From Pseudomonas hygromyciniae (GTDB lineage Bacteria > Pseudomonadota > Gammaproteobacteria > Pseudomonadales > Pseudomonadaceae): DNA of 64,000 bases. This document shows, one piece after another, positions 1-64,000 of the stretch (position 1 is its first letter; the number at the start of each line of letters is the position of its first letter). Below the pieces are notes generated by a model. The model was given only the letters and a program-made list of their open reading frames with translations. It did not search any database and was not told the origin of the DNA. Position numbers and translations under genes: made by a program. The stretch is from the NCBI RefSeq assembly GCF_016925675.1, contig NZ_CP070506.1, positions 680,501 through 744,500 on the forward strand, written 5' to 3'.

Positions 1-294
1 GATGCCGTGCTCGTTCATGATGGCGTCGTCGATACCGCGACGGCCGAGAATGCCGCCATGGATTTTCGGGTGCAGGGTCTTGACCCGACCGTCCATCATT
101 TCTGCGAAACCGGTGTAGTCCGCGACTTCTACTGCGGCCACGCCGTTGTCCTGCAGCAGTTTGAAGGTCCCGCCCGTGGAGAGGATTTCCACACCCAGGG
201 CTTCCAGCTCCCGGGCAAATTCGAGGATCCCGGTCTTGTCGGAAACACTGATCAAGGCGCGGCGGATCGGCAGGCGGGTAGTCTGGTCGGTCAT
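1..294 (-). CDS. purH: Bifunctional IMP cyclohydrolase/AICAR formyltransferase, N-terminal part (cut by window edge)
   Basis: PurH catalyses the last two steps of IMP synthesis in the cytoplasm. Only the first 98 codons are present; the gene runs off the left end. Reading the minus strand from the ATG at 294 gives a protein starting [20 protein letters not shown], followed by [29 protein letters not shown] and RRGIDDA. These belong to the methylglyoxal-synthase-like IMP cyclohydrolase domain, where the [10 protein letters not shown] segment is the family hallmark. It lies downstream of fis in the same direction, separated by an intrinsic terminator, the usual dusB-fis-purH order in pseudomonads. 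The truncation is only the window boundary. Confidence 0.95.
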
Positions 295-325
295 CTCAAT
301 TTCCATCAAAAGCAAAGGAGTCAGC

Positions 326-358
326 AAAAAAGGCGACCGGTTTTACGCGGGCGCCTTT
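326..358 (-). terminator. Intrinsic terminator after fis
   Basis: On the minus strand the 7-bp stem AAAGGCG/CGCCTTT (329-335 with 352-358) is followed by a run of Ts. It sits between the fis stop codon and the purH start, so it should separate the dusB-fis transcript from purH. Confidence 0.75.
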
Positions 359-375
359 CTGGTTTGATTGAATGC

Positions 376-696
376 TTACAGCAAATCGTATTGTTTGAGC
401 TTCTTGCGCAGGGTCCCACGGTTCAGGCCCAGCAGCTCACTGGCTTTGGTCTGGTTGCCCTTGACGTAGTTCATCACGCTTTCGAGCAAGGGCGCCTCGA
501 CTTCGGAGAGCACCAGGTTGTACACATCCGTGACGGCCGCGCCCTCAAGGTGGGCGAAATAATTGTGCAGCGCTTTCTCGACGCTCCCGCGAAGGGTCTG
601 GCCTTCTTCGCTCGGCGTGTTGAGGTGCTGTTTCAAATTGACGTTGTCGCTCACGGGTGTTGTTCCACTCACTAAAGTCTCGGTCATCATCGTCAT
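376..696 (-). CDS. fis: DNA-binding protein Fis
   Basis: Fis is a small nucleoid-associated protein that bends DNA and regulates growth-phase genes. The 106-residue product ends in the canonical Fis helix-turn-helix, with the signature [20 protein letters not shown] followed by [11 protein letters not shown] at the extreme C-terminus. The length matches Pseudomonas Fis (about 100-107 residues). Its ATG overlaps the dusB stop codon as ATGA (693-696), so it is translationally coupled to dusB, as in most gammaproteobacteria. A second in-frame ATG three codons later (687) is an alternative start. Confidence 0.97.
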
Positions 697-1706
697 GCGG
701 CCACCCCTTCTCCGTCCCCTGCTCTCAGGCTCTTGTCTCGTTCGGCAAAGAACTCACGAACGGCGGTGACCTGTGCTTGCGTTTCATCCAAACGATTGAA
801 CCCGGCGCGAAACTCTTTGGCGCCGGGCAGGGTTGCGAGATACCAACCCACATGCTTGCGAGCAATGCGCGCACCCATCACATCCCCATAGAAGGTGTGC
901 AGGGCGGCCAGATGCTCTAGCAGAATACGTTCCACCTCGATCAGCCCCGGTGCCGGCATGATTTGGCCGGTACGCAGGAAATGCTCGATCTCACGGAAAA
1001 TCCATGGCCGCCCTTGGGCGGCTCGGCCGATCAACAGGCCATCGGCACCGGTTGCGTGCAGCACGCGCCGGGCTTTCTCGGCCGAATCGATGTCGCCGTT
1101 GGCAAAGACCGGAATCGACACCGCCTGCTTGATCGCAGCAATGGTGTCGTATTCGGCTTCACCGGTATAAAGGTCAGCGCGGGTGCGGCCATGCACCGCC
1201 AATGCTGTAATGCCTGCCTGTTCGGCGATCTTCGCCACCGTCAGGCCGTTCTTGTTGTCCCGGTCCCAGCCGGTACGGATCTTCAGGGTGACCGGTACAT
1301 CCACGGCGCCGACAACGGCCTGCAGGATCTCGGCCACCAGTTGCTCATCCTTCAACAGGGCGGAACCGGCGGCCTTGTTGCAGACCTTCTTGGCCGGGCA
1401 GCCCATGTTGATATCAATAATCTGTGCACCCAGCTCTACGTTGGCCCGGGCCGCATCCGCCAGCATTTGTGCATCACCACCGGCGATCTGTACCGAGCGG
1501 GGCTCGGGATCACCTTCGTGGATCATGCGCATCCGCGATTTGCGGGTGTTCCACAAGCTCATGTCGCTGGTGACCATTTCCGAAACTACGAGGCCTGCGC
1601 CCAAACGTTTGCACAGCTGACGAAAGGGCTGGTCGGTGACACCCGCCATTGGGGCGAGAATCAAAGCGTTTGGCAATGTATATGGGCCGATGCGTACCGC
1701 CGACAT
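693..1706 (-). CDS. dusB: tRNA-dihydrouridine synthase B
   Basis: DusB is an FMN- and NADPH-dependent enzyme that reduces uridine to dihydrouridine in tRNA D-loops. The 337-residue protein opens with [20 protein letters not shown], typical of DusB. It contains the flavin/tRNA site [20 protein letters not shown], with the catalytic Cys in GCPAKKVC, then [18 protein letters not shown] and the phosphate-binding FANGDI and [18 protein letters not shown]. It is the promoter-proximal gene of dusB-fis. The preceding 186 bp to the DUF3426 gene is the likely promoter region. Confidence 0.97.
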
Positions 1707-1892
1707 AGGACTTCCCTGTTGTGGGGCCGGATCATTAGAGTTCGAAAAAGGGTTGGCATGATACCCGCTCTCGATGACTGGTTAAAGGCTGAATTGGATA
1801 AAATCTGAGCAGTTATTTTCTTATCGCCGGCGGTTTGGTCGCGGACGGACAAGTCAATAACCTGCCGTCCGAACCTTGACGCGCGCCGCCAA

Positions 1893-3098
1893 TCACTCGG
1901 GGGAGTGGAAACTGAGACTGTAGTTCACGGCTTTGTTGCCCGGGTCGAGAATGTCCAGGGCGATATGGATCGGAGTCTGGGACGGCATCTCGGTCTGGCC
2001 GGCCAGTTCACCGCTGAGGTACTCGGCAGGCTTGAAGCGCCGGCTGGCGATCATCCGGCCATTGAGGTCGGCAAAGCGCAGCTCCAGCAGCGGGAACGGC
2101 TGGGAGAATGTGGCGCGGTTGTAGATGATCGCATCCACCACCAGGGCGCCGGCGAACTCGGGATGGCTGCGCACCACCAGGTTGCTGCTCTTTATATGGG
2201 CGATATCGACCCGCGATGGCACGGTGCAGCCCAGTTTCGGGCACAGTTCCTGGAACCATGGCCGGTACTTGTCCTGGCGGGCCAGGTCGTCGAACTGGTA
2301 GGCGATGTACTGGCCGGCGAGGGTGGCGGCGGCCAGCAGCACCAGGGTCAGCCAGAACAGGCGGCGGCCCCAGCCGGCGGGACGTTTGCCGGTATAGAGA
2401 TGCAGCGGGTCGTCTTCCAGGTCCTGCAGCATCTCGTCATGGGCGTTGGACGTGGCGCGAGGGCGCTTGCGGCGCGGTTCCGGCTCGTCCGGTTCGCTGC
2501 CGAGCGTCGGCTCGGGCGGGTCGAGGGCGTCGGCGGTATGCAGCGCCGTCGGCTCGTCGTCCACCTCGTGAAGGTCGAAGGACATCGAAGGTTCGGTGCG
2601 CAGGGATTTGCCTGTGGCTACTGGCGCCGGCTCGGCTTCCTCCTCGGTGTGGGCGATTGTCGCAGCCCGTTCGTCCGGAGGATCGCTGAACAGGCTGGCG
2701 GCCCACTGTTCCTCTTCGGCCTTGGCGGTGTCGCGGCTGGCGCTCATCGACTCGTCTTTTTGCCGGCGGTCAGCGCTGGCCTGGCGCCGGTCGCTGCCCA
2801 GGGGCTGGGTGTGCTGGATCTCCCGGCGCTCCAGCTTGGCCAGTTCTTCGTCGAGGTCCAGGTTGTCCAGGTCCAGCTCTTCGGCGCTCCATTGCTTCTG
2901 GCTGATGGCGCGCGGCGCTGTTTCGGCGCTCGGCGCTTCAGGTGCGTGTGCGCGCTGCTCCAGCAACTGGCGGGCAGCGTTGAACACTTGCAGGCAAGAG
3001 CCACAGCGAACCACGCCACGGGCCACGCTCAGTTGAGCATGGCTGACGCGGAAACGGGTTTGGCAATGCGGGCACTGGGTGACGAAACTGTCGGTCAT
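1893..3098 (-). CDS. Zinc-ribbon and DUF3426 membrane protein
   Basis: The function of this family is not established. The 401-residue protein starts with an MJ0042-type zinc ribbon (C9-x2-C12 and C32-x2-C35). A long charged, low-complexity Glu/Pro/Arg-rich linker follows (about residues 45-235). There is one transmembrane helix around residues 240-265 and a C-terminal DUF3426 domain (about 285-400) predicted to lie outside the membrane. It sits 30 bp downstream of prmA on the same strand and upstream of dusB, a conserved Pseudomonas arrangement. The zinc ribbon suggests a cytoplasmic nucleic-acid or protein contact; that is inference only. Confidence 0.85.
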   Translation of the reverse strand: MTDSFVTQCPHCQTRFRVSHAQLSVARGVVRCGSCLQVFNAARQLLEQRAHAPEAPSAETAPRAISQKQWSAEELDLDNLDLDEELAKLERREIQHTQPLGSDRRQASADRRQKDESMSASRDTAKAEEEQWAASLFSDPPDERAATIAHTEEEAEPAPVATGKSLRTEPSMSFDLHEVDDEPTALHTADALDPPEPTLGSEPDEPEPRRKRPRATSNAHDEMLQDLEDDPLHLYTGKRPAGWGRRLFWLTLVLLAAATLAGQYIAYQFDDLARQDKYRPWFQELCPKLGCTVPSRVDIAHIKSSNLVVRSHPEFAGALVVDAIIYNRATFSQPFPLLELRFADLNGRMIASRRFKPAEYLSGELAGQTEMPSQTPIHIALDILDPGNKAVNYSLSFHSPE

Positions 3099-3128
3099 GC
3101 GGCCATCCGATTCATGCAGGCGCTCATT

Positions 3129-4007
3129 CTAGCGCCGACGACCGCTGATGCGTACCCAGCCATCGCGGTTGGCGATGGGGTCTAGGTCAAAGTCCTGGGC
3201 ATAGGCGGCGGCGACTTCTTCACCCTGCTCGGCGAGGATCCCCGACAACGCCAGGCGCCCGCCTGGCTTGACCAGGCTCGACAGTTGCGGGGCCAGTGAG
3301 ACCAGCGGCCCGGCAAGGATATTGGCGACCAATACGTCGGCCTGGACCTGGGGTAACTGCTCCGGTAGGTACAGTGGGAATTTGTCTTCAGGGATGTTGT
3401 TGCGCCCGGCGTTATCGCGGGAGGCTTCCAGGGCCTGCACGTCGATATCGGTGCCGACCGCTTCCTGGGCGCCCAGCAGCAGCGCGGCGATGGCCAGGAT
3501 CCCCGAGCCGCAGCCGAAGTCCAGCACGTTGCAGCCTTGCAAGTCCTGGCCGTCGAGCCATTCCAGGCACAGGGCGGTGGTCGGGTGGGTGCCGGTACCG
3601 AACGCCAGGCCCGGGTCCAGCAGCAGGTTGACGGCCTCAGGCTCCGGGGCGGCATGCCAGCTTGGCACGATCCACAGACGCTGGCCGAAACGCATGGGCT
3701 GGAAGTTGTCCATCCAGCTGCGTTCCCAGTCCTGGTCTTCGATCACTTCACTGTGGTGCTCGGGCAATGGGCCGCCGGTCAGCAGTTCCATGTGGGCAAA
3801 CACGCTGGCGGCGTCGGTGCCGTCTTCGAACAGGGCCAGCAGGTGGGTGTGGGACCACAGGGGGGTGGTGTTCAGCTCAGGCTCGAAAATCGGTTGGTCT
3901 TCGGCGTCCATGAAGGTCACCGATACGGCGCCCACTTCGAGGAACGCGTCTTCATAGGTTTCGGCTTGTTCTGGGCTGATGGCGAGACGGACTTGCAGCC
4001 AAGGCAT
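3129..4007 (-). CDS. prmA: Ribosomal protein L11 methyltransferase
   Basis: PrmA transfers methyl groups from S-adenosylmethionine to ribosomal protein L11. The start is placed at 4007 ([10 protein letters not shown]) because a AAAGGTG ribosome site precedes it and the resulting 292 residues match the family. An upstream in-frame start at 4127 would add an untypical N-terminus. The N-terminal substrate-recognition domain is followed by [20 protein letters not shown] and the SAM-binding motif [20 protein letters not shown], then VANILAGPL (motif IV) and SGILAEQ. It precedes the DUF3426 gene on the same strand. Confidence 0.97.
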
Positions 4008-4133
4008 GGCGGGCACCTTTGAAAAAAATGAGTGTGCAGCGGGGTGGGCTGCGAAAGGGCGCAAGTTTACGCGAGAGCAGGCCAGAAGACGACAGTGCCG
4101 ACGATATGCGCTGCAGCGGGTGTACATGGAGCA

Positions 4134-4228
4134 AAATGTGGGAGCGGGCTTGCTCGCGAATGCGGTGGGTCAGTGATGGACATGTTGACTGATACACCGC
4201 ATTCGCGAGCAAGCCCGCTCCCACATTT
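4134..4228. repeat. REPIN (95-bp REP pair), copy 1
   Basis: Two REP sequences (GTGGGAGCGGGCTTGCTCGC) face each other around a short loop, giving an almost fully palindromic 95-bp element in the accC-prmA intergenic gap. Its whole sequence is the exact reverse complement of the element at 6791-6885. REPINs are non-autonomous elements mobilised by RAYT transposases; no RAYT gene is in this window. Confidence 0.9.
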
Positions 4229-4250
4229 GGATTGTGTGCATCCATAAACA

Positions 4251-4277
4251 ACAAAACCGCCCGAAGGCGGCTTTGTT
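4251..4277 (-). terminator. Intrinsic terminator after accC
   Basis: On the minus strand a GCCGCC-TTCG-GGCGG stem-loop is followed by TTTTG, just downstream of the accC stop codon at 4289. The very stable TTCG tetraloop supports a terminator for aroQ-accB-accC. Confidence 0.75.
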
Positions 4278-4288
4278 GGGTGGAGCAC

Positions 4289-5650
4289 TTACTGGTTGGC
4301 CAGCTTGTGTTCCAGGTAGTGAATGTTCACACCACCTTCGCAGAAGCCTTCATCACGAACCAGATCCCGATGCAGTGGGATGTTGGTCTTGATGCCGTCG
4401 ACCACGATTTCGTCCAGGGCGTTGCGCATACGGGCCATGGCCTCGTCGCGGGTGGCGCCCCAGGTGATCAGCTTGCCGATCAGCGAGTCGTAGTTGGACG
4501 GAACCTTGTAGCCGCTGTACAGGTGCGAATCCACACGCACGCCGTTGCCGCCTGGCGCATGGAAATGCTTGACCAGGCCAGGGCTTGGGATAAAGGTCTT
4601 GGGGTCTTCGGCGTTGATCCGGCACTCCAGGGAGTGGCCGTGCATCTTCACGTCGTCCTGGGTGAAGGACAGCACGTTGCCAGCGGCGATGCTCAGCATC
4701 TCCTTGACGATATCGATACCGGTGACCATCTCCGAAACCGGATGCTCTACCTGCACGCGAGTGTTCATCTCGATGAAGTAGAAGCGGCCGTTCTCGTAGA
4801 GGAACTCGAAAGTCCCGGCGCCACGGTAGTTGATATCGATGCAAGCCTTGACGCAGCGAGCCAGGACTTCCTGGCGTGCCTTTTCATCCAGGCCAGGAGC
4901 CGGAGCTTCTTCCAGGACCTTCTGGTGACGGCGTTGCAGCGAGCAATCGCGGTCGCCCAGGTGGATGGCGTGGCCTTGGCCGTCGGACAGTACCTGGACT
5001 TCCACGTGACGTGGGTTGGTCAGGTATTTTTCCAGGTAAACCATCGGGTTGCCGAACCAGGCGCCCGCTTCCGAGCGAGTCTGCTTGGCCGCTTCGATCA
5101 GGTCTTCTTCCTTGTGCACCACGCGCATGCCGCGACCACCGCCGCCGCCGGCGGCCTTGATGATCACCGGGTAACCGACTTCGCGACCAATGCGCAGGGC
5201 GGTTTCCTCGTCTTCAGGCAGCGGGCCGTCGGAACCTGGAACGGTTGGCACACCGGCTGCGATCATGGCGTCCTTGGCCGAAACCTTGTCGCCCATCAGG
5301 CGAATGGTCTCGGCTTTCGGGCCGATGAAGGCGAAACCGGATTTTTCCACCTGTTCGGCGAAGTCGGCGTTTTCCGCGAGGAAGCCGTAGCCAGGGTGGA
5401 TGCCATCGGCGCCAGTTACTTCAGCAGCGGCGATGATGTTCGAGACCTTCAGGTACGAGTTCGTGGCCAGTGGCGGGCCGATGCAGATGCTTTCGTCCGC
5501 CAGTTTCACGTGCATCAGTTCGGTATCGGCCGTCGAGTAAACAGCGACGGTCTTGATGCCCTCTTCCTTACAGGCGCGCAGGATACGCAGCGCGATCTCG
5601 CCGCGGTTGGCGATCAGGACTTTTTGCAGTTTCTTCGCAGGTTTCAACAT
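4289..5650 (-). CDS. accC: Acetyl-CoA carboxylase, biotin carboxylase subunit
   Basis: AccC carboxylates the biotin carried by AccB using ATP and bicarbonate, in the first committed step of fatty-acid synthesis. The start at 5650 ([20 protein letters not shown]) follows a GGAGCG ribosome site and leaves 17 bp after the accB stop. The 453-residue protein shows [19 protein letters not shown], the ATP-grasp glycine loop [32 protein letters not shown], and the catalytic [16 protein letters not shown] segment. The N-terminus is a few residues longer than the most common form ([12 protein letters not shown]). Confidence 0.97.
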
Positions 5651-5667
5651 CGAAGGCGCTCCGCGGT

Positions 5668-6132
5668 TCAAACGATGGTGAACAGCGGCTGGTCGTACTC
5701 AACCGGCTGACCGTTTTCTACCAGGATGGATTCGATGACGCCGGCTTTTTCGGCCGTGATGTGGTTCATCATTTTCATCGCTTCCACGATGCAGATGGTG
5801 TCGCCCACTTTCACAGTCTTGCCCACTTCAACGAAGGCTGGCGAGGTCGGTGCCGGGGTGCGGTAGAAAGTACCGACCATTGGCGACTTGACCACGAAAC
5901 CGTTGAGCACTGGCGCGGCCGGTGCGGCGGGAGCGGCGGCAGCAGCAGGTGCGGCGGCCGGAGCAGCAGCGGCTGGAGCCGGCGCTTGCATCTGCGGCGC
6001 GTAGAACTGTTGGGCCGGGGTCTTGCTGTGACGGCTGATCCGTACGGACTCTTCGCCTTCCTTGATTTCCAGCTCGTCGATACCGGATTCTTCCAGCAGT
6101 TCGATCAGTTTCTTAACTTTACGGATATCCAT
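5668..6132 (-). CDS. accB: Acetyl-CoA carboxylase biotin carboxyl carrier protein
   Basis: AccB carries the biotin that shuttles CO2 between AccC and the carboxyltransferase AccA/AccD. The 154-residue protein has an N-terminal helical segment ([20 protein letters not shown]) and an Ala/Pro-rich flexible linker (about residues 47-74). A C-terminal biotinyl domain follows with the site EAMKMMN, where K120 is the biotinylated lysine. It lies between aroQ (24 bp upstream) and accC (17 bp downstream), forming the aroQ-accB-accC operon common in Pseudomonas. Confidence 0.98.
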
Positions 6133-6156
6133 GAATCATCAACTCCCAAGGGTCGG

Positions 6157-6612
6157 TCAGGGGCGTTTAGCCTGTTCTTCAATTTGTTCCAGGGCGGCCT
6201 CCAGGGCCAGTCGGTAACCGCTGGCGCCAAGGCCGCAGATCACTCCTACCGCTACGTCGGAGAAGTAAGAGTGATGGCGGAAAGCTTCGCGTTTGTGCAC
6301 GTTCGATAAATGCACTTCGATGAATGGGATGCTCACCGCCAGCAGCGCGTCACGTAATGCAACGCTTGTGTGCGTAAAAGCGGCGGGATTGATCAGGATA
6401 AAGTCCACGCCTTCGCTGCGCGCGGCGTGAATGCGATCAATCAATTCATACTCGGCATTGCTTTGCAGGTAGAGCAGATGGTGGCCGGCTTCACGGGCCC
6501 GTCGTTCCAGATCGAGGTTGATCTGTTCGAGGGTGACTGCACCGTACACACCCGGTTCGCGGGTGCCGAGCAGGTTCAGGTTGGGTCCGTGAAGAACCAG
6601 TAAGGTCGCCAT
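6157..6612 (-). CDS. aroQ: 3-dehydroquinate dehydratase, type II
   Basis: AroQ converts 3-dehydroquinate to 3-dehydroshikimate in the shikimate pathway. The 151-residue protein is the usual size of the dodecameric type II enzyme. It shows [17 protein letters not shown] (catalytic Y23 in the flexible lid), [35 protein letters not shown] and the active-site [20 protein letters not shown] (H101). It is the first gene of aroQ-accB-accC. A plausible sigma-70 promoter lies about 45 bp upstream. Confidence 0.97.
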
Positions 6613-6656
6613 CGGCTGTTCCTTGTTATTGGATGTGGGTACGTCAGAACCCGGCG

Positions 6657-6686
6657 ACTATGCCGCAAAGCCTTTATGACTGTCCA
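6657..6686 (-). promoter_or_regulatory. Putative sigma-70 promoter of aroQ-accB-accC
   Basis: On the minus strand TGGACA (6686-6681) and CATAGT (6662-6657) are separated by 18 bp, with the downstream hexamer about 45 bp from the aroQ ATG. Both hexamers deviate from consensus at two positions, so this is a reading by eye, not a demonstrated promoter. Between it and the next gene the intergenic gap holds only the REPIN at 6791-6885. Confidence 0.4.
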
Positions 6687-6790
6687 GTTCTCTGCAATAG
6701 CCAGCACGATTAGCGAGGATTGCGCAAAGTATGTGACCGAGGCGCACGATCCGGTCATTGGTAACACGGTCCCGAGTACGCAGGAGATCA

Positions 6791-6885
6791 AAATGTGGGA
6801 GCGGGCTTGCTCGCGAATGCGGTGTATCAGTCAACATGTCCATCACTGACCCACCGCATTCGCGAGCAAGCCCGCTCCCACATTT
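6791..6885. repeat. REPIN (95-bp REP pair), copy 2
   Basis: A 95-bp palindromic REP pair in the gap between aroQ and the chemotaxis receptor gene. Base by base it is the reverse complement of the element at 4134-4228, loop included, so the two are identical copies in opposite orientation flanking accC-accB-aroQ. Confidence 0.9.
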
Positions 6886-6914
6886 TTGATTCCCGTCTGA
6901 TTTGGGAGATGGCG

Positions 6915-8888
6915 TCAGACGCGGAAGGCCTGCACGGCTGTATTAAGCTGCCCGCCGAGCACCAACAAATGCTCACCCTGGCTGCGGCCCTGGCCAATGC
7001 GCAGCAGGTTGTCTTCGCCCAGTTGGTGGATGCGCTCGCTGTTATCACGGATCTCACTGACTGCGCCGCTCTGCTGGGCCGTGACATCGGCAATGCGGAT
7101 GGCCGTGTCGGAAATGGTCTGGATCGCGCCGACGATTTCATCCAGCGCACCATCCGCTGCTTGGGCCTGCTGGGCGGTGGCTTCGGCATGTTCGACCTGG
7201 GCGCGCATGCCCTCCACCGATTGCCGTGCTGCAGTTTGCAGGCCGGCGATCAGGGTCTGGATCTGGGCGGTGGCGCCCGCCGTGCGCTGGGCCAGGGAGC
7301 GTACTTCGTCGGCGACCACGGCAAACCCGCGCCCGGCTTCACCGGCGCGGGCGGCTTCGATGGCGGCGTTGAGCGCCAGCAGGTTGGTCTGGTCGGCAAT
7401 CGAGCGAATCACCGTCAGCACGCTGCCAATGGTTGCGGACTCTTCGGCGAGTTTTTCGATCATCTGCGCATTGTCTTGCACTTCGCCCACCAGCGCGTGC
7501 AGGCCGGTGAGGCTCAAGCCGATCACCCGCTGGCCGTGCTCCACGGCCTCGCCGGCACTGCGGCTGGCCCCGGCGGCCTGACTGGCGTCGCCGGCAACCT
7601 GCTGGATCGTGGCTTCCAATTCGCCCAATGAATCACGGATTTGCGCAGTGTCGCCGGCCTGGCGCTCGGCCCCGTCGTGCAGGCCGCCGCTCAGCTCGGC
7701 CAGGGCGCGGCTGCTGCCGGCCACTTGCTCGGCATTCGTGCGAATAGTGCCCACCAGGTTCACCAGGTAAGCCCGCAGGCGATTGAGCGAGGCTTCAATG
7801 TCATGCAGTTCGCGGTTGGTCGCGCCCAGGGCGATCTGTTGGCTGAAGTCGCCCTCGGCCCAGGTCGACAACGCCGGCGCCAGGCTGGTGAGCACCCGCG
7901 CCAGGCGGCGTTGCAGGGTATCGATGAGCAGGGCGATCAGGAGGATCAGGCCGATCATCACGCCTTGGATCATGCGCACTTCACCCTGGATTTTGGCGTG
8001 CTGGGCACGGACTTCAGGCTCCAGCGCGGCGATCGCTTGCTGCACGGTGTTGATTTTCAGGTGGGTTGCGGCGGCCAGTTCAGTGCGTTTCTGGATTTGC
8101 TCGCGGGTACGCGCAAGTTCGGCCGGGTAGCGTGTGAGCAGGCTGTTGAGTTCGCGCTTGAGGCCGACGCCGGTATCTTCGACGACCTTGGTCTCGCTGC
8201 TTTCCAGGCCCATCAACGCAGAAAAGTCATCGCTGTTGGAGGCGCTGCTGGCGGTCACACCCAGCAGCGGCAGTTGCTCCAGCCGGTCGGCCTGGGTGCG
8301 GATATTGGCCAGTTCGCGCTCTACATCGTCGGCCAGTTCACTGCGCCCGCTGCTCACCAGCTTGTCCCGCGCCAGGGATAACCGGCCCAGATGCTGCGCG
8401 GCAGCGAGCAGCGGCGGCAGATAACGTGGCGCGCCCACCGAGTTGACCCCCGTGGCGTACTGGCTCAGTTGCTCCAGATTGGCCCCCAGTTCCCGCTCGG
8501 CTTGCAGCAGCAAGGCTTGTGGGTCGCCGGACAGTTTGCCGGCGGCCAGCAGGTCGGTCTTGCTGAAGCCATCGAGGTCCAGCAGGCCGGGGCGCAATTT
8601 TTCGCTCAGCTCAGGCGGCAGTTCGTCGAGGTGTAGCAGCAGGCTTTCCAGGCTCTGGCCGGCAGCGCTCAGGCGCAAGGCGTCGCCGCTGGCCAGATAG
8701 TCGTCGATATTGCGCGCGGTCTGGTTCTGGAACGCCTGGGACAAGCCCAGGTAGCGCTCCATCAATAGATAAGGACGTTCGAGGGCCCGTTGCGACCACC
8801 AGAGCGTAGCGCCCAGGGCCAGGCAAACGGCGACCAGCAGAAGGGTGTTCAGATTCGTCAGCAGCTTCAGGCGCATGCGTGGTTTCAA
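6915..8888 (-). CDS. Methyl-accepting chemotaxis protein (CtpL-like)
   Basis: This is a transmembrane chemoreceptor that signals to CheA/CheW. The 657-residue protein has one membrane helix near residues 12-30, a long helical periplasmic ligand-binding region (about 31-300) and a second helix near 300-325. A HAMP segment and a cytoplasmic signalling domain follow, with the conserved hairpin tip around residue 500 ([20 protein letters not shown], then [18 protein letters not shown]). As I recall, P. aeruginosa has ctpL (phosphate taxis) at this position next to gcbA and near the acc genes, so a CtpL orthologue is likely. The ligand cannot be read from the sequence. It lies 42 bp downstream of the cyclase gene on the same strand. 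Confidence 0.92.
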
Positions 8889-8930
8889 CCAACGGCGGAA
8901 GGATAAGTGCCTGAAGTTATTGCGTTTTCG

Positions 8931-10601
8931 TTACATCGTTATGACGGATTGAGTGGAATCCGATGAAAAGGTGGCACTTTGCCTTGAGGGGCCCGCGGCG
9001 TGTACCCGATTACGCCCGGCGTCCTTGGCGCGGTACAGCGCCTCGTCGGCCTGGGCGGCCATCATCAGGCTATCGGAGCCGTCGCACAGTTCGACCACGC
9101 CGGCGCTGAAGGTGCACCACAAATCCTGGGGCTGGGCCGGGTAATGGATTTCAGCGAAGCGCCCACGGATTTCGTCGAGCACCTTGCAGGCGGCGTCCAG
9201 GTCGGTGTCGGGCATCACAATGGCGAATTCTTCGCCGCCGTACCGGCCGATATAGTCGGTCTTGCGCAGACGCTGCTTGAGAAACAGCGCCAGGCTTTTG
9301 ATCACGCGGTCGCCCATGGGGTGGCCGTGGCTGTCGTTGACCCGCTTGAAGTGGTCAATGTCGAGCATGGCAAAGCTCAGCGGCTTGTTCTCGCGGCGCG
9401 AGCGGAAGCTGCAGTCTTCCAGCAGTTGCAGGATATGGGTGTGGTTGTACAGGCCGGTCAGGCTGTCGCGCACCATCCGCGCCTTGAGATGGCGGGCGCG
9501 GGCCGCGCGGTTGCGCACGGTGGTGATCAGGTGGCGCGGCTTGATCGGCTTGGTGAGGAAGTCGTCGCCGCCTTCGCTCATGGCGTCCAGCTGTTTATCC
9601 AGGTCGTCTTCGGCCGACAGGTAAATGATCGGCACGCTGACATAGCGGTCGTTGTGGCGAATCACCTTGGCCAGCTCGGTGCCGGTGCAGGCCGGCATGT
9701 ACATGTCGAGGATGATCAGGTCGGGCTGGAAATCCGCAAGCTCAGCCATGGCCTGGATCGGTTCGATCAAGGTGCGGGTGACGATCCCGGCGCTGTTGAG
9801 CAAGCGTTCGGTGTGCATCGCCTGGGCGCGGGAGTCGTCGATGATCAGCACTTTATAAGGTTCGTACTGGGCGACGCAGGTCAGGACTTCGATTTTTTCC
9901 AGCAGGCTGGAGGCTTCCAGGGTGCCGGTGAGAAACTCCTGGCCCCCGGCGCGCACGGCGGCCAGGCGGGTGGGGGTGTCGGTTTCGTGCAGGCTGAAGA
10001 ACAGCAGCGGCAGTTTCTGCTCCAGGCCTTCCTGGGCCTCGGCGGCCAGTTTCAGGCCCAGGCCGGTGCCGCAGAAGTCCACATCCATCACAATCGCCGC
10101 TGGCAGGCGTTCGGCCATGGACGAACGGAATGCCGCCACGCTGTCCAGGGACTGGGCGCTCAAGCCAAAGAATTCCAGCTGCTTGGCCAGGCGCTCGGCG
10201 CGGTCGTGATCGGCCAGCATCACGTAGATAGGCTTGCGCATCGGCGGCAGGAAGGTCTGGTCCAACTGATCGCCCTGGCGCAGGCCGGTACGGGACAGGC
10301 GCTGCATCAAGCGGTTGAGGTCGGTGATCAGGTTGCTGCTCAGGCGGCCGCGGTTTTCGTCCACGGCTTTAAGCGACTCGATGATATGCCGGGCCAGTTG
10401 GCCATGCTCGGGTTGTTCAAAGCGCTCGGCAAAACGCAGCAGGCGCAGATTGGCCTCGCTGAGTTCGTTCAATTCGGCGTGCGACCATTCGCTGCGCTGT
10501 AAACGCTGCCAGATCTCAAGAATTTGACGCGCCTGATGAATTACCCGCTGGGCAAAGTGGTGCTTGAGACGCTCACGGCTGGGGTCTTCTGGCTCGGTCA
10601 T
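8931..10601 (-). CDS. gcbA: Response-regulator diguanylate cyclase (GcbA-type)
   Basis: It synthesises cyclic di-GMP, which promotes surface attachment. Domains in the 556 residues: a helical N-terminus (1-120); a first receiver-like domain (about 125-240) that lacks a clear acidic pocket; a canonical receiver (about 255-370) with VLIIDDSRAQ, phospho-acceptor D299 in ILDMYMP and FLTKPIKPRH; and a GGDEF domain (about 385-545). The active site reads GGEEF (455-459). An inhibitory RxxD site (RKTD, 446-449) lies exactly five residues before it. The paired receivers, length and location beside a CtpL-like receptor match Pseudomonas GcbA; that assignment rests on family knowledge. Confidence 0.88.
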   Translation of the reverse strand: MTEPEDPSRERLKHHFAQRVIHQARQILEIWQRLQRSEWSHAELNELSEANLRLLRFAERFEQPEHGQLARHIIESLKAVDENRGRLSSNLITDLNRLMQRLSRTGLRQGDQLDQTFLPPMRKPIYVMLADHDRAERLAKQLEFFGLSAQSLDSVAAFRSSMAERLPAAIVMDVDFCGTGLGLKLAAEAQEGLEQKLPLLFFSLHETDTPTRLAAVRAGGQEFLTGTLEASSLLEKIEVLTCVAQYEPYKVLIIDDSRAQAMHTERLLNSAGIVTRTLIEPIQAMAELADFQPDLIILDMYMPACTGTELAKVIRHNDRYVSVPIIYLSAEDDLDKQLDAMSEGGDDFLTKPIKPRHLITTVRNRAARARHLKARMVRDSLTGLYNHTHILQLLEDCSFRSRRENKPLSFAMLDIDHFKRVNDSHGHPMGDRVIKSLALFLKQRLRKTDYIGRYGGEEFAIVMPDTDLDAACKVLDEIRGRFAEIHYPAQPQDLWCTFSAGVVELCDGSDSLMMAAQADEALYRAKDAGRNRVHAAGPSRQSATFSSDSTQSVITM

Positions 10602-10875
10602 ATCCTGACTACTAGGTAAGGGTGCATGCTGAGGTCGACTGGTGGCTCTATGCTAGCACCTCTTTTCATTCGCACGAGTGTCATACGTCAATTAACTGCA
10701 ACGTCCAGACGATTCATTTGCTGACTGTTGGGTCGCGTAGGCGCATCAGCGCCCATCCTTTATAGTTGAGTGCCAGCTTTACGCCACCTTGATTAAAAGC
10801 CCCGCACAGACGGGCACGATGGGGTAGGGTTGTGGTCGTAGCTATTGAACTCAAGTGACTGAAAGGATATCCGCC

Positions 10876-11943
10876 ATGCTGGACTGGAAAAACCGTGCAG
10901 GCAGCGCCCCAGGCCCAAGCCCTGCGCCCAAGTCGGCCTCCCGCAGCTATTTTCGCAATTTGCTGATGAGTCGTGCCCTGCTGACCCTGGTTGTGATTTA
11001 CCTGTTGGTCACCGGTGGCCTGGGTTGGTATTGGAGCCAGGAGCCGGCTTTGTTCCCGGTCCAGCAAAACGCGCAAATTGCCGCCGAAAAAGACGGCAAG
11101 CAAATGGTGATCGGCTTTACCACCGTCGAAACCGTCAAGACCGTGGTGGGTACCCTGCTGAACAAGCCGGGTGGCTATATTTCCAACGACCGCTTCCCGC
11201 CAGGGTTGTGGATGGACAATATGCCCAGCTGGGAATACGGCGTGCTGGTGCAGGTGCGTGACCTGACCCGTGCCCTGCGCAAGGACTTCGCCCGCTCGCA
11301 ATCGCAATCGGCCGAAGACGCCGACCTGGCCAAGGCCGAGCCACGCTTTAACTTCGACAACAAGAGCTGGGTGCTGCCCTCCAGCGAATCGGAGTACCAG
11401 GAAGGCATCAACTCCCTGAACCGTTACCAAGCGCGCCTGTCCGACCCCAACCAGAAAGGCGCGTTGTTCTACGCGCGTGCCGACAACCTGAACAACTGGC
11501 TGGGCGATGTCGCCACTCGCCTGGGTTCGTTGTCGCAGCGCCTGTCGGCCAGTGTCGGCCGGGTCAAGCTCAATACCGCGCTGAAAACCGAAACGCTGGC
11601 GCCGGGCGAAGTGCCGCAGCTCGATGAAGAAGTGGTGGAAACCCCATGGATGCAGATCGACAACGTGTTCTACGAGGCCCGTGGCCAGGCGTGGGCCCTG
11701 TCCCACCTGTTGCGTGCCATCGAAGTCGACTTTGCCGACGTACTGGCCAAGAAAAACGCCACCGTCAGCGTACGCCAGATCATTCGTGAGCTGGAGGCGT
11801 CCCAGGAAACCCTGTGGAGCCCGATGATCCTCAACGGCAGCGGCTATGGCATATTGGCCAACCACTCGCTGGTGATGGCCAACTACATCTCCCGCGCCAA
11901 CGCGGCGGTGATCGACTTGCGTCAACTGCTGAACCAGGGTTGA
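10876..11943 (+). CDS. DUF2333 family protein
   Basis: This is a conserved proteobacterial protein of unknown function. I place the start at 10876 (MLDWKNRAGS) because GAAAGGATAT lies just upstream; the earlier in-frame ATG at 10855 has no ribosome site. The 355-residue product has a short charged, Pro-rich N-terminus and one transmembrane helix (about residues 34-55, LLTLVVIYLLVTGGLGWYW). A long non-cytoplasmic region follows, with FTTVETVKTVVGTLLNKPGG and FPPGLWMDNMPSWEYGVLVQ. The NUDIX gene starts 3 bp after its stop, so the two are probably co-transcribed. Confidence 0.85.
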   Translation: MLDWKNRAGSAPGPSPAPKSASRSYFRNLLMSRALLTLVVIYLLVTGGLGWYWSQEPALFPVQQNAQIAAEKDGKQMVIGFTTVETVKTVVGTLLNKPGGYISNDRFPPGLWMDNMPSWEYGVLVQVRDLTRALRKDFARSQSQSAEDADLAKAEPRFNFDNKSWVLPSSESEYQEGINSLNRYQARLSDPNQKGALFYARADNLNNWLGDVATRLGSLSQRLSASVGRVKLNTALKTETLAPGEVPQLDEEVVETPWMQIDNVFYEARGQAWALSHLLRAIEVDFADVLAKKNATVSVRQIIRELEASQETLWSPMILNGSGYGILANHSLVMANYISRANAAVIDLRQLLNQG

Positions 11944-11946
11944 GTC

Positions 11947-12483
11947 ATGGTCGATAGCGCCAAGGAGGTCGCGCACCGCGCGGCCTCGGATGCCGAACAT
12001 ATCGCCTGGGTCGACGAGCAGGACAACCTGCTCGGCGCCCTGGTGCGCGCCGACCTGCGTGAACGCGGGCTGATCGGGCGCGGTACCTACATCATGCTAT
12101 TCAACTCAAAGGGTGAGTTGTGCGTGCATCGGCGCACCCTGAGCAAAGCCATCTATCCCGGTTATTGGGATGTGGCGGCGGGCGGGATGGTGGCGGCTGG
12201 CGAGACCTATGAGCAGTCGGCAGCCCGTGAGCTTGAGGAAGAGTTGGGCGTCAGTGGTGTTGAATTGAACGCTCACGATCACTTTTTCTTTGAGGATACG
12301 GGCAACCGGCTCTGGTGCTCGGCGTTCTCGGCGGTCTGGGATGGGCCGCTGCAGTTGCAGCCCGAAGAAGTGCTGGAAGCGCGCTTCATGAGCATCGAGG
12401 CGGTGCTTGAGGATATCCAGCAAAAGCCCTATTGCCCCGACTCCCTGGCCGCATTAAAACGCTATCTGGCTGCACGTCGCTAA
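11947..12483 (+). CDS. NUDIX hydrolase (YfcD-like)
   Basis: NUDIX enzymes hydrolyse nucleoside diphosphates linked to another group; the substrate here is unknown. The 178-residue protein carries a complete NUDIX box, G-x5-E-x7-REL-x-EE-x-GV, in GMVAAGETYEQSAARELEEE followed by LGV. All metal-binding glutamates are present. Other features are WVDEQDNLLGALVRADLRER at the N-terminus and HRRTLSKAIYPGYWDVAAGG before the box, a pattern seen in YfcD and isopentenyl-diphosphate-isomerase-like NUDIX proteins. It sits 3 bp downstream of the DUF2333 gene. Confidence 0.92.
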   Translation: MVDSAKEVAHRAASDAEHIAWVDEQDNLLGALVRADLRERGLIGRGTYIMLFNSKGELCVHRRTLSKAIYPGYWDVAAGGMVAAGETYEQSAARELEEELGVSGVELNAHDHFFFEDTGNRLWCSAFSAVWDGPLQLQPEEVLEARFMSIEAVLEDIQQKPYCPDSLAALKRYLAARR

Positions 12484-12555
12484 AGTTGCATAAATTGGCG
12501 CCATTTGGCTCTTAGCAAGTAGGCTTTTTGCCGTTACACTGCGCGACTTTTCAAG

Positions 12556-12710
12556 CCGAACCGCTCTAGCGTCTCCCCGGCCCCTGTAGGAGCGAGCTTG
12601 CTCGCGAAAAACCCAATGTCACCGCGTGCTGTCTGAATGCCCGCGTTATCGTTGACGATTTTCGCGAGCAAGCTCGCTCCTACAGGGGCGGGGAGGGCTA
12701 AGCGGTTCGG
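12556..12710. repeat. REPIN embedded in a longer palindrome
   Basis: The core (12585-12686) is a REP pair with GTAGGAGCGAGCTTGCTCGCG arms. The symmetry continues well beyond the REP arms: CCGAACCGCT at 12556-12565 matches AGCGGTTCGG at 12701-12710, and CTCCCCG/CGGGGAG plus CCCCTG/CAGGGG lie in between. The whole 155 bp can fold into one long hairpin between the NUDIX gene and the SUI1-like gene. Apart from this element I see nothing in the 12484-12797 gap. Confidence 0.85.
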
Positions 12711-12797
12711 TAGCGCTGCCCCTGCCTGAGTGGGGCTTCGCGGTCAGCCGCCCATTGCGGGCACTGACCAGTCTTCATCCTCCCAAGAGGATTGCCG

Positions 12798-13169
12798 GTG
12801 GCCAAAAAAGCCGCATCCTTCGCCGCCCTTGGTGGCCTGGTGTTTTCCACCGACGCAGGTCGGCATTGCCCGGACTGTCGCCAGCCCGTGGACGCCTGTA
12901 CCTGCAAACAGACCCTGATTCCCGAAGGTGACGGTATTGCCCGCGTTCGTCGCGAGAGCAAGGGCCGTGGCGGCAAGACGGTGACCACCATCACCGGCGT
13001 GCCCCTGGCAGCCGAGCCACTCAAGGAGTTGGCCACCGTGCTGAAGAAGCGCTGTGGCACCGGTGGCGCCCTGAAAGACGGGATCATCGAAATCCAGGGC
13101 GATCACGTCGAGTTGCTGTTGGCCGAGTTGATCAAGCTCGGATACAAGGCGAAGAAATCCGGCGGCTAG
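12798..13169 (+). CDS. SUI1/YciH-like translation factor
   Basis: Bacterial eIF1/SUI1 homologues (YciH) are thought to influence start-codon fidelity, though their role is poorly defined. I choose the GTG at 12798 (MAKKAASFAA) because AAGAGG lies 7 bp upstream; the TTG at 12792 leaves only 1 bp. The 123-residue protein has a small Cys cluster (HCPDCRQPVDACTC) at about residues 23-36. The SUI1 fold follows, with RRESKGRGGKTVTTITGVPL, LKKRCGTGGALKDGIIEIQG and LGYKAKKSGG at the C-terminus. The cysteine cluster resembles the N-terminal extension of many Pseudomonas homologues. Confidence 0.9.
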   Translation: MAKKAASFAALGGLVFSTDAGRHCPDCRQPVDACTCKQTLIPEGDGIARVRRESKGRGGKTVTTITGVPLAAEPLKELATVLKKRCGTGGALKDGIIEIQGDHVELLLAELIKLGYKAKKSGG

Positions 13170-13173
13170 CAGC

Positions 13174-13227
13174 CTCTGTGAAACCCGCACCGACGAGCGT
13201 GCTCGTCGTCTCCATGGTTTCACAGAG
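13174..13227. repeat. Nested inverted repeat upstream of speA
   Basis: The outer arms CTCTGTGAAAC (13174-13184) and GTTTCACAGAG (13217-13227) are perfect complements. Inside, GACGAGC (13192-13198) and GCTCGTC (13201-13207) form a second stem. There is no T-run on either side. It is unlike the REP families in the window. It could be a factor-dependent terminator of the SUI1-like gene, an RNA structure, or an operator. Confidence 0.6.
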
Positions 13228-13365
13228 CCTGTTCCTGACCGGTGTCTAAACTCTGTCCTGCAAGTGGGGTCTACCCCTCTCACAGGCAAATCGTCATTTT
13301 CACTCTTTAGACTGCGCCAGCCTCTGACTTGGGTGGCGCTCTTCGACTTTATATAGGGGACTTCG

Positions 13366-15279
<1,914 letters not shown>

Positions 15280-15302
15280 GACCGGCAGGCAGCGATTCAA
15301 AC

Positions 15303-15663
15303 GGTGGGAGCCCGCTTGTGTAGGAGCGGGCTTGCCCGCGAAAGCAGTGGATCAGTCAATACAGGTGCTGACTGATCTGCCGTCATCGCGGCATAGGTAT
15401 CTATACAATTTTCAGAAACTGACGAACTCTCCTGTGGCGAGCGGGCTTGCCCCGCGCTGGGCTGCGAAGCAGCCCCAAAACCAGCCGCTGCGGTGTATCT
15501 GGTACAACGCATTCGGCTTATTGGGGCTGCTTCGCAGCCCAGCGCGGGGCAAGCCCGCTCGCCACAACTGCGCTATCTGCCTGGATCTAGGCGTTGCGGC
15601 AAAGTTGTGTAGATACCTATGGTCATCGCGGGCAAGTCGAATCGTCGCACCGCCACTCCCACA
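15303..15663. repeat. Nested REP cluster
   Basis: The whole speA-MATE intergenic gap is layered REP sequence. Half-arms GTGGGAG (15303) and CTCCCAC (about 15656) are outermost. A TGTAGGAGCGGGCTTGCCCG arm (15319) has a degenerate partner (about 15624-15640). Next inside, CATAGGTATCTATACAA pairs with TTGTGTAGATACCTATG (about 15391-15407 with 15604-15620). The innermost element is a complete 134-bp REPIN (15433-15566) starting TGTGGCGAGCGGGCTTGCCC. The same inner REPIN type occurs at 27508-27641 and 43238-43372. Confidence 0.8.
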
Positions 15664-17007
15664 CTAGTTGGCGCCCAGCCAAAGCCCCTGCCGATTCAGC
15701 CGCCAGGCAATCGCCCACAACGTCAAACTGCGCACCGCCATAAACAGCAGGAACGTTATCCACAGCCCGTGGTTACCCAACCCCTGCAACGCCCAGGCAA
15801 CTGGCAGCATCATCAGCACCGTCAGCAACATGCCATTGCGCATCTCCCGTGCGCGGGTCGCGCCGATGAACAAGCCGTCCAACAGATAACTCCACACTGC
15901 AATCAACGGCAGTACCGCCAGGTACGGCAGGTAGATATCGGCAGTTTCACGCACGCTGGGGATATCGGTCTGCATGGCGATAAACAAGTGGCCGGCGAAG
16001 GTGAACAACAACACAAACCCCAGGCTGGCGATCAGCGACCAGCCGCAGGCGACTACCAGCGAGCGGCGCAACGCCTGGCGGTCATGGGCGCCGATGGCGT
16101 GGCCGCACAGTGCTTCCACTGCGTGGGCAAGCCCGTCCAAGGCATGGGCCGTCAGCAATAGCCCATTGAGCAGCAAGGCATTGGCTGCGACGGTGGCATC
16201 GCCCAACCGTGCGCCTTGCACCGTGATCATGAAAAACACCGATTGCAGCGCCAGGCTGCGGATAAAAATATCGCGATTGACTGCCAACAGCGCACGCCAG
16301 CTTTGCCAGACCTTGAGCGCCGCCCAGGCGATATGCCCGGGGTAGGCGCGCAGTGCTTTTTGCGTCAGGGCCAGGCCAAGCAGGGCGCCGGTCCATTCGG
16401 CAATCACCGAGGCCCGCGCCGAACCGACCACGCCCCAGTCCAGGCCCAGTACAAACCATAGGTTCAGGGCGATATTCACCAGGTTGGTGGTCAAAAGAAT
16501 CGCCAGCGGCGCCCGGGCGTTTTGCGTGCCGAGGAACCAGCCCACCAGCGCATAGGTGGCCAACGCCGCAGGTAACCCGAACAAGCGGGTGTGGAAAAAC
16601 TCGCGGGTCAGTTGGTTCAATTCGGGCGAAGGTTGCATCCATTCCAGCGCCAGATGGCTCAGGGGAATGCCCACCGTGCCCAGCACCATTGCCAACCCCA
16701 GCGCCAGCAGCAGGCCTTGCAGCAGGATTTGCCGCAACGCCGCGCCATCATTGCGCCCGGCCGCCTGGGCGGCAAACCCGGTGGTGCCCATGCGCAAAAA
16801 ACCCATGGCCCAGGCCAGGAAGGTATACAGACTGGCCCCCACGGCCACCGCGCCCAACTGGTGAGCGTGGGGCAGATGGCCGATGACCATGCTGTCCACC
16901 AAGGCCACCAGCGGCACCGAGATATTCGACAGAATCATCGGCGCGGCCAAGGCCCAGACACGGCGATGGGTGGGGCGGTGGCGCCAGTCGGTGAGTAAAG
17001 TGGACAT
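15664..17007 (-). CDS. MATE-family efflux transporter (DinF-like)
   Basis: MATE transporters export cationic drugs or metabolites in exchange for Na+ or H+. The start at 17007 (MSTLLTDWRH) is preceded by AAGGAG at good spacing, giving 447 residues; an upstream start at 17031 lacks this. The protein is highly hydrophobic with about 12 membrane segments in two similar halves. Typical features are APMILSNISVPLVALVDSMV in helix 1 and GFAAQAAGRND after helix 2. The DinF subfamily (about 440-450 residues) fits best. The substrate is not readable. Confidence 0.92.
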   Translation of the reverse strand: MSTLLTDWRHRPTHRRVWALAAPMILSNISVPLVALVDSMVIGHLPHAHQLGAVAVGASLYTFLAWAMGFLRMGTTGFAAQAAGRNDGAALRQILLQGLLLALGLAMVLGTVGIPLSHLALEWMQPSPELNQLTREFFHTRLFGLPAALATYALVGWFLGTQNARAPLAILLTTNLVNIALNLWFVLGLDWGVVGSARASVIAEWTGALLGLALTQKALRAYPGHIAWAALKVWQSWRALLAVNRDIFIRSLALQSVFFMITVQGARLGDATVAANALLLNGLLLTAHALDGLAHAVEALCGHAIGAHDRQALRRSLVVACGWSLIASLGFVLLFTFAGHLFIAMQTDIPSVRETADIYLPYLAVLPLIAVWSYLLDGLFIGATRAREMRNGMLLTVLMMLPVAWALQGLGNHGLWITFLLFMAVRSLTLWAIAWRLNRQGLWLGAN

Positions 17008-17062
17008 GCAGGCTCCTTGGGGGAGCGGCATTGTAACGGGCCCTCAACAGCGGCGCCGATCC

Positions 17063-17157
17063 AAATGTGGGAGCTGGCTCGCCACAGGAGAGTTCGTCAG
17101 TTTCTGAAAGTTGTGTAGATACCTATGGCCATCGCAGGCAAGCCAGCTCCTGCATTT
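17063..17157. repeat. REPIN with shared loop module
   Basis: A 95-bp REP pair (GTGGGAGCTGGCT... and AGCCAGCTCCTGC arms) lies upstream of the macroglobulin gene. Its interior GGAGAGTTCGTCAGTTTCTG plus the following TTGTGTAGATACCTATG recurs, inverted and slightly diverged, at 15391-15435. This shows the loop travels with the REP arms. Confidence 0.8.
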
Positions 17158-17288
17158 GATCCAGCGTTGCCTTTAGGTTGCACGCAGAACCAAACCTCCC
17201 TCCGTCGGTCAATGTGAGCAGCGCCACAGCCACTTGGCTGGCACTGATATATAGTTCACCCCTCAGACACCCTCACAACGAGTGCCCC

Positions 17289-20200
17289 ATGCTTAACAAA
17301 GGAATGTTCCTGGCCTGTGCGCTGGCCCTGCTGAGCGCCTGCGATTCTTCCGACAAACCGGCTGCACCCACTGCTCCTGCGGCGGCGGTGACGGCGCCGC
17401 AGCCGGCCAAGGCCGCGGTGGATGTGGCGACGCTCAAGCAGCGTTATGCCGGCCGTGAGTTAAGCGTGGTGGACGTGTCTGAGGTGCAACTGGATGGTGC
17501 CAGCACCTTGTCGGTGAGTTTTTCGATCCCGCTGGACCCGGACCAGAAGTTCGCCGACAAGCTGCACCTGGTGGACAGCAAGTCCGGCAAGGTCGACGGT
17601 GCCTGGGAGCTTTCCGACAACCTGATGGAGCTGCGCCTGCGCCACCTGGAGCCCCAGCGCAAACTGGTGCTGACCGTGGACGCCGGGCTGCGTGGGGTCA
17701 ATGACGCCAAGCTCGCCGCTGAATACACGGCACGCCTGGAAACCCGCGACCTGCAAGCCACCGTAGGCTTCGCCAGCCGTGGCACGTTGTTGCCGACTCG
17801 CCTGGCCGAAGGTTTGCCGGTGATCGCGCTGAATGTCGACAAGATCGACGTCGAATTCTTCCGCATCAAACCCGAATCGCTGCCGGCCTTCCTCGCCCAA
17901 TGGGGCCGCAATACCAGCCTGCAAAGCTACGAATCCCGTGAACTGTTGCCCATGGCCGACCTGGTGTACGGTGGCCGTTTCGATCTGAATCCTGCGCGCA
18001 ATACCCGCGAAACCCTGCTGCTGCCCATCGCCGGTCTCAAGCAGTTGCAACAGCCGGGCGTGTACCTGGCGGTGATGCGTGCCTCGGGCACCTACAACTA
18101 TTCGCAACCGGCCACGCTGTTCACCCTCAGTGATATCGGCCTGTCGGTGCACCGTTACGCCAACCGCCTGGATGTGTTTACCCAGGCACTGGAAGGCGGC
18201 AAGGCGCTGGACGGCGTCGAGCTGGAAATCCTCGATGCCGAAGGCCGCGTGCTGGGCCAAGGCAAGACCGAGAAGGGCGGCCACGCTGAACTGCCGCTGC
18301 CGAAAAAAGCCCAGGTATTGCTCGCTAAACAGGGCGAGCAGACCAGCCTGTTGCGCCTCGACAGCGCAGCGTTGGACCTGGCCGAGTTCGATATCGGCGG
18401 CCAGCCCGCGCACCCGCTGCAATTCTTTGTGTTCGGCCCGCGCGACCTGTACCGCCCTGGCGAAACCGTGCTGCTCAACGCCTTGCTGCGCGACAAGGAC
18501 GGCAATGCCGTCAAGCCGCAACCGGTGAGTGTCGAAGTACGCCGCCCGGATGAGCAGGTCAGCCGCAAATTCGTGTGGGATGCCGATGCTTCGGGCCTCT
18601 ATCAATACCAACTGCAACTGGCCGGCGAAGCCCCGACCGGGCGCTGGCAACTGGTGTTTGACCTGGGTGACGGCAAGCCACAGCTGTATGAATTTCTCGT
18701 CGAAGACTTCCTGCCCGAGCGCCTGGCCCTGGAACTCAAGGGCAGTGACACGCCGTTGAGCCCGGCAGACAACGCCGTCATCAAGGTCAACGGTCGCTAC
18801 CTCTACGGCGCCCCGGCGGCGGGCAATCGCCTGAGCGGGCAAGTGTATGTGCGCCCGCTGCGCGAGGCGGTCAAAGCCCTGCCGGGCTATGAGTTTGGCT
18901 CGGTAACCGAAGAAGAGCTGAGCCAGGATTTTGAACTGGATGAAAGCGTGCTCGACGCCAAGGGCGAGGAAAAACTCACCCTGGAAAGCAAGTGGAGCGA
19001 GGCCAAGTCGCCGCTGCAACTGATCGTCCAGGCCAGCCTGCAAGAGTCCGGCGGGCGCCCGATCACCCGGCGCCTGGTGCAGCCGGTCTGGCCGGCCGAG
19101 CAACTGCCCGGCCTGCGTGGCCTGTTCGATGGCAAGGAAACCGATGGCGATGGCCCGGCCGAGTTCGAAGTGCTGCTGGCCAACCAGGACGGCCAGAAAC
19201 TTGCCGTCGACAACCTCAAGGTCCGCCTGATCCGTGAGCGCCGCGACTACTACTGGAACTACTCGGACAACGATGGCTGGAGCTATCACTACAACGAGAA
19301 ATTCCTCAACCTCGATGAGCAGACCGTCAACATCAAGGCGGGCGACACGGCCAAAGTCAGCTTCCAGGTGGAGTGGGGCCCGTACCGCGTCGAAGTCGAA
19401 GACCCGCAGACCGGCCTGATCAGCAGCAAGCGTTTCTGGGCCGGCTACCAGGCCCAGGACAACACCGAAGGCGGCGCCGTGCGCCCCGACCAGGTCAAGC
19501 TGGCGCTGGACAAACCGGCGTATGGCGATGGCGATACGGCCAACGTCACCGTCACTCCACCGGCCGCCGGTAAAGGCTACCTGTTGGTGGAGTCCAGCGA
19601 AGGCCCGCTGTGGTGGCAAGAGATCGACGTGCCGGCCGAAGGCAAGAGCTTTGCGGTGAAGCTCGACCCCAAATGGTCGCGCCATGACCTGTATGTAAGT
19701 GCGCTGGTGATCCGTCCCGGCGAGCGCAAGGCCAACATCACCCCCAAACGCGCCGTGGGCTTGCTGCATCTGCCGTTGGATCGCACCCAGCGCAAACTGG
19801 GCCTGACCCTGACGGCGCCGGAAAAAATGCGCCCCAAACAGCCACTGACGGTCAAGGTCGCGGCAAAAAATGCCGATGGCAGCGTGCCCAAACAGGTGCA
19901 TGTGCTGGTGGCGGCGGTGGACGTGGGCATCCTCAATATCACCGAATACCCAACCCCGGATCCGTACTCCAGCCTGTTTGGCCGCAAGGCGTATGGCGTG
20001 GACCAGTTCGATATCTACGGGCAGTTGATCGAAGCCGGCCAGGGCCGTCTGGCCAGCCTGGCCTTTGGTGGTGACGCGGCGCTGGCCAAGGGCGGCAAGC
20101 GCCCGGACACCAGCGTCACAATCGTTGCCCTGCAAAGCGCGCCGGTGACCTTGAACGACAAAGGCGAGGGCGAAGTCAGCGTCAATATTCCCGACTTCAA

Positions 20201-22190
20201 CGGCGAATTGCGCCTGATGGCCCAGGCCTGGAGCGATGACCGCTACGGCATGGCCGAAGCCAAGACCGTCATCGCCGCGCCCTTGATTGCCGAGCTGTCG
20301 GCCCCGCGCTTCCTCGCCGGCGGCGACCAGACGCGCCTGGCACTGGACCTGTCCAACCTGTCGGGCAAGGCACAGAAACTGGATGTACAACTGACCGCCG
20401 AAGGTCAACTGACCCTGTTGGGCGAGCCTTCGCAAAGCGTGCAACTGACCCAGGGCCAGCGCACCACCTTGCAGATTCCGGTGCGTGCGCTGGGCGGTTT
20501 TGGCCAGGGCAAGATCAAGGTCACGGTCAATGGCCTGGACCTGCCGGGCGAGAACCTGCCGGCGTTTACCCGTGAATGGACATTGGGCGTGCGTCCGGCT
20601 TATCCGGCGCTGCTCAAGCAGTACCGCGCGGTGCTCAAGGACGAAGCCTGGAGCCTGCCGGACAGCGAACTGGCACTGTTTGAACCGGCCGGGCGTGAGG
20701 CGCTGTTGAGCCTGTCGAGCCGTCCGCCGTTGAACCTGGGCGAGCAGATTCGTGCGCTCAAGGCCTACCCATATGGCTGCCTGGAGCAAACCGCTAGCGG
20801 CCTGTACCCGTCGCTGTATGCCGATGCTGCCGTTTTGACACGCCTGGGTTTGACCGGCGAGCCGGATGCCGAGCGCAAACGCAAGATCGAACTGGGTATC
20901 GAGCGCTTGCTCGGCATGCAGCGCTACAACGGCAGCTTTGGTTTGTGGGGTGCCGATGGCGAGGAAGAGTACTGGCTGACGGCGTACGTCACCGACTTCC
21001 TGCTGCGCGCCCGCGATCAAGGGTTTGCCGTACCGCCTGAGGCGCTGAAAAAGGCCAGCGAACGCCTGCTGCGGTATGTGCAGGAGCGCAACCTGATTGA
21101 AGTTGACTACAGCGACAACGCCGACCACACGCGCTTCGCCGTGCAGGCCTATGCCGGGCTGGTGCTGGCGCGCAGTCAGCAGGCTCCTTTGGGGGCATTG
21201 CGCAGCTTGTTCGAGCGTCGCAGCGATGCGCGTTCCGGCCTGCCATTGGTGCAGTTGGCGATTGCCTTGCAGAAGATGGGCGACCAGCCGCGTGCCGACC
21301 AGGCGCTGCTGGCGGGTCTTGCCGTACAGCGCAAGGCCAATGAATGGCTGGCCGACTACGGCAGCCCGCTGCGGGACCAGGCGATGATCCTGGCCTTGCT
21401 GGAAGAAAACGACTTGGCCAAGGGCAAGCGTGAAGAGCGACTGTTCGAGCTTTCGGACCAAATGGCGGCCAGCCCATGGCTGTCGACCCAGGAGCGCAAC
21501 TCGCTGTTCCTCGCCGGTCGTGGCTTGCTGGGCAAGCCGGAAACCAACTGGACTGCGCAGTTCAGTAGTGGCGGCGAAACCCGCGAGCTGAACAACGGCC
21601 AGTCCGGCCTGAAGCTGGAAGGGCCGCTGCTGGCATCACCGCTGACCTTGCGCAATCAAGGCAGTGAGCCGATTTACCAACAACTGAGCATCTCCGGTTA
21701 TCCACAACAGGCGCCAGCGGCAGGGGGCGAAAACCTGAGCATCCGTCGCGAGTACCTGGGGATGAATGGCCAGCCGCTGAACCTGCAAAACCTGCGCAGT
21801 GGTGACCTGGTGCTGGTACACATTGCGGTCAGCGCCAAGAAGCAACGGGTACCCGACGCGTTAGTGGTGGACCTGTTGCCGGCGGGCCTGGAGCTGGAGA
21901 ACCAGAACCTGGGACAAAGCGCTGCCAGCCTGGAAAACGCCAGTAGTCAGGTCAAGGAGTGGCGTGAGTCGATGCAGAATGCGTCGATCAAGCATCAGGA
22001 GTATCGCGATGATCGTTATGTTGCCGCGCTGAACCTGGACGGCTATGGCACCACGCACCTGCTGTACCTGGCTCGTGCGGTCACGCCGGGGACCTATCGC
22101 GTACCGCCGCCGCAAGTGGAGTCGATGTACCGGCCGAACTGGCAGGCAGTGGGGGAAACCCCGGTGGATATGGTGATCAAGGGGCGTTAA
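17289..22190 (+). CDS. Bacterial alpha-2-macroglobulin lipoprotein (YfhM-type)
   Basis: Bacterial alpha-2-macroglobulins trap foreign proteases in the periplasm through a reactive thioester. The start at 17289 (MLNKGMFLAC) gives a lipoprotein signal with lipobox LLSAC (C18). Asp at the next position predicts inner-membrane retention, as known for E. coli YfhM. The 1633-residue protein holds successive beta-sandwich macroglobulin domains. The bait-region neighbourhood and helical thioester domain carry PYGCLEQT (C1164 to Q1167), so the thioester is intact; a C-terminal receptor-like domain follows. pbpC lies about 0.5 kb downstream on the same strand, the partnership described for YfhM and PBP1C, suggesting protection during peptidoglycan repair. 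Confidence 0.95.
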   Translation: MLNKGMFLACALALLSACDSSDKPAAPTAPAAAVTAPQPAKAAVDVATLKQRYAGRELSVVDVSEVQLDGASTLSVSFSIPLDPDQKFADKLHLVDSKSGKVDGAWELSDNLMELRLRHLEPQRKLVLTVDAGLRGVNDAKLAAEYTARLETRDLQATVGFASRGTLLPTRLAEGLPVIALNVDKIDVEFFRIKPESLPAFLAQWGRNTSLQSYESRELLPMADLVYGGRFDLNPARNTRETLLLPIAGLKQLQQPGVYLAVMRASGTYNYSQPATLFTLSDIGLSVHRYANRLDVFTQALEGGKALDGVELEILDAEGRVLGQGKTEKGGHAELPLPKKAQVLLAKQGEQTSLLRLDSAALDLAEFDIGGQPAHPLQFFVFGPRDLYRPGETVLLNALLRDKDGNAVKPQPVSVEVRRPDEQVSRKFVWDADASGLYQYQLQLAGEAPTGRWQLVFDLGDGKPQLYEFLVEDFLPERLALELKGSDTPLSPADNAVIKVNGRYLYGAPAAGNRLSGQVYVRPLREAVKALPGYEFGSVTEEELSQDFELDESVLDAKGEEKLTLESKWSEAKSPLQLIVQASLQESGGRPITRRLVQPVWPAEQLPGLRGLFDGKETDGDGPAEFEVLLANQDGQKLAVDNLKVRLIRERRDYYWNYSDNDGWSYHYNEKFLNLDEQTVNIKAGDTAKVSFQVEWGPYRVEVEDPQTGLISSKRFWAGYQAQDNTEGGAVRPDQVKLALDKPAYGDGDTANVTVTPPAAGKGYLLVESSEGPLWWQEIDVPAEGKSFAVKLDPKWSRHDLYVSALVIRPGERKANITPKRAVGLLHLPLDRTQRKLGLTLTAPEKMRPKQPLTVKVAAKNADGSVPKQVHVLVAAVDVGILNITEYPTPDPYSSLFGRKAYGVDQFDIYGQLIEAGQGRLASLAFGGDAALAKGGKRPDTSVTIVALQSAPVTLNDKGEGEVSVNIPDFNGELRLMAQAWSDDRYGMAEAKTVIAAPLIAELSAPRFLAGGDQTRLALDLSNLSGKAQKLDVQLTAEGQLTLLGEPSQSVQLTQGQRTTLQIPVRALGGFGQGKIKVTVNGLDLPGENLPAFTREWTLGVRPAYPALLKQYRAVLKDEAWSLPDSELALFEPAGREALLSLSSRPPLNLGEQIRALKAYPYGCLEQTASGLYPSLYADAAVLTRLGLTGEPDAERKRKIELGIERLLGMQRYNGSFGLWGADGEEEYWLTAYVTDFLLRARDQGFAVPPEALKKASERLLRYVQERNLIEVDYSDNADHTRFAVQAYAGLVLARSQQAPLGALRSLFERRSDARSGLPLVQLAIALQKMGDQPRADQALLAGLAVQRKANEWLADYGSPLRDQAMILALLEENDLAKGKREERLFELSDQMAASPWLSTQERNSLFLAGRGLLGKPETNWTAQFSSGGETRELNNGQSGLKLEGPLLASPLTLRNQGSEPIYQQLSISGYPQQAPAAGGENLSIRREYLGMNGQPLNLQNLRSGDLVLVHIAVSAKKQRVPDALVVDLLPAGLELENQNLGQSAASLENASSQVKEWRESMQNASIKHQEYRDDRYVAALNLDGYGTTHLLYLARAVTPGTYRVPPPQVESMYRPNWQAVGETPVDMVIKGR

Positions 22191-22200
22191 GCGCCCTACC

Positions 22201-22304
22201 TGTGGGAGCGGGCTTGCTCGCGAAAGCGGTGGATCAGTTGATGAATACTTGACTGATACACCGCCTTCGCGAGCAAGCCCGCTCCCACCAAGCCCGCTCC
22301 CACA
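22201..22304. repeat. REPIN with a duplicated end
   Basis: An 88-bp REP pair (22201-22288) starts 10 bp after the macroglobulin stop codon. Its right-hand CAAGCCCGCTCCCAC is then repeated directly at 22289-22303, a 15-bp tandem duplication of one REP end. Confidence 0.85.
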
Positions 22305-22314
22305 GGGGGTGTAT

Positions 22315-22608
22315 TTAATGCACAACCCAACTGAGCAGCCACAACCCCAGCATCAACCAGATAATCCCCATGATGATCGAGGCCCGCATAAACGCCCGGA
22401 CTGCCGAGTACAGCAGCATCAGGCCAATGATCAGGGTGATGATGCTGATGATCGAGGTGTCCATGCCCAGGGTGCGCGACAAACCATCGATAAAATTGCC
22501 GCCGGCATTGGTCAGGGCGCCGAACAGGCTGCTGAGCCCGTCGACGATAAAGCGGATGACCGAACCGAGCGCCTGGCCCAGCCATTCGAAAAAGCTTTCT
22601 ACCTGCAT
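22315..22608 (-). CDS. Small membrane protein, function unknown
   Basis: I do not recognise a family with known function. The 97-residue protein has an amphipathic N-terminal half (MQVESFFEWLGQALGSVIRF and LFGALTNAGGNFIDGLSRTL). Two adjacent hydrophobic segments follow (about residues 52-72, ISIITLIIGLMLLYSAVRAF, and 75-97, IIMGIIWLMLGLWLLSWVVH). AGGAAA stands about 6 bp before the ATG at 22608. It lies on the opposite strand between the macroglobulin gene and pbpC. Pore-like or envelope roles are possible but unsupported. Confidence 0.7.
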   Translation of the reverse strand: MQVESFFEWLGQALGSVIRFIVDGLSSLFGALTNAGGNFIDGLSRTLGMDTSIISIITLIIGLMLLYSAVRAFMRASIIMGIIWLMLGLWLLSWVVH

Positions 22609-22707
22609 ATGAGTTTCCTGATGAAAGGGTGGGCGTATCTGCCGGACCTGAGCCTTTGGTCGCCAATCCCTTGGGCGAGTTCCCTAGAAGCATAGAGGTT
22701 TGCCCGT

Positions 22708-25038
22708 TTGAATTTGCGAATAGTTGCACGCGTTACTCTGGGTAGCCTGCTGGTGGTGATAGCCCTGCTGTGGCTGGCGGATCGCCTCTGGCCCCTGCCG
22801 CTGCCCAAGGACGACCTGGCCCGCGTGGTGCTGGCTGAAGACGGCACGCCCTTGTGGCGCTTTGCCGATGCCAATGGCGTTTGGCGTTACCCGGTGGCCA
22901 CCGATGAAGTCTCGCCGTATTACCTCGATGCGCTGTTGACCTACGAAGACCGTTGGTTCTACCAACACCCCGGCGTCAACCCGTTGGCCCTGGTGCGGGC
23001 GACCTGGCAGAACCTGAGCGGTGCGCGGGTAGTGTCCGGCGGCAGCACCTTGTCGATGCAAGTGGCACGTCTGCTCGACCCCCATTCGCGCACCTTGTCG
23101 GGCAAGTTGCGCCAGCTGTGGCGCACGGCGCAATTGGAGTGGCACCTGTCCAAGGACCAGATCCTCAACCTGTACCTCAATCGCGCGCCCTTCGGTGGCA
23201 CCTTGCAGGGTGTGGCGGCAGCCAGTTGGGCGTATCTGGGCAAGTCTCCGCAGCACCTGACCCATGCCGAAGCGGCCTTGCTCGCGGTGCTGCCCCAGGC
23301 GCCGAGCCGTCTGCGTCCGGATCGCCACCCGCAACGTGCCCAAGAGGCGCGGGACAAAGTGCTGCGGCGCCTGGCCGAGTTCCAGGTCTGGCCGCAATCG
23401 GCGGTCGACGAGGCCCTGGAGGAACCGTTGTTACTGGCGCCGCGCCTGGAGCCCAGTCTGGCACCGTTGTTGGCGCGGCGCCTGAACCGCCCCGACAGCC
23501 CGCCGCTGATTCGCACCACGATCGACGCGACCCTGCAACGCCGTCTCGAAGACCTGCTGCTGGGCTGGCGCGCACGCCTGCCGGAACACACCTCGGCGGC
23601 CATCCTGGTGGTCGAGGAAGAAAGCATGGCCGTGCGCGCCTACCTGGGCTCAGTGGACATCAACGATGCACGGCGCTTTGGCCATGTGGATATGATCAGC
23701 GCCCTGCGCTCGCCGGGTTCGACCCTCAAACCCTTTCTGTATGGCATGGCGCTGGACGCTGGGCTGATTCACTCCGAATCGCTGTTGCAGGATGTGCCAC
23801 GGCGCTATGGCGACTACCGGCCGGGTAATTTCTCCATGGGCTTTACCGGCGCGGTGCCGGCAAGTACGGCGCTCTCCAGCTCGCTGAACCTGCCGGCGGT
23901 GCAACTGCTGGAAGCCTACGGGCCCAAGCGTTTTGCCGGGGAAATGCGCGTCGCCGGTATGCCCCTGGCGCTGCCGGCGCTGGCCGAGCCGAACCTGGCA
24001 TTGATCCTGGGCGGTGCCGGTAGCCGCCTGGAGGACCTGGTCGGCGGCTACAGCGCATTGGCCCGTGACGGCAAGAGCGCCGCTATCCGTTTGCAGCCGG
24101 GGGATGTGCTCAAGGAGCGCCCGCTGTTGTCGCCAGGTTCGGCGTGGATTGTGCGACGCATCCTCAGTGGCCAGGCGCGGCCGGATCGTGATCCCCGGGC
24201 GGAGCTGGTGCAACGCCCGGTGTTGGCCTGGAAGACCGGCACCAGCTACGGCTTTCGCGATGCCTGGGCGATTGGGGTCGGGCCGCGCTATTTGATCGGC
24301 GTATGGATCGGCCGCCCGGACGGCACCCCGGTGCCCGGCCAGTTTGGCCTGGCCTCGGCGGCGCCGTTGATGCTGCAAGTACACGACGTGCTGACCAACC
24401 GCGACAGCCAGCGCGGCATTACCGCGCCCGTCAAAGCCGTGCCGATGAATGTCGGCGTGGCGGCGATCTGTTGGCCGCTGGGCCAGCCCATGGGTCGCAG
24501 CGACCCCAATTGCCGGCGCCAGCGCTTTGCCTGGACGCTGGACAACACCACGCCGCCGACCTTGCAGGCCCTGGATCAGCCCCTGGGTGTCGGCTTGATG
24601 GAAACCGTATGGGTCAATGCCAAGGGCTTGCGCGTGGCCGCCAATTGCCCGGGCGCGGTATCGCGGGACATCGCCTTGTGGCCTGCACCGCTGGAGCCGT
24701 GGTTACCGAGGATTGAGCGGCGTGACGCACGCATCCCCGCGCCAGACCCGGATTGCCCGCCACCGGCGCTGGCGGCGTCTTCGCCGTTATCGGTGGTGGG
24801 CGTGCGTGAGGGGGATCAACTGCGATTGCCGGCGGGCAGCCAGCAGCAATTGCGCCTGAAGCTGTCGGCGTTGGGCGGCAGCGGGCGGCGCTGGTGGTTC
24901 CTCAATGGCGCGCCGCTGGGCGACAGTGCCAACCAGGACAGCATCAATGCCAGCCTGGAGCAGTTGGGGCGCTATCAACTGAGTGTGCTCGATGAGGCGG
25001 GGCAGACGGCCCGGGTTGAGTTCAGCGTGGTTGATTAG
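22708..25038 (+). CDS. pbpC: Penicillin-binding protein 1C
   Basis: PBP1C is a bifunctional murein synthase of the periplasm. The start is a TTG at 22708, preceded by AGAGGT. The 776-residue protein has an N-terminal anchor (about residues 4-24). The GT51 glycosyltransferase domain has catalytic E80 in YEDRWFYQHPG and GGSTLSMQVARLL. The transpeptidase domain has S338-T-L-K341, an SSSLN motif and K509-T-G (KTGTSYGFRDAWAIG). The BiPBP C-terminal domain comes last (about 690-776). All catalytic motifs are intact. It is linked to the upstream macroglobulin gene, the conserved yfhM-pbpC pairing. Confidence 0.95.
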   Translation: MNLRIVARVTLGSLLVVIALLWLADRLWPLPLPKDDLARVVLAEDGTPLWRFADANGVWRYPVATDEVSPYYLDALLTYEDRWFYQHPGVNPLALVRATWQNLSGARVVSGGSTLSMQVARLLDPHSRTLSGKLRQLWRTAQLEWHLSKDQILNLYLNRAPFGGTLQGVAAASWAYLGKSPQHLTHAEAALLAVLPQAPSRLRPDRHPQRAQEARDKVLRRLAEFQVWPQSAVDEALEEPLLLAPRLEPSLAPLLARRLNRPDSPPLIRTTIDATLQRRLEDLLLGWRARLPEHTSAAILVVEEESMAVRAYLGSVDINDARRFGHVDMISALRSPGSTLKPFLYGMALDAGLIHSESLLQDVPRRYGDYRPGNFSMGFTGAVPASTALSSSLNLPAVQLLEAYGPKRFAGEMRVAGMPLALPALAEPNLALILGGAGSRLEDLVGGYSALARDGKSAAIRLQPGDVLKERPLLSPGSAWIVRRILSGQARPDRDPRAELVQRPVLAWKTGTSYGFRDAWAIGVGPRYLIGVWIGRPDGTPVPGQFGLASAAPLMLQVHDVLTNRDSQRGITAPVKAVPMNVGVAAICWPLGQPMGRSDPNCRRQRFAWTLDNTTPPTLQALDQPLGVGLMETVWVNAKGLRVAANCPGAVSRDIALWPAPLEPWLPRIERRDARIPAPDPDCPPPALAASSPLSVVGVREGDQLRLPAGSQQQLRLKLSALGGSGRRWWFLNGAPLGDSANQDSINASLEQLGRYQLSVLDEAGQTARVEFSVVD

Positions 25039-25044
25039 AGCGCT

Positions 25045-25116
25045 ATCGCCGGCAAGCCAGCTCCCACAGTTTGATTTGTGTACGCCGTCAAATGTAGGCG
25101 CTGGCTTGCCAGCGAT
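25045..25116. repeat. REP pair
   Basis: ATCGCCGGCAAGCCAGCTCC (25045) is followed after a short loop by GGCGCTGGCTTGCCAGCGAT (ending 25116). The arms are inverted and point away from each other compared with the other REPINs. It fills the gap between pbpC and the MazG-like gene. Confidence 0.7.
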
Positions 25117-25194
25117 GGAGGCCTTGAGCGCGCCGCAAATTTATTTGCCATCCCCGCCCTTGAGCCCGAAGCTATACCCCTTCAGGAGCCCCCC

Positions 25195-25503
25195 ATGAAT
25201 CTCGAACACCTTACCGAACGCATGCATCGCATCCGCGATAACAACGACTGGAAACAGTTCCACAGCCCGAAAAACCTGGCCATGGCCGCCAGTGTCGAGA
25301 TGGCTGAACTGGTGGAAATCTTCCAGTGGCTGAGCGAAGACCAGTCCCGTCAGTTGCCCGCCGACAAACTCGCCCATGCCGGCCAGGAAGTGGGGGATAT
25401 CGTGCTCTATCTGCTGCTGTTGTGCGGTGAACTGGGTCTGGATATGGATCAAGTGGTCAGCGCCAAGCTGGCTGACAACGAACGGCGGTTTGCCCATGAG
25501 TGA
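25195..25503 (+). CDS. MazG-like nucleotide pyrophosphohydrolase
   Basis: MazG-type all-alpha NTP pyrophosphatases hydrolyse (d)NTPs to monophosphates. The start at 25195 (MNLEHLTERM) follows AGGAG. The 102-residue protein has the metal-binding pattern E35-x2-E38 (VEMAELVEIFQWL) and E65-x2-D68 (QEVGDIVLYLLLL), the EXXE...EXXD signature of the superfamily. Its small size resembles dCTP pyrophosphatase-like members rather than full-length MazG. The cmoM ATG overlaps its last 8 bp, so the two genes are translationally coupled. Confidence 0.88.
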   Translation: MNLEHLTERMHRIRDNNDWKQFHSPKNLAMAASVEMAELVEIFQWLSEDQSRQLPADKLAHAGQEVGDIVLYLLLLCGELGLDMDQVVSAKLADNERRFAHE

Positions 25504-26245
25504 TCGTCATTTCGACCAGTTGGCGACGCGCTTTGCCGAGAAGATCTACGGCGGTGCCAAGGGCGCGATTCGCCTGGCCGTGTTGCAGGCCGACTTGATC
25601 GAGGCTTTGCCGGATCGCCCCTTGCGCGTGCTGGATATCGGCGCAGGCCTGGGCCATATGTCGCTGTGGCTGGCCGAGCGCGGGCACCACGTGACCTTGG
25701 CCGAACCCGCCGAGCCGATGCTCGAAGGCGCCCGCCAGCGTTTCGCTGAGGCGGGGCAAACTGCAACCTTCATCCAGGCGCCGTGGCAGGAGTTGTTGGG
25801 TCAACTCACCGAGCCCTACGACCTGGTGCTGTGCCACGCCGTGCTGGAATGGCTGGCCGAGCCCCACGCCATCCTGCCGGTGCTGCATCAGTTGACGAAG
25901 CCGGGCGGCTGGTTGTCCCTGGCGTTCTATAACCGCGATGCGCTGATTTATCGCAACTTGCTCAAGGGCCACTTTCGCAAGATGCGCAAGAACGACATGG
26001 CCGGCGAAAAACAGAGCCTGACCCCCCAACAGCCCCTGGACCCGCGTGAACTGGCGGCGCAACTTGAAGGCCTGTGGCAGGTCGAAAGCCAGAGCGGGGT
26101 ACGGGTATTCCACGACTATATGCCGGTGGAATTCCAGGCCCGCGCCGCTTTGCAGGACTTGTTGGAGATGGAGCTCGCTCACCGTCGTCACCCAAGCTTT
26201 GCCGGACTTGGGCGTTATTTGCACTGGATCTGCCGTCCGGTTTAA
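25496..26245 (+). CDS. cmoM: tRNA 5-carboxymethoxyuridine methyltransferase
   Basis: CmoM uses S-adenosylmethionine to methylate cmo5U34 to mcmo5U in tRNA. The 249-residue protein aligns by eye with E. coli CmoM (SmtA). Matching features are DRHFDQLATRFAEKIYGGAK at the start, the SAM motif VLDIGAGLGHMSLWLAERGH, DLVLCHAVLEWLAEP, KPGGWLSLAFYNRDALI, SGVRVFHDYM, and LGRYLHWICRPV at the end. The start at 25496 overlaps the MazG-like gene by 8 bp. Confidence 0.93.
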   Translation: MSDRHFDQLATRFAEKIYGGAKGAIRLAVLQADLIEALPDRPLRVLDIGAGLGHMSLWLAERGHHVTLAEPAEPMLEGARQRFAEAGQTATFIQAPWQELLGQLTEPYDLVLCHAVLEWLAEPHAILPVLHQLTKPGGWLSLAFYNRDALIYRNLLKGHFRKMRKNDMAGEKQSLTPQQPLDPRELAAQLEGLWQVESQSGVRVFHDYMPVEFQARAALQDLLEMELAHRRHPSFAGLGRYLHWICRPV

Positions 26246-26269
26246 GCGGCCCAGTCTGCGGAGATCGAA

Positions 26270-26872
26270 ATGAAGCGCTGTGCATTGATCCTGCTGTGCC
26301 TGGGGCTGGGAGCCTGCTCCAGCCACAACCCTTATGTTGCGGCTTCCAAGCCCATGCCGCCGGCACCTGCCCAGGCGGCCAACACCTTTGACGCCAGCGC
26401 CTACCCGGCGCCGGTGCGCGACTATGGCGCCTACCGCAACTGGGCCTGGCGCAACGGCCAATTGCCGGCGGGCTCGGCCTGGGCAGATCCTGCGCAGATC
26501 GCCGAAGCCGTCAGTGGCGCCCTCGACCAACGCGGCCTGCGCCCAGTGCATGACCAGCGTGCACCAGACTTGTTGGTCAGCGCCGATGTGCATCTGGAGA
26601 AGCGCCTGCGCCAGGTGCAGGACGATTATGGCTATGGCTACGGTGGCTACAATCGCTATGGCAACGGCTACGGCATGTACAACTCGGTGCCGATTGTGCG
26701 CACCTATGAAGTGCAGGTCGTGGTGGTGCGCGTCAATCTGTTCGACGCCCGCACGGGCCAGCCGGTATGGAGCGCCAGCGCCGAAACGGGCAGCCAGGGC
26801 AGCCTGAGTGAACGCGGCGATGCCTTGCGCCAGGCTGTGCAAAAGGCGATGACGGCGTATCCTCCCAGCTAA
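26270..26872 (+). CDS. DUF4136 lipoprotein 1
   Basis: This is an uncharacterised envelope lipoprotein. The 200-residue protein has the lipoprotein signal [16 protein letters not shown] with lipid-anchored C16; Ser at +2 predicts outer-membrane sorting. The DUF4136 domain contains [10 protein letters not shown] and the repeated family phrase [10 protein letters not shown], plus a Tyr/Gly-rich loop ([19 protein letters not shown], about residues 122-142). It is followed 45 bp later by a second DUF4136 gene, the two sharing YRxWAW, [10 protein letters not shown] and a closing AYPP/NYPP. Confidence 0.85.
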
Positions 26873-26917
26873 CAGTTATTCTCATCTCAGGATCGGTCTG
26901 CCCTTTGGAGAGCTACC

Positions 26918-27475
26918 ATGTTGCGTCGTATCGCTTTGCTTGCTTTTGCCGTGCTGCTGGGCGGTTGCCAGACCAATCAGGTCAACCACGACTTTGACGC
27001 CAGCCGCGACTTTGCCGGCTACCGTAGTTGGGCCTGGAAAGACCCGGCATTGCAGTACCGCCCCGACGATCCGCGAATCAAGAGCGACCTCACCGAACAG
27101 CGCATCCGCCAGGCAGTGGCTGACCAACTCGACCAGCGTGGCCTGCGCCCTGCCGCCGCCGGGACCAAGGCGGACCTGAATGTGCAGGCCTACCTGATCG
27201 TCGAAGACCGCCAGCAACAAGTCACCACCAACTACGGCGGCGCCTGGGGTGGCCCGTGGAATGGCTATTGGGGCGCGCCGATGTACAACGAAACCCGCAA
27301 CGTCACCTACAAGGTCGCCACCCTCCAGATCGACCTGCTTGACGGCAAGGACGGCAAGCTGGTGTGGCGCGGTAGCGACGAACAAATAATGAGCAACTCG
27401 CCCAGCCCCCAAGACCGCAGCGCGGCGATTCGGGCGACGGTGACCAAGGTGCTGTCCAACTACCCGCCACGCTAA
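26918..27475 (+). CDS. DUF4136 lipoprotein 2
   Basis: This is a paralogue of the preceding gene. The 185-residue protein has lipobox LLGGC (C17) and Gln at +2, so outer-membrane sorting is likely. It shows [40 protein letters not shown], a Gly/Trp/Tyr-rich loop (YGGAWGGPWNGYWGAPMYN, about residues 107-125) and VLSNYPPR at the end. The function is unknown. AGAG precedes the ATG. Tandem DUF4136 genes probably arose by duplication. Confidence 0.85.
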   Translation: MLRRIALLAFAVLLGGCQTNQVNHDFDASRDFAGYRSWAWKDPALQYRPDDPRIKSDLTEQRIRQAVADQLDQRGLRPAAAGTKADLNVQAYLIVEDRQQQVTTNYGGAWGGPWNGYWGAPMYNETRNVTYKVATLQIDLLDGKDGKLVWRGSDEQIMSNSPSPQDRSAAIRATVTKVLSNYPPR

Positions 27476-27507
27476 GCCGTACTCGGTCCGAACAGGCGCT
27501 GGCTTTC

Positions 27508-27641
27508 TGTGGCGAGCGGGCTTGCCCCGCGCTGGGCTGCGAAGCAGCCCCAAAACCAGACGCCACGGAGAATCTGATACACCACCATCGGCTCACTGGG
27601 GCTGCTGCGCAGCCCAGCGCGGGGCAAGCCCGCTCGCCACA
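27508..27641. repeat. REPIN, 134-bp type
   Basis: An inverted pair of TGTGGCGAGCGGGCTTGCCC...GCTGGGCTGCGAAGCAGCCC arms with a variable loop, upstream of tadG. It has the same length and arms as the inner REPIN at 15433-15566. The remaining 130 bp to tadG shows only the AAAGGAG ribosome site. Confidence 0.85.
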
Positions 27642-27777
27642 AAGGGTGGGGGTGGTATTGAGCGTTCCGTCAGTCGCCCAAGTGGCAACTTGCCAGCGCA
27701 CCTTCCAAGCCTTGTCTACACTGCTTTTCATCACAGGAGAGTAAGCGCTCGGCAGTTCGCCGGCAAAGGAGTGCTCG

Positions 27778-29790
27778 ATGTCTCCCCGACTTCGTTCTGG
27801 CCAACGTGGCGCAATCGGTCTGGTGTTCGCCGGGACCTTGGCCTTGGCCCTGGTGTTTCTATTGCTGGTGGTCGATAGCGGCCGCCTGTACCTGGAAAAA
27901 CGCAAGCTCCAGGCCGTTGCCGATACCGCCGCCCTGGAAGCCGCCAACCGCGGCGGGCAGTGTGCCGGCAGCACCACCGCCGTCGATTACGCCAAGCAGA
28001 ACGCCACCCGCAATGGCTTCACCGTCGTCGCCAACGACAGCAGTCGCGCACTGGCAGTGACGTGTGGAACGTTGTTGACCAATGCTCTTAACACCCGTGT
28101 ATTTACTCCTGATGCCACCAAGAATGAGGCCATCCGAGTCGTTGCCACTCGCACCATTCCAACTGGTATCGCCAACGGTGTATGGCGGTTGTTCAGCGGT
28201 ACGTACAACGCTAATACGACATTGACGGCGACAGCGGTGGCGGCGCTGGCGACCCCAGTGGCCGCACTCACAATCCGCAGCACAGCAGTGGTTGTGGACA
28301 CAGACAAAAAAGCCTCTGTTCTCAATGCGTTGTTCGGTGGCTTGTTGGGCGGTGGCCTGAACCTGTCGGTGGCAGGGTGGAATGGTTTGATTAATACCAA
28401 CATCTCTCTATTGAGTTATCTGGACCGGTTGAAGCTTGACCTGGGTCTTACAGCGGTTGGCTATACAGAGGTTCTTGGCAATACCCTAGGTGTCGGTCAG
28501 CTAATCCAAAGTGCGATTAATGTATTGGACCCAACCAACACACTGACTACGGATGTAACGATTGTCGGCTTAAAAGCGCTCAAGACAGCTGCTGGCGCTA
28601 CTCAAGTCGTATTGGGCGATATTCTGCAGATTGCCAGTGGCACTGATGTGGCGTCTCTGGCAGTGAACATGCGGGTGTTTGATCTGATCGAAGGTTTTGT
28701 GCAGTTGGCCAACAAGAAAAACGGTTTACTGGCCAGTGTCCCGATTGACTTGCCTGGCGTGGCGCAAATCACGGCGACCGTTCAGGTTTTGCAGCCGCCT
28801 CAGTTATCTGCTGTCGGTAATCCAGCCAAGGCTGTAGCAGCAGGACATAACCCTGAAACGGGTCCGAATCGTATCTATGTGCGCACGTCGCAGTTGCGCG
28901 TTTTGCTTTCGGTCAACTTGCCGGTATTGGACACAGTCGTGAGTTTGGTGAACGGCGTGACCGGATTGGCGGGACCTCTGGCAAGCACGGTGGGTGCACT
29001 GCTACATCTTGATATTGTGGGCGCGATCAATGCGCTGACATGTGGTTTGGGCGCACTTTGTACTTCGCCCAGCCTGCAGATTCTGCCTCCGCCCGTCCAC
29101 GTGGATATTGCGGTAGAAGCTGCCAGCGCCAGCAGCTGGGTAACGGCCTACAGTTGTGCAAGCCCTACCAATAAAAGCCTGACAACCAGCACCAATACCT
29201 CGCTGGTTAACTTGAAACTGGGTCAGGTTGACGGTCTGTCCAGCATTTTCGGCAGCAGTCAAACTCCACCCCAGATGGTTGTGAAACCATTGAAGGTCGT
29301 TGATATCGGTACTGAATCGTGTCGCCGCTTTCTGGTACTCAATGATTGCAATGCCCGCGTTCCCTACGTGGGAGGTGGTATCGGGTTATCTGCCAATATC
29401 GACGTCGGTGGTAGCAAGAACCTTCCCCATACTTACCTGTCCCCCGATTTACCGGAAATATCGCAACAACCATTCTATTTCCCTTACACCACCAGCAATA
29501 TTGTCAGCGGGCTCACCGACCCAGCGAAGGGAACAGCCGCGGGCCTTGTTCTAAATATGTATGGTCCGCAGCCCGGAAACGAAAACCTGCTAGGCAGTCT
29601 TATTGGTGGTCTCGGAACCACGCTAAATAGCGTCACTTCCCTATTGATCAGTACGATCAAAACCACGCTTACGCCACTGCTAGACTCGCTGATAAACACC
29701 CTGTTACTGGCCTTGGGCGTCGATCTAAATAAAGTGGATGTAGGTGCCAACCTGAGTTGCCAAGCAGGCCGTGCCTACCTCGTAATCTAA
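27778..29790 (+). CDS. tadG: Tad pilus assembly protein TadG
   Basis: TadG-type proteins are pseudopilin-like envelope components of Flp pilus assembly. The start follows AAAGGAG at 7 bp. The 670-residue protein begins RSGQRGAIGLVFAGTLALAL, with a membrane helix at about residues 12-34, followed by DSGRLYLEKRKLQAVADTAA and LEAANRGG, the hallmark of TadE/TadG-related proteins. A long Val/Leu/Asn-rich periplasmic region follows. From about 28,070 onward its GC content drops visibly relative to neighbours. Its stop overlaps the convergent pprA stop. In P. aeruginosa tadG lies after pprB, so it is relocated here. Confidence 0.85.
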   Translation: MSPRLRSGQRGAIGLVFAGTLALALVFLLLVVDSGRLYLEKRKLQAVADTAALEAANRGGQCAGSTTAVDYAKQNATRNGFTVVANDSSRALAVTCGTLLTNALNTRVFTPDATKNEAIRVVATRTIPTGIANGVWRLFSGTYNANTTLTATAVAALATPVAALTIRSTAVVVDTDKKASVLNALFGGLLGGGLNLSVAGWNGLINTNISLLSYLDRLKLDLGLTAVGYTEVLGNTLGVGQLIQSAINVLDPTNTLTTDVTIVGLKALKTAAGATQVVLGDILQIASGTDVASLAVNMRVFDLIEGFVQLANKKNGLLASVPIDLPGVAQITATVQVLQPPQLSAVGNPAKAVAAGHNPETGPNRIYVRTSQLRVLLSVNLPVLDTVVSLVNGVTGLAGPLASTVGALLHLDIVGAINALTCGLGALCTSPSLQILPPPVHVDIAVEAASASSWVTAYSCASPTNKSLTTSTNTSLVNLKLGQVDGLSSIFGSSQTPPQMVVKPLKVVDIGTESCRRFLVLNDCNARVPYVGGGIGLSANIDVGGSKNLPHTYLSPDLPEISQQPFYFPYTTSNIVSGLTDPAKGTAAGLVLNMYGPQPGNENLLGSLIGGLGTTLNSVTSLLISTIKTTLTPLLDSLINTLLLALGVDLNKVDVGANLSCQAGRAYLVI

Positions 29791-32531
29791 CCCCCACCCA
29801 CCACCGGCAACTCCACACAGAACCGCGCCCCGTGTTCACTGTTGGCGACGCTCAGGCGTCCGCCCATGTTTTCCACAATGCCGTAGCTCACCGACAACCC
29901 CAGCCCGGTGCCGACGCCAATCGGCTTGGTGGTAAAGAACGGTTCGAAGATCCGCTCCAATAACCGTGCATCGATTCCGCCGCCGTTGTCTTCGACAAAG
30001 AGGCGCACGTGGCGGCTGTCGTGTTCGCTGTAAAGCGCGATCCATGGTTTGAAGTCGTGGTTTTTTTCCTGCCGGGCCGTCAGCGCATCGCGGGCGTTGA
30101 CTACCAGGTTGATCAGTACCTGTTCCAGTTGGTCCACATGGCCGTTGACCTGCGCGCTGAAGTCCATGGGGTTGATGCGCAGGTCCACGCCCTTGCCACG
30201 TAGGCCTTCGCCCAGCAGCGACTGGGTTCCTTCCACCGCCTGGGCCGGGTCGAAGGGCTGTTGCTCGACCTCCGAGCGGCGGCCGAATACGCGCATATGG
30301 TCCACCACCCTGGCCGCACGCTGGACTTGGGCGTCGATACGCTGGAGTTTTTCGGTCAGGTAGTCGATCTGTACGTCGCCGTTGCCCAGGCGCTTGAGCA
30401 CATTGGCGATGGCCATGCGCATCACGTTCAGCGGTTGGTTGATCTCATGGGCCAAGCCGGTAGCCATTTCCCCGAGAGTGGCCATTTTTGCGCTTTGGGT
30501 CAGTTGCTGCTGGGAGCGGCGCACTTCGGTGTTGTCGCGGCCCACGGCCTGGATTTCCTGCAACTGGCCGTGCTCGTCGAAGACACCCCGGTCGGACCAC
30601 ACCCACCACGCATGTTCGCGCCCCGGCAGTTGCAGGCTGATTTCGGCGGTGCTGACCGGGAATTCCGGGCTCAGCTGACCGATACGTTTTACGAAGGCAT
30701 TGCGTTGCTCGGGCGACAGCCATTCGCCCAGGTTGATCCCCGGTAACTGTGCCGGCGTACATTCCAGGTAGTTGGCCAGGGGCGTGTTGCCGAAGGTCAG
30801 GGTCAGGTCCGGGCGGTAGCGGCAGATCATGGCCGGCGAGTCTTCGACGAGGATGCGATAGCGCTCTTCGCTGTCCTTGATTTGCTGCGCCGCCAGGGTC
30901 GCTTCCGTGACGTCCAGCCACAGGCCGACGGCTTCCACCGGCAAACCGAGGTCGTCGCGCAGCAGCTTGGCTTCGTCCAGCAGCCAGTGGTAATTGCCCT
31001 GGCGATCGCGCACACGGTAGCGACTGCGCACGCTGCCTTCGCGCAGCAATTGCCGGGTGCGTTCGAAGTACAGGTCACGGTCTTCGGGGTGTACCCATTC
31101 CACGGAGGTGTCGTGGGTGCATTCGGCCAGGGTCCAGCCAAGCAGCGGCAACAGGCTGTCGCTAAAGAACGCCGGGTGCAGCGCGCCGTTGACGTAGCGC
31201 TGCACGTAGATCACCGCCGGGGAGCTGGCGATCAGGTTATCCAGGCGTGCATGGGCGGCGGCGGCCTGTAGTTGCTGGTTCTTGATATCGCTGATGTCGA
31301 GCATGAAACCGATCCAGCGCCGCTGGTCGCCAACGCCCAGCACCTGGCCTTGTACGCGGTACCAGATGGGGTTCTGCTTGGCGTCAGTGCGCTGCAGGCG
31401 CACGCTGGTCAGCAACGGTTTGCCCAGGGTTTGCAGGTCTTGCAGGCGGCTGTTGAGTTCCTGGCGGTCGGCAGGGTGAATCAACTCCAGCCAGTTGCTC
31501 AGCACTTGTTTGGTCGGTGCATCTTCCGGGCTCAGGCTGCGCATCAGTTGCGGCGCCAGCAGGATCTCTTCACCGCTGGCCAGCAGTTCCCACCAGCCAG
31601 TGCCGAGCAGGCCTTGCAAGGCTTCCACCCGTTCCAGTTGCTGGTGATGACGCTGCTCGCGCAGGCGGCCGAGCAAAGGGGCGGCGAGGGCAGCGGCGAG
31701 GTTGAGCCAGTCACGTTCGCTGACGTCGGGGTGGCCACTGTAGAAGCCGCACAGCAACCAGGCGGCAACGCCTTGGCTATCGCGGTACGGCACCAGCAGG
31801 CCTTCGGCATTGCCAAATACACTGTGCAGGCGCGGGTGTTCGCTGCGGCCCTGGAGGGTTTTCAGGCTCAGTGGGGTGTTGCCGCTGAGGCTGTCCAGGC
31901 AGGTGCCGAGGCGTTGGCCCGGCTCCCAAAGCTGTGGTGCGTCATGGGCGTTGTAGCTGCAATAGACCAGCCAGTCCTGGTCCTGTTGGTCGAGCAGGGT
32001 CATCGCCACGCAAGGCATACGCCAACGCTGGGCGACGCTGCGCAGATGCTCGCTGAAAACCTGGGGCAGGCGCGTCAGGCTGCACACCCGCAGTTGCTCG
32101 CTCATCTGGCTGGCAAGTTGATGGTTCTGTTCGCGCTGCTGGGCCAATTGCCGGCCGGTCAGCAGGTCGCTGATATCCGTCAGGCGCAGGAGCCAGCCAT
32201 CGGCGTCCGGCTCGATCCAGCCGCGGGTGTGCAACGTGGTGTCACCGGCGCCTTGAAAGTCCAGGTCCATGCTATGGCGCTGCCAGTCGGCAGGTGTGCC
32301 TTCGATGCTTAAAGCGCCTGGCAGGCAGAGCAGGTCACGCAGGAGCAGTTGAGGCTGGGTGCCAAGGTGACGGGCCAGTTGTTGTTGCAATGCACGGCTG
32401 ATGTCCAGCACATGACCTTGCTGATCCAGGCGTAGGTGCAAGCCTGGAGCGGGTGAGCTGGCGGGCGTTTCCAGGGCCTGGGCGCTGCTGCGGCCGAGTA
32501 GTCGGCCGAAGATTTTTTCACCGGAGTTCAA
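29787..32531 (-). CDS. pprA: Sensor histidine kinase PprA
   Basis: PprA is the kinase partner of PprB, which controls the Tad pilus and other attachment genes in P. aeruginosa. Several PAS-like domains precede the kinase core: [20 protein letters not shown], a GAF-like stretch, [34 protein letters not shown] and [20 protein letters not shown]. The core has phospho-acceptor H695 in [10 protein letters not shown], then [33 protein letters not shown] and [14 protein letters not shown] place the start at TTG 32531, overlapping the stop of the upstream pseudopilin gene as TTGA (914 residues). The longer open frame to 32720 only overlaps that gene. Confidence 0.85.
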
Positions 32532-32968
32532 AATTGCAGGCTCGACTGGGCGTGCAGGGTGGTTGGCAGCCTGGGGACCGTGCCAATGCCCGGCAGGACA
32601 ATAAACGGCAGGACGTTCTTCAGGTTGGCCGAGGGATAGTTGATCTCGACGGTCAGCACCCCTGCGGTGTAGGTCGGATTGATATGGGCCGTCTGGAACT
32701 GGAAGGTGGCGGGAATCCACTGCAATTGGCTTTGAACGGTCTGGGTCGCCCGCAAGATGAGCGCCGCATTGTAGTTGGGGGTGCTGGGATCCAGTGCCAC
32801 ACTGCGGCGCACTGCTTCGGCCGTGGCTTGGTTGAACGACTGCAGCAGCAACAGCGGCAGGCTGTAGCTGACCGTGGCATAGAACACCGCAAAAAAGATC
32901 ACGAACACCGCCGCAAATTCGATGGCGACGGCGCCTTTTTGCTTTCTAGGGAGGCTGGTTTTCATCAC
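32528..32968 (-). CDS. tadF: TadE/TadF-like minor pseudopilin
   Basis: This is a minor pseudopilin of the Flp/Tad pilus. The 146-residue protein begins with a basic leader (MKTSLPRKQKGAVAIEF) and a strongly hydrophobic helix (VAIEFAAVFVIFFAVFYATV). The KGAVAIEF junction, with Glu at position 5 after the cleavage Gly, is the TadE/F prepilin signature cut by FppA-type peptidases. The remainder is a small periplasmic domain. It lies upstream of, and is translationally coupled to, pprA, and is divergent from fppA. The choice of TadF over TadE rests on genomic position, which I recall as PA4294-like. Confidence 0.85.
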   Translation of the reverse strand: MMKTSLPRKQKGAVAIEFAAVFVIFFAVFYATVSYSLPLLLLQSFNQATAEAVRRSVALDPSTPNYNAALILRATQTVQSQLQWIPATFQFQTAHINPTYTAGVLTVEINYPSANLKNVLPFIVLPGIGTVPRLPTTLHAQSSLQF

Positions 32969-33037
32969 TGCGACTACCCTGACTGCTACTACCTGATATC
33001 AGCATAGAATCAATCAGCAAAAAGGGACGGTTTTTAC

Positions 33038-33511
33038 GTGATCCAAGGCCTCGTGGTGTTTGTCTGGTTGATGTTGTGTACGGTGCAGGATATTCGTCAG
33101 CGGCAGATCGCCAATCGGCTGACCCTGGGCGCAGTGCTGCTGGCGCTGCTCTATCTGCTGTGGAGCGGCAGCACTTGGCTCGGCATGTCCAGGTCTGAAG
33201 GGGTGTGGGCATTTGTCCTGGCGCTGCTGTTGACGCTGCCGGGCTACGCCCTTGGGCGCCTGGGGGCCGGTGATGTGAAGTTGCTTGCGGCGTTGGCGCT
33301 GGCGTCGAATTCGACCTACTTGTTGTGGTCGCTGATAGGTGCCGGCGTGGCCAATGTCGCCTGGCTGGTGTGCGGGCCGCGGCTGTTACCACTTGCCAGT
33401 CAAGGCGTTAGGGCGCGCCTGGGTTATCTGGTAGTGGACCCGTCAGGAAAGCTGCCCTTTGCGCCGTTTCTTTTAGTGGGGTTCACCCTGGCCTGGCTGG
33501 GGCTCCACTAG
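33038..33511 (+). CDS. fppA: Flp prepilin peptidase FppA
   Basis: FppA is the inner-membrane A24 aspartic protease that removes leader peptides from Flp and the TadE/F/G pseudopilins. The start is GTG at 33038, with AAGGGA about 10 bp upstream. The 157-residue, polytopic protein carries both catalytic aspartates: D18 in VQDIRQRQI and D79 in the GxGD motif GAGDVKLL. It lacks the N-terminal methyltransferase domain of full-length PilD, as expected for the Tad-specific type. It lies between tadF (divergent) and pprB. Confidence 0.93.
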   Translation: MIQGLVVFVWLMLCTVQDIRQRQIANRLTLGAVLLALLYLLWSGSTWLGMSRSEGVWAFVLALLLTLPGYALGRLGAGDVKLLAALALASNSTYLLWSLIGAGVANVAWLVCGPRLLPLASQGVRARLGYLVVDPSGKLPFAPFLLVGFTLAWLGLH

Positions 33512-33637
33512 TCGCGGGTGCTTTATATCGCTATGTACATAGTCAAAAAGTACGTCTACGTTTATTCATACAAGTGAGTAGGAAGGTTCTTCGGAACGGA
33601 TAGGTCAATTTTTGGCTTGCCAGGAATGGAGTAGCGC

Positions 33638-34420
33638 GTGAACAAGCTTACATCTGCAGTAAAAGTGCTCGTGGTCGATGATCAGCCGCTGATTGTGGAG
33701 GAGCTTTGCGAATTTCTCGAAAGCAGCGGTTATCGCTGTGTCCCTTGCGGCTCCAGCCAGCAGGCCGTGCAACGTTTCGGTGAAGACCCGCAAATCGGCC
33801 TGGTGCTGTGTGACCTGCATATGCCGGATATGGACGGTATTGAATTGGTGCAGGCCCTGCAGAAAATCGCCGGCAAGCAGCGTGCCTTCGAAGCCATCAT
33901 GTTGACCGGCCGAGCCGACAAGCAGGACGTGATCAAGGCGTTGCGCGTGGGGATCTCCGATTATTACCAAAAGCCCATCAACCTCAACGAGTTGCTCGAA
34001 GGGTTGCAACGCCAGGAGGCCGCGCTGGAGGAGCGCCACAAGAACCTGCACCTGGGAAACTTGAACCAGAAGCTGCAATACCTTTCTGAATCCATCGACG
34101 ACTTGTACCAGGACCTGGACAAGGTCCGTCGCGGCCCGGCGCCGCAAACCGATGGCGAAGGGGTAAGCGAGGAGGCCGAGCGCCTGGAGGTGCCGGCGAT
34201 CTTCAATCAGTTGTCACCCCGGCAACTGGACGTTGCCAGGTTGGTGGGCAAGGGCCAGACCAACTACCAGATTGCCTGTGAGCTGGGTATCACCGAGAAC
34301 ACGGTCAAGCTGTACGTGTCCCAGGTGTTGCGCTTGACCCATATGCATAACCGCACCCAACTGGCTTTGGCGCTGTCGCCGAGCAACTCGGCATTGCGCC
34401 AACGGGTGACGGCGCACTGA
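33638..34420 (+). CDS. pprB: Response regulator PprB
   Basis: PprB activates Tad pilus and adhesin genes. The start is GTG at 33638 with GGAG upstream. The 260-residue protein has a receiver domain (D14/D15 acidic pair, phospho-acceptor D59 in LVLCDLHMP, and DYYQKPINL). A coiled linker rich in Glu/Leu/Gln follows (about residues 125-165). A LuxR-type helix-turn-helix comes last (about 190-250, LSPRQLDVARLVGKGQTNYQ and GITENTVKLYVSQVL). A 126-bp AT-richer leader with the palindrome TATGTACATA precedes it. Confidence 0.93.
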   Translation: MNKLTSAVKVLVVDDQPLIVEELCEFLESSGYRCVPCGSSQQAVQRFGEDPQIGLVLCDLHMPDMDGIELVQALQKIAGKQRAFEAIMLTGRADKQDVIKALRVGISDYYQKPINLNELLEGLQRQEAALEERHKNLHLGNLNQKLQYLSESIDDLYQDLDKVRRGPAPQTDGEGVSEEAERLEVPAIFNQLSPRQLDVARLVGKGQTNYQIACELGITENTVKLYVSQVLRLTHMHNRTQLALALSPSNSALRQRVTAH

Positions 34421-34452
34421 GGATTACTGATTACTCAGGACATGCACAAAAC

Positions 34453-34547
34453 AAATGTGGGAGCGGGCTTGCTCGCGAATGCGGTGGCTCAGAGCCAGAT
34501 ATGCTGACTGACATGCCGCATTCGCGAGCAAGCCCGCTCCCACATTT
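34453..34547. repeat. REPIN, 95-bp type
   Basis: A REP pair with AAATGTGGGAGCGGGCTTGC arms, the same length as the elements at 4134 and 6791 but with a diverged loop. It lies between the convergent pprB and DUF3613 genes and may serve as a transcript-end structure. Confidence 0.88.
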
Positions 34548-34596
34548 TGAGTGGGGTACATCCCATGGTTCTCCAGTGGCCGTGAGGTCGCCTAGA

Positions 34597-34863
34597 TTAT
34601 TTGCTACCGCCCGAGCTTGCGCTGTCCTCGCCGAACTTTTCGGGGATCGCGTACCTTTTGCTTTCCAGCAAGCGCTGCATCGCCAGTTCGCGCTCGGTGG
34701 GCGTTGCCCTCTGCACCGTAGGTGAGGCCGCTTGCCCGCTGACTTGCAGCCCAAGCCAGTTCTCCGTCTCCTGCTGGGCCTTGGACGAGGGCCCAGGTTC
34801 GATGGCCAATGCGGTCAGCGGCAAAACCAGCAGCGTCAGGCTGGCGAGGTAATGGAATTTCAT
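34597..34863 (-). CDS. DUF3613 small secreted protein of the Tad operon
   Basis: This is a small protein of unknown function. The 88-residue product starts with a signal peptide (MKFHYLASLTLLVLPLTALA). The mature part contains TENWLGLQVSGQAASPTVQR and ERELAMQRLLESKRYAIPEK, typical of DUF3613. Two adjacent ATGs (34866 and 34863) follow AAGGAG; I chose the second for its 6-bp spacing. It is the last gene of the rcpC-tadD operon, 19 bp after tadD, a position I recall as PA4298 in P. aeruginosa. It may be a periplasmic accessory of the pilus machine. Confidence 0.82.
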   Translation of the reverse strand: MKFHYLASLTLLVLPLTALAIEPGPSSKAQQETENWLGLQVSGQAASPTVQRATPTERELAMQRLLESKRYAIPEKFGEDSASSGGSK

Positions 34864-34882
34864 CATCGACTCCTTCAAGCGC

Positions 34883-35605
34883 TTACTTGATTAGTGCGGG
34901 CGGTGCGTCACTGGTCGCCGCGACCTGGCCCTTGGCCTTGGCGACTGGCATGCCGGCGGCCTTGAGCTTCTCGGCCCGGGCCTGGGCCTCGGTGACCTGC
35001 TCGGGGCTCAGGCCCACCTGGCTGGCCAGTTGTGCGGCCTGGCCCCAGTTGTCCTGATAGATCAACAGGGTCACCAGGTTGACGGCCGCCAGTTGATCGC
35101 TTTGCTTGAGCTCCATGGCCGTCATGAATTCAAAGCGCGCTTCTTCCAGGCGCCGTTGATTGAGGTAGACCACTCCCAGATCGTTGCGGATTTTTTCATC
35201 GGTGGGCGCTAGTTGCGCTGCCCGTTGCATATGGGCCAGGGCTTGCACGTTGTCGCCCTGGGCCGCCGCCAGTTGTCCCAGACCATGTTCACCTTCGGCG
35301 GCCAGGCAGGTGCCCAGCAGGCTGCGGTACAGCGGTTGCGCTTCTTTGCGTCCGAGCAGGCGGTAGACCTTGGCTTTGCGCTGGCGCACTTGCGGCAACG
35401 ACTCCGGCAGGCTTTGCAGGTTGGCCAGGCTGGCGTGCATCTTCCCTTCCTTGGCCATGTCGTCGGCCAGGTTCAGCGACAACTCTTGTTCGGCGCTGGG
35501 CTTGGCGCAACTGCCCGGGGTCATCAGCGCCGACCAGGGCATCTGGCCGTTGCTGGCACAGCCGCCGAGCATTAGCAGGCTCAGGCCTGCAATCAGTGCT
35601 TTCAT
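34883..35605 (-). CDS. tadD: Tad pilus lipoprotein TadD
   Basis: TadD is an outer-membrane TPR lipoprotein, thought to pilot or stabilise the secretin as PilF does for type IV pili. The 240-residue protein has lipobox LGGC (C16). It also has TPR-like helices, for example ALAHMQRAAQLAPTDEKIRN followed by DLGVVYLNQRRLEEARFEFM and TAMELKQSDQLAAVNLVTLL. It lies 10 bp downstream of tadC in the operon. Confidence 0.93.
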   Translation of the reverse strand: MKALIAGLSLLMLGGCASNGQMPWSALMTPGSCAKPSAEQELSLNLADDMAKEGKMHASLANLQSLPESLPQVRQRKAKVYRLLGRKEAQPLYRSLLGTCLAAEGEHGLGQLAAAQGDNVQALAHMQRAAQLAPTDEKIRNDLGVVYLNQRRLEEARFEFMTAMELKQSDQLAAVNLVTLLIYQDNWGQAAQLASQVGLSPEQVTEAQARAEKLKAAGMPVAKAKGQVAATSDAPPALIK

Positions 35606-35615
35606 CGAGCGCTCC

Positions 35616-36503
35616 TCAAAAACTGCTCAGGGCCCGGGAGATCGCAATGAATGCCGGCCCCCCCAGCACAATCAATAAAGCGGGAAACAGGAAGACCATC
35701 ATCACCACCGACATCTTGGCCGACATCTTCGAGATGAATTCCTGCAAGCGGGTCAAACGGCGGTCGTCGAGCAGTTGCTTGAGGGCCAGCAGCGACTTCA
35801 TGGCGCCGCCGCCCTGCTGGATCAGTTGTTGAAGAATGATGCAGGTGTCGGTGAACTCGTCCACGGCCAATAGCCGGGCGGTCTTGCCCAGCTCCTCGCC
35901 CAGTTCCAGGCCCGAGTCGACCCGTGACAGGATCAACCGCAGCTCCTGGGTCAGCGCCGGCAGCAGGCGCTGCGCCTCAACGCTCAGCACGCGCAGGGAC
36001 TGTTCAACCGCCATGCCCGACTCGAACAAGATGCGCAGCAGCGGGATGAAGGTCGACACCTCGCGGGAGATTTGTTGTTGCCGGGCCTTGGCCGCACTGG
36101 CGAGGACGCGCTTGGGGATCAGGTAGCCCACGCCCAGGCCGAGCAGGGGCGCGATCCATGGAGAATCGGCGCCGGGAAAGATCAGTTCTTCGCCCACCAG
36201 GATCACGCCCGCCAGCACCAGCGGCACACCAATCTGGCAGGCGGCGAAGATCGAGCGCTGGTTGGCTTTGCGCCAGCCCACACGGTTGAGCAGGATCTGG
36301 GTTTCGTTATCCATGCTCACCGAGCGCTGGGCCAACTGGCTGCTGCCAAACTGACTGAGCAGGGTGCCGAAGCGGTCACCGCGCACCAGTTGGCCTTGCA
36401 GGCGTTGGTTGACCAGGCGATCGCGGCGGCGCTGGCTCAGCAACTGGCCGACGATCAGCGCGAGCGCAGCTAAAAACAATAAGGCACTGATCAGCAGGAC
36501 CAT
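35616..36503 (-). CDS. tadC: Tad pilus inner-membrane platform protein TadC
   Basis: TadC is one of two paralogous GspF/T2SSF platform proteins that couple the TadA ATPase to pilus assembly. The 295-residue protein has an N-terminal membrane helix, RVLASAAKARQQQISREVST, LRILFESGMAVEQSLRVLSV, a T2SSF core, and a C-terminal helix near FLFPALLIVLGGPAFIAISR. It begins 1 bp after the tadB stop. Confidence 0.94.
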   Translation of the reverse strand: MVLLISALLFLAALALIVGQLLSQRRRDRLVNQRLQGQLVRGDRFGTLLSQFGSSQLAQRSVSMDNETQILLNRVGWRKANQRSIFAACQIGVPLVLAGVILVGEELIFPGADSPWIAPLLGLGVGYLIPKRVLASAAKARQQQISREVSTFIPLLRILFESGMAVEQSLRVLSVEAQRLLPALTQELRLILSRVDSGLELGEELGKTARLLAVDEFTDTCIILQQLIQQGGGAMKSLLALKQLLDDRRLTRLQEFISKMSAKMSVVMMVFLFPALLIVLGGPAFIAISRALSSF

Positions 36504-36504
36504 C

Positions 36505-37386
36505 TCAAATACTCCGCAACATGCGCCACATCGTCAGGCAGCCCAGCACCTGCATGGTCAGCGCGGCCAGCAGCATGTAGCGGCCGCTGTCGTCGTTCCA
36601 CATGGTCAGCAGGTAGCCGGGGTTGATCAGCATGAAATAGCCCACCATCGCAATCGGCATGCCGGCCAGGACAAAGGCAGTGACGCGGGTCTCGCCGGTC
36701 ATGGCGCGCAACTGCCGGGCGCCTTGCTCCCGTTCGCGAATGACCTTGATCAGGTTCTCCAGCAAGTCACTGGCGTTGCCGCCGTAGCGGTGGTTGACCT
36801 TGAGTCCCAGGGCGAGCATGCGGAACTCGTCCTGCTCGTAGAATTCGGCAAAATCACTGGCGGCCTCGGGCAGGCTGACCCCCAATTGCACGTTGCGCTG
36901 GATACGTTCCATGGCAGGCTTCAAAGGCGCCTCGGTGCTGTCGATGGCCCCCAGCAGGGCATCGGCCAGGGTGCGCCCGGACTTCAGGCTGCGCACGGTG
37001 TGGTCGAGGACTTGCGGCAATTGTTCGACCATCCGTTTCACCCGCCGCCGATAGCGCCAGGCGATGTACAGCCGCAGGATCAGGGGCGGAAGCACTAACA
37101 TTGCGCCCAGCCCGACCCAGCTCCATACCAGAAAGCCCAGGAGCGCGCCCAACACCCAGCAGGTCACCCACAGGCCCAAGCTGTCGGTGGGCTTGCCCAG
37201 GCCCGCGCGCTGGAACATGCGCTCCAGGCCGACCCAACGCCCGCGCTCTTCGGCCAGCAGCGGCTGCCCTTCGGCAAGTCGCTCCAGGACGCGGTCGGTT
37301 TCCGCCTGGCGCAGGCCACTGAGAAACAGGTGCAGCGACACGCCAATCAGGATCACGCAACTGAACATCAGGATGGCGCCGGTCAT
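36505..37386 (-). CDS. tadB: Tad pilus inner-membrane platform protein TadB
   Basis: TadB is the second T2SSF platform protein and partner of TadC. I start at 37386 (MTGAILMFSCVILIGVSLHL), where GGAG stands about 6 bp upstream; the open frame to 37566 only overlaps tadA. The 293-residue protein has N-terminal membrane helices, the cytoplasmic T2SSF domain (RMVEQLPQVLDHTVRSLKSG, then RTLADALLGAIDSTEAPLKP) and two C-terminal helices (VTAFVLAGMPIAMVGYFMLI). It lies 10 bp downstream of tadA. Confidence 0.94.
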   Translation of the reverse strand: MTGAILMFSCVILIGVSLHLFLSGLRQAETDRVLERLAEGQPLLAEERGRWVGLERMFQRAGLGKPTDSLGLWVTCWVLGALLGFLVWSWVGLGAMLVLPPLILRLYIAWRYRRRVKRMVEQLPQVLDHTVRSLKSGRTLADALLGAIDSTEAPLKPAMERIQRNVQLGVSLPEAASDFAEFYEQDEFRMLALGLKVNHRYGGNASDLLENLIKVIREREQGARQLRAMTGETRVTAFVLAGMPIAMVGYFMLINPGYLLTMWNDDSGRYMLLAALTMQVLGCLTMWRMLRSI

Positions 37387-37396
37387 GATGACGCTC

Positions 37397-38668
37397 CTAT
37401 AACGGCATGGCGGATTCGCGGCGCAGCTTGTCACCCGCCGGGTTGACCGCCTCGCGCAGGAAACCAAAGCCAGTGCGCCGGTCATGGCGGAACAGGGTGT
37501 TGGTGACATACACGTCATCGCGCACCCCCACGACCTCCACCACTTCACTGACGCAGCGCCGGCCATCGGGCATACGGGTCAGCTGGATCACCACATCCAG
37601 GGCCGCACAGATCATCTGGCGCAGGGTTTTCTCCGCGACCACACGACCGGTCAGGCCCACCAGGGTTTCCAGACGCAATAGCGCGTCCTGGGCGTTGTTG
37701 GCGTGCACGGTACTCATGGAACCGTCGTGGCCGGTGTTCATCGCGGTCATCACATCCAGCACTTCCACACCGCGGATCTCGCCGAGGATGATGCGGTCCG
37801 GACGCATCCGCAGGGCGTTGCGGATCAGGTCGCTAGCCTTTACCTCGCCATGCCCTTCGGCATTCGGCGGGCGGGTTTCCAGGCGCACCACGTGGGGGTG
37901 GCCCAGTTGCAGTTCGGCGACGTCTTCGATGGTCACCAGGCGTTCGTGGGGGTTGATCAACTGGCTGAGGATATTGAGCAGGGTGGTCTTGCCGGTGCCG
38001 GTGCCGCCGCTGATCAGGATATTGCAGCGCTTGCCGACCGCTTCCTGGAAGAACTCGAAGATCGCCTGATCGATGGTCTGCATCGCGACCAGGTCGCTGC
38101 TCTTGAGCATGTCCTTACGAAACTTACGAATCGACAGGCACGGGCCGTCCAGGGCAATCGGCGGGATGATCGCGTTGACCCGGCTGCCATCGGGCAGCCG
38201 GGCATCGACCATCGGCGATGACTCATCCAGGCGCCGACCCAGCGGTGCGAGGATGCGTTGCATGACCCGCTCCACATGATGGGCGTCGATAAAACGCAGG
38301 TCGCTCTGGTGCAACAGGCCGTCGCGTTCGATAAATACCCGGTGCGGGCCGTTGACCAGGATCTCGGTCACCGAGGGGTCGCGCAACAGCACTTCCAGCG
38401 GGCCGAAGCCAGTCAGTTCATCGACGATTTCTTCGGCCAGGCGCTCCATTTCATAGCGGGAAATCGCCAGGTGCATGCGCGTGATGTATTCCGACACCTT
38501 GTCGATGACAAATTGCGCCAGGGATTGGCGCGAGCCTTCCAGCAGGTTTTTGCCTGACTCTTCGATGGCGTCGATGATGTAGCGGTGCAGCACCAGTTTC
38601 AGACCATCGTGTTCCACCGCACTGTTAAGCCCGCGTGCGGGTGCGCCGAAGAGCTTTTCGCTGCTCAT
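37397..38668 (-). CDS. tadA: Tad pilus assembly ATPase TadA (CpaF)
   Basis: TadA is the hexameric secretion ATPase that powers Flp pilus assembly. The 423-residue protein contains an N-terminal all-helical domain, ELTGFGPLEVLLRDPSVTEI, and a Walker A motif at 221-229 (GGTGTGKTT, K227). It also has the Asp box VTIEDVAELQLGHPHVVRLE, the Walker B region RMRPDRIILGEIRG, and the His box TGHDGSMSTVHANNAQDALL. All catalytic motifs are intact. It overlaps tadZ by 4 bp (ATGA). Confidence 0.96.
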   Translation of the reverse strand: MSSEKLFGAPARGLNSAVEHDGLKLVLHRYIIDAIEESGKNLLEGSRQSLAQFVIDKVSEYITRMHLAISRYEMERLAEEIVDELTGFGPLEVLLRDPSVTEILVNGPHRVFIERDGLLHQSDLRFIDAHHVERVMQRILAPLGRRLDESSPMVDARLPDGSRVNAIIPPIALDGPCLSIRKFRKDMLKSSDLVAMQTIDQAIFEFFQEAVGKRCNILISGGTGTGKTTLLNILSQLINPHERLVTIEDVAELQLGHPHVVRLETRPPNAEGHGEVKASDLIRNALRMRPDRIILGEIRGVEVLDVMTAMNTGHDGSMSTVHANNAQDALLRLETLVGLTGRVVAEKTLRQMICAALDVVIQLTRMPDGRRCVSEVVEVVGVRDDVYVTNTLFRHDRRTGFGFLREAVNPAGDKLRRESAMPL

Positions 38669-39858
38669 TTGATGCTCCCCCGCAGCCGTTCAAACCAGCG
38701 GGTGGAAGGTTTTGCCAAGCCTTCTGAGCGCTTGGCCAGGCGTTCGCCGAGGGTCTTGAGGTTTTGCGTCAAGGTCTCCCTGGGCGCCAGGCTGAATAAG
38801 GTTTGCCCCTGGTTCTTGGCGTTCAGGCGCACCTCGGGGCTGAACGGCAAAACCGCGATGACTTCCAGGCCGAAGCTCTTTTCCAATGCATCGGTATCCG
38901 GCGCGGCACCTTTGAGGTAGCGGTCCACGAGCAATTTGGCATGATCGAGTTTCATGCCTTTTTCCCGCCACTGGTTCAGCACGGCCAGGTTGCGCCGGCA
39001 GTCGAGGACGTTCTGGTCAGTGCACCACAAGAGCTTGTCGCAGTGGCTGACGAAGGTACGCAAGGCTTCGCTGTCGCGCTGGCCGGTGAGGTTCACCACG
39101 ATGTGCTGGAAGTGTTGGCGCAGGGCACTGAGCAGCATGTACAACTCGGCGGCGCTGGTCATTTCCAGCGGGTCGTCGCTTTCGGTGTAGGCAAGGATGC
39201 GCAGGCCACCGTCGGTGGCGGTGAACGCGCTGTTGATCAGGGTGGTGTCGAGGCGGCGCAGATGGCGCAGTGCATCGCCAAAGTTGAACGAGCTTTCCAG
39301 GCCCAGCAGCGCCAGGCTGTCGCCACGGGGCAGGCCCAGGTCCAGCAGCAAGGTTTGTTGACCGCTCTTTTGCACCACCATCGCCAAGTGGCTGGCGAGC
39401 AGGGCGCCGTCGGCATTGCCCTGGGTGCCATACAGCACGGTGAGCCCGCCCAGGTGCGCGTTGTGCGCCACCGGTGGCAGGCGCTTGCTCAGGCGCCGCA
39501 CCAGGCCGGCGACTTCGCTGGAGCGTGAGCCGTAGGCGACAAAATCCCGCGCGCCGGCACGCATTGCGTTGAGCACCAGTTGATTGTCCATGCCGTCGCC
39601 CAGAGCGACGATGGCCAGCATCGGCTTGGCTTCCAGGGCGCCCTCGATCAAGGCGCTCTGGGCCACCACATGCTCGCGGTCCAGGCCTACGAACACCAGG
39701 TTGGCGAAGGTCACGTCGACCAGGGCCAACAGTTCATCAAGGCTGCCGCCACCGGCACTGACCACTTGGCCCAGGGGCGCCAGGGCGCCTTGCAGCCATT
39801 CCAGGTCGGTGGTGTTGCGGGTGATTGCCAGGAACGTCTGGCTCAGGCTATCGCTCAT
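38665..39858 (-). CDS. tadZ: Tad pilus localisation protein TadZ (CpaE)
   Basis: TadZ/CpaE is a MinD/ParA-like protein with an N-terminal receiver-like domain, thought to position the pilus machine at the pole. The 397-residue protein has a degenerate receiver (about residues 8-125) that lacks the usual phospho-acceptor arrangement. The ParA-like domain starts near 138 (GLTVLYGTQGNADGALLASH). Where an active ATPase has GGxGKT, this sequence reads GTQGNADGA, so the Walker A lysine is missing. LLLDLGLPRGD represents the Walker A' neighbourhood. It overlaps rcpA and tadA by 4 bp each. Confidence 0.9.
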   Translation of the reverse strand: MSDSLSQTFLAITRNTTDLEWLQGALAPLGQVVSAGGGSLDELLALVDVTFANLVFVGLDREHVVAQSALIEGALEAKPMLAIVALGDGMDNQLVLNAMRAGARDFVAYGSRSSEVAGLVRRLSKRLPPVAHNAHLGGLTVLYGTQGNADGALLASHLAMVVQKSGQQTLLLDLGLPRGDSLALLGLESSFNFGDALRHLRRLDTTLINSAFTATDGGLRILAYTESDDPLEMTSAAELYMLLSALRQHFQHIVVNLTGQRDSEALRTFVSHCDKLLWCTDQNVLDCRRNLAVLNQWREKGMKLDHAKLLVDRYLKGAAPDTDALEKSFGLEVIAVLPFSPEVRLNAKNQGQTLFSLAPRETLTQNLKTLGERLAKRSEGLAKPSTRWFERLRGSIK

Positions 39859-41057
39859 TGGGAAAGTCCTGTGCGTCGGTCGAAGTTGCCGTTTTCCAGG
39901 AAGTACAGGCGATACCAGTTGGGGTCGTAGTTACGCAGTTTTTCCCCGGGCAGGGACGGCAGTTGGGCATTGGCGGCCAGGGGCTGGACCAAGTGCGGGG
40001 TGACAATCATCAGCAGCTCTTTTTCCTCGCGGCTGACGTTGCTGTCGCGGAAAAATGCGCCAAGAATCGGGATATCGCCCAGGCCTGGAAACTTGCTGAC
40101 AGTGGAGCGGTTGTTGTTACTGATCAGGCCGCTGATCACAAAACTTTCGCCATCGGCCAGGGACACCGTAGTGTCGGTGCGGCGCACGGTCAGGGCCGGC
40201 ACCTGGATGCCTTCTAGCTGCAGGGCGTTGGCGTAATCCAGCTCGCTGACTTCCGGCGCTACCTTGAGGGAAATCCGTGTGCGGTCGATCACGGTCGGGG
40301 TCAACGTCAGGCGGATACCGAACTCTTTGTACTCGATGGAAATCGTGTCGCTGCCGGCGCTGGGCACCGGGATCGGCACTTCGCCGCCGGCAAGAAAAGT
40401 CGCGCTGTGCCCGCTCATGGCGACCAGGCTTGGCCGTGCCAGGGTGTAGGCAAAGCCGCTGCGTTCCAGGGCATTGATCATCGCCGAAAAGCGCCCACCG
40501 CCAATGCCGATATTGAAACTCTCGTTATCCAGGGGCAGGCTCATCCCGGCCGTGCGCGGGCTACCGAACAGGAAGTTGCGCGTGCCGCCAAAGATCGACG
40601 TACTGGCCTCCTTGAGCTTGGTGCGGCTGACTTCCACAAAGCGGATATCGGTCTGCACCTGGCTCGGCAGGGAAGGGTCGTCGGAGGGCGACAGGGCCAG
40701 GCTGGTCAGGGTCGAGGTGGCCTTGCCCTTGACGAACACCATGCTCTGGCGTGGCTCGCTGGAACAGCGGGTCCAGACCATCAGGCTGGTGGCGCCAGAG
40801 GCGACGCCGGTGAGCAGGAAAGCGCGATCACCGTTGAGGTGTACGTCGGCGATTTTCGGGTCGCCGATGGCCAGGCGAGTAATAGGCACTGGCGACTGTA
40901 GGGTTTGTTGCAGGCCTTCACCGACCTCGACCACGGCCGGCAAGGCGCCCAGGTTGCTGCAGCTGTCGGCGGCTGCGAACGCCAGGCCGACAGGCAGGCT
41001 GGACAGCATCAGGGCCCAGGCCATTTGAGTGAACGCTGGTGCGAAACGTTGGCGCAT
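39855..41057 (-). CDS. rcpA: Tad pilus outer-membrane secretin RcpA (CpaC)
   Basis: RcpA forms the outer-membrane ring through which the Flp pilus passes. The 400-residue protein has a signal peptide (MALMLSSLPVGLAFA region, ending near residue 29). A pilus-formation N-terminal domain follows (VVEVGEGLQQTLQSPVPITR, then LAIGDPKIADVHLNGDRAFL). The secretin domain contains FSAMINALERSGFAYTLARP, LVAMSGHSATFLAGGEVPIP and LADGESFVISGLISNNNRST, closing with ELLMIVTPHLVQPL. It lies 19 bp after rcpC. Confidence 0.95.
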   Translation of the reverse strand: MRQRFAPAFTQMAWALMLSSLPVGLAFAAADSCSNLGALPAVVEVGEGLQQTLQSPVPITRLAIGDPKIADVHLNGDRAFLLTGVASGATSLMVWTRCSSEPRQSMVFVKGKATSTLTSLALSPSDDPSLPSQVQTDIRFVEVSRTKLKEASTSIFGGTRNFLFGSPRTAGMSLPLDNESFNIGIGGGRFSAMINALERSGFAYTLARPSLVAMSGHSATFLAGGEVPIPVPSAGSDTISIEYKEFGIRLTLTPTVIDRTRISLKVAPEVSELDYANALQLEGIQVPALTVRRTDTTVSLADGESFVISGLISNNNRSTVSKFPGLGDIPILGAFFRDSNVSREEKELLMIVTPHLVQPLAANAQLPSLPGEKLRNYDPNWYRLYFLENGNFDRRTGLSQ

Positions 41058-41076
41058 TCAAGGCATCCTTGCTCAA

Positions 41077-42024
41077 TCAGGGATTTTGTTGGGTCGCTTG
41101 GTTACCACGTATGACCTCGATGCCGGAGCGCCTCGGTTCGTTGGCCCCCCCGCTTTGTGCGATTCTTTTCGGCGTCCCGAGCATGGCCAGTTGAGTGAAC
41201 TGGTACAGCTCGCGATTAGCGCTTTGCAGCTTGGCGGGTGCCTCGCTATTCCCGGCCCAGTACTGGCTCAACAACTGCTCATCGGCACTGCGTACGGCCA
41301 AGCGCAAGGTGCCGGCGCTGGTTGCCAGCATCAAGCGGCTCATCAACGGTTGCGGCACCGCCAACACCACGGTTCGCGGAGGGCTTGCCTGGCGTTGTGC
41401 CTGGCGGGCTTTTTCTTCATCGGTGGCGGGCGGCGCGACGGCGGGCTTACCATCGTTGGTCGGTCCGAGGTTATCGCCCACGCTGAGCAGGCGCAGGGCC
41501 GGCACGATGACCTGGGCGGTGGGTTCCGGGTTGGTGCCTTCCGGGCGCAGGAACAGCAGCACATCCACAAAATCCCCGGGGCTCAACTGGCCTGCGGCAC
41601 CGATGACTTCATCGACGGCCACCGCCAGGGCGCGTTCGTCAGGGCGGATCATGCGGGCCAGGGGGCCACCGGCATTGAAGCTCGAATCATCCAGCCAGGT
41701 ACCGGCAGGCAGGGCTCTCAAGGGCGTGCGGCCAATGGCCTGGTCGAGGCTGGTCAGGCTGCCGGCCGGTGCAGTGCGCAGTCTTTCCAGGGTCAGGTCG
41801 GCGGCGGTGAGGGCAATATACGGCGGCACATCATGGGCCAGGACCACCACCGACTGGCGGGTCTGGTCTTCGACGGCGGCGACGGTTTTCTCCACGGAAA
41901 CGCCAGATGGCGACGGTTCGGCAACTGGCTCAGGCGGACGACTCAATATCAGTCCCCAATAGCCCGCGAATAGCGCACCGATTAACAACAACCCGGCCAG
42001 GATCATGCTGACACGACTGTTCAT
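41077..42024 (-). CDS. rcpC: Tad pilus protein RcpC (CpaB)
   Basis: RcpC/CpaB is a periplasmic component anchored in the inner membrane that supports secretin assembly. The 315-residue protein has one N-terminal helix (residues 7-27, MILAGLLLIGALFAGYWGLI). A SAF domain follows (VVVLAHDVPPYIALTAADLT). The RcpC C-terminal region includes AVDEVIGAAGQLSPGDFVDV and LLFLRPEG. It is the first gene of the eight-gene operon rcpC-rcpA-tadZ-tadA-tadB-tadC-tadD-DUF3613. Confidence 0.94.
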   Translation of the reverse strand: MNSRVSMILAGLLLIGALFAGYWGLILSRPPEPVAEPSPSGVSVEKTVAAVEDQTRQSVVVLAHDVPPYIALTAADLTLERLRTAPAGSLTSLDQAIGRTPLRALPAGTWLDDSSFNAGGPLARMIRPDERALAVAVDEVIGAAGQLSPGDFVDVLLFLRPEGTNPEPTAQVIVPALRLLSVGDNLGPTNDGKPAVAPPATDEEKARQAQRQASPPRTVVLAVPQPLMSRLMLATSAGTLRLAVRSADEQLLSQYWAGNSEAPAKLQSANRELYQFTQLAMLGTPKRIAQSGGANEPRRSGIEVIRGNQATQQNP

Positions 42025-42351
42025 GAAGGCTCTCCCTATCCTGTTGCACTACGTGCCCGTTTTTCCCAACGAGTTTCTTTCGCAACCAGGCAGCTATGAA
42101 CATCTAACGATTTCGCTATTTGACGGTAGCCGAGCTAGGACAAAATGCCATTAGCCATCACGATTTATTTTGGAACTATCGACATGCGTCCTGAAAGCAC
42201 GGGTTTATGGCGCCAGTCTTGCGACTACTACTTTGTGATTAATCCGTTCTTACAGTTGTTGAGGTTGATTTTGTTGACAATGCTCTAGTGGCACGCAGCA
42301 ATCACCGTGCAGCACCGCGATCTGCGCAAGCAAGCGCAAAGGAGAAGTCAT
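42025..42351. other. Divergent rcpC/flp intergenic region
   Basis: This 327-bp gap must contain the promoters for the rcpC operon (leftwards) and flp (rightwards). It is AT-richer than flanking genes. A TTGACA hexamer occurs at 42274-42279, but no good -10 hexamer follows at 16-18 bp, which suggests activator dependence; PprB is the natural candidate. No REP element or terminator is present. AAAGGAG at 42338-42344 is the flp ribosome site. Confidence 0.5.
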
Positions 42352-42540
42352 ATGTTCCTTACCTTCATGATGAAGCTCTACCTCCAACTCCAACTGTTGT
42401 TTCATCGCAAAGAGGGCGCCACGGCAATCGAGTACGTGATCCTCGTGGCGGTTATTGCGTTAGTCGTATTGGCAGCGGGGAAATTGCTTGGGCCTCAGAT
42501 CGCGGCCATGTTCGCTAAAGTCGGGGCCGCCTTGACCTGA
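42352..42540 (+). CDS. flp: Flp-type major pilin
   Basis: This is the structural subunit of the Tad pilus. The 62-residue prepilin starts at 42352 after AAAGGAG. It has a leader of about 22 residues ending KEG. The processed pilin begins ATAIEYVILVAVIALVVLAA, with Glu5-Tyr6, the hallmark of Flp pilins, followed by GKLLGPQIAAMFAKVGAALT. FppA should cut between G and A. A second flp-like gene lies 0.5 kb downstream. Confidence 0.94.
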   Translation: MFLTFMMKLYLQLQLLFHRKEGATAIEYVILVAVIALVVLAAGKLLGPQIAAMFAKVGAALT

Positions 42541-42598
42541 TTGGCAGCAATAGTGCGATGAGCAAGCCCATCAGTGATTGTCTTGGAAGGTATTGCTC

Positions 42599-43003
42599 AT
42601 GAACGCTGTTGTTGCGAGCCGCCAGCAGATCCTGTTGGTGGATGACGAAGAAGATGCCCTCGTTGAACTGGCCGAATCGCTGGGAAACGAGGGCTTTGTT
42701 TGTTTCTGTGCCAGCTCCGTCACGTATGCATTGCAGGAGCTGACACTGCATCCTGATATCGCGCTGGTCATTACCGACTTGCGCATGCCTGAGGAAAGCG
42801 GCATTTCCTTGATCAAGCGCCTGCGTGAGCACACCTCACGCGAGCATCTGCCCGTGATTGTCATGTCCGGCCATGCCGAAATGGATGACGTCAGTGACAT
42901 GTTGCGGTTGCAGGTCCTGGACCTGTTTCGCAAACCCATCTACCTGGTTCGTTTGATCGATACCCTCAACAGTCTGTTTCCCCTGGCGCGGGGGAAGCCG
43001 TGA
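42599..43003 (+). CDS. Stand-alone receiver-domain protein between two flp genes
   Basis: This is a single-domain response regulator with no output domain. The start at 42599 has GGAAGG 8 bp upstream; 134 residues. All key receiver residues are present: acidic D15/D16, phospho-acceptor D60 (LVITDLRMPEESG), S90 (VIVMSGHAE) and K112 (LFRKPIYL). It resembles the PprB receiver in layout (xxVEELxExL..GFxC..S..A pattern and DLxMPxxxGIxL), so it may compete for PprA phosphate or act in a phosphorelay; that is inference. It lies 58 bp after flp and 32 bp before the second flp gene. Confidence 0.88.
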   Translation: MNAVVASRQQILLVDDEEDALVELAESLGNEGFVCFCASSVTYALQELTLHPDIALVITDLRMPEESGISLIKRLREHTSREHLPVIVMSGHAEMDDVSDMLRLQVLDLFRKPIYLVRLIDTLNSLFPLARGKP

Positions 43004-43035
43004 CTCATCCATAGCGCCGGTTCAGGAGAGTTCCT

Positions 43036-43224
43036 ATGTTGCTTGCCTCGCTGATGCGGATGTGCGCTTGGTCGATGCTGCTTTTGCGCCGCAGGGACGG
43101 TGCGACGGCCATCGAGTATGTGATTTTGATTGTGGTGATTGCGTTGGTAGTGCTGGCCGCCGGGAAGTTGCTGGGACCGCAGATTGCGACGTTCTTTGGC
43201 AAGGTGGGGGATGCGCTGACTTGA
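43036..43224 (+). CDS. Second Flp-type pilin
   Basis: This is a paralogue of the first flp. The 62-residue prepilin has CAGGAGAG just upstream. The leader ends RRDG, and the mature start ATAIEYVILIVVIALVVLAA is nearly identical to Flp, followed by GKLLGPQIATFFGKVGDALT. The leaders differ greatly (MLLASLMRMCAWSMLLLRRR here), while the mature pilins differ at only a few positions. It could be an alternative or minor subunit of the same pilus. Confidence 0.92.
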   Translation: MLLASLMRMCAWSMLLLRRRDGATAIEYVILIVVIALVVLAAGKLLGPQIATFFGKVGDALT

Positions 43225-43237
43225 GTGCGGCGGCTAT

Positions 43238-43372
43238 TGTGGCGAGGGGGCTTGTCCCCCGCTGGGCTGCGCAGCAGCCCCAATAAAACTTACTGATTTC
43301 TATCAGACGCACCGAAGTGGCCGGTTATGGAGCTGCTGCGCAGCCCAACGGGGGACAAGCCCCCTCGCCACA
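43238..43372. repeat. REPIN, 134/135-bp type, variant arms
   Basis: TGTGGCGAGGGGGCTTGTCC arms face each other around a loop, with GCTGGGCTGCGCAGCAGCCC next to the arms. It is related to the REPINs at 15433 and 27508 but has a distinct arm variant. It fills the gap between the second flp and the convergent TpsB-like gene. Confidence 0.85.
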
Positions 43373-43402
43373 GGTCGGTGCGCCTTTATTAGCTCAACCC
43401 CC

Positions 43403-45085
43403 CTATAACTGATAGCTGAAACTCAACGTATACCGCGGCCGCCGGTTAAAGCTATCCAGCGCCATATCCGACATCGGCTTGGCCGCCTCCAACGCAATGT
43501 TGTAGTACTTGGCATCGCCAAACCGCAGGCCTACGGCGGCCGAGGACATGTCGCTATCTTTCACCGGCAAGTTGTTGAACCACGCCTTGGCACGGTCGAG
43601 CACGATGTAGGGCTGCACGATCCTTACCCAGTCGCCACTGCGGTTGTAGCTGTAGTTGATCTCGTAGGCCACCCCCCAGCCCTTGTCGCCCGAGCCCTGG
43701 TCATCCGGATAGCCGCGCCCGAAGTTCTGCCCGCCGAATACCGCCCGTTCGCTGTCGGGCAAGGTGTCGTCGCTCCAGTACAGCGCTGCCGAAAGCACGC
43801 CTTGCCAATTGTCGAAGAACTTGTCGCTCTGCACCCCGGACAGGCGCAGGCGGAAGAAGTCCAGGTCCGACTTTATCCCTTCCAGGTCGCTGCGCGTCTT
43901 GGCCCCCATGCCGTCAATGCCCTGGTACAGGCCAGCACTGAGGATGCGCAATTGGCGGTTGTCGGCCTTGCGCCAGTCCCCTTCGAAGGCCAGCGCGCGC
44001 AGGTCGGTTTCCACGTCGAACCGTTGCGGGTAACCCACCAGTTGATAGCGGGTCCTGTCGTTCACCCCGTAGAAGCGGGTGCCGAGGGTCAGGGACTCGC
44101 TGGGCGAGGCGATCAGTGGATGGCTCAGGCCGATGGAGAAGCGGTCGTTCTCCCGGTGCGGCTTGAGTGAGAAACCACCGTCCAGGCGGATGTGGGTGCT
44201 CGGGTCGCTGCGATAACGCGCGCCATACAGGCTCAATTGCGTGCCTTCGGCGTTGATGAACTGGCTGTAGTCGAGCCGGTAGTAATGCTCTTTGTCTTCC
44301 CCAGGCGGGAACAGGCCACTGAGGCTCACTTGTTCGCCCATTGATGTGTGGGAATTGCTGGTGCCGGCGATCAAGGCTTGCAGGCCGCCACGGCTGTCGT
44401 CGGTCATGCTCATGCTGCTGGTAAACGGTTTGCGGCTGGCCTGGATATTCATATGCGCGGCACCGTCGGTGGTGCCCGGTGGCGGCACTTGCGCTTGCAG
44501 GGTCACGCCGGGAATCCGCCCCATCAAGGTGGTGTAACGCTCAAACGTCTTGCGGGTCAGCGGGCGTTCGGCCTGGAGCTTTTGCGCCAGCTTGTCGACG
44601 TAGCCCGAGACCGAACCAATGTCGCCCTGCACTTGGTAGTCCTTGATGTAGCCCTCGACCAAAACCACCCGCACCAGGCCCTGCTCGAAGCGTTGGTCGG
44701 GCAGGAAGGCGTAGGACAACAGGTAGCCGTCCTGCTGATAGCGACGGGTGATGCTGCGGGTGGCTTCGATCAGTTGCGCAAGGTTGGTTTCATGGCCAAT
44801 CAACGGCTCGAATACTTGGGCGACTTCCTGCAGCGGGTACACCGTGCCGCCTTCGATCTGCAGTTTGCGGATGGTGACCTTGGTGTCCATCAGCAATGGT
44901 TGGGCTTGCGCGGCCGGGGTCTCCGGCAGTTGGGTCTGCGGGGTCACCGGGCGGTAGGCGTCGGCCGGCAGGTTGGGGACGGGTAGGTTGCGGATGGTGT
45001 CGTTGCTGTTGAGGAAGCTGGGTAGGGTCTCGGCGTGGACGTAAGCGCTGAGGGTGAGCAATAACAACGGCGTCAAAACGCGCAT
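43403..45085 (-). CDS. Two-partner secretion transporter (ShlB/FhaC/HecB family)
   Basis: TpsB proteins are outer-membrane barrels that export a cognate TpsA exoprotein. I start at 45085 (MRVLTPLLLLTLSAYVHA, a clear signal peptide), where GGAG lies about 6 bp upstream; the frame to 45202 is an extension. The 560-residue protein has a polypeptide-transport-associated (POTRA_2) domain (VTIRKLQIEGGTVYPLQEVA, about residues 65-140). A ShlB-type barrel follows (FGGQNFGRGYPDDQGSGDKG, with the conserved late motif) and ends in the aromatic/hydrophobic FSYQL. No TpsA with an N-terminal secretion domain lies beside it; the neighbour is the Gly/Thr-repeat lipoprotein. Confidence 0.9.
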   Translation of the reverse strand: MRVLTPLLLLTLSAYVHAETLPSFLNSNDTIRNLPVPNLPADAYRPVTPQTQLPETPAAQAQPLLMDTKVTIRKLQIEGGTVYPLQEVAQVFEPLIGHETNLAQLIEATRSITRRYQQDGYLLSYAFLPDQRFEQGLVRVVLVEGYIKDYQVQGDIGSVSGYVDKLAQKLQAERPLTRKTFERYTTLMGRIPGVTLQAQVPPPGTTDGAAHMNIQASRKPFTSSMSMTDDSRGGLQALIAGTSNSHTSMGEQVSLSGLFPPGEDKEHYYRLDYSQFINAEGTQLSLYGARYRSDPSTHIRLDGGFSLKPHRENDRFSIGLSHPLIASPSESLTLGTRFYGVNDRTRYQLVGYPQRFDVETDLRALAFEGDWRKADNRQLRILSAGLYQGIDGMGAKTRSDLEGIKSDLDFFRLRLSGVQSDKFFDNWQGVLSAALYWSDDTLPDSERAVFGGQNFGRGYPDDQGSGDKGWGVAYEINYSYNRSGDWVRIVQPYIVLDRAKAWFNNLPVKDSDMSSAAVGLRFGDAKYYNIALEAAKPMSDMALDSFNRRPRYTLSFSYQL

Positions 45086-45163
45086 AGGACACTCCATGGT
45101 CAAAACTGCAGCGGCATTTCGCAGGTTCCCGCCGGGTTCTAGGGCACGGTTCGGGAGTTCCAA

Positions 45164-45198
45164 TAAAAAAGACGAGAGACCCATTGGAATCTCTCGTC
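45164..45198 (-). terminator. Intrinsic terminator after the repeat lipoprotein gene
   Basis: On the minus strand GACGAGAGA (45198-45190) pairs with TCTCTCGTC (45179-45171) and is followed by TTTTTTATTG. It lies between the lipoprotein stop (45254) and the TpsB start (45085), so the transporter is read only by read-through or from its own promoter. Confidence 0.85.
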
Positions 45199-45253
45199 TC
45201 AACCAAGCGTAGGCGCTGTAGGGGAGGCCGTCTAATGGCCAGGTGCAATTCTC

Positions 45254-47053
45254 CTATTTACCGGTCAGGCCCTTGAGCAGGCCGCCTACGCCGGTGTTTG
45301 CAGTGGCCGATCCCGACGCCGTGGCGTTGGCGTTGATGTTCAGGCCGCCGAGCAGGCCACCACCGCTACCGCTGGTGCCGCCGGTCACCAGACCACCGAC
45401 CGAGGAAACCGCGCCACCGACGGCGGTGACGGTTTGGCCCAAGGTGTTGGTGACTGGGTTGGCATTGGCTGCGGTGAGGTTGCCGCCGAGGCCGCCGACT
45501 GCGCTGCCCACTTGAGTCACCAGGCCGTTGACCGGTGCACCGATACCGGTCGTGGTGCCGATGTTTTGGGTCAGGCTGCTGACACCCGAAGTCACAGGGT
45601 TCAGCGCCGCACCCACATTGCTCGCAAGACCTGCCGCCGGTGCGGTTGCCGCTGTGTTGGCGACACCGTTGCCACCGATCAATGTGCCGAGCGAGGCTAC
45701 TGTGTTGCCCAGTGCGCCACCTGTCGCACCCCCCGCACTAACGGTGCCGTTGGTGTTGCCGGCATTCAGGCCGTTACCGACGTTGGCCACCAGGCCGCCC
45801 ACCAGTTCAGGCAGACCGGATGCCGGGGCACTGCCACTGCCGGTACCGGCAGACGGTGCCACATAACCACCCGCAGTGCCTGCTACCGCACCGACACCGT
45901 TGAGCACGCTGCCCACGGCACCGGTCACTGGGTTGCCAGCGCCACCTGCGCCTGCCACCTGAGTGCCGAGGCCGGTGACGGTCGAGCCGACTTTATCCAG
46001 CAGGCCATTGACCGGGTTGCCCAGGCCGGTGGCTTTACCCAGGTTGCCGGTGGTGTTTTCCACCAGCGAGACCACAGGCACCAGTACTTTGCCGCCCAGG
46101 GTGTTGGTGACCGATCCCAGTGGGCCGGTGGTGCTGGCGGTACTCAAGGTATCGCCGAGCATGGTGACCGCCTGGCCAACTTTATCCACCAGGCCACCTG
46201 CTGCTCCACCGACGCCGCCGGTAAGGCCGCCGACTACCGGGATACCGCCCAGGGTGGTCGAGAGTGTTTTGCCGGTGTTCGAAACACCCGTGCCCAGGTC
46301 GGCGACACCGTTGGCCACGCCGGCCACGGTGATGCCCAGGGAGTTGCTGTTGGTGCCCAGGGAGCCCAGGCCAGTGCCGACCCCAGTGGCGACGCTGCCC
46401 ACGGCGGTGCCTGCGCTGGTCACCAGGCCGCCTGCCGCAGTGCCAACTACCGGAACGCCGCTGACGGTTGTGCCGATGCCACCGATCGCTGTACCGACGT
46501 TACCGAGTGTGCCGCCCAGATTGGTCGCAATCTGGCCTGTGACCAATGGGCTGGTAGTCGAGCCGGTGCCGCCACCTGTGCCGCCGCCAGTACCACCGCC
46601 GGTGCCGCCACCTGTGCCGCCGCCAGTACCACCGCCGGTGCCGCCACCTGTGCCGCCGCCAGTACCACCGCCGGTGCCGCCACCTGTGCCGCCGCCAGTA
46701 CCACCGCCGGTGCCGCCACCTGTGCCGCCGCCAGTACCACCGCCGGTGCCGCCACCTGTGCCACCGCCAGTACCACCGCCGGTTCCGCCACCCGTGCCGC
46801 CGCCAGTACCACCGCCGGTTCCGCCACCTGTGCCGCCGCCAGTACCACCGCCGGTCCCGCCACCTGTGCCACCGCCAGTACCGCCACCGTCACCACCACC
46901 CGTACCACCACCGGTACCGGCGCCAGCATCCGGGGACGAGGATGCAACGCTGCTCTTATGACCGCCACCACCACTGCTGCAGCCTCCCAGGCTCATCGCC
47001 AAGATAAGGGCCAATGCAGTACTTGCTTTCCACAACACGACTTGAGTTTTCAT
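45254..47053 (-). CDS. Gly/Thr-repeat surface lipoprotein (annotated elsewhere as collagen-like)
   Basis: This is probably a surface-exposed, adhesin-like lipoprotein; the function is unproven. The 599-residue protein has a lipoprotein signal with lipobox SLGGC (C25). A Ser/Gly/Asp linker is followed by a perfect period-4 repeat of Gly-Gly-Gly-Thr (about residues 50-165). A long Gly/Val/Thr/Asn-rich region (165-599) is built of imperfect units such as NPVNGLLDKVGSTVTGLGTQ and APVNGLVTQVGSAVGGLGGN. It contains no cysteine after the lipobox and almost no aromatic residues. The repeat is GGGT, not the Gly-X-Y of collagen. Its nearest partner is the TpsB-like gene downstream. Confidence 0.82.
   Translation of the reverse strand: MKTQVVLWKASTALALILAMSLGGCSSGGGGHKSSVASSSPDAGAGTGGGTGGGDGGGTGGGTGGGTGGGTGGGTGGGTGGGTGGGTGGGTGGGTGGGTGGGTGGGTGGGTGGGTGGGTGGGTGGGTGGGTGGGTGGGTGGGTGGGTGGGTGGGTGGGTGGGTGSTTSPLVTGQIATNLGGTLGNVGTAIGGIGTTVSGVPVVGTAAGGLVTSAGTAVGSVATGVGTGLGSLGTNSNSLGITVAGVANGVADLGTGVSNTGKTLSTTLGGIPVVGGLTGGVGGAAGGLVDKVGQAVTMLGDTLSTASTTGPLGSVTNTLGGKVLVPVVSLVENTTGNLGKATGLGNPVNGLLDKVGSTVTGLGTQVAGAGGAGNPVTGAVGSVLNGVGAVAGTAGGYVAPSAGTGSGSAPASGLPELVGGLVANVGNGLNAGNTNGTVSAGGATGGALGNTVASLGTLIGGNGVANTAATAPAAGLASNVGAALNPVTSGVSSLTQNIGTTTGIGAPVNGLVTQVGSAVGGLGGNLTAANANPVTNTLGQTVTAVGGAVSSVGGLVTGGTSGSGGGLLGGLNINANATASGSATANTGVGGLLKGLTGK
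46565..46888. repeat. 36-bp minisatellite, nine copies, in frame
   Basis: On the plus strand a 36-bp unit, beginning GGTGCCGCCACCTGTGCCGC, is repeated head to tail nine times. Copies 1-5 are identical and copies 6-9 differ by one to a few bases. Each unit encodes (GGGT)3 on the minus strand, so gain or loss of a copy changes the protein by 12 residues without breaking the frame. Confidence 0.95.
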
Positions 47054-47178
47054 GATGAGTTCCTTAGCACCTGGTACAGCCTTTGTTGGTCTCGCAAGTT
47101 CACCCGTTCTTCAGCAGGCAATACGTGCGTCCGTTTGTGGCTATAACAGTCCTCGGCACTCTTTATCGCAACGCTCAA

Positions 47179-47236
47179 CTTGGTATTAACGATTTATATA
47201 CAGGCGTGACTATGGGTCTTGGTGATTAATACCAAG
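47179..47236 (-). promoter_or_regulatory. Putative operator/promoter of the repeat lipoprotein gene
   Basis: CTTGGTATTAA (47179-47189) and its exact complement TTAATACCAAG (47226-47236) form an 11-bp dyad with arm centres 47 bp apart. On the minus strand a TATAAA-like -10 lies between the arms (about 47193-47199) but its -35 position reads CAAGAC, poor for sigma-70. This fits an activator-dependent promoter about 125 bp upstream of the start codon. The identity of the activator is unknown. The rest of the 47054-47366 gap holds only the terminator at 47293-47320. Confidence 0.45.
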
Positions 47237-47292
47237 GGTATATAAGGCGATTTCTTGTTTGGGGTGATGTGATGTAAATCAATCACTTGAAT

Positions 47293-47320
47293 AAAATAGC
47301 GGGCTATCGATAGCCCGCTA
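47293..47320 (-). terminator. Intrinsic terminator after the MaoC-like gene
   Basis: The 24-bp perfect palindrome TAGCGGGCTATC/GATAGCCCGCTA (47297-47320) is followed on the minus strand by TTTTAT. It lies downstream of the MaoC-like stop codon at 47367. Confidence 0.75.
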
Positions 47321-47366
47321 TAACTTAGGTTGTATATATACAATTTATCAGCCAGTTAACCCGATT

Positions 47367-48215
47367 TCAGGCAATCGGCTGCCACTTGCCGAGCATATGT
47401 TCGATATCGCCAGTACCCTTGAGTTGCAACTCGCCGCTGGAGCCGGGCGCACTGGTCAACAAGATGACCTCGCCAGGCAGGCGTAGCGGTTTCTTGAACT
47501 CAACGTAGATCTCGATGTTCGCTGCGGGTAGATGTTCATGCAGGGCCGCCACCGTGCGTGCCTTGTTCCACAGGCCATGGGCGATCGCCTGGGGGAAGCC
47601 GAACAGCTTGGCGGTGAGGGCGCTCAAGTGGATCGGGTTGTAGTCACCGGAGACCCGGGCGTACCGCCGACCGATGTCGGACGGTGCCTTCCAGCGAGTC
47701 AGCTCGGTGACCGTAGTGGGCGCTGGCAGGGATTGCTCTGGTGCCTCGCCATCGAGTTTCACCCCGCGACAGAGCATTCGGCTTTCACCTTCCCACAGCA
47801 GACCCAGGGAATCCTCGACAGTGGTGATCAGGTCAAAGGTCGCGCCCTTGGCGTGGGGTTGCAGGTTGCTCGTATGCACACTGACTCGCACGTCGCTGAC
47901 CCCACCCATGGGGCGAAACACGCGGATACGGTTGCTTAAATGCACCAGCCCCAACAGCGGGAAGGGGAAGTCCCGTGCCGTCAGCAACTGTAACTGCAGG
48001 CCGAATGCCAGGATGTGTGGATAAGTCGCCGGCAGCACCGGGCTCTGGGTAAACCCGCAGACCTTGCCATAGGCCGCCACCGCCTCGGGATTGACCTGCA
48101 CCCGGCAGTGAAGCCCTGACGTGGGCAAGGTGGTGCCGGTGATTTTGCGCTTGAGCGCGGCGCGCCAATACAGCGGTGGTAGCGGCGGGCTGCTGGGTAA
48201 TGTGTGCCACAGCAT
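47367..48215 (-). CDS. MaoC-like hotdog-fold dehydratase/hydratase
   Basis: MaoC-type enzymes add or remove water at the 2,3 position of acyl-CoA or acyl-ACP. The start at 48215 (MLWHTLPSSPPLPPLYWRAA) lies 2 bp after the FabG-like stop. The 282-residue protein has an N-terminal hotdog-like half. The C-terminal hydratase domain carries the catalytic signature YARVSGDYNPIHLSALTAKL, FGFPQAIAHGLW (Asp and His of the D-x5-H motif), and IEIYVEFKKPLRLPGEVIL. It forms an operon with the reductase upstream. Confidence 0.9.
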   Translation of the reverse strand: MLWHTLPSSPPLPPLYWRAALKRKITGTTLPTSGLHCRVQVNPEAVAAYGKVCGFTQSPVLPATYPHILAFGLQLQLLTARDFPFPLLGLVHLSNRIRVFRPMGGVSDVRVSVHTSNLQPHAKGATFDLITTVEDSLGLLWEGESRMLCRGVKLDGEAPEQSLPAPTTVTELTRWKAPSDIGRRYARVSGDYNPIHLSALTAKLFGFPQAIAHGLWNKARTVAALHEHLPAANIEIYVEFKKPLRLPGEVILLTSAPGSSGELQLKGTGDIEHMLGKWQPIA

Positions 48216-48217
48216 CG

Positions 48218-49570
48218 TTACGCTCCCAGCAGGCTTTGCCCGCACACACGCAACGCCTGGCCACTGACCGCACCTGACCCCGGCTGGCCCAGCCAGGCCA
48301 CCGCTTCGGCAACATCCTGCGGCAAGCCACCCTGGCCCAGCGAGCTCATACGCCGTCCGGCTTCACGCAAGGCGAAAGGAATATGCGCAGTCATCTGGGT
48401 CTCGATAAAACCCGGGGCAACCGCGTTGATGCTGATACCCCGTTGCGCCAGCAGCGGCGCCCAGGCCTGGGCCAGGCCGATGAGCCCGGCCTTGCTCGCA
48501 GCGTAGTTGGTTTGCCCACGATTGCCGGCGATGCCGCTGATGGAGGCGAGCAACACCACACGGCCGTTGTCGTGCAGGGTGCCGCTGTCGAGCAGGGCCT
48601 TGGTCAGCACTTGTGGGGCGTTGAGGTTGACCGCCAATACGGCGTCCCAGTATTCCGGGGTCATATTGGCCAGGGTCTTGTCGCGGGTGATCCCGGCGTT
48701 GTGCACCACGATGTCGATGCCGTCGGGCAATTGCTCAATCAGTTGCGTGGCGGCGTCATCGGCGCAGATATCCAAGGCAATGCCACGCCCGCCCAAGCGT
48801 GCGGCGAGGGCGTCGAGATCGGCCTTGGCCTGCGGCACATCCAGCAACACAATTTCGGCACCGTCCCGGGCCAGGGTTTCGGCGATCGAGGCGCCGATAC
48901 CTCGGGCAGCCCCGGTCACCAGGGCCTTGAGCCCGGCCAGTGGGCGCGTCCAGTCATGCACTTGGGTCGGACAGGCACTCAGGCGCAGCACCTGGCCGGA
49001 GATATAGGTGCTTTTCGGCGAGAGGAAAAACCGCAGCGCGCCTTCCAACTGTTCTTCGGCGCCTTCGCCGACATACAGCAACTGCAAGGTGCCGCCGTTG
49101 CGCAGCTCCTTGGCCAGCGATCGGCTGAAGCCTTCGAGGGCACGCTGGGCGCTGGCGGCGAAGGGGTCGCTGAGGCTTTCCGGGGCGCGGCCGAGAATAA
49201 CCAGGTGCGCGCTGTGATCGAGATTTTTCAGCAGCGGCTGGAAGAACTCGCGCAGTTGCTTGAGTTGGTCGGTGTGTTGCAAATGGCTGGCATCGAAGAG
49301 CACTGCCTTGAGCTTGGGGCCATGCCCGGGGATCCACGGCGTGGCCTTGAGCGGCTCGGGCCCGTAGCTGTAGATGGCCTCGGTAAGTTTATTGGCAAAC
49401 CCCAACACCTGGGCCGCCAGCGGGCCGCCACCCAACAGCAGGGCGCCCTCCACCGGGCGCAGGCGTCCGGCTTGCCAGCGCTCCAGGCGTACCGGGGACG
49501 GCAGGCCAATGGCCGAGACCAGGCGGTGGCCAAGGCTTGAGTTGGCGAAGTCGATATAACGGTCAGACAT
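48218..49570 (-). CDS. High-molecular-weight 3-oxoacyl-ACP/CoA reductase (FabG4-like)
   Basis: This is an NAD(P)H-dependent short-chain dehydrogenase. At 450 residues it is the long FabG form, with an extra N-terminal domain of about 205 residues (a degenerate Rossmann-like fold, LLLGGGPLAAQVLGFANKLT). The catalytic SDR part follows: ALVTGAARGIGASIAETLAR, VVHNAGITRDKTLANMTPEY, the catalytic Ser in LLASISGIAGNRG and NYAASKAGLIG (Y and K), then INAVAPGFIETQM. It forms an operon with the MaoC-like gene and is divergent from the thiolase, completing reduction and dehydration steps around a thiolase. Confidence 0.92.
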   Translation of the reverse strand: MSDRYIDFANSSLGHRLVSAIGLPSPVRLERWQAGRLRPVEGALLLGGGPLAAQVLGFANKLTEAIYSYGPEPLKATPWIPGHGPKLKAVLFDASHLQHTDQLKQLREFFQPLLKNLDHSAHLVILGRAPESLSDPFAASAQRALEGFSRSLAKELRNGGTLQLLYVGEGAEEQLEGALRFFLSPKSTYISGQVLRLSACPTQVHDWTRPLAGLKALVTGAARGIGASIAETLARDGAEIVLLDVPQAKADLDALAARLGGRGIALDICADDAATQLIEQLPDGIDIVVHNAGITRDKTLANMTPEYWDAVLAVNLNAPQVLTKALLDSGTLHDNGRVVLLASISGIAGNRGQTNYAASKAGLIGLAQAWAPLLAQRGISINAVAPGFIETQMTAHIPFALREAGRRMSSLGQGGLPQDVAEAVAWLGQPGSGAVSGQALRVCGQSLLGA

Positions 49571-49675
49571 GGAACGCTCTCCGGCTGCTGGGGTTCAAAG
49601 GGTGGACCATCAATAGGTAACAGTCGTTCCTAGTCTAGGCTCAGGAATGCACCTACAACCTTCAGGGAGCTTTAC

Positions 49676-50953
49676 ATGACTCAGCTGCGCCGTGTCGCGA
49701 TCATTGGCGGTAATCGTATCCCCTTCGCCCGTTCCAATGGCCCCTACGCCACGGCGAGTAACCAGGCGATGCTGACCGCTGCGCTGGAAGGCTTGATCGA
49801 GCGCTACAACCTGCACGGCCTGCGCATGGGCGAAGTGGCCGCAGGCGCGGTGCTCAAGCACTCGCGGGACTTCAACCTGACCCGCGAATGCGTGCTGGGC
49901 TCGCGCCTGTCGCCGCAAACCCCGGCCTACGACATTCAACAGGCCTGCGGCACCGGGCTGGAAGCGGCGCTGCTGGTGGCCAACAAGATTGCCCTGGGGC
50001 AGATCGAATGTGGGATCGCAGGCGGTGTCGACACCACCTCCGACGCGCCCATCGGAGTTAACGAGGGGCTGCGCAAAATCCTGCTGCAAGCCAATCGCAG
50101 CAAATCCATGGCGGATAAATTAAAAGTCCTGTTACAACTTCGTCCCCAGCACCTCAAGCCGGAGTTGCCGCGCAATGGCGAGCCGCGCACCGGCCTATCC
50201 ATGGGCCAGCATTGCGAGTTGATGGCGCAGGCCTGGCAGATCCCCCGCGCCGAGCAGGATCAACTGGCCCTGGAAAGCCATCAGAAGATGGCCGCGTCTT
50301 ACGCCGAGGGCTGGCATAACGATTTGCTCACGCCGTTCCTGGGCCTGACCCGTGACAACAACCTGCGCCCGGACCTGACCCTGGAGAAACTCGCCAGCCT
50401 CAAACCGGCTTTTGAGCGCAGTGCAAAGGGTACCCTCACTGCTGGCAACTCAACGCCACTGACCGACGGCGCTTCCCTTGTGTTGTTGGGCAGCGAGGCT
50501 TGGGCCAAGGAACGTGGCCTGCCGATCCTCGCCTACCTGCGTGATGGCGAAGCGGCGGCGGTGGATTTCGTCAACGGTGGCGAAGGGCTGTTGATGGCGC
50601 CGGTGTATGCCGTCCCACGCTTGCTGGCGAGAAATGGCCTGACCTTGCAGGATTTTGACTACTACGAAATTCACGAAGCCTTCGCCGCCCAAGTGCTGTG
50701 CACACTAAAGGCCTGGGAAGATGCCGATTACTGCAAGACCCGCCTGGGGCTGGACGCGCCGTTGGGCTCTATCGACCGCAGCCGCCTGAACGTCAAGGGC
50801 AGTTCCCTGGCCGCCGGGCACCCATTTGCCGCCACCGGTGGGCGTATTGTCGCCAACCTGGCCAAGCTGCTGGATGCGGCGGGCAAGGGGCGCGGGCTGA
50901 TCTCGATCTGCGCGGCGGGTGGGCAAGGGGTGACGGCGATCATTGAGCGCTGA
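49676..50953 (+). CDS. Acetyl-CoA C-acyltransferase (thiolase, FadI-like)
   Basis: This thiolase condenses or cleaves 3-ketoacyl-CoA. The 425-residue protein has RVAIIGGNRIPFARSNGPYA, nucleophile C91 in QQACGTGLEAALLVANKIAL, EIHEAFAAQVLCTLKAWEDA (catalytic His), VKGSSLAAGHPFAATGGRIV, and a second cysteine in ISICAAGGQG. ATG 49676 follows GGGAG. It is transcribed divergently from fabG-maoC across 105 bp. The three genes probably act in one beta-oxidation or chain-modifying route. Confidence 0.93.
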   Translation: MTQLRRVAIIGGNRIPFARSNGPYATASNQAMLTAALEGLIERYNLHGLRMGEVAAGAVLKHSRDFNLTRECVLGSRLSPQTPAYDIQQACGTGLEAALLVANKIALGQIECGIAGGVDTTSDAPIGVNEGLRKILLQANRSKSMADKLKVLLQLRPQHLKPELPRNGEPRTGLSMGQHCELMAQAWQIPRAEQDQLALESHQKMAASYAEGWHNDLLTPFLGLTRDNNLRPDLTLEKLASLKPAFERSAKGTLTAGNSTPLTDGASLVLLGSEAWAKERGLPILAYLRDGEAAAVDFVNGGEGLLMAPVYAVPRLLARNGLTLQDFDYYEIHEAFAAQVLCTLKAWEDADYCKTRLGLDAPLGSIDRSRLNVKGSSLAAGHPFAATGGRIVANLAKLLDAAGKGRGLISICAAGGQGVTAIIER

Positions 50954-51127
50954 TCTCGGCTATTATCCGAACGCCTCGGGCAATAGCGGCTTTGTCGGAT
51001 TAATCTGGCATATTGGATGCATTCTTTAGCAGATCAAAGCTCGTTACCCTCTCCCCGCTGTGCGAGGATTGCCGTATAACGAGTGCCATACGCGTGTTTG
51101 GTAATAAAGGACCCACAATAAAAGCTG

Positions 51128-52024
51128 ATGAAGACTCCTAAACGCATTGAACCCCTGATCGAGGACGGTCTGGTCGACGAAGTGCTGCGCCCACTCATGA
51201 GTGGTAAAGAAGCAGCTGTTTATGTGGTGCGCTGCGGCAACGAGTTACGTTGCGCCAAGGTCTACAAGGAGGCGAATAAACGAAGTTTTCGTCAGGCGGC
51301 CGAATACCAGGAAGGCCGCAAGGTCCGCAACAGCCGGCAGGCCCGGGCCATGGCCAAGGGTTCCAAGTTCGGCAAGAAAGAAACCGAAGACGCGTGGCAG
51401 AACGCCGAGGTTGCGGCTCTGTTTCGTTTGGCCGGCGCCGGCGTGCGCGTGCCCCAGCCCTACGACTTCCTGGAAGGCGTGTTGCTGATGGAACTGGTTG
51501 CCGATGAATACGGTGATGCGGCGCCAAGGCTCAATGATGTGGTGCTGGAACCGGATCAGGCCCGCGAGTATCACGCGTTCCTGATCTCGCAGATCGTGCT
51601 GATGCTGTGTACCGGCCTGGTGCACGGTGACCTGTCCGAGTTCAACGTACTGTTGACGCCGACGGGGCCGGTGATCATCGACTTGCCGCAAGCGGTGGAC
51701 GCGGCGGGTAACAACCATGCATTCACCATGCTGGAGCGGGACGTGGGCAACATGGCTTCGTATTTCGGGCGATTTGCCCCGGAATTGAAGACCACCAAGT
51801 ACGCCAAGGAAATGTGGGCGCTGTACGAAGCCGGCACCTTGCACCCGGCCAGCGTGCTGACCGGCGAGTTCGACGAGCCGGAAGAGCTGGCGGATGTGGG
51901 CGGCGTGATGCGTGAGATCGAAGCGGCGCGGCTCGACGAAGAGCGGCGCCAGGCGATCCGGGCAGCGGACGATGCGCCACCGGGCAAACCGGCAGAAGAA
52001 CCGCCGCCGCCTTGGATGCAGTGA
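51128..52024 (+). CDS. RIO-type serine/threonine kinase (PA4780-like)
   Basis: This is an atypical protein kinase of the RIO1 type; its bacterial role is uncertain. The 298-residue protein shows the glycine-poor ATP site MSGKEAAVYVVRCGNELRCA with K44 (CAKVYK). It also has the hinge LMELVADEYGD, the catalytic loop LVHGDLSEFNVLL (D168, N173) and the metal-binding loop IIDLPQAVD (D185). The C-terminus is charged, ending PPPPWMQ. The usual RIO pair of catalytic aspartates is intact. Confidence 0.92.
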   Translation: MKTPKRIEPLIEDGLVDEVLRPLMSGKEAAVYVVRCGNELRCAKVYKEANKRSFRQAAEYQEGRKVRNSRQARAMAKGSKFGKKETEDAWQNAEVAALFRLAGAGVRVPQPYDFLEGVLLMELVADEYGDAAPRLNDVVLEPDQAREYHAFLISQIVLMLCTGLVHGDLSEFNVLLTPTGPVIIDLPQAVDAAGNNHAFTMLERDVGNMASYFGRFAPELKTTKYAKEMWALYEAGTLHPASVLTGEFDEPEELADVGGVMREIEAARLDEERRQAIRAADDAPPGKPAEEPPPPWMQ

Positions 52025-52050
52025 TCGCCCGGCATACTGGGGGTTAAAAA

Positions 52051-52170
52051 TGTGGGAGCGGGCTTGTGTGGGAGCTGGCTTGCCTGCGATAGCATCACCT
52101 CGGTGCAACTGATGTACCGAGGTGCCTGCATCGCAGGCAAGCCAGCTCCTACATAAGCCCTGCTCCCACA
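52051..52170. repeat. REPIN nested in an older REP pair
   Basis: The outer arms TGTGGGAGCGGGCTTG (52051) and AAGCCCTGCTCCCACA (ending 52170) enclose a complete inner REPIN (52067-52153) with different arms (TGTGGGAGCTGGCTTGCCTG and its complement). The inner element also has its own loop dyad, CACCTCGGT/ACCGAGGTG. It lies between the convergent RIO kinase and cueR genes. Confidence 0.85.
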
Positions 52171-52187
52171 TTAGGTTTTGCGTTCGG

Positions 52188-52595
52188 TCAGTTAGATCCG
52201 CAACAGCTGCCTGACGCCAACTCCTTGAGAATCGGACAATCGGGCCGGTGATCGCCCTGGCAGTGCTCCACCAGGTCCTGCAAGGTGTCGCGCAACTGCC
52301 CCAACTCGCGGATCTTGTGATCCAGCTCCTCGATATGCTGGCGAGCCAAGGCTTTCACGTCGGCACTGGCCCGTTGCCGGTCCTGCCACAGCTCCAGCAA
52401 CTTGCCGACTTCTTCCAGGGAAAACCCCAGGTCTCGCGAGCGCTTGATAAACCCCAGGGTGTGCAGGTCGTCGTCGTTATACAGGCGATAGCCGCTGTCG
52501 CTGCGATGGGCCGGCTTGAGCAGGTTGATGGACTCGTAATAGCGAATCATCTTGGCGCTCAAGCCGCTTTGTCGGGCTGCCTGGCCGATGTTCAT
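52188..52595 (-). CDS. cueR: Copper-responsive regulator CueR
   Basis: CueR is a MerR-family activator that senses Cu+ and remodels 19-bp-spacer promoters of copper export genes. The 135-residue protein has the N-terminal winged helix ([20 protein letters not shown]), a dimerisation helix, and the metal site C112 and C120 ([12 protein letters not shown]), exactly where E. coli CueR binds Cu+. Its ATG overlaps the copA stop by 4 bp (ATGA), so it is probably co-transcribed with copA under autoregulation. Confidence 0.96.
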
Positions 52596-54793
52596 TGGCG
52601 GTGATCCTCCAGATCCTTGGGTTTCCAGGTTTTCAACAGTAGCGCATTGCTGACCACGCTCACGCTGGACAGGGCCATGGCGGCGCCGGCCAATACCGGG
52701 TTGAGCAGGCCGAATACGGCCAGCGGAATGCCGATCAAGTTATACACAAAGGCCCAGAACAGATTCTGTCGAATTTTTGCGTAGGTCTTGCGGCTGATTT
52801 CCAGGGCTGCGGGCACCAGGCGCGGGTCGCCGCGCATCAAGGTGATACCGGCCGCGTGCATGGCGACATCGGTGCCGCCGCCCATGGCGATGCCGATATC
52901 CGCAGCGGCCAGGGCCGGCGCATCGTTGATGCCGTCGCCGACCATGGCGACCACGCCGGTCTTTTTCAGCTCGGCAACGGTCGCGGCTTTATCGGCGGGC
53001 AACACTTCGGCGTGCACATCATCGATGCCCAGCGCTTGTGCCACTACGCGGGCACTGCCGCGGTTGTCGCCGGTCAGCAAGTGGCTGCTGATATGGCGCG
53101 CCTTGAGCTGTTGCACAGCTTGCAGTGCACCCTCCTTTAGCGTGTCGCCAAAGGCAAACAGGCCCAGCACGCGAGGCTGTGGGCTTTGCTCGATCAGCCA
53201 GGACAAGGTGCGGCCTTCGGCTTCCCAGGCGCTGGCGTTGGCGGCCAGGTCACCCGGCTTCAAGCCGGTTTCATCGAGCATGCGCCGATTGCCCAGGGCC
53301 AGTTGCCGACCGTCCAGGGTGCCGGCAATGCCGCGCCCGGTCAGGGATTGGCTGGCGCTGACATCGGCAACTGGCAGACCTTGATCATGACAGGCGTCCA
53401 GCACCGCTTTGGCCAAGGGGTGTTCGCTACCGCGTTGCAGGGCGCCGGCCTGTTGCAGCAACAAGGCTTCGTTGCCATCCACGGCGCTCAGATGGGCGAT
53501 TTTCGGCGCGCCGGAGGTGAGGGTGCCGGTCTTGTCGAATACCACCGCGCTGACTTCGTGGGCGCGTTCCAGGGCTTCGGCGTCCTTGATCAGAATCCCG
53601 TGGCGGGCCGCCACGCCCGTGCCGGCCATGATCGCCGTCGGCGTGGCCAGGCCCAGTGCGCAAGGGCAGGCAATGACCAGCACTGCCACCGCGTTGATCA
53701 ATGCCGTTTCCAGCGGTGCACCGTACAACCACCAGCCAATCAGGGTGGCGAGGGCGATCACCAGCACGGTCGGCACAAACACTTGGCTGACTTTATCCAC
53801 CAGTTTCTGGATCGGCGCCTTGGCCGCCTGGGCGTCTTCGACCAGGCGAATGATCCGCGCCAGCACGCTTTCGGCACCGAGGGCCAGGGTGCGTACCAGC
53901 AAACGGCCTTCACCGTTGATCGCGCCGCCGGTGACTTTATCCCCAGGCTGTTTCGGCACCGGCAGGCTTTCACCGGTGATCAAGGCTTCATCGGCGTGGC
54001 TTTGGCCTTCGACCACTTCGCCGTCCACCGGAAAGCGCTCGCCGGGCTTGACCAGTACCCGGTCGTTGAGGCGCAGGGCGCTGATGGCAACCTCTTGCTC
54101 ACGGCCATCGATCACCTGAATCGCCCGTTCCGGCCGCAAGGCCTCCAGGGCACGGATGGCGCTGGCGGTCTGGCGTTTGGCGCGGCTTTCCAGGTATTTG
54201 CCGAGCAGCACCAGGGCAATCACCACCGCCGAGGCCTCGAAATACAGGTGGGGTTCAACCCCGGCCGGGGCGATAAACCACTGGTAGAGACTCAGGCCAT
54301 AGCCTGCGCTGGTGCCGATGGCCACCAGTAGGTCCATATTGCCCGCGCCGGCGCGCACGGCTTTCCAGGCGGCGACATAGAAACGCGCACCAAAGATGAA
54401 CTGCACCGGCGTGGCGAGGAGGAACTGCACCCAGGCCGGCAGCATCCAGTGCAGGCCGAAGGGCTGCACCAGCATTGGCAAGACCAGCGGCAACGCCAAC
54501 GCAATGGCCATCACCAGCGACCAGCGTTCGCGCTTCAGACGCTGTTCCTGGCTGGCTTGGGTGGCGGTTTCGCTTTGCGGCAGAGTGGCGGTGTAGCCGG
54601 CTTTTTCCACGGCGGCGATCAGCACGGCAGGGTCCATCTGGCCCGCCACCTCGACATGGGCCCGTTCATTGGCCAGGTTGACGCTGACGCTTTGCACGCC
54701 GGGCACCTTGTTCAAGGCGCGCTCGACCCGCCCGACGCAACTGGCGCAGGTCATGCCGCTGATCGGCAGGTCGAAGGTGGTAGATCCATTCAT
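52592..54793 (-). CDS. copA: Copper-exporting P1B-type ATPase CopA
   Basis: CopA exports Cu+ from the cytoplasm. The 733-residue protein has one N-terminal heavy-metal-binding domain (GMTCASC, C16 and C19) and eight membrane helices. It also has the actuator [10 protein letters not shown], the transport motif C376-P-C378, phosphorylated D420 in DKTGTLT, and the [14 protein letters not shown] hinge. All motifs are intact. It lies upstream of cueR in the same operon and is preceded by a readable CueR-type promoter. Confidence 0.97.
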
Positions 54794-54822
54794 GGGGCGT
54801 TCCTCCAGGAAAAGTTGCCTGT

Positions 54823-54854
54823 AGGATCAAGCTTGACCTGATGGGAAGGTCAAG
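54823..54854 (-). promoter_or_regulatory. CueR-type promoter/operator of copA-cueR
   Basis: On the minus strand the -35 TTGACC (54853-54848) and the -10 GATCCT (54828-54823) are separated by 19 bp, the long spacer typical of MerR-family promoters. The dyad CTTGACCT/AGGTCAAG (54832-54839 with 54847-54854) overlaps the -35 and spacer. It is about 30-60 bp upstream of copA. Confidence 0.75.
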
Positions 54855-54890
54855 CCCCTTAATTCACGGCAAGCCCTGATGCCGTCTTCC

Positions 54891-54990
54891 TGTAGGAGCG
54901 AGCTTGCTCGCGAAGAACTGGAGAGCGCCGCGTTCATCCAGGAAGCACGCATTATCGTTGACGTTCTTCGCGAGCAAGCTCGCTCCTACA
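54891..54990. repeat. REPIN, 100-bp type
   Basis: TGTAGGAGCGAGCTTGCTCG arms face each other around a loop containing ATTATCGTTGACG. The same loop core recurs at 12585 and 60253, so these three form one family. It lies between the copA promoter and the unknown periplasmic gene. Confidence 0.88.
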
Positions 54991-55016
54991 AAAAATGGCA
55001 TTCAGACAAGTTCGGG

Positions 55017-55397
55017 TCAGTAGCCGAGCTTGGCGGCCTTGAGGTACATGCCGTCCGCGCCCTGGGCAATGCGCAACTTGCGCACGTCGCCGTTTTTCAG
55101 CGTGATCTCTTGGGCCTTGGGCGCCAATAGCCCCGGCAGGCAGCCTGGAGCCTGGCCCGGCAGCAGTTTGAGACGCAGCGAGACCCGGCCTGCGGGAAAG
55201 TTGAACGAGGTGGACTGCTCCTGGAACAGCCGCCCGGCCAACTGGTCATTGATGTACAGGCCAATCTCGCAATTGGTAGGTACTTCCAGGCGCTCCCTGG
55301 AAATGATCAGAACCGCATAGTCCTCGGCCGCGCTGGCCTGGGGGACGGCGGCGAACAGGCTCAGCAGGCTGACAAGGCCAAAAAACGACCAGCGCAT
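55017..55397 (-). CDS. Exported protein of unknown function
   Basis: I do not recognise a named family. The 126-residue protein has a signal peptide (MRWSFFGLVSLLSLFAAVPQ, cleaved near ASAA|EDY). The small beta-rich mature domain has two cysteines (TNCEIGLYIN and PGCLPGLL) that could form a disulphide, and FPAGRVSLRLKLLPGQAPGC. It is divergent from copZ. Proximity to the copper genes suggests, but does not show, an envelope metal role. Confidence 0.75.
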   Translation of the reverse strand: MRWSFFGLVSLLSLFAAVPQASAAEDYAVLIISRERLEVPTNCEIGLYINDQLAGRLFQEQSTSFNFPAGRVSLRLKLLPGQAPGCLPGLLAPKAQEITLKNGDVRKLRIAQGADGMYLKAAKLGY

Positions 55398-55483
55398 GGT
55401 GAAGTCTCCGGTTTCAAATCATGAATGCCTGCAGCTTGGCGGACGTCGCCAGGGAATACCAGCCCGGCGCTTGTTTTCAGCGC

Positions 55484-55514
55484 TTGACCTTGCCATCGTG
55501 GCAAGGATGAGACT
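55484..55514 (+). promoter_or_regulatory. CueR-type promoter/operator of copZ
   Basis: TTGACC (55484-55489) and GAGACT (55509-55514) are separated by 19 bp. The operator dyad CCTTGCCA-TCG-TGGCAAGG (55488-55506) fits the known CueR box closely. It is 30 bp upstream of the copZ start codon. Confidence 0.8.
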
Positions 55515-55543
55515 GGGTGCAACCTCACTCAAGGAGTCATGTC

Positions 55544-55741
55544 ATGCAAATATTCAGCGTTGAAGGAATGACCTGCGGCCACTGCGTTCGGGCCGTGACC
55601 CAAGCGGTACAGGCCAAGGACCCGGCGGCCAGTGTGAATGTGAATCTGGCCGCCAAGGAAGTCGGCGTTGAAAGTCGTTTATCGCCGGACGAAGTGATCA
55701 GCCTGATCAGCGAAGAAGGCTACAGCGCCAAGCTCGCCTGA
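55544..55741 (+). CDS. copZ: Copper chaperone CopZ
   Basis: CopZ is a cytoplasmic Cu+ chaperone that delivers copper to CopA or CueR. The 65-residue protein is a single heavy-metal-associated domain with GMTCGHC (C11, C14), the ferredoxin-like fold pattern VNLAAKEVGVES, and the closing ISEEGYSAKL. The start at 55544 follows AAGGAG; an upstream in-frame ATG at 55517 lacks a site. It is transcribed away from copA, with its own CueR-type promoter. Confidence 0.95.
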   Translation: MQIFSVEGMTCGHCVRAVTQAVQAKDPAASVNVNLAAKEVGVESRLSPDEVISLISEEGYSAKLA

Positions 55742-55827
55742 TTATTTAATAGGTAGCGAGCTAACGTAATGTTCAAGGCACCCAAGCGCGGCTAGACTGT
55801 CGGGCTGCCGACTCTACCGGGTGCCTG

Positions 55828-57021
55828 ATGAACCTTCGCATAATCCTTATTCTGGGGGCCTTGAGCGCATTTGCGCCGCTGGCCATCGACTTTTACCTGC
55901 CGGGCTTCCCGGCCATGGCCGTGGCATTCGGCACTGACGAAAAACATATCCAACTGACCCTGGCGGTGTACTTCACCGGCCTGGCGATCGGTCAGTTGAT
56001 CTATGGGCCGCTGGCGGATCGTTTTGGCCGGCGCATCCCGCTGTTGAGTGGTGTCACCCTGTTCACCGTGGCCTCCCTGGCGTGCGCCTATGCGCCGTCC
56101 CTGGAATGGCTGATCGGTGCGCGCTTCGTCCAGGCCCTGGGCGGGTGTGCGGGCATGGTGATTTCCCGGGCGGTGGTCAGCGACAAATGCGATGCGGTGG
56201 GTTCGGCCAAGGTCTTTTCGCAGTTGATGCTGGTGGTCGGACTGGCACCGATCCTGGCGCCGATGCTCGGAGGGGTGATGGTTAGCCTGTGGGGCTGGCA
56301 GTCGATTTTCCTCGCGTTGACCGTATTCAGCGTCGGCGCCGGAGTGGCGGTGGCGGTCGGATTGCCGGAGAGTTTCCCGGCCCATCAGCCTCGGCAGCCA
56401 TTGTCCGGGGCGTTGCGCCAATACGGGCGGCTGCTGGGTGATCGGGTATACCTGGGGTATGCCGTGACTGGCGGTATCGCAATTGGCGGGATGTTTGCCT
56501 ACATCGCCGGTTCACCTTTCGTGTTTATCAAGCTCTACGGCGTGCCGGCCGAGCACTACGGTTGGCTGTTCGGCACCAATGCCGCGGGCTTTATCCTTGT
56601 GGCCCAGGTCAACGCGCGGCTGCTGTCCAAGCGCGGCCCGGCGTTTCTGCTGACCCGCACGGTATGGGTCTACCTCGCGGCGGCGCTGGCGTTGCTGGCG
56701 GTCAGTGCCTTGCATACCGAAGCGTTGTGGCCGCTGCTGGTGCCGCTGTTCCTGTGTATCGCCAGCCTGGGCTGCATCATGCCCAATACCTCGGCGTGCG
56801 CCATGAACGGCCAGGGCGCACGGGCCGGTAGCGCGTCGGCACTGCTGGGCTGCATCCAATTTGGTGTGGCTGCGGGTGCGGCATCGTTGGTCGGCGCATT
56901 GCATGACGGCACGGCCATGCCGATGTCGATCGTCATCAGCTTGTGCGGGGTGTTGGCGGTAGTGGTGGCCATGTTGACCCAGCGCCTGCAACGACAGCGA
57001 GCCTTGCAAGCGCAGGTCTGA
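55828..57021 (+). CDS. Bcr/CflA-family multidrug MFS transporter
   Basis: This is a 12-helix major facilitator drug/H+ antiporter. The 397-residue protein shows the Bcr/CflA signatures LAIDFYLPGFPAMA in helix 1, the loop 2-3 motif GPLADRFGRRIPLL, the helix 4-5 region FVQALGGCAGMVISRAVVSD and CDAVGSAKVFSQLMLVVGLA. It starts shortly after copZ on the same strand (86-bp gap). The substrate cannot be read; bicyclomycin, sulfonamides and Cys-conjugates are known for relatives. Confidence 0.92.
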   Translation: MNLRIILILGALSAFAPLAIDFYLPGFPAMAVAFGTDEKHIQLTLAVYFTGLAIGQLIYGPLADRFGRRIPLLSGVTLFTVASLACAYAPSLEWLIGARFVQALGGCAGMVISRAVVSDKCDAVGSAKVFSQLMLVVGLAPILAPMLGGVMVSLWGWQSIFLALTVFSVGAGVAVAVGLPESFPAHQPRQPLSGALRQYGRLLGDRVYLGYAVTGGIAIGGMFAYIAGSPFVFIKLYGVPAEHYGWLFGTNAAGFILVAQVNARLLSKRGPAFLLTRTVWVYLAAALALLAVSALHTEALWPLLVPLFLCIASLGCIMPNTSACAMNGQGARAGSASALLGCIQFGVAAGAASLVGALHDGTAMPMSIVISLCGVLAVVVAMLTQRLQRQRALQAQV

Positions 57022-57028
57022 CGGCGTT

Positions 57029-57208
57029 TCAGCCAGTAGCGCGCTGCTGGCTTTCGGGAAAGCGGTGGGGCGCCTGGATGCGGTTTTGCAGAGTGTTGGC
57101 GAAGGCGCGGGCCTCGGCTTCAGTGCGGAAGGTAAAGGCGTCGTGGTCCAGGCGGACCTGCCATTTATTGCCTTGGGATTTTGCTAACGCTTTTATCAGG
57201 ATCTTCAT
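57029..57208 (-). CDS. Conserved small protein, function unknown
   Basis: The family function is unknown. I start at 57208 (MKILIKALAKSQGNKWQVRL), which follows GAGGAA at 7 bp; the ATG at 57223 is less well placed. The 59-residue product is basic, with WQVRLDHDAFTFRTEAEARA and FANTLQNRIQAPHRFPE, resembling small conserved Pseudomonas proteins that begin MKILIKALAK. Its stop faces the MFS stop across 7 bp. It is shorter than many gene-calling cut-offs but has clear coding character. Confidence 0.72.
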   Translation of the reverse strand: MKILIKALAKSQGNKWQVRLDHDAFTFRTEAEARAFANTLQNRIQAPHRFPESQQRATG

Positions 57209-57357
57209 TGCTGACTTCCTCACGTAAAAGATTGCGTGGCAAAGGCGGCCAATATAAACCCGAATACGCTCACAAATATGACAAGGATCAAGTCTCTGAC
57301 TAGCGGTGCCGTCTGTTACCTACAGCGATAACAGACGACACTGACAGAACCTTGGGC

Positions 57358-58371
57358 TTAGAAGCCTTCCAGCACGATCTTGCCCTTGGCCTTGCCGCTT
57401 TCCAGCAAGGCATGGGCCCGGCGCAGGTTCTCTGCGTTGATCACGCCGAAGTGTTCGCCCACTGTGGTTTTCAGAGTGCCGGCGTCGATCAGCTCGGCCA
57501 CACGATTGAGCAGGTTGTGCTGCTCGATCATGTCGGCGGTCTCGAACATCGAGCGGGTGTACATGAACTCCCAGTGCAGCGACAGGCTCTTGCGCTTGAG
57601 CTTGAGCACGTCCAGCGACTTGGGATCATCGATCAAGGCCAGTTTGCCTTGGGGCACGAGGGCTTCGACCAACTGGTCCAGATGCTGGTCGGTCTGGGTC
57701 AGGCTGGCGACATGGGTCACCTGTGGGTGGCCTACGCGCTTGAGCTCTTCGCTCAGTGGCTGGCTGTGGTCGACCACCAGATCAGCCCCCAGGTCCTTGG
57801 CCCAGGCCTGGGTTTGCGGGCGCGAGGCGCTGCCGATCACCTTGAGCGCGGTGAGTTGCGCAGCCAGTTGGGTAAGGATCGACCCTACGCCACCGGCAGC
57901 GCCGACGATCAACAGGCTCTGGCCTTGATCGGTCTGGCCTTCAGCTATTTGCAGGCGCTCGAACAGCAGCTCCCAGGCGGTAATGGCGGTCAACGGCAGG
58001 GCGGCCGCTTCGGCAAAACCCAGGCTCTTGGGCATATGGCCGACGATGCGCTCGTCCACGGTGTGCAACTCGCTATTGCCGCCCGGGCGTGTCAGGGAAC
58101 CGGCGTAAAACACCTTGTCGCCAGCCTTGAATAGCGTGACGTCGCTGCCCACGGCCTTGACCACGCCAGCTACGTCCCAGCCCAACACCTTGGCCGCGCC
58201 GTTTTCCGGAGCGACGTTCTGGCGGATCTTGGTATCGACCGGGTTGACCGAGATGGCTTTGACTTCCACCAGCAGGTCGCGCGGGCCGGCCACCGGCTCA
58301 GGCAGTTGCACATCTTGCAGGGACTTTGGATCGTTGATCGGCAATGCGGCGTAGTAGGCGATGGCTTTCAT
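57358..58371 (-). CDS. Zinc-binding-type alcohol dehydrogenase family protein (quinone reductase-like)
   Basis: This is a medium-chain dehydrogenase/reductase using NAD(P)H. The 337-residue protein has the N-terminal GroES-like fold (VEVKAISVNPVDTKIRQNVA, then GWDVAGVVKAVGSDVTLFKA). The Rossmann domain has LLIVGAAGGVGSILTQLAAQ. The zinc-ligand pattern of classical alcohol dehydrogenases is absent, so the zinc family name is historical. The divergent LysR gene across 122 bp is the likely regulator. Confidence 0.9.
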   Translation of the reverse strand: MKAIAYYAALPINDPKSLQDVQLPEPVAGPRDLLVEVKAISVNPVDTKIRQNVAPENGAAKVLGWDVAGVVKAVGSDVTLFKAGDKVFYAGSLTRPGGNSELHTVDERIVGHMPKSLGFAEAAALPLTAITAWELLFERLQIAEGQTDQGQSLLIVGAAGGVGSILTQLAAQLTALKVIGSASRPQTQAWAKDLGADLVVDHSQPLSEELKRVGHPQVTHVASLTQTDQHLDQLVEALVPQGKLALIDDPKSLDVLKLKRKSLSLHWEFMYTRSMFETADMIEQHNLLNRVAELIDAGTLKTTVGEHFGVINAENLRRAHALLESGKAKGKIVLEGF

Positions 58372-58493
58372 GGCGAGTTCCAGAGGGTACGGAATGAGAT
58401 AGGTAGATCATTGGCTATTTCTCTTGCAGATAAAACCCGCTAAAAGAGCAGTCTCTTTCAATGTATTTTTGATAATTGCTCGGGGCGGTGCTC

Positions 58494-59423
58494 ATGCTGC
58501 GTTTTGATGATTTGCAGTTGTTCGTGCGTGCGGCGGATTTGGGGAGCTTGTCGGCTGCCGCACGGGTCATGGATATGTCGGCGGCGGTGGCCAGTGCTGC
58601 GTTGAAACGCATCGAGCAACAGTTGGGTGCGCGCTTGCTGGCTCGTTCCACTCGCAGCCTGCGCCTGACCGCCGAGGGCGAAGGCTTTTTGCAGTACGCC
58701 CGTGGTGCCTTGAGCCAACTGGATGAAGGCCGGCGCCTGCTGGCTAGCGGTCAGGATCATGTCAGCGGCGTCCTGCAGTTGTCGGCGCCTTCGGACTTCG
58801 GACGTAACCTGTTGCTGCCGTGGCTGGACGAGTTTCAGCGCGAGCACCCGCAATTGAGCGTGCGCCTGCTGCTGGGCGACCGGATCGCCGATCTGTTCCG
58901 CCAACCGGTGGATATAGCCCTGCGCTACGGTGAACCCGAGGATTCGAGCCTGGTGGCCTTGCCAGTGGCGCCGGACAATCGCCGGGTGTTGTGCGCAGCC
59001 CCCAGCTACCTGGCCCGGCATGGCGAGCCGCGCCATCTGGAGGAGTTGGCCCAGCACAATTGCCTGCTGTATATGCTCGGCAGCCGGGTGCACGACCATT
59101 GGCGCTTTCAAGATGCCAAACGGGAAATCAGCCTGACCGTCAGCGGTGACCGTTTCAGTGACGATGCGGATGTGGTACGGCGTTGGGCCGTGGCCGGGGT
59201 GGGCATTGCCTACAAATCCTGGCTGGATGTCAGCGCCGATGTGCTGGCTGGCCGCCTGCAGTTGCTCTTGCCCGAGCTGCAGGGTGAGCGCACACCGCTC
59301 AATCTGCTATGCGCCCATCGCGCGCAATTGAGCAAACCGGTCAACCTCTTGCGTGAAATGCTCGTGGCACGTTGTGGGAAGTTGAGCGCGCAATTGCCCG
59401 AACGCGGGGGGACTACACAATAA
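58494..59423 (+). CDS. LysR-family transcriptional regulator
   Basis: This DNA-binding regulator has an N-terminal winged helix (LRFDDLQLFVRAADLGSLSA, AAVASAALKRIEQQLGARLL, and ARSTRSLRLTAEGEGFLQYA). A C-terminal substrate-binding fold follows (LQLSAPSDFGRNLLLPWLDE, VDIALRYGEPEDSSLVALPV). I start at 58494 (MLRFDDLQLF), which fits the family better than the upstream frame at 58476; 309 residues. It is divergent from the dehydrogenase gene. Confidence 0.92.
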   Translation: MLRFDDLQLFVRAADLGSLSAAARVMDMSAAVASAALKRIEQQLGARLLARSTRSLRLTAEGEGFLQYARGALSQLDEGRRLLASGQDHVSGVLQLSAPSDFGRNLLLPWLDEFQREHPQLSVRLLLGDRIADLFRQPVDIALRYGEPEDSSLVALPVAPDNRRVLCAAPSYLARHGEPRHLEELAQHNCLLYMLGSRVHDHWRFQDAKREISLTVSGDRFSDDADVVRRWAVAGVGIAYKSWLDVSADVLAGRLQLLLPELQGERTPLNLLCAHRAQLSKPVNLLREMLVARCGKLSAQLPERGGTTQ

Positions 59424-59557
59424 CCTCACGGATTTCAGGAAATTTCAGGCAGTTGCTGTCGCTGATTTGGCGGTAAGGCGCCACGGAATCTGCTGCCCAC
59501 ACACTTATACTTTTGCGCGAAATGGAGCAAACCAACGATTCAACAGGGAGTGAGTAC

Positions 59558-60257
59558 ATGGAACAGGCACCATGCATCAGCCAGATCGCCACCTTGCTGG
59601 CAGACCCCAAACGCACGGCAATGATCTGGGCGTTGATGGACGGCTCGGCCAAGCCGTCCGAGGAACTGGCGAGTTTGGCCGGGTTATCAGCGTCATCGGC
59701 CAATGCGCATTTGGCGCGGTTGGCGGCGGGTGGATTGCTGCGCATCGAAGCCCGTGGGCGCAAGCGCTTCTTCCGTATGGCAGCGGCGGATGTGGGCGCG
59801 GCAGTCGATGCGTTGGCCAGTACCACAATGGCCAGTATGGCGCGCAGTGCCCCCAGCCGGCCGGGCGCGGCATTGCTGGCGCCGGCGTTGTTGCGTCAGG
59901 CGCGGCTCTGCCATGACCATCTGGGCGGGCAAATGGCGGCGGCACTCTATCAACGCATGGTGTTGGCGAAGTGGATTGAACGCGTCGAACAGCGGATCCA
60001 CGTGACACCCTTGGGCGCACGCCATTTGGCCGAGCATGGCATCTTTACCCAAGCCCTGGCCCATCAGGGTTACTCGACGATGGCTTGCGATTGTTATGAC
60101 TGGAGCGAGCAGCAGCCGCACCTGGGTGGGGCGTTGGGGGGCGGGCTTGTTGCAGTTGTTCAGGCAGTCGCGCTGGTTGAAGACCAACCATGAGTCGAGC
60201 GCACTGCAGGTCACCGAGACCGGGCGCCTGGAAATTGCCCGGATGGCAACTGTGTAG
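59558..60257 (+). pseudogene. ArsR-like transcriptional regulator, frameshifted in a G6 tract
   Basis: The protein begins MEQAPCISQIATLLADPKRT, with an ArsR-type winged helix (SEELASLAGLSASSANAHLA, then RLAAGGLLRIEARGRKRFFR). It remains in frame to about 60135. The downstream reading frame then ends prematurely at 60193. If one G of the run 60136-60141 is removed, the frame continues as ALGAGLLQLFRQSRWLKTNH and ESSALQVTETGRLEIARM to a stop at 60255-60257. That is a coherent, family-like C-terminus. The restored stop codon lies inside the following REP element. Confidence 0.85.
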
Positions 60258-60352
60258 GAGCGGGCTTGCCCGCGAACAACTCGAAGGCGCCACGTTCATC
60301 TAGGATGCACGCTTTATCGTTGGCGTCCTTCGCGAGCAAGCTCGCTCCTACA
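60253..60352. repeat. REPIN, 100-bp type
   Basis: A REP pair of the same family as 54891-54990 (loop with TTATCGTTGGCG). It directly abuts the end of the ArsR-like gene, whose restored TAG stop is within TGTAGGAG at the left arm. It also lies just beyond the adenine deaminase stop. Confidence 0.88.
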
Positions 60353-60360
60353 GGGAGGGG

Positions 60361-61347
<987 letters not shown>

Positions 61348-61508
61348 CTACAGGCCAGGGCGCAAATAATCGGTAAAACCTGACCGAGCGGTAAGCATTC
61401 TTCGTGCCTGTGCCAGTGTGTGAATGAACTAAGGTGTAACGAAACGTTAGCGATTCGCTGCAGTCTGTACCCCATCAACGACTGAATCGCCGCTCGAAAA
61501 GGCCTGCA

Positions 61509-62597
61509 ATGCTCACATCCCTCAAGCAAGAAAAATTCATGTGGCTGGCGCTGATCGCCGCCATCGCAGCCTACCCGCTGGAACACTGGCTGCTGCACAG
61601 TGGGCAGGCCACGGCGCTGCTCGGTGGCCTGGTGCTGATCGGCTTTATTGTCATGGCCTCGATGCGCGTGGCCCATCACGCCGAACTGCTCGCCGAAAAA
61701 GTTGGCGACCCCTACGGCACCATGATCCTGACCCTCGCGGCGGTGCTAGTGGAAGTGGTGATCCTGGCGATCATGATGAGCAACGAGGCATCGCCGACCC
61801 TGGTGCGCGACACGATTTACTCAGCGGTGATGCTGGATATCAACGGCATCCTCGGCCTGGCCGCGCTGATGGGCGGCATCAAACATGGCGAGCAATCCTA
61901 CAACGATGATTCGGCGCGGACCTACAGCGTGATGATCCTCACGGCCATGGGTGTTTCCATGGTGGTACCGGAATTTATCCCCGAGGCCGACTGGAAAATC
62001 TACTCGGCCTTCACCATCGGCGCGATGGTGGTGCTGTATGCCCTGTTCCTGCGTATGCAGGTCGGGCCGCACAGTTACTTCTTCAGCTACAGCTATCCGG
62101 AAAAACGTCGCAAGACGCTGCCGCAAGAACAGGCTTCGCCGGTCAGCCTGACATTTTCCATCGCAACCCTGGTGTTTGGCGTGGTGGTGATTGGCGCATT
62201 GGCCGAAGTGATGTCCAAGACCCTGGACCTCGGCCTGGAGGGCACGGGCGCGCCGCCGGTGATCACGGCGATCCTGGTGGCGGCGATTTCTGCTGCGCCG
62301 GAAATTCTGACCGCCTTGCGCGCAGCGTTGGCCAACCGCATGCAGTCGGTGGTCAACATCGCGCTGGGGGCTTCGTTGTCGACGGTGATTCTGACTGTGC
62401 CGGTGATGGAAGCCATGGCGCTGTACACCGGCCAGCCGTTTCAGATGGCGATGACACCGGTGCAGACAGTGATGGTGTTTATCACGCTGATTGTCAGCGC
62501 GATCAACCTCAACGATGGCGAAACCAACGCCATCGAAGGGATGACCCATTTTGTGCTGTTTGCGACCTTTATCATGTTGTCGCTGCTGGGTGTGTAG
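61509..62597 (+). CDS. chaA: Ca2+(Na+)/H+ antiporter, ChaA-like
   Basis: This is an inner-membrane cation/proton exchanger of the CaCA superfamily. The 362-residue protein has about 11 membrane helices. The two inverted alpha-repeats are present: GTMILTLAAVLVEVVILAIM followed by LDINGILGLAALMGGIKHGE, and VTAILVAAISAAPEILTALR followed by VNIALGASLSTVILTVPVME. The conserved acidic residues of both repeats are present. Its stop codon is directly adjacent to the stop of the convergent amidohydrolase. Confidence 0.92.
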   Translation: MLTSLKQEKFMWLALIAAIAAYPLEHWLLHSGQATALLGGLVLIGFIVMASMRVAHHAELLAEKVGDPYGTMILTLAAVLVEVVILAIMMSNEASPTLVRDTIYSAVMLDINGILGLAALMGGIKHGEQSYNDDSARTYSVMILTAMGVSMVVPEFIPEADWKIYSAFTIGAMVVLYALFLRMQVGPHSYFFSYSYPEKRRKTLPQEQASPVSLTFSIATLVFGVVVIGALAEVMSKTLDLGLEGTGAPPVITAILVAAISAAPEILTALRAALANRMQSVVNIALGASLSTVILTVPVMEAMALYTGQPFQMAMTPVQTVMVFITLIVSAINLNDGETNAIEGMTHFVLFATFIMLSLLGV

Positions 62598-63953
62598 CTA
62601 GCCGGCAATCAACTGCCGTGCCGCCTGGCTGTGATCGGCGATCAGGGCCTTGAGGTCCATGCCTTCGATCTGCCCGTCGATCACCCGCCACTTGCCGCCC
62701 ACCATCACCCGGTCCGCGCGGTCGGCGCCGCACAACAGCAGCGCCGAAATCGGGTCGTGGCTGCCGGAGAAGCGCAGCTCATCGAGCTTGAACAGCGCCA
62801 GGTCGGCCTGTTTACCTACGGCCAACTCGCCGATATCGCTACGGCCGAGCAGTTGCGCAGAGCCTTTGGTGGCCCAGCCCAGCACGCCTTCAGGGGTGAT
62901 TTTTTCTGCACCGTAGCGCAGGCGCTGGATATACAGGGCCTGGCGGGCTTCGAGAATCATGTTGGACGCATCGTTGGAGGCCGAACCGTCCACGCCCAGG
63001 CCAATCGGCGCGCCGGCGGCTATCAGGTCCAGGGTCGGGCAGATGCCGGAGGCCAGGCGCATGTTGGAGCTTGGGCAGTGGCAAATCCCGGTGCCGGCCG
63101 CGCCCAGGCGCGCAATTTCATCGGGGTTGAAGTGAATGCCATGGGCCAGCCAGGTACGTGGGCCGAGCCAGCCGACGCTGTCGAGGTAGTCCACGGTGCG
63201 CAGCCCGAAACGTTGCAGGCAGAAGTCTTCTTCGTCGAGGGTTTCGGCCAGGTGGGTGTGCAGGCGCACGTCGAGCTGGTTGGCCAGTTCGGCGCTGGCG
63301 CTCATGATTTCGGGGGTGACCGAGAACGGCGAGCAGGGCGCCAGGGCGATCTGGATTTGTGCGCCGTCGCCGCGCTCGTGGTAGCGCTTGATCAGGCGCT
63401 GGCTATCTTCGAGGATTACTTCACCCTGCTGCACGGTCTGCTGCGGCGGCAGCCCGCCGTCGGCTTCGCCCAGGCTCATGGAACCGCGCGTGAGCATGGC
63501 GCGCATGCCCAGTTCGCGCACGCTATCGACTTGCACGTCGACCGCATTTTCCAGGCCGTCGGGGAACAGGTAGTGATGGTCGGCGGCGGTGGTGCAGCCC
63601 GAGAGCAGTAATTCTGCCAGGGCGACCTTGCTGGCCAGCGCGAGTTTTTCCGGGGTCAGGCGCGCCCACACCGGGTACAGGGTTTTCAGCCAGGGGAACA
63701 ACGGTTGGTTGACCACAGGCGCCCAGGCGCGGGTCAGGGTTTGGTAGAAGTGATGGTGGGTGTTGATCAGGCCGGGAAGGATCACATGCTCGCGGGCGTC
63801 GAAGGTTTGTTCGCAGGTCATGCTCGGTTGTTGGCCGAGGGCGAGCACTTCGACGATCACACCGTCTTGCAGCACCAGGCCGCCACGGGCATCGAGGGCG
63901 TTGGCCGTGAAGATCGCGAGAGGGTTTTTTAACCAGATACGGGTCGCAGGCAT
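62598..63953 (-). CDS. 8-oxoguanine deaminase-like amidohydrolase
   Basis: This is a zinc-dependent amidohydrolase of the cytosine/guanine deaminase group. The 451-residue protein carries ILPGLINTHHHFYQTLTRAW, LHTHLAETLDEEDFCLQRFG, WLAHGIHFNPDEI and GLGVDGSASNDASNMILEAR. These provide the His, Glu and Asp ligands of the metal site. The length and order match P. aeruginosa PA0142, which I recall was characterised as an 8-oxoguanine deaminase. Older annotations call such genes hydroxydechloroatrazine ethylaminohydrolase. Confidence 0.9.
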   Translation of the reverse strand: MPATRIWLKNPLAIFTANALDARGGLVLQDGVIVEVLALGQQPSMTCEQTFDAREHVILPGLINTHHHFYQTLTRAWAPVVNQPLFPWLKTLYPVWARLTPEKLALASKVALAELLLSGCTTAADHHYLFPDGLENAVDVQVDSVRELGMRAMLTRGSMSLGEADGGLPPQQTVQQGEVILEDSQRLIKRYHERGDGAQIQIALAPCSPFSVTPEIMSASAELANQLDVRLHTHLAETLDEEDFCLQRFGLRTVDYLDSVGWLGPRTWLAHGIHFNPDEIARLGAAGTGICHCPSSNMRLASGICPTLDLIAAGAPIGLGVDGSASNDASNMILEARQALYIQRLRYGAEKITPEGVLGWATKGSAQLLGRSDIGELAVGKQADLALFKLDELRFSGSHDPISALLLCGADRADRVMVGGKWRVIDGQIEGMDLKALIADHSQAARQLIAG

Positions 63954-64000
63954 TGGCCGGCTCCTCTGAATGATGGGTTCAGGTTTGCCAGCTCAGTGTT

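Follow-up and report, generated by a model that had tools for sequence, protein, structure and literature searches.

The window analysed here, a 64-kb stretch of Pseudomonas hygromyciniae DNA, contains a lipoprotein gene, an adjacent gene for an outer-membrane transporter homolog and a Flp/Tad pilus locus (Table 1). The lipoprotein gene is read from the minus strand, with its start at 47053 and its stop codon at 45254-45256; the initial annotation had its coordinates exactly and gave no strand. The lipobox LGG↓C at residue 25 predicts, from the motif only, that the product is a lipoprotein, and an MKTQ start followed by an L[GA]GC lipobox is common to the 30 loci listed. The repeat stalk of the protein had been placed directly after the lipoprotein anchor. 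This is not so: a conserved segment, CSSGGGGHKSSVASSSPDAG, lies in between, and a similar segment with few substitutions is present in 30/30 of these loci.

Table 1. Features of the lipoprotein, transporter and pilus genes in the 64-kb window (positions within the window).
Feature	Position	Strand	Basis
Collagen_mid lipoprotein gene, 599 aa	45254..47053	-	Open frame; PF15984, E 1.4e-41
Predicted signal peptide and lipobox, residues 1-25 (...MSLGG↓C25)	46979..47053	-	Sequence
In-frame minisatellite, 36 bp x 9.1, coding for (GGGT)n stalk	46562..46889	-	TRF, copy comparison
Full Collagen_mid domain, residues 204-398	45860..46444	-	Pfam
Second, partial Collagen_mid copy, about residues 461-558	45380..45673	-	PF15984 profile positions 102-198 at G000:C1:725880-726173
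Terminator-like hairpin with T run, between lipoprotein and TpsB genes	45169..45200	-	
TpsB/FhaC-type outer-membrane transporter homolog, 560 aa	43403..45085	-	POTRA_2 and ShlB above cut-off; Omp85-type predicted fold
Flp pilin	43036..43224	+	PF04964, E 1.5e-9
Receiver-domain response regulator	42578..43003	+	PF00072, E 6.6e-20
Flp pilin	42307..42540	+	PF04964, E 2.2e-9
RcpC/CpaB	41077..42024	-	PF16976
RcpA-type secretin	39855..41057	-	PF00263
TadZ	38665..39858	-	PF16968
TadA-type ATPase	37397..38668	-	PF00437
Two T2SSF proteins, TadB and TadC by order	35616..37566	-	PF00482 in both; first start is that of the longest frame

The stalk is encoded by the dominant tandem array of the window, which TRF scored at 600 (96% matches), while the six remaining rows scored only 51-60. 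As had been noticed from the letters alone, copies 1-5 of the 36-bp unit are identical (46562-46741, plus strand); in the same order, copies 6-9 carry 1, 2, 1 and 3 differences from this sequence. The 12-bp GGGT words, taken in the order of translation, close with five identical ABC triplets, which puts the latest expansion at the C-terminal side of the stalk. A degenerate pattern, GGGTGGGT (codons GGY, GGY, GGY and ACN, twice), occurs at 20 places in the 6.29-Mb genome, 20/20 of them within the array, and its reversed control has no match in the genome. At 22274-22303 and 52051-52082 of the window TRF also reported short tandem copies of CAAGCCCGCTCCCAC and its complement, which we take to resemble REP-type intergenic repeats.

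The distal region matches a named family, Pfam Collagen_mid (PF15984), to which the lipoprotein belongs with 143 bits against a cut-off of 31.1. The distal 435 residues had been described as imperfect Gly/Val-rich repeats. They are Gly/Val-rich and consist of one full Collagen_mid domain and a partial second copy, whose residue numbers were converted from the genome position of the match. Hydrophobic residues of the region show a periodicity of 3.53 that exceeds 95% of shuffles, and AlphaFold2 (AF2) predicts helices almost throughout, with pLDDT of about 70-85 for region residues 11-100 and a mean of 55.9. Since the region is predicted to be helical, "Bacterial collagen, middle region" is to be read as a family name and not as a description of the fold.

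It is highly improbable that the stalk forms the triple helix of collagen type implied by the database label of relatives. Glycine occupies every third residue for at most three triplets running in the stalk, and likewise in the distal part, and the collagen-like family PF01391 is not matched by the lipoprotein in Pfam searches up to E = 1. The earlier statement that the stalk is not Gly-X-Y is thus correct, and the "collagen-like" label is wrong for this stalk, but it does fit at least one relative. Besides the Pfam name, the triple helix has in its favour this relative, a Collagen_mid gene (L128 in genome G648, 1285-2361) in which a true Gly-X-Y stalk stands upstream of Collagen_mid (PF01391 plus PF15984), and the TSG repeats of other relatives, which follow a Gly-X-Y pattern.

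The adjacent gene, which has an alternative in-frame ATG at 45097 that would give 564 aa, encodes a homolog of two-partner secretion transporters as judged from its ShlB-type POTRA and ShlB/FhaC barrel matches. Its AF2 model has an Omp85-type fold with a mean confidence of 54.1, and BamA chains tie with FhaC and CdiB as structural matches. The likeness to FhaC and CdiB, in domains and predicted fold, ends at the partner, which here is a lipoprotein without a TPS domain: PF05860 was not found in it in Pfam searches up to E = 1. To our knowledge, known TpsB clients have a TPS domain. The genome holds three ORFs with such a domain elsewhere, two of which adjoin a ShlB gene while one lies ~7 kb away; the ShlB gene beside the lipoprotein is the fourth in the genome and the one without a TPS-domain partner. 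One of the TPS-domain matches (L183, G000:C1:182962-183705) belongs to an ORF of ~3010 aa that immediately follows a ShlB gene and probably encodes a large exoprotein of the two-partner type. A works-like comparison is offered by the Slam (type XI) systems, in which a dedicated outer-membrane protein is also paired with a surface lipoprotein (PMC9090332). The transporter here, however, is of the Omp85/TpsB type; no Slam-type family was matched in Pfam up to E = 1, where only POTRA_2, ShlB and a weak POTRA appeared.

A terminator-like hairpin separates the two genes. Of 37 named relatives, 36 have a similar hairpin no more than 170 nt from the stop codon, at +51 to +55 in 34 of these 36. Its stem is mostly conserved and its loop variable; in L164 and L168 the stem differs in sequence yet still pairs. 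The conservation of such a structure makes simple co-transcription of the two genes doubtful.

Pfam matches to Flp pilin, RcpC, secretin, TadZ, TadA and T2SSF proteins identify the neighbouring genes as a Flp/Tad pilus locus, of the same kind as the Pseudomonas clusters surveyed in PMC7716237; the words collagen, two-partner, hemolysin and lipoprotein are absent from the main text of that survey. The two Flp pilin genes (42307-43224) flank a receiver-only response regulator and are on the strand opposite to the other Tad genes.

The pairing of the lipoprotein with the TpsB homolog and their linkage to Tad genes are conserved. Among 398 genomes of the genus, searched with thresholds of E <= 1e-5 for Collagen_mid and E <= 1e-60 for the TpsB homolog and for TadZ, these were detected in 143, 177 and 225 genomes, respectively. 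Every Collagen_mid genome (143/143) has the TpsB homolog and 140/143 have TadZ, counts in which species are not independent samples. Collagen_mid is lacking in 34 of the genomes with the TpsB homolog, of which 17 have TadZ; TadZ itself is present without Collagen_mid in 85 genomes and without TpsB in 68. Among the 139 genomes with listed positions, the TpsB gene is on the same strand as the domain match and starts 479-1180 nt past it in 137; in the remaining two the matches are on different contigs. The flanks of 37 of 38 named Pseudomonas loci contain TpsB, a Flp motif, the response regulator, RcpC, RcpA, TadZ and TadA, the 38th locus being a 5-kb contig.

A phylum-wide draw of 398 genomes contained Collagen_mid in 13, ten of them outside the genus. 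In all ten a Gly-rich PF15984 lipoprotein gene is the next frame of more than 200 aa upstream of a TpsB homolog, with a gap of 85-272 nt in nine and of 762 nt in L180. RcpC, RcpA, TadZ and TadA matches are nearby in six of the ten. Another three, all from one other genus of the same family, have the lipoprotein-TpsB pair with no Tad match in 19 kb, and the tenth (G763) has no more than one Flp-motif match and a weak match to secretin. Second Collagen_mid copies were seen in L098, L099, L100 and L181, with no TpsB match in the fetched stretch; the other copy in each case adjoins TpsB.

The PF15984 lipoproteins of the Burkholderia cepacia complex, the Bcc-CLPs, have been described as putative adhesins whose repeats differ from one ortholog to another (PMC10224339). 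They share with the Pseudomonas protein the lipoprotein anchor, N-terminal low-complexity tandem repeats and Collagen_mid, and differ from it in having mostly GTS rather than GGGT repeats; the second, partial Collagen_mid copy is a feature of the Pseudomonas protein. Two of them, BCAL1523 and BCAL1524, are listed beside flp pilus genes and the gene for an outer-membrane protein, BCAL1522, which is tabled as "heme utilization-related" (PMC10224339); the main text of that paper mentions neither two-partner nor FhaC. The position of BCAL1522 in the gene order, together with its length (1686 nt; 561 aa in L174), leads us to infer that it is a TpsB homolog. BCAL1520, BCAL1523 and BCAL1524 were reported to be induced together with flp genes when B. 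cenocepacia is in contact with membrane vesicles (PMC7970998). BCAL1524 itself was seen in outer-membrane vesicles, a location that does not prove exposure on the outside, and its deletion modestly reduced auto-aggregation (residual OD 17.7% vs 11.9%), an effect that was complemented; antibiotic susceptibility was given as the same in the deletion mutant (PMC10303873). The Burkholderia Bucl proteins resemble the present ones in that repeat length varies between strains and one or two triplets dominate, but have Gly-X-Y triplets and other flanking domains (PMC4565658); the term PF15984 is absent from the main text of that paper. Collagen_mid is thus a known but little-studied family. We recognised no report of its pairing with TpsB in the open-access literature, a search beyond which most subscription papers lie. 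As far as these searches show, the family and its adhesion role are partly published and the TpsB partner is unreported.

Taken as a whole, we lean slightly towards the reading that the locus encodes a Tad-associated adhesin lipoprotein, displayed at the surface with the help of TpsB and carrying an interchangeable stalk. The product would be an outer-membrane lipoprotein of the Collagen_mid family built of an anchor, a Gly/Thr low-complexity spacer and a predicted alpha-helical Gly/Val-rich distal region, and would serve in adhesion or auto-aggregation together with the adjoining Flp/Tad pilus. The adjacent TpsB (FhaC-type Omp85) protein would most likely bring the lipoprotein as a whole, or only the distal part of it, to the cell surface, and in-frame turnover of the minisatellite may set the stand-off of the distal region from the membrane. 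Surface display, export by TpsB and stalk length as a functional variable are the parts of this reading that we infer. Because a family member, BCAL1524, is reported to promote auto-aggregation (PMC10303873), the adhesive role proposed in the initial annotation is plausible. The lipoprotein gene is nearly always beside the putative exporter gene and usually beside pilus genes, which suggests that the three form one sticky-surface module. The annotation was also right about in-frame variation and a stalk that is not Gly-X-Y, but missed the Pfam family, the TpsB neighbour and the Tad locus.

The strongest points against this reading are the missing TPS domain and the Collagen_mid paralogs that lie away from TpsB, although these could use the same transporter in trans. 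The hairpin between the genes, the 34 genomes with TpsB only, the three with the pair and no nearby Tad genes, the low mean AF2 confidence (55.9 and 54.1) and the tie of BamA with FhaC and CdiB also count against it. The TpsB homolog could instead serve the Tad pilus or another client, the lipoprotein being a co-regulated neighbour that is displayed otherwise or not at all. This alternative, which we consider unlikely, draws on the same lack of a TPS domain and on the 34/398 genomes that have TpsB without Collagen_mid, 17 of them with TadZ, as well as on the position of TpsB beside rcpC and Flp-motif frames in five of seven fetched TpsB-only loci (L091, L094-L097). It does not sit well with the fact that every genome of the genus sample with the lipoprotein also has the TpsB homolog, nor with the 68 genomes that have TadZ and no TpsB and the three in which the pair stands apart from Tad genes; TpsB is tied closer to the lipoprotein than to Tad. 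In the seven TpsB-only loci (L091-L097), from genomes without Collagen_mid, the TpsB homologs are 55-60% identical and the genes upstream are different: in L092, the one tested against Pfam, these are PbpC and an alpha-2-macroglobulin gene, and the other six loci look similar by sequence.

To follow the stalk, 106 loci were reduced to 81 parsed orthologs, 64 of them distinct and 62 usable for stalk length; with one genome per species in the collections, all comparisons are between species. The stalk is hypervariable and its reading frame constrained. It measures 37-228 aa (median 109.5, n=62), and differs in length in 25 of 27 ortholog pairs, not independent of one another, in which the adjacent 600 nt of coding DNA are at least 90% identical; the adjacent 600 nt contain gaps in 0/27 of these pairs. 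A TRF array was detected in 60 of the 64 distinct orthologs, and 60/60 periods are multiples of 3. The in-frame change of length anticipated from the 36-bp unit is therefore borne out between species, and the minisatellite first noticed in the window is confirmed as a real, hypervariable one. The sequence of the unit changes as well. Within the genus the stalks consist of GGGT, GGGTGGT, GGGD mixtures, NPT/DPT or DPGT units, and a crude stalk class changes 14 times by parsimony on the 62-row tree; in other genera the same position is taken by TSG, PT, GGGGT or GGT repeats and, in L128, by the true collagen stretch.

Such turnover is also what would be seen if the lipoprotein faced the periplasm and the glycine stalk were a mere flexible tether, its length neutral and drifting by slippage. 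Every stalk type seen is simple low-complexity sequence, unit types change often, and the length has no fixed value (37-228 aa). We nevertheless regard a neutral, periplasm-facing tether as improbable: the frame is kept by every detected period, a vesicle-located family member promotes auto-aggregation (PMC10303873), and some spacer is retained in 62/62 orthologs despite the turnover, as seen with a parser unable to detect spacers of less than 15 residues. The last argument is compatible with a neutral length provided that a spacer is required.

If the preferred reading of a TpsB-displayed adhesin is extended beyond this locus, two-partner secretion might have a branch whose passenger is a non-TPS lipoprotein, in which Collagen_mid lipoproteins, brought to the surface by an Omp85/TpsB protein, act as adhesins alongside Tad pili and bear an exchangeable spacer with a length tuned by an in-frame minisatellite, with several such lipoproteins per genome in some lineages. 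We put this forward tentatively, as a possibility on the doubtful side. It is known for only a handful of lipoproteins how they come to be exposed on the outside of the outer membrane (PMC9090332), and the pairing of a TpsB-type transporter with a non-TPS lipoprotein, which is both widespread and strict, can be tested directly by single-gene deletion. The stalks, for their part, form a natural length series across dozens of species in which the adjacent domain is nearly constant, suited to relating spacer length to adhesion. In another lineage, two strains of Burkholderia gladioli are reported to be separated by 264 SNPs, 19 indels and 5 structural variants, and the genes given there as carrying a structural variant include one with both PF01391 and PF15984 (PMC12724388), a hint of variation within a species.
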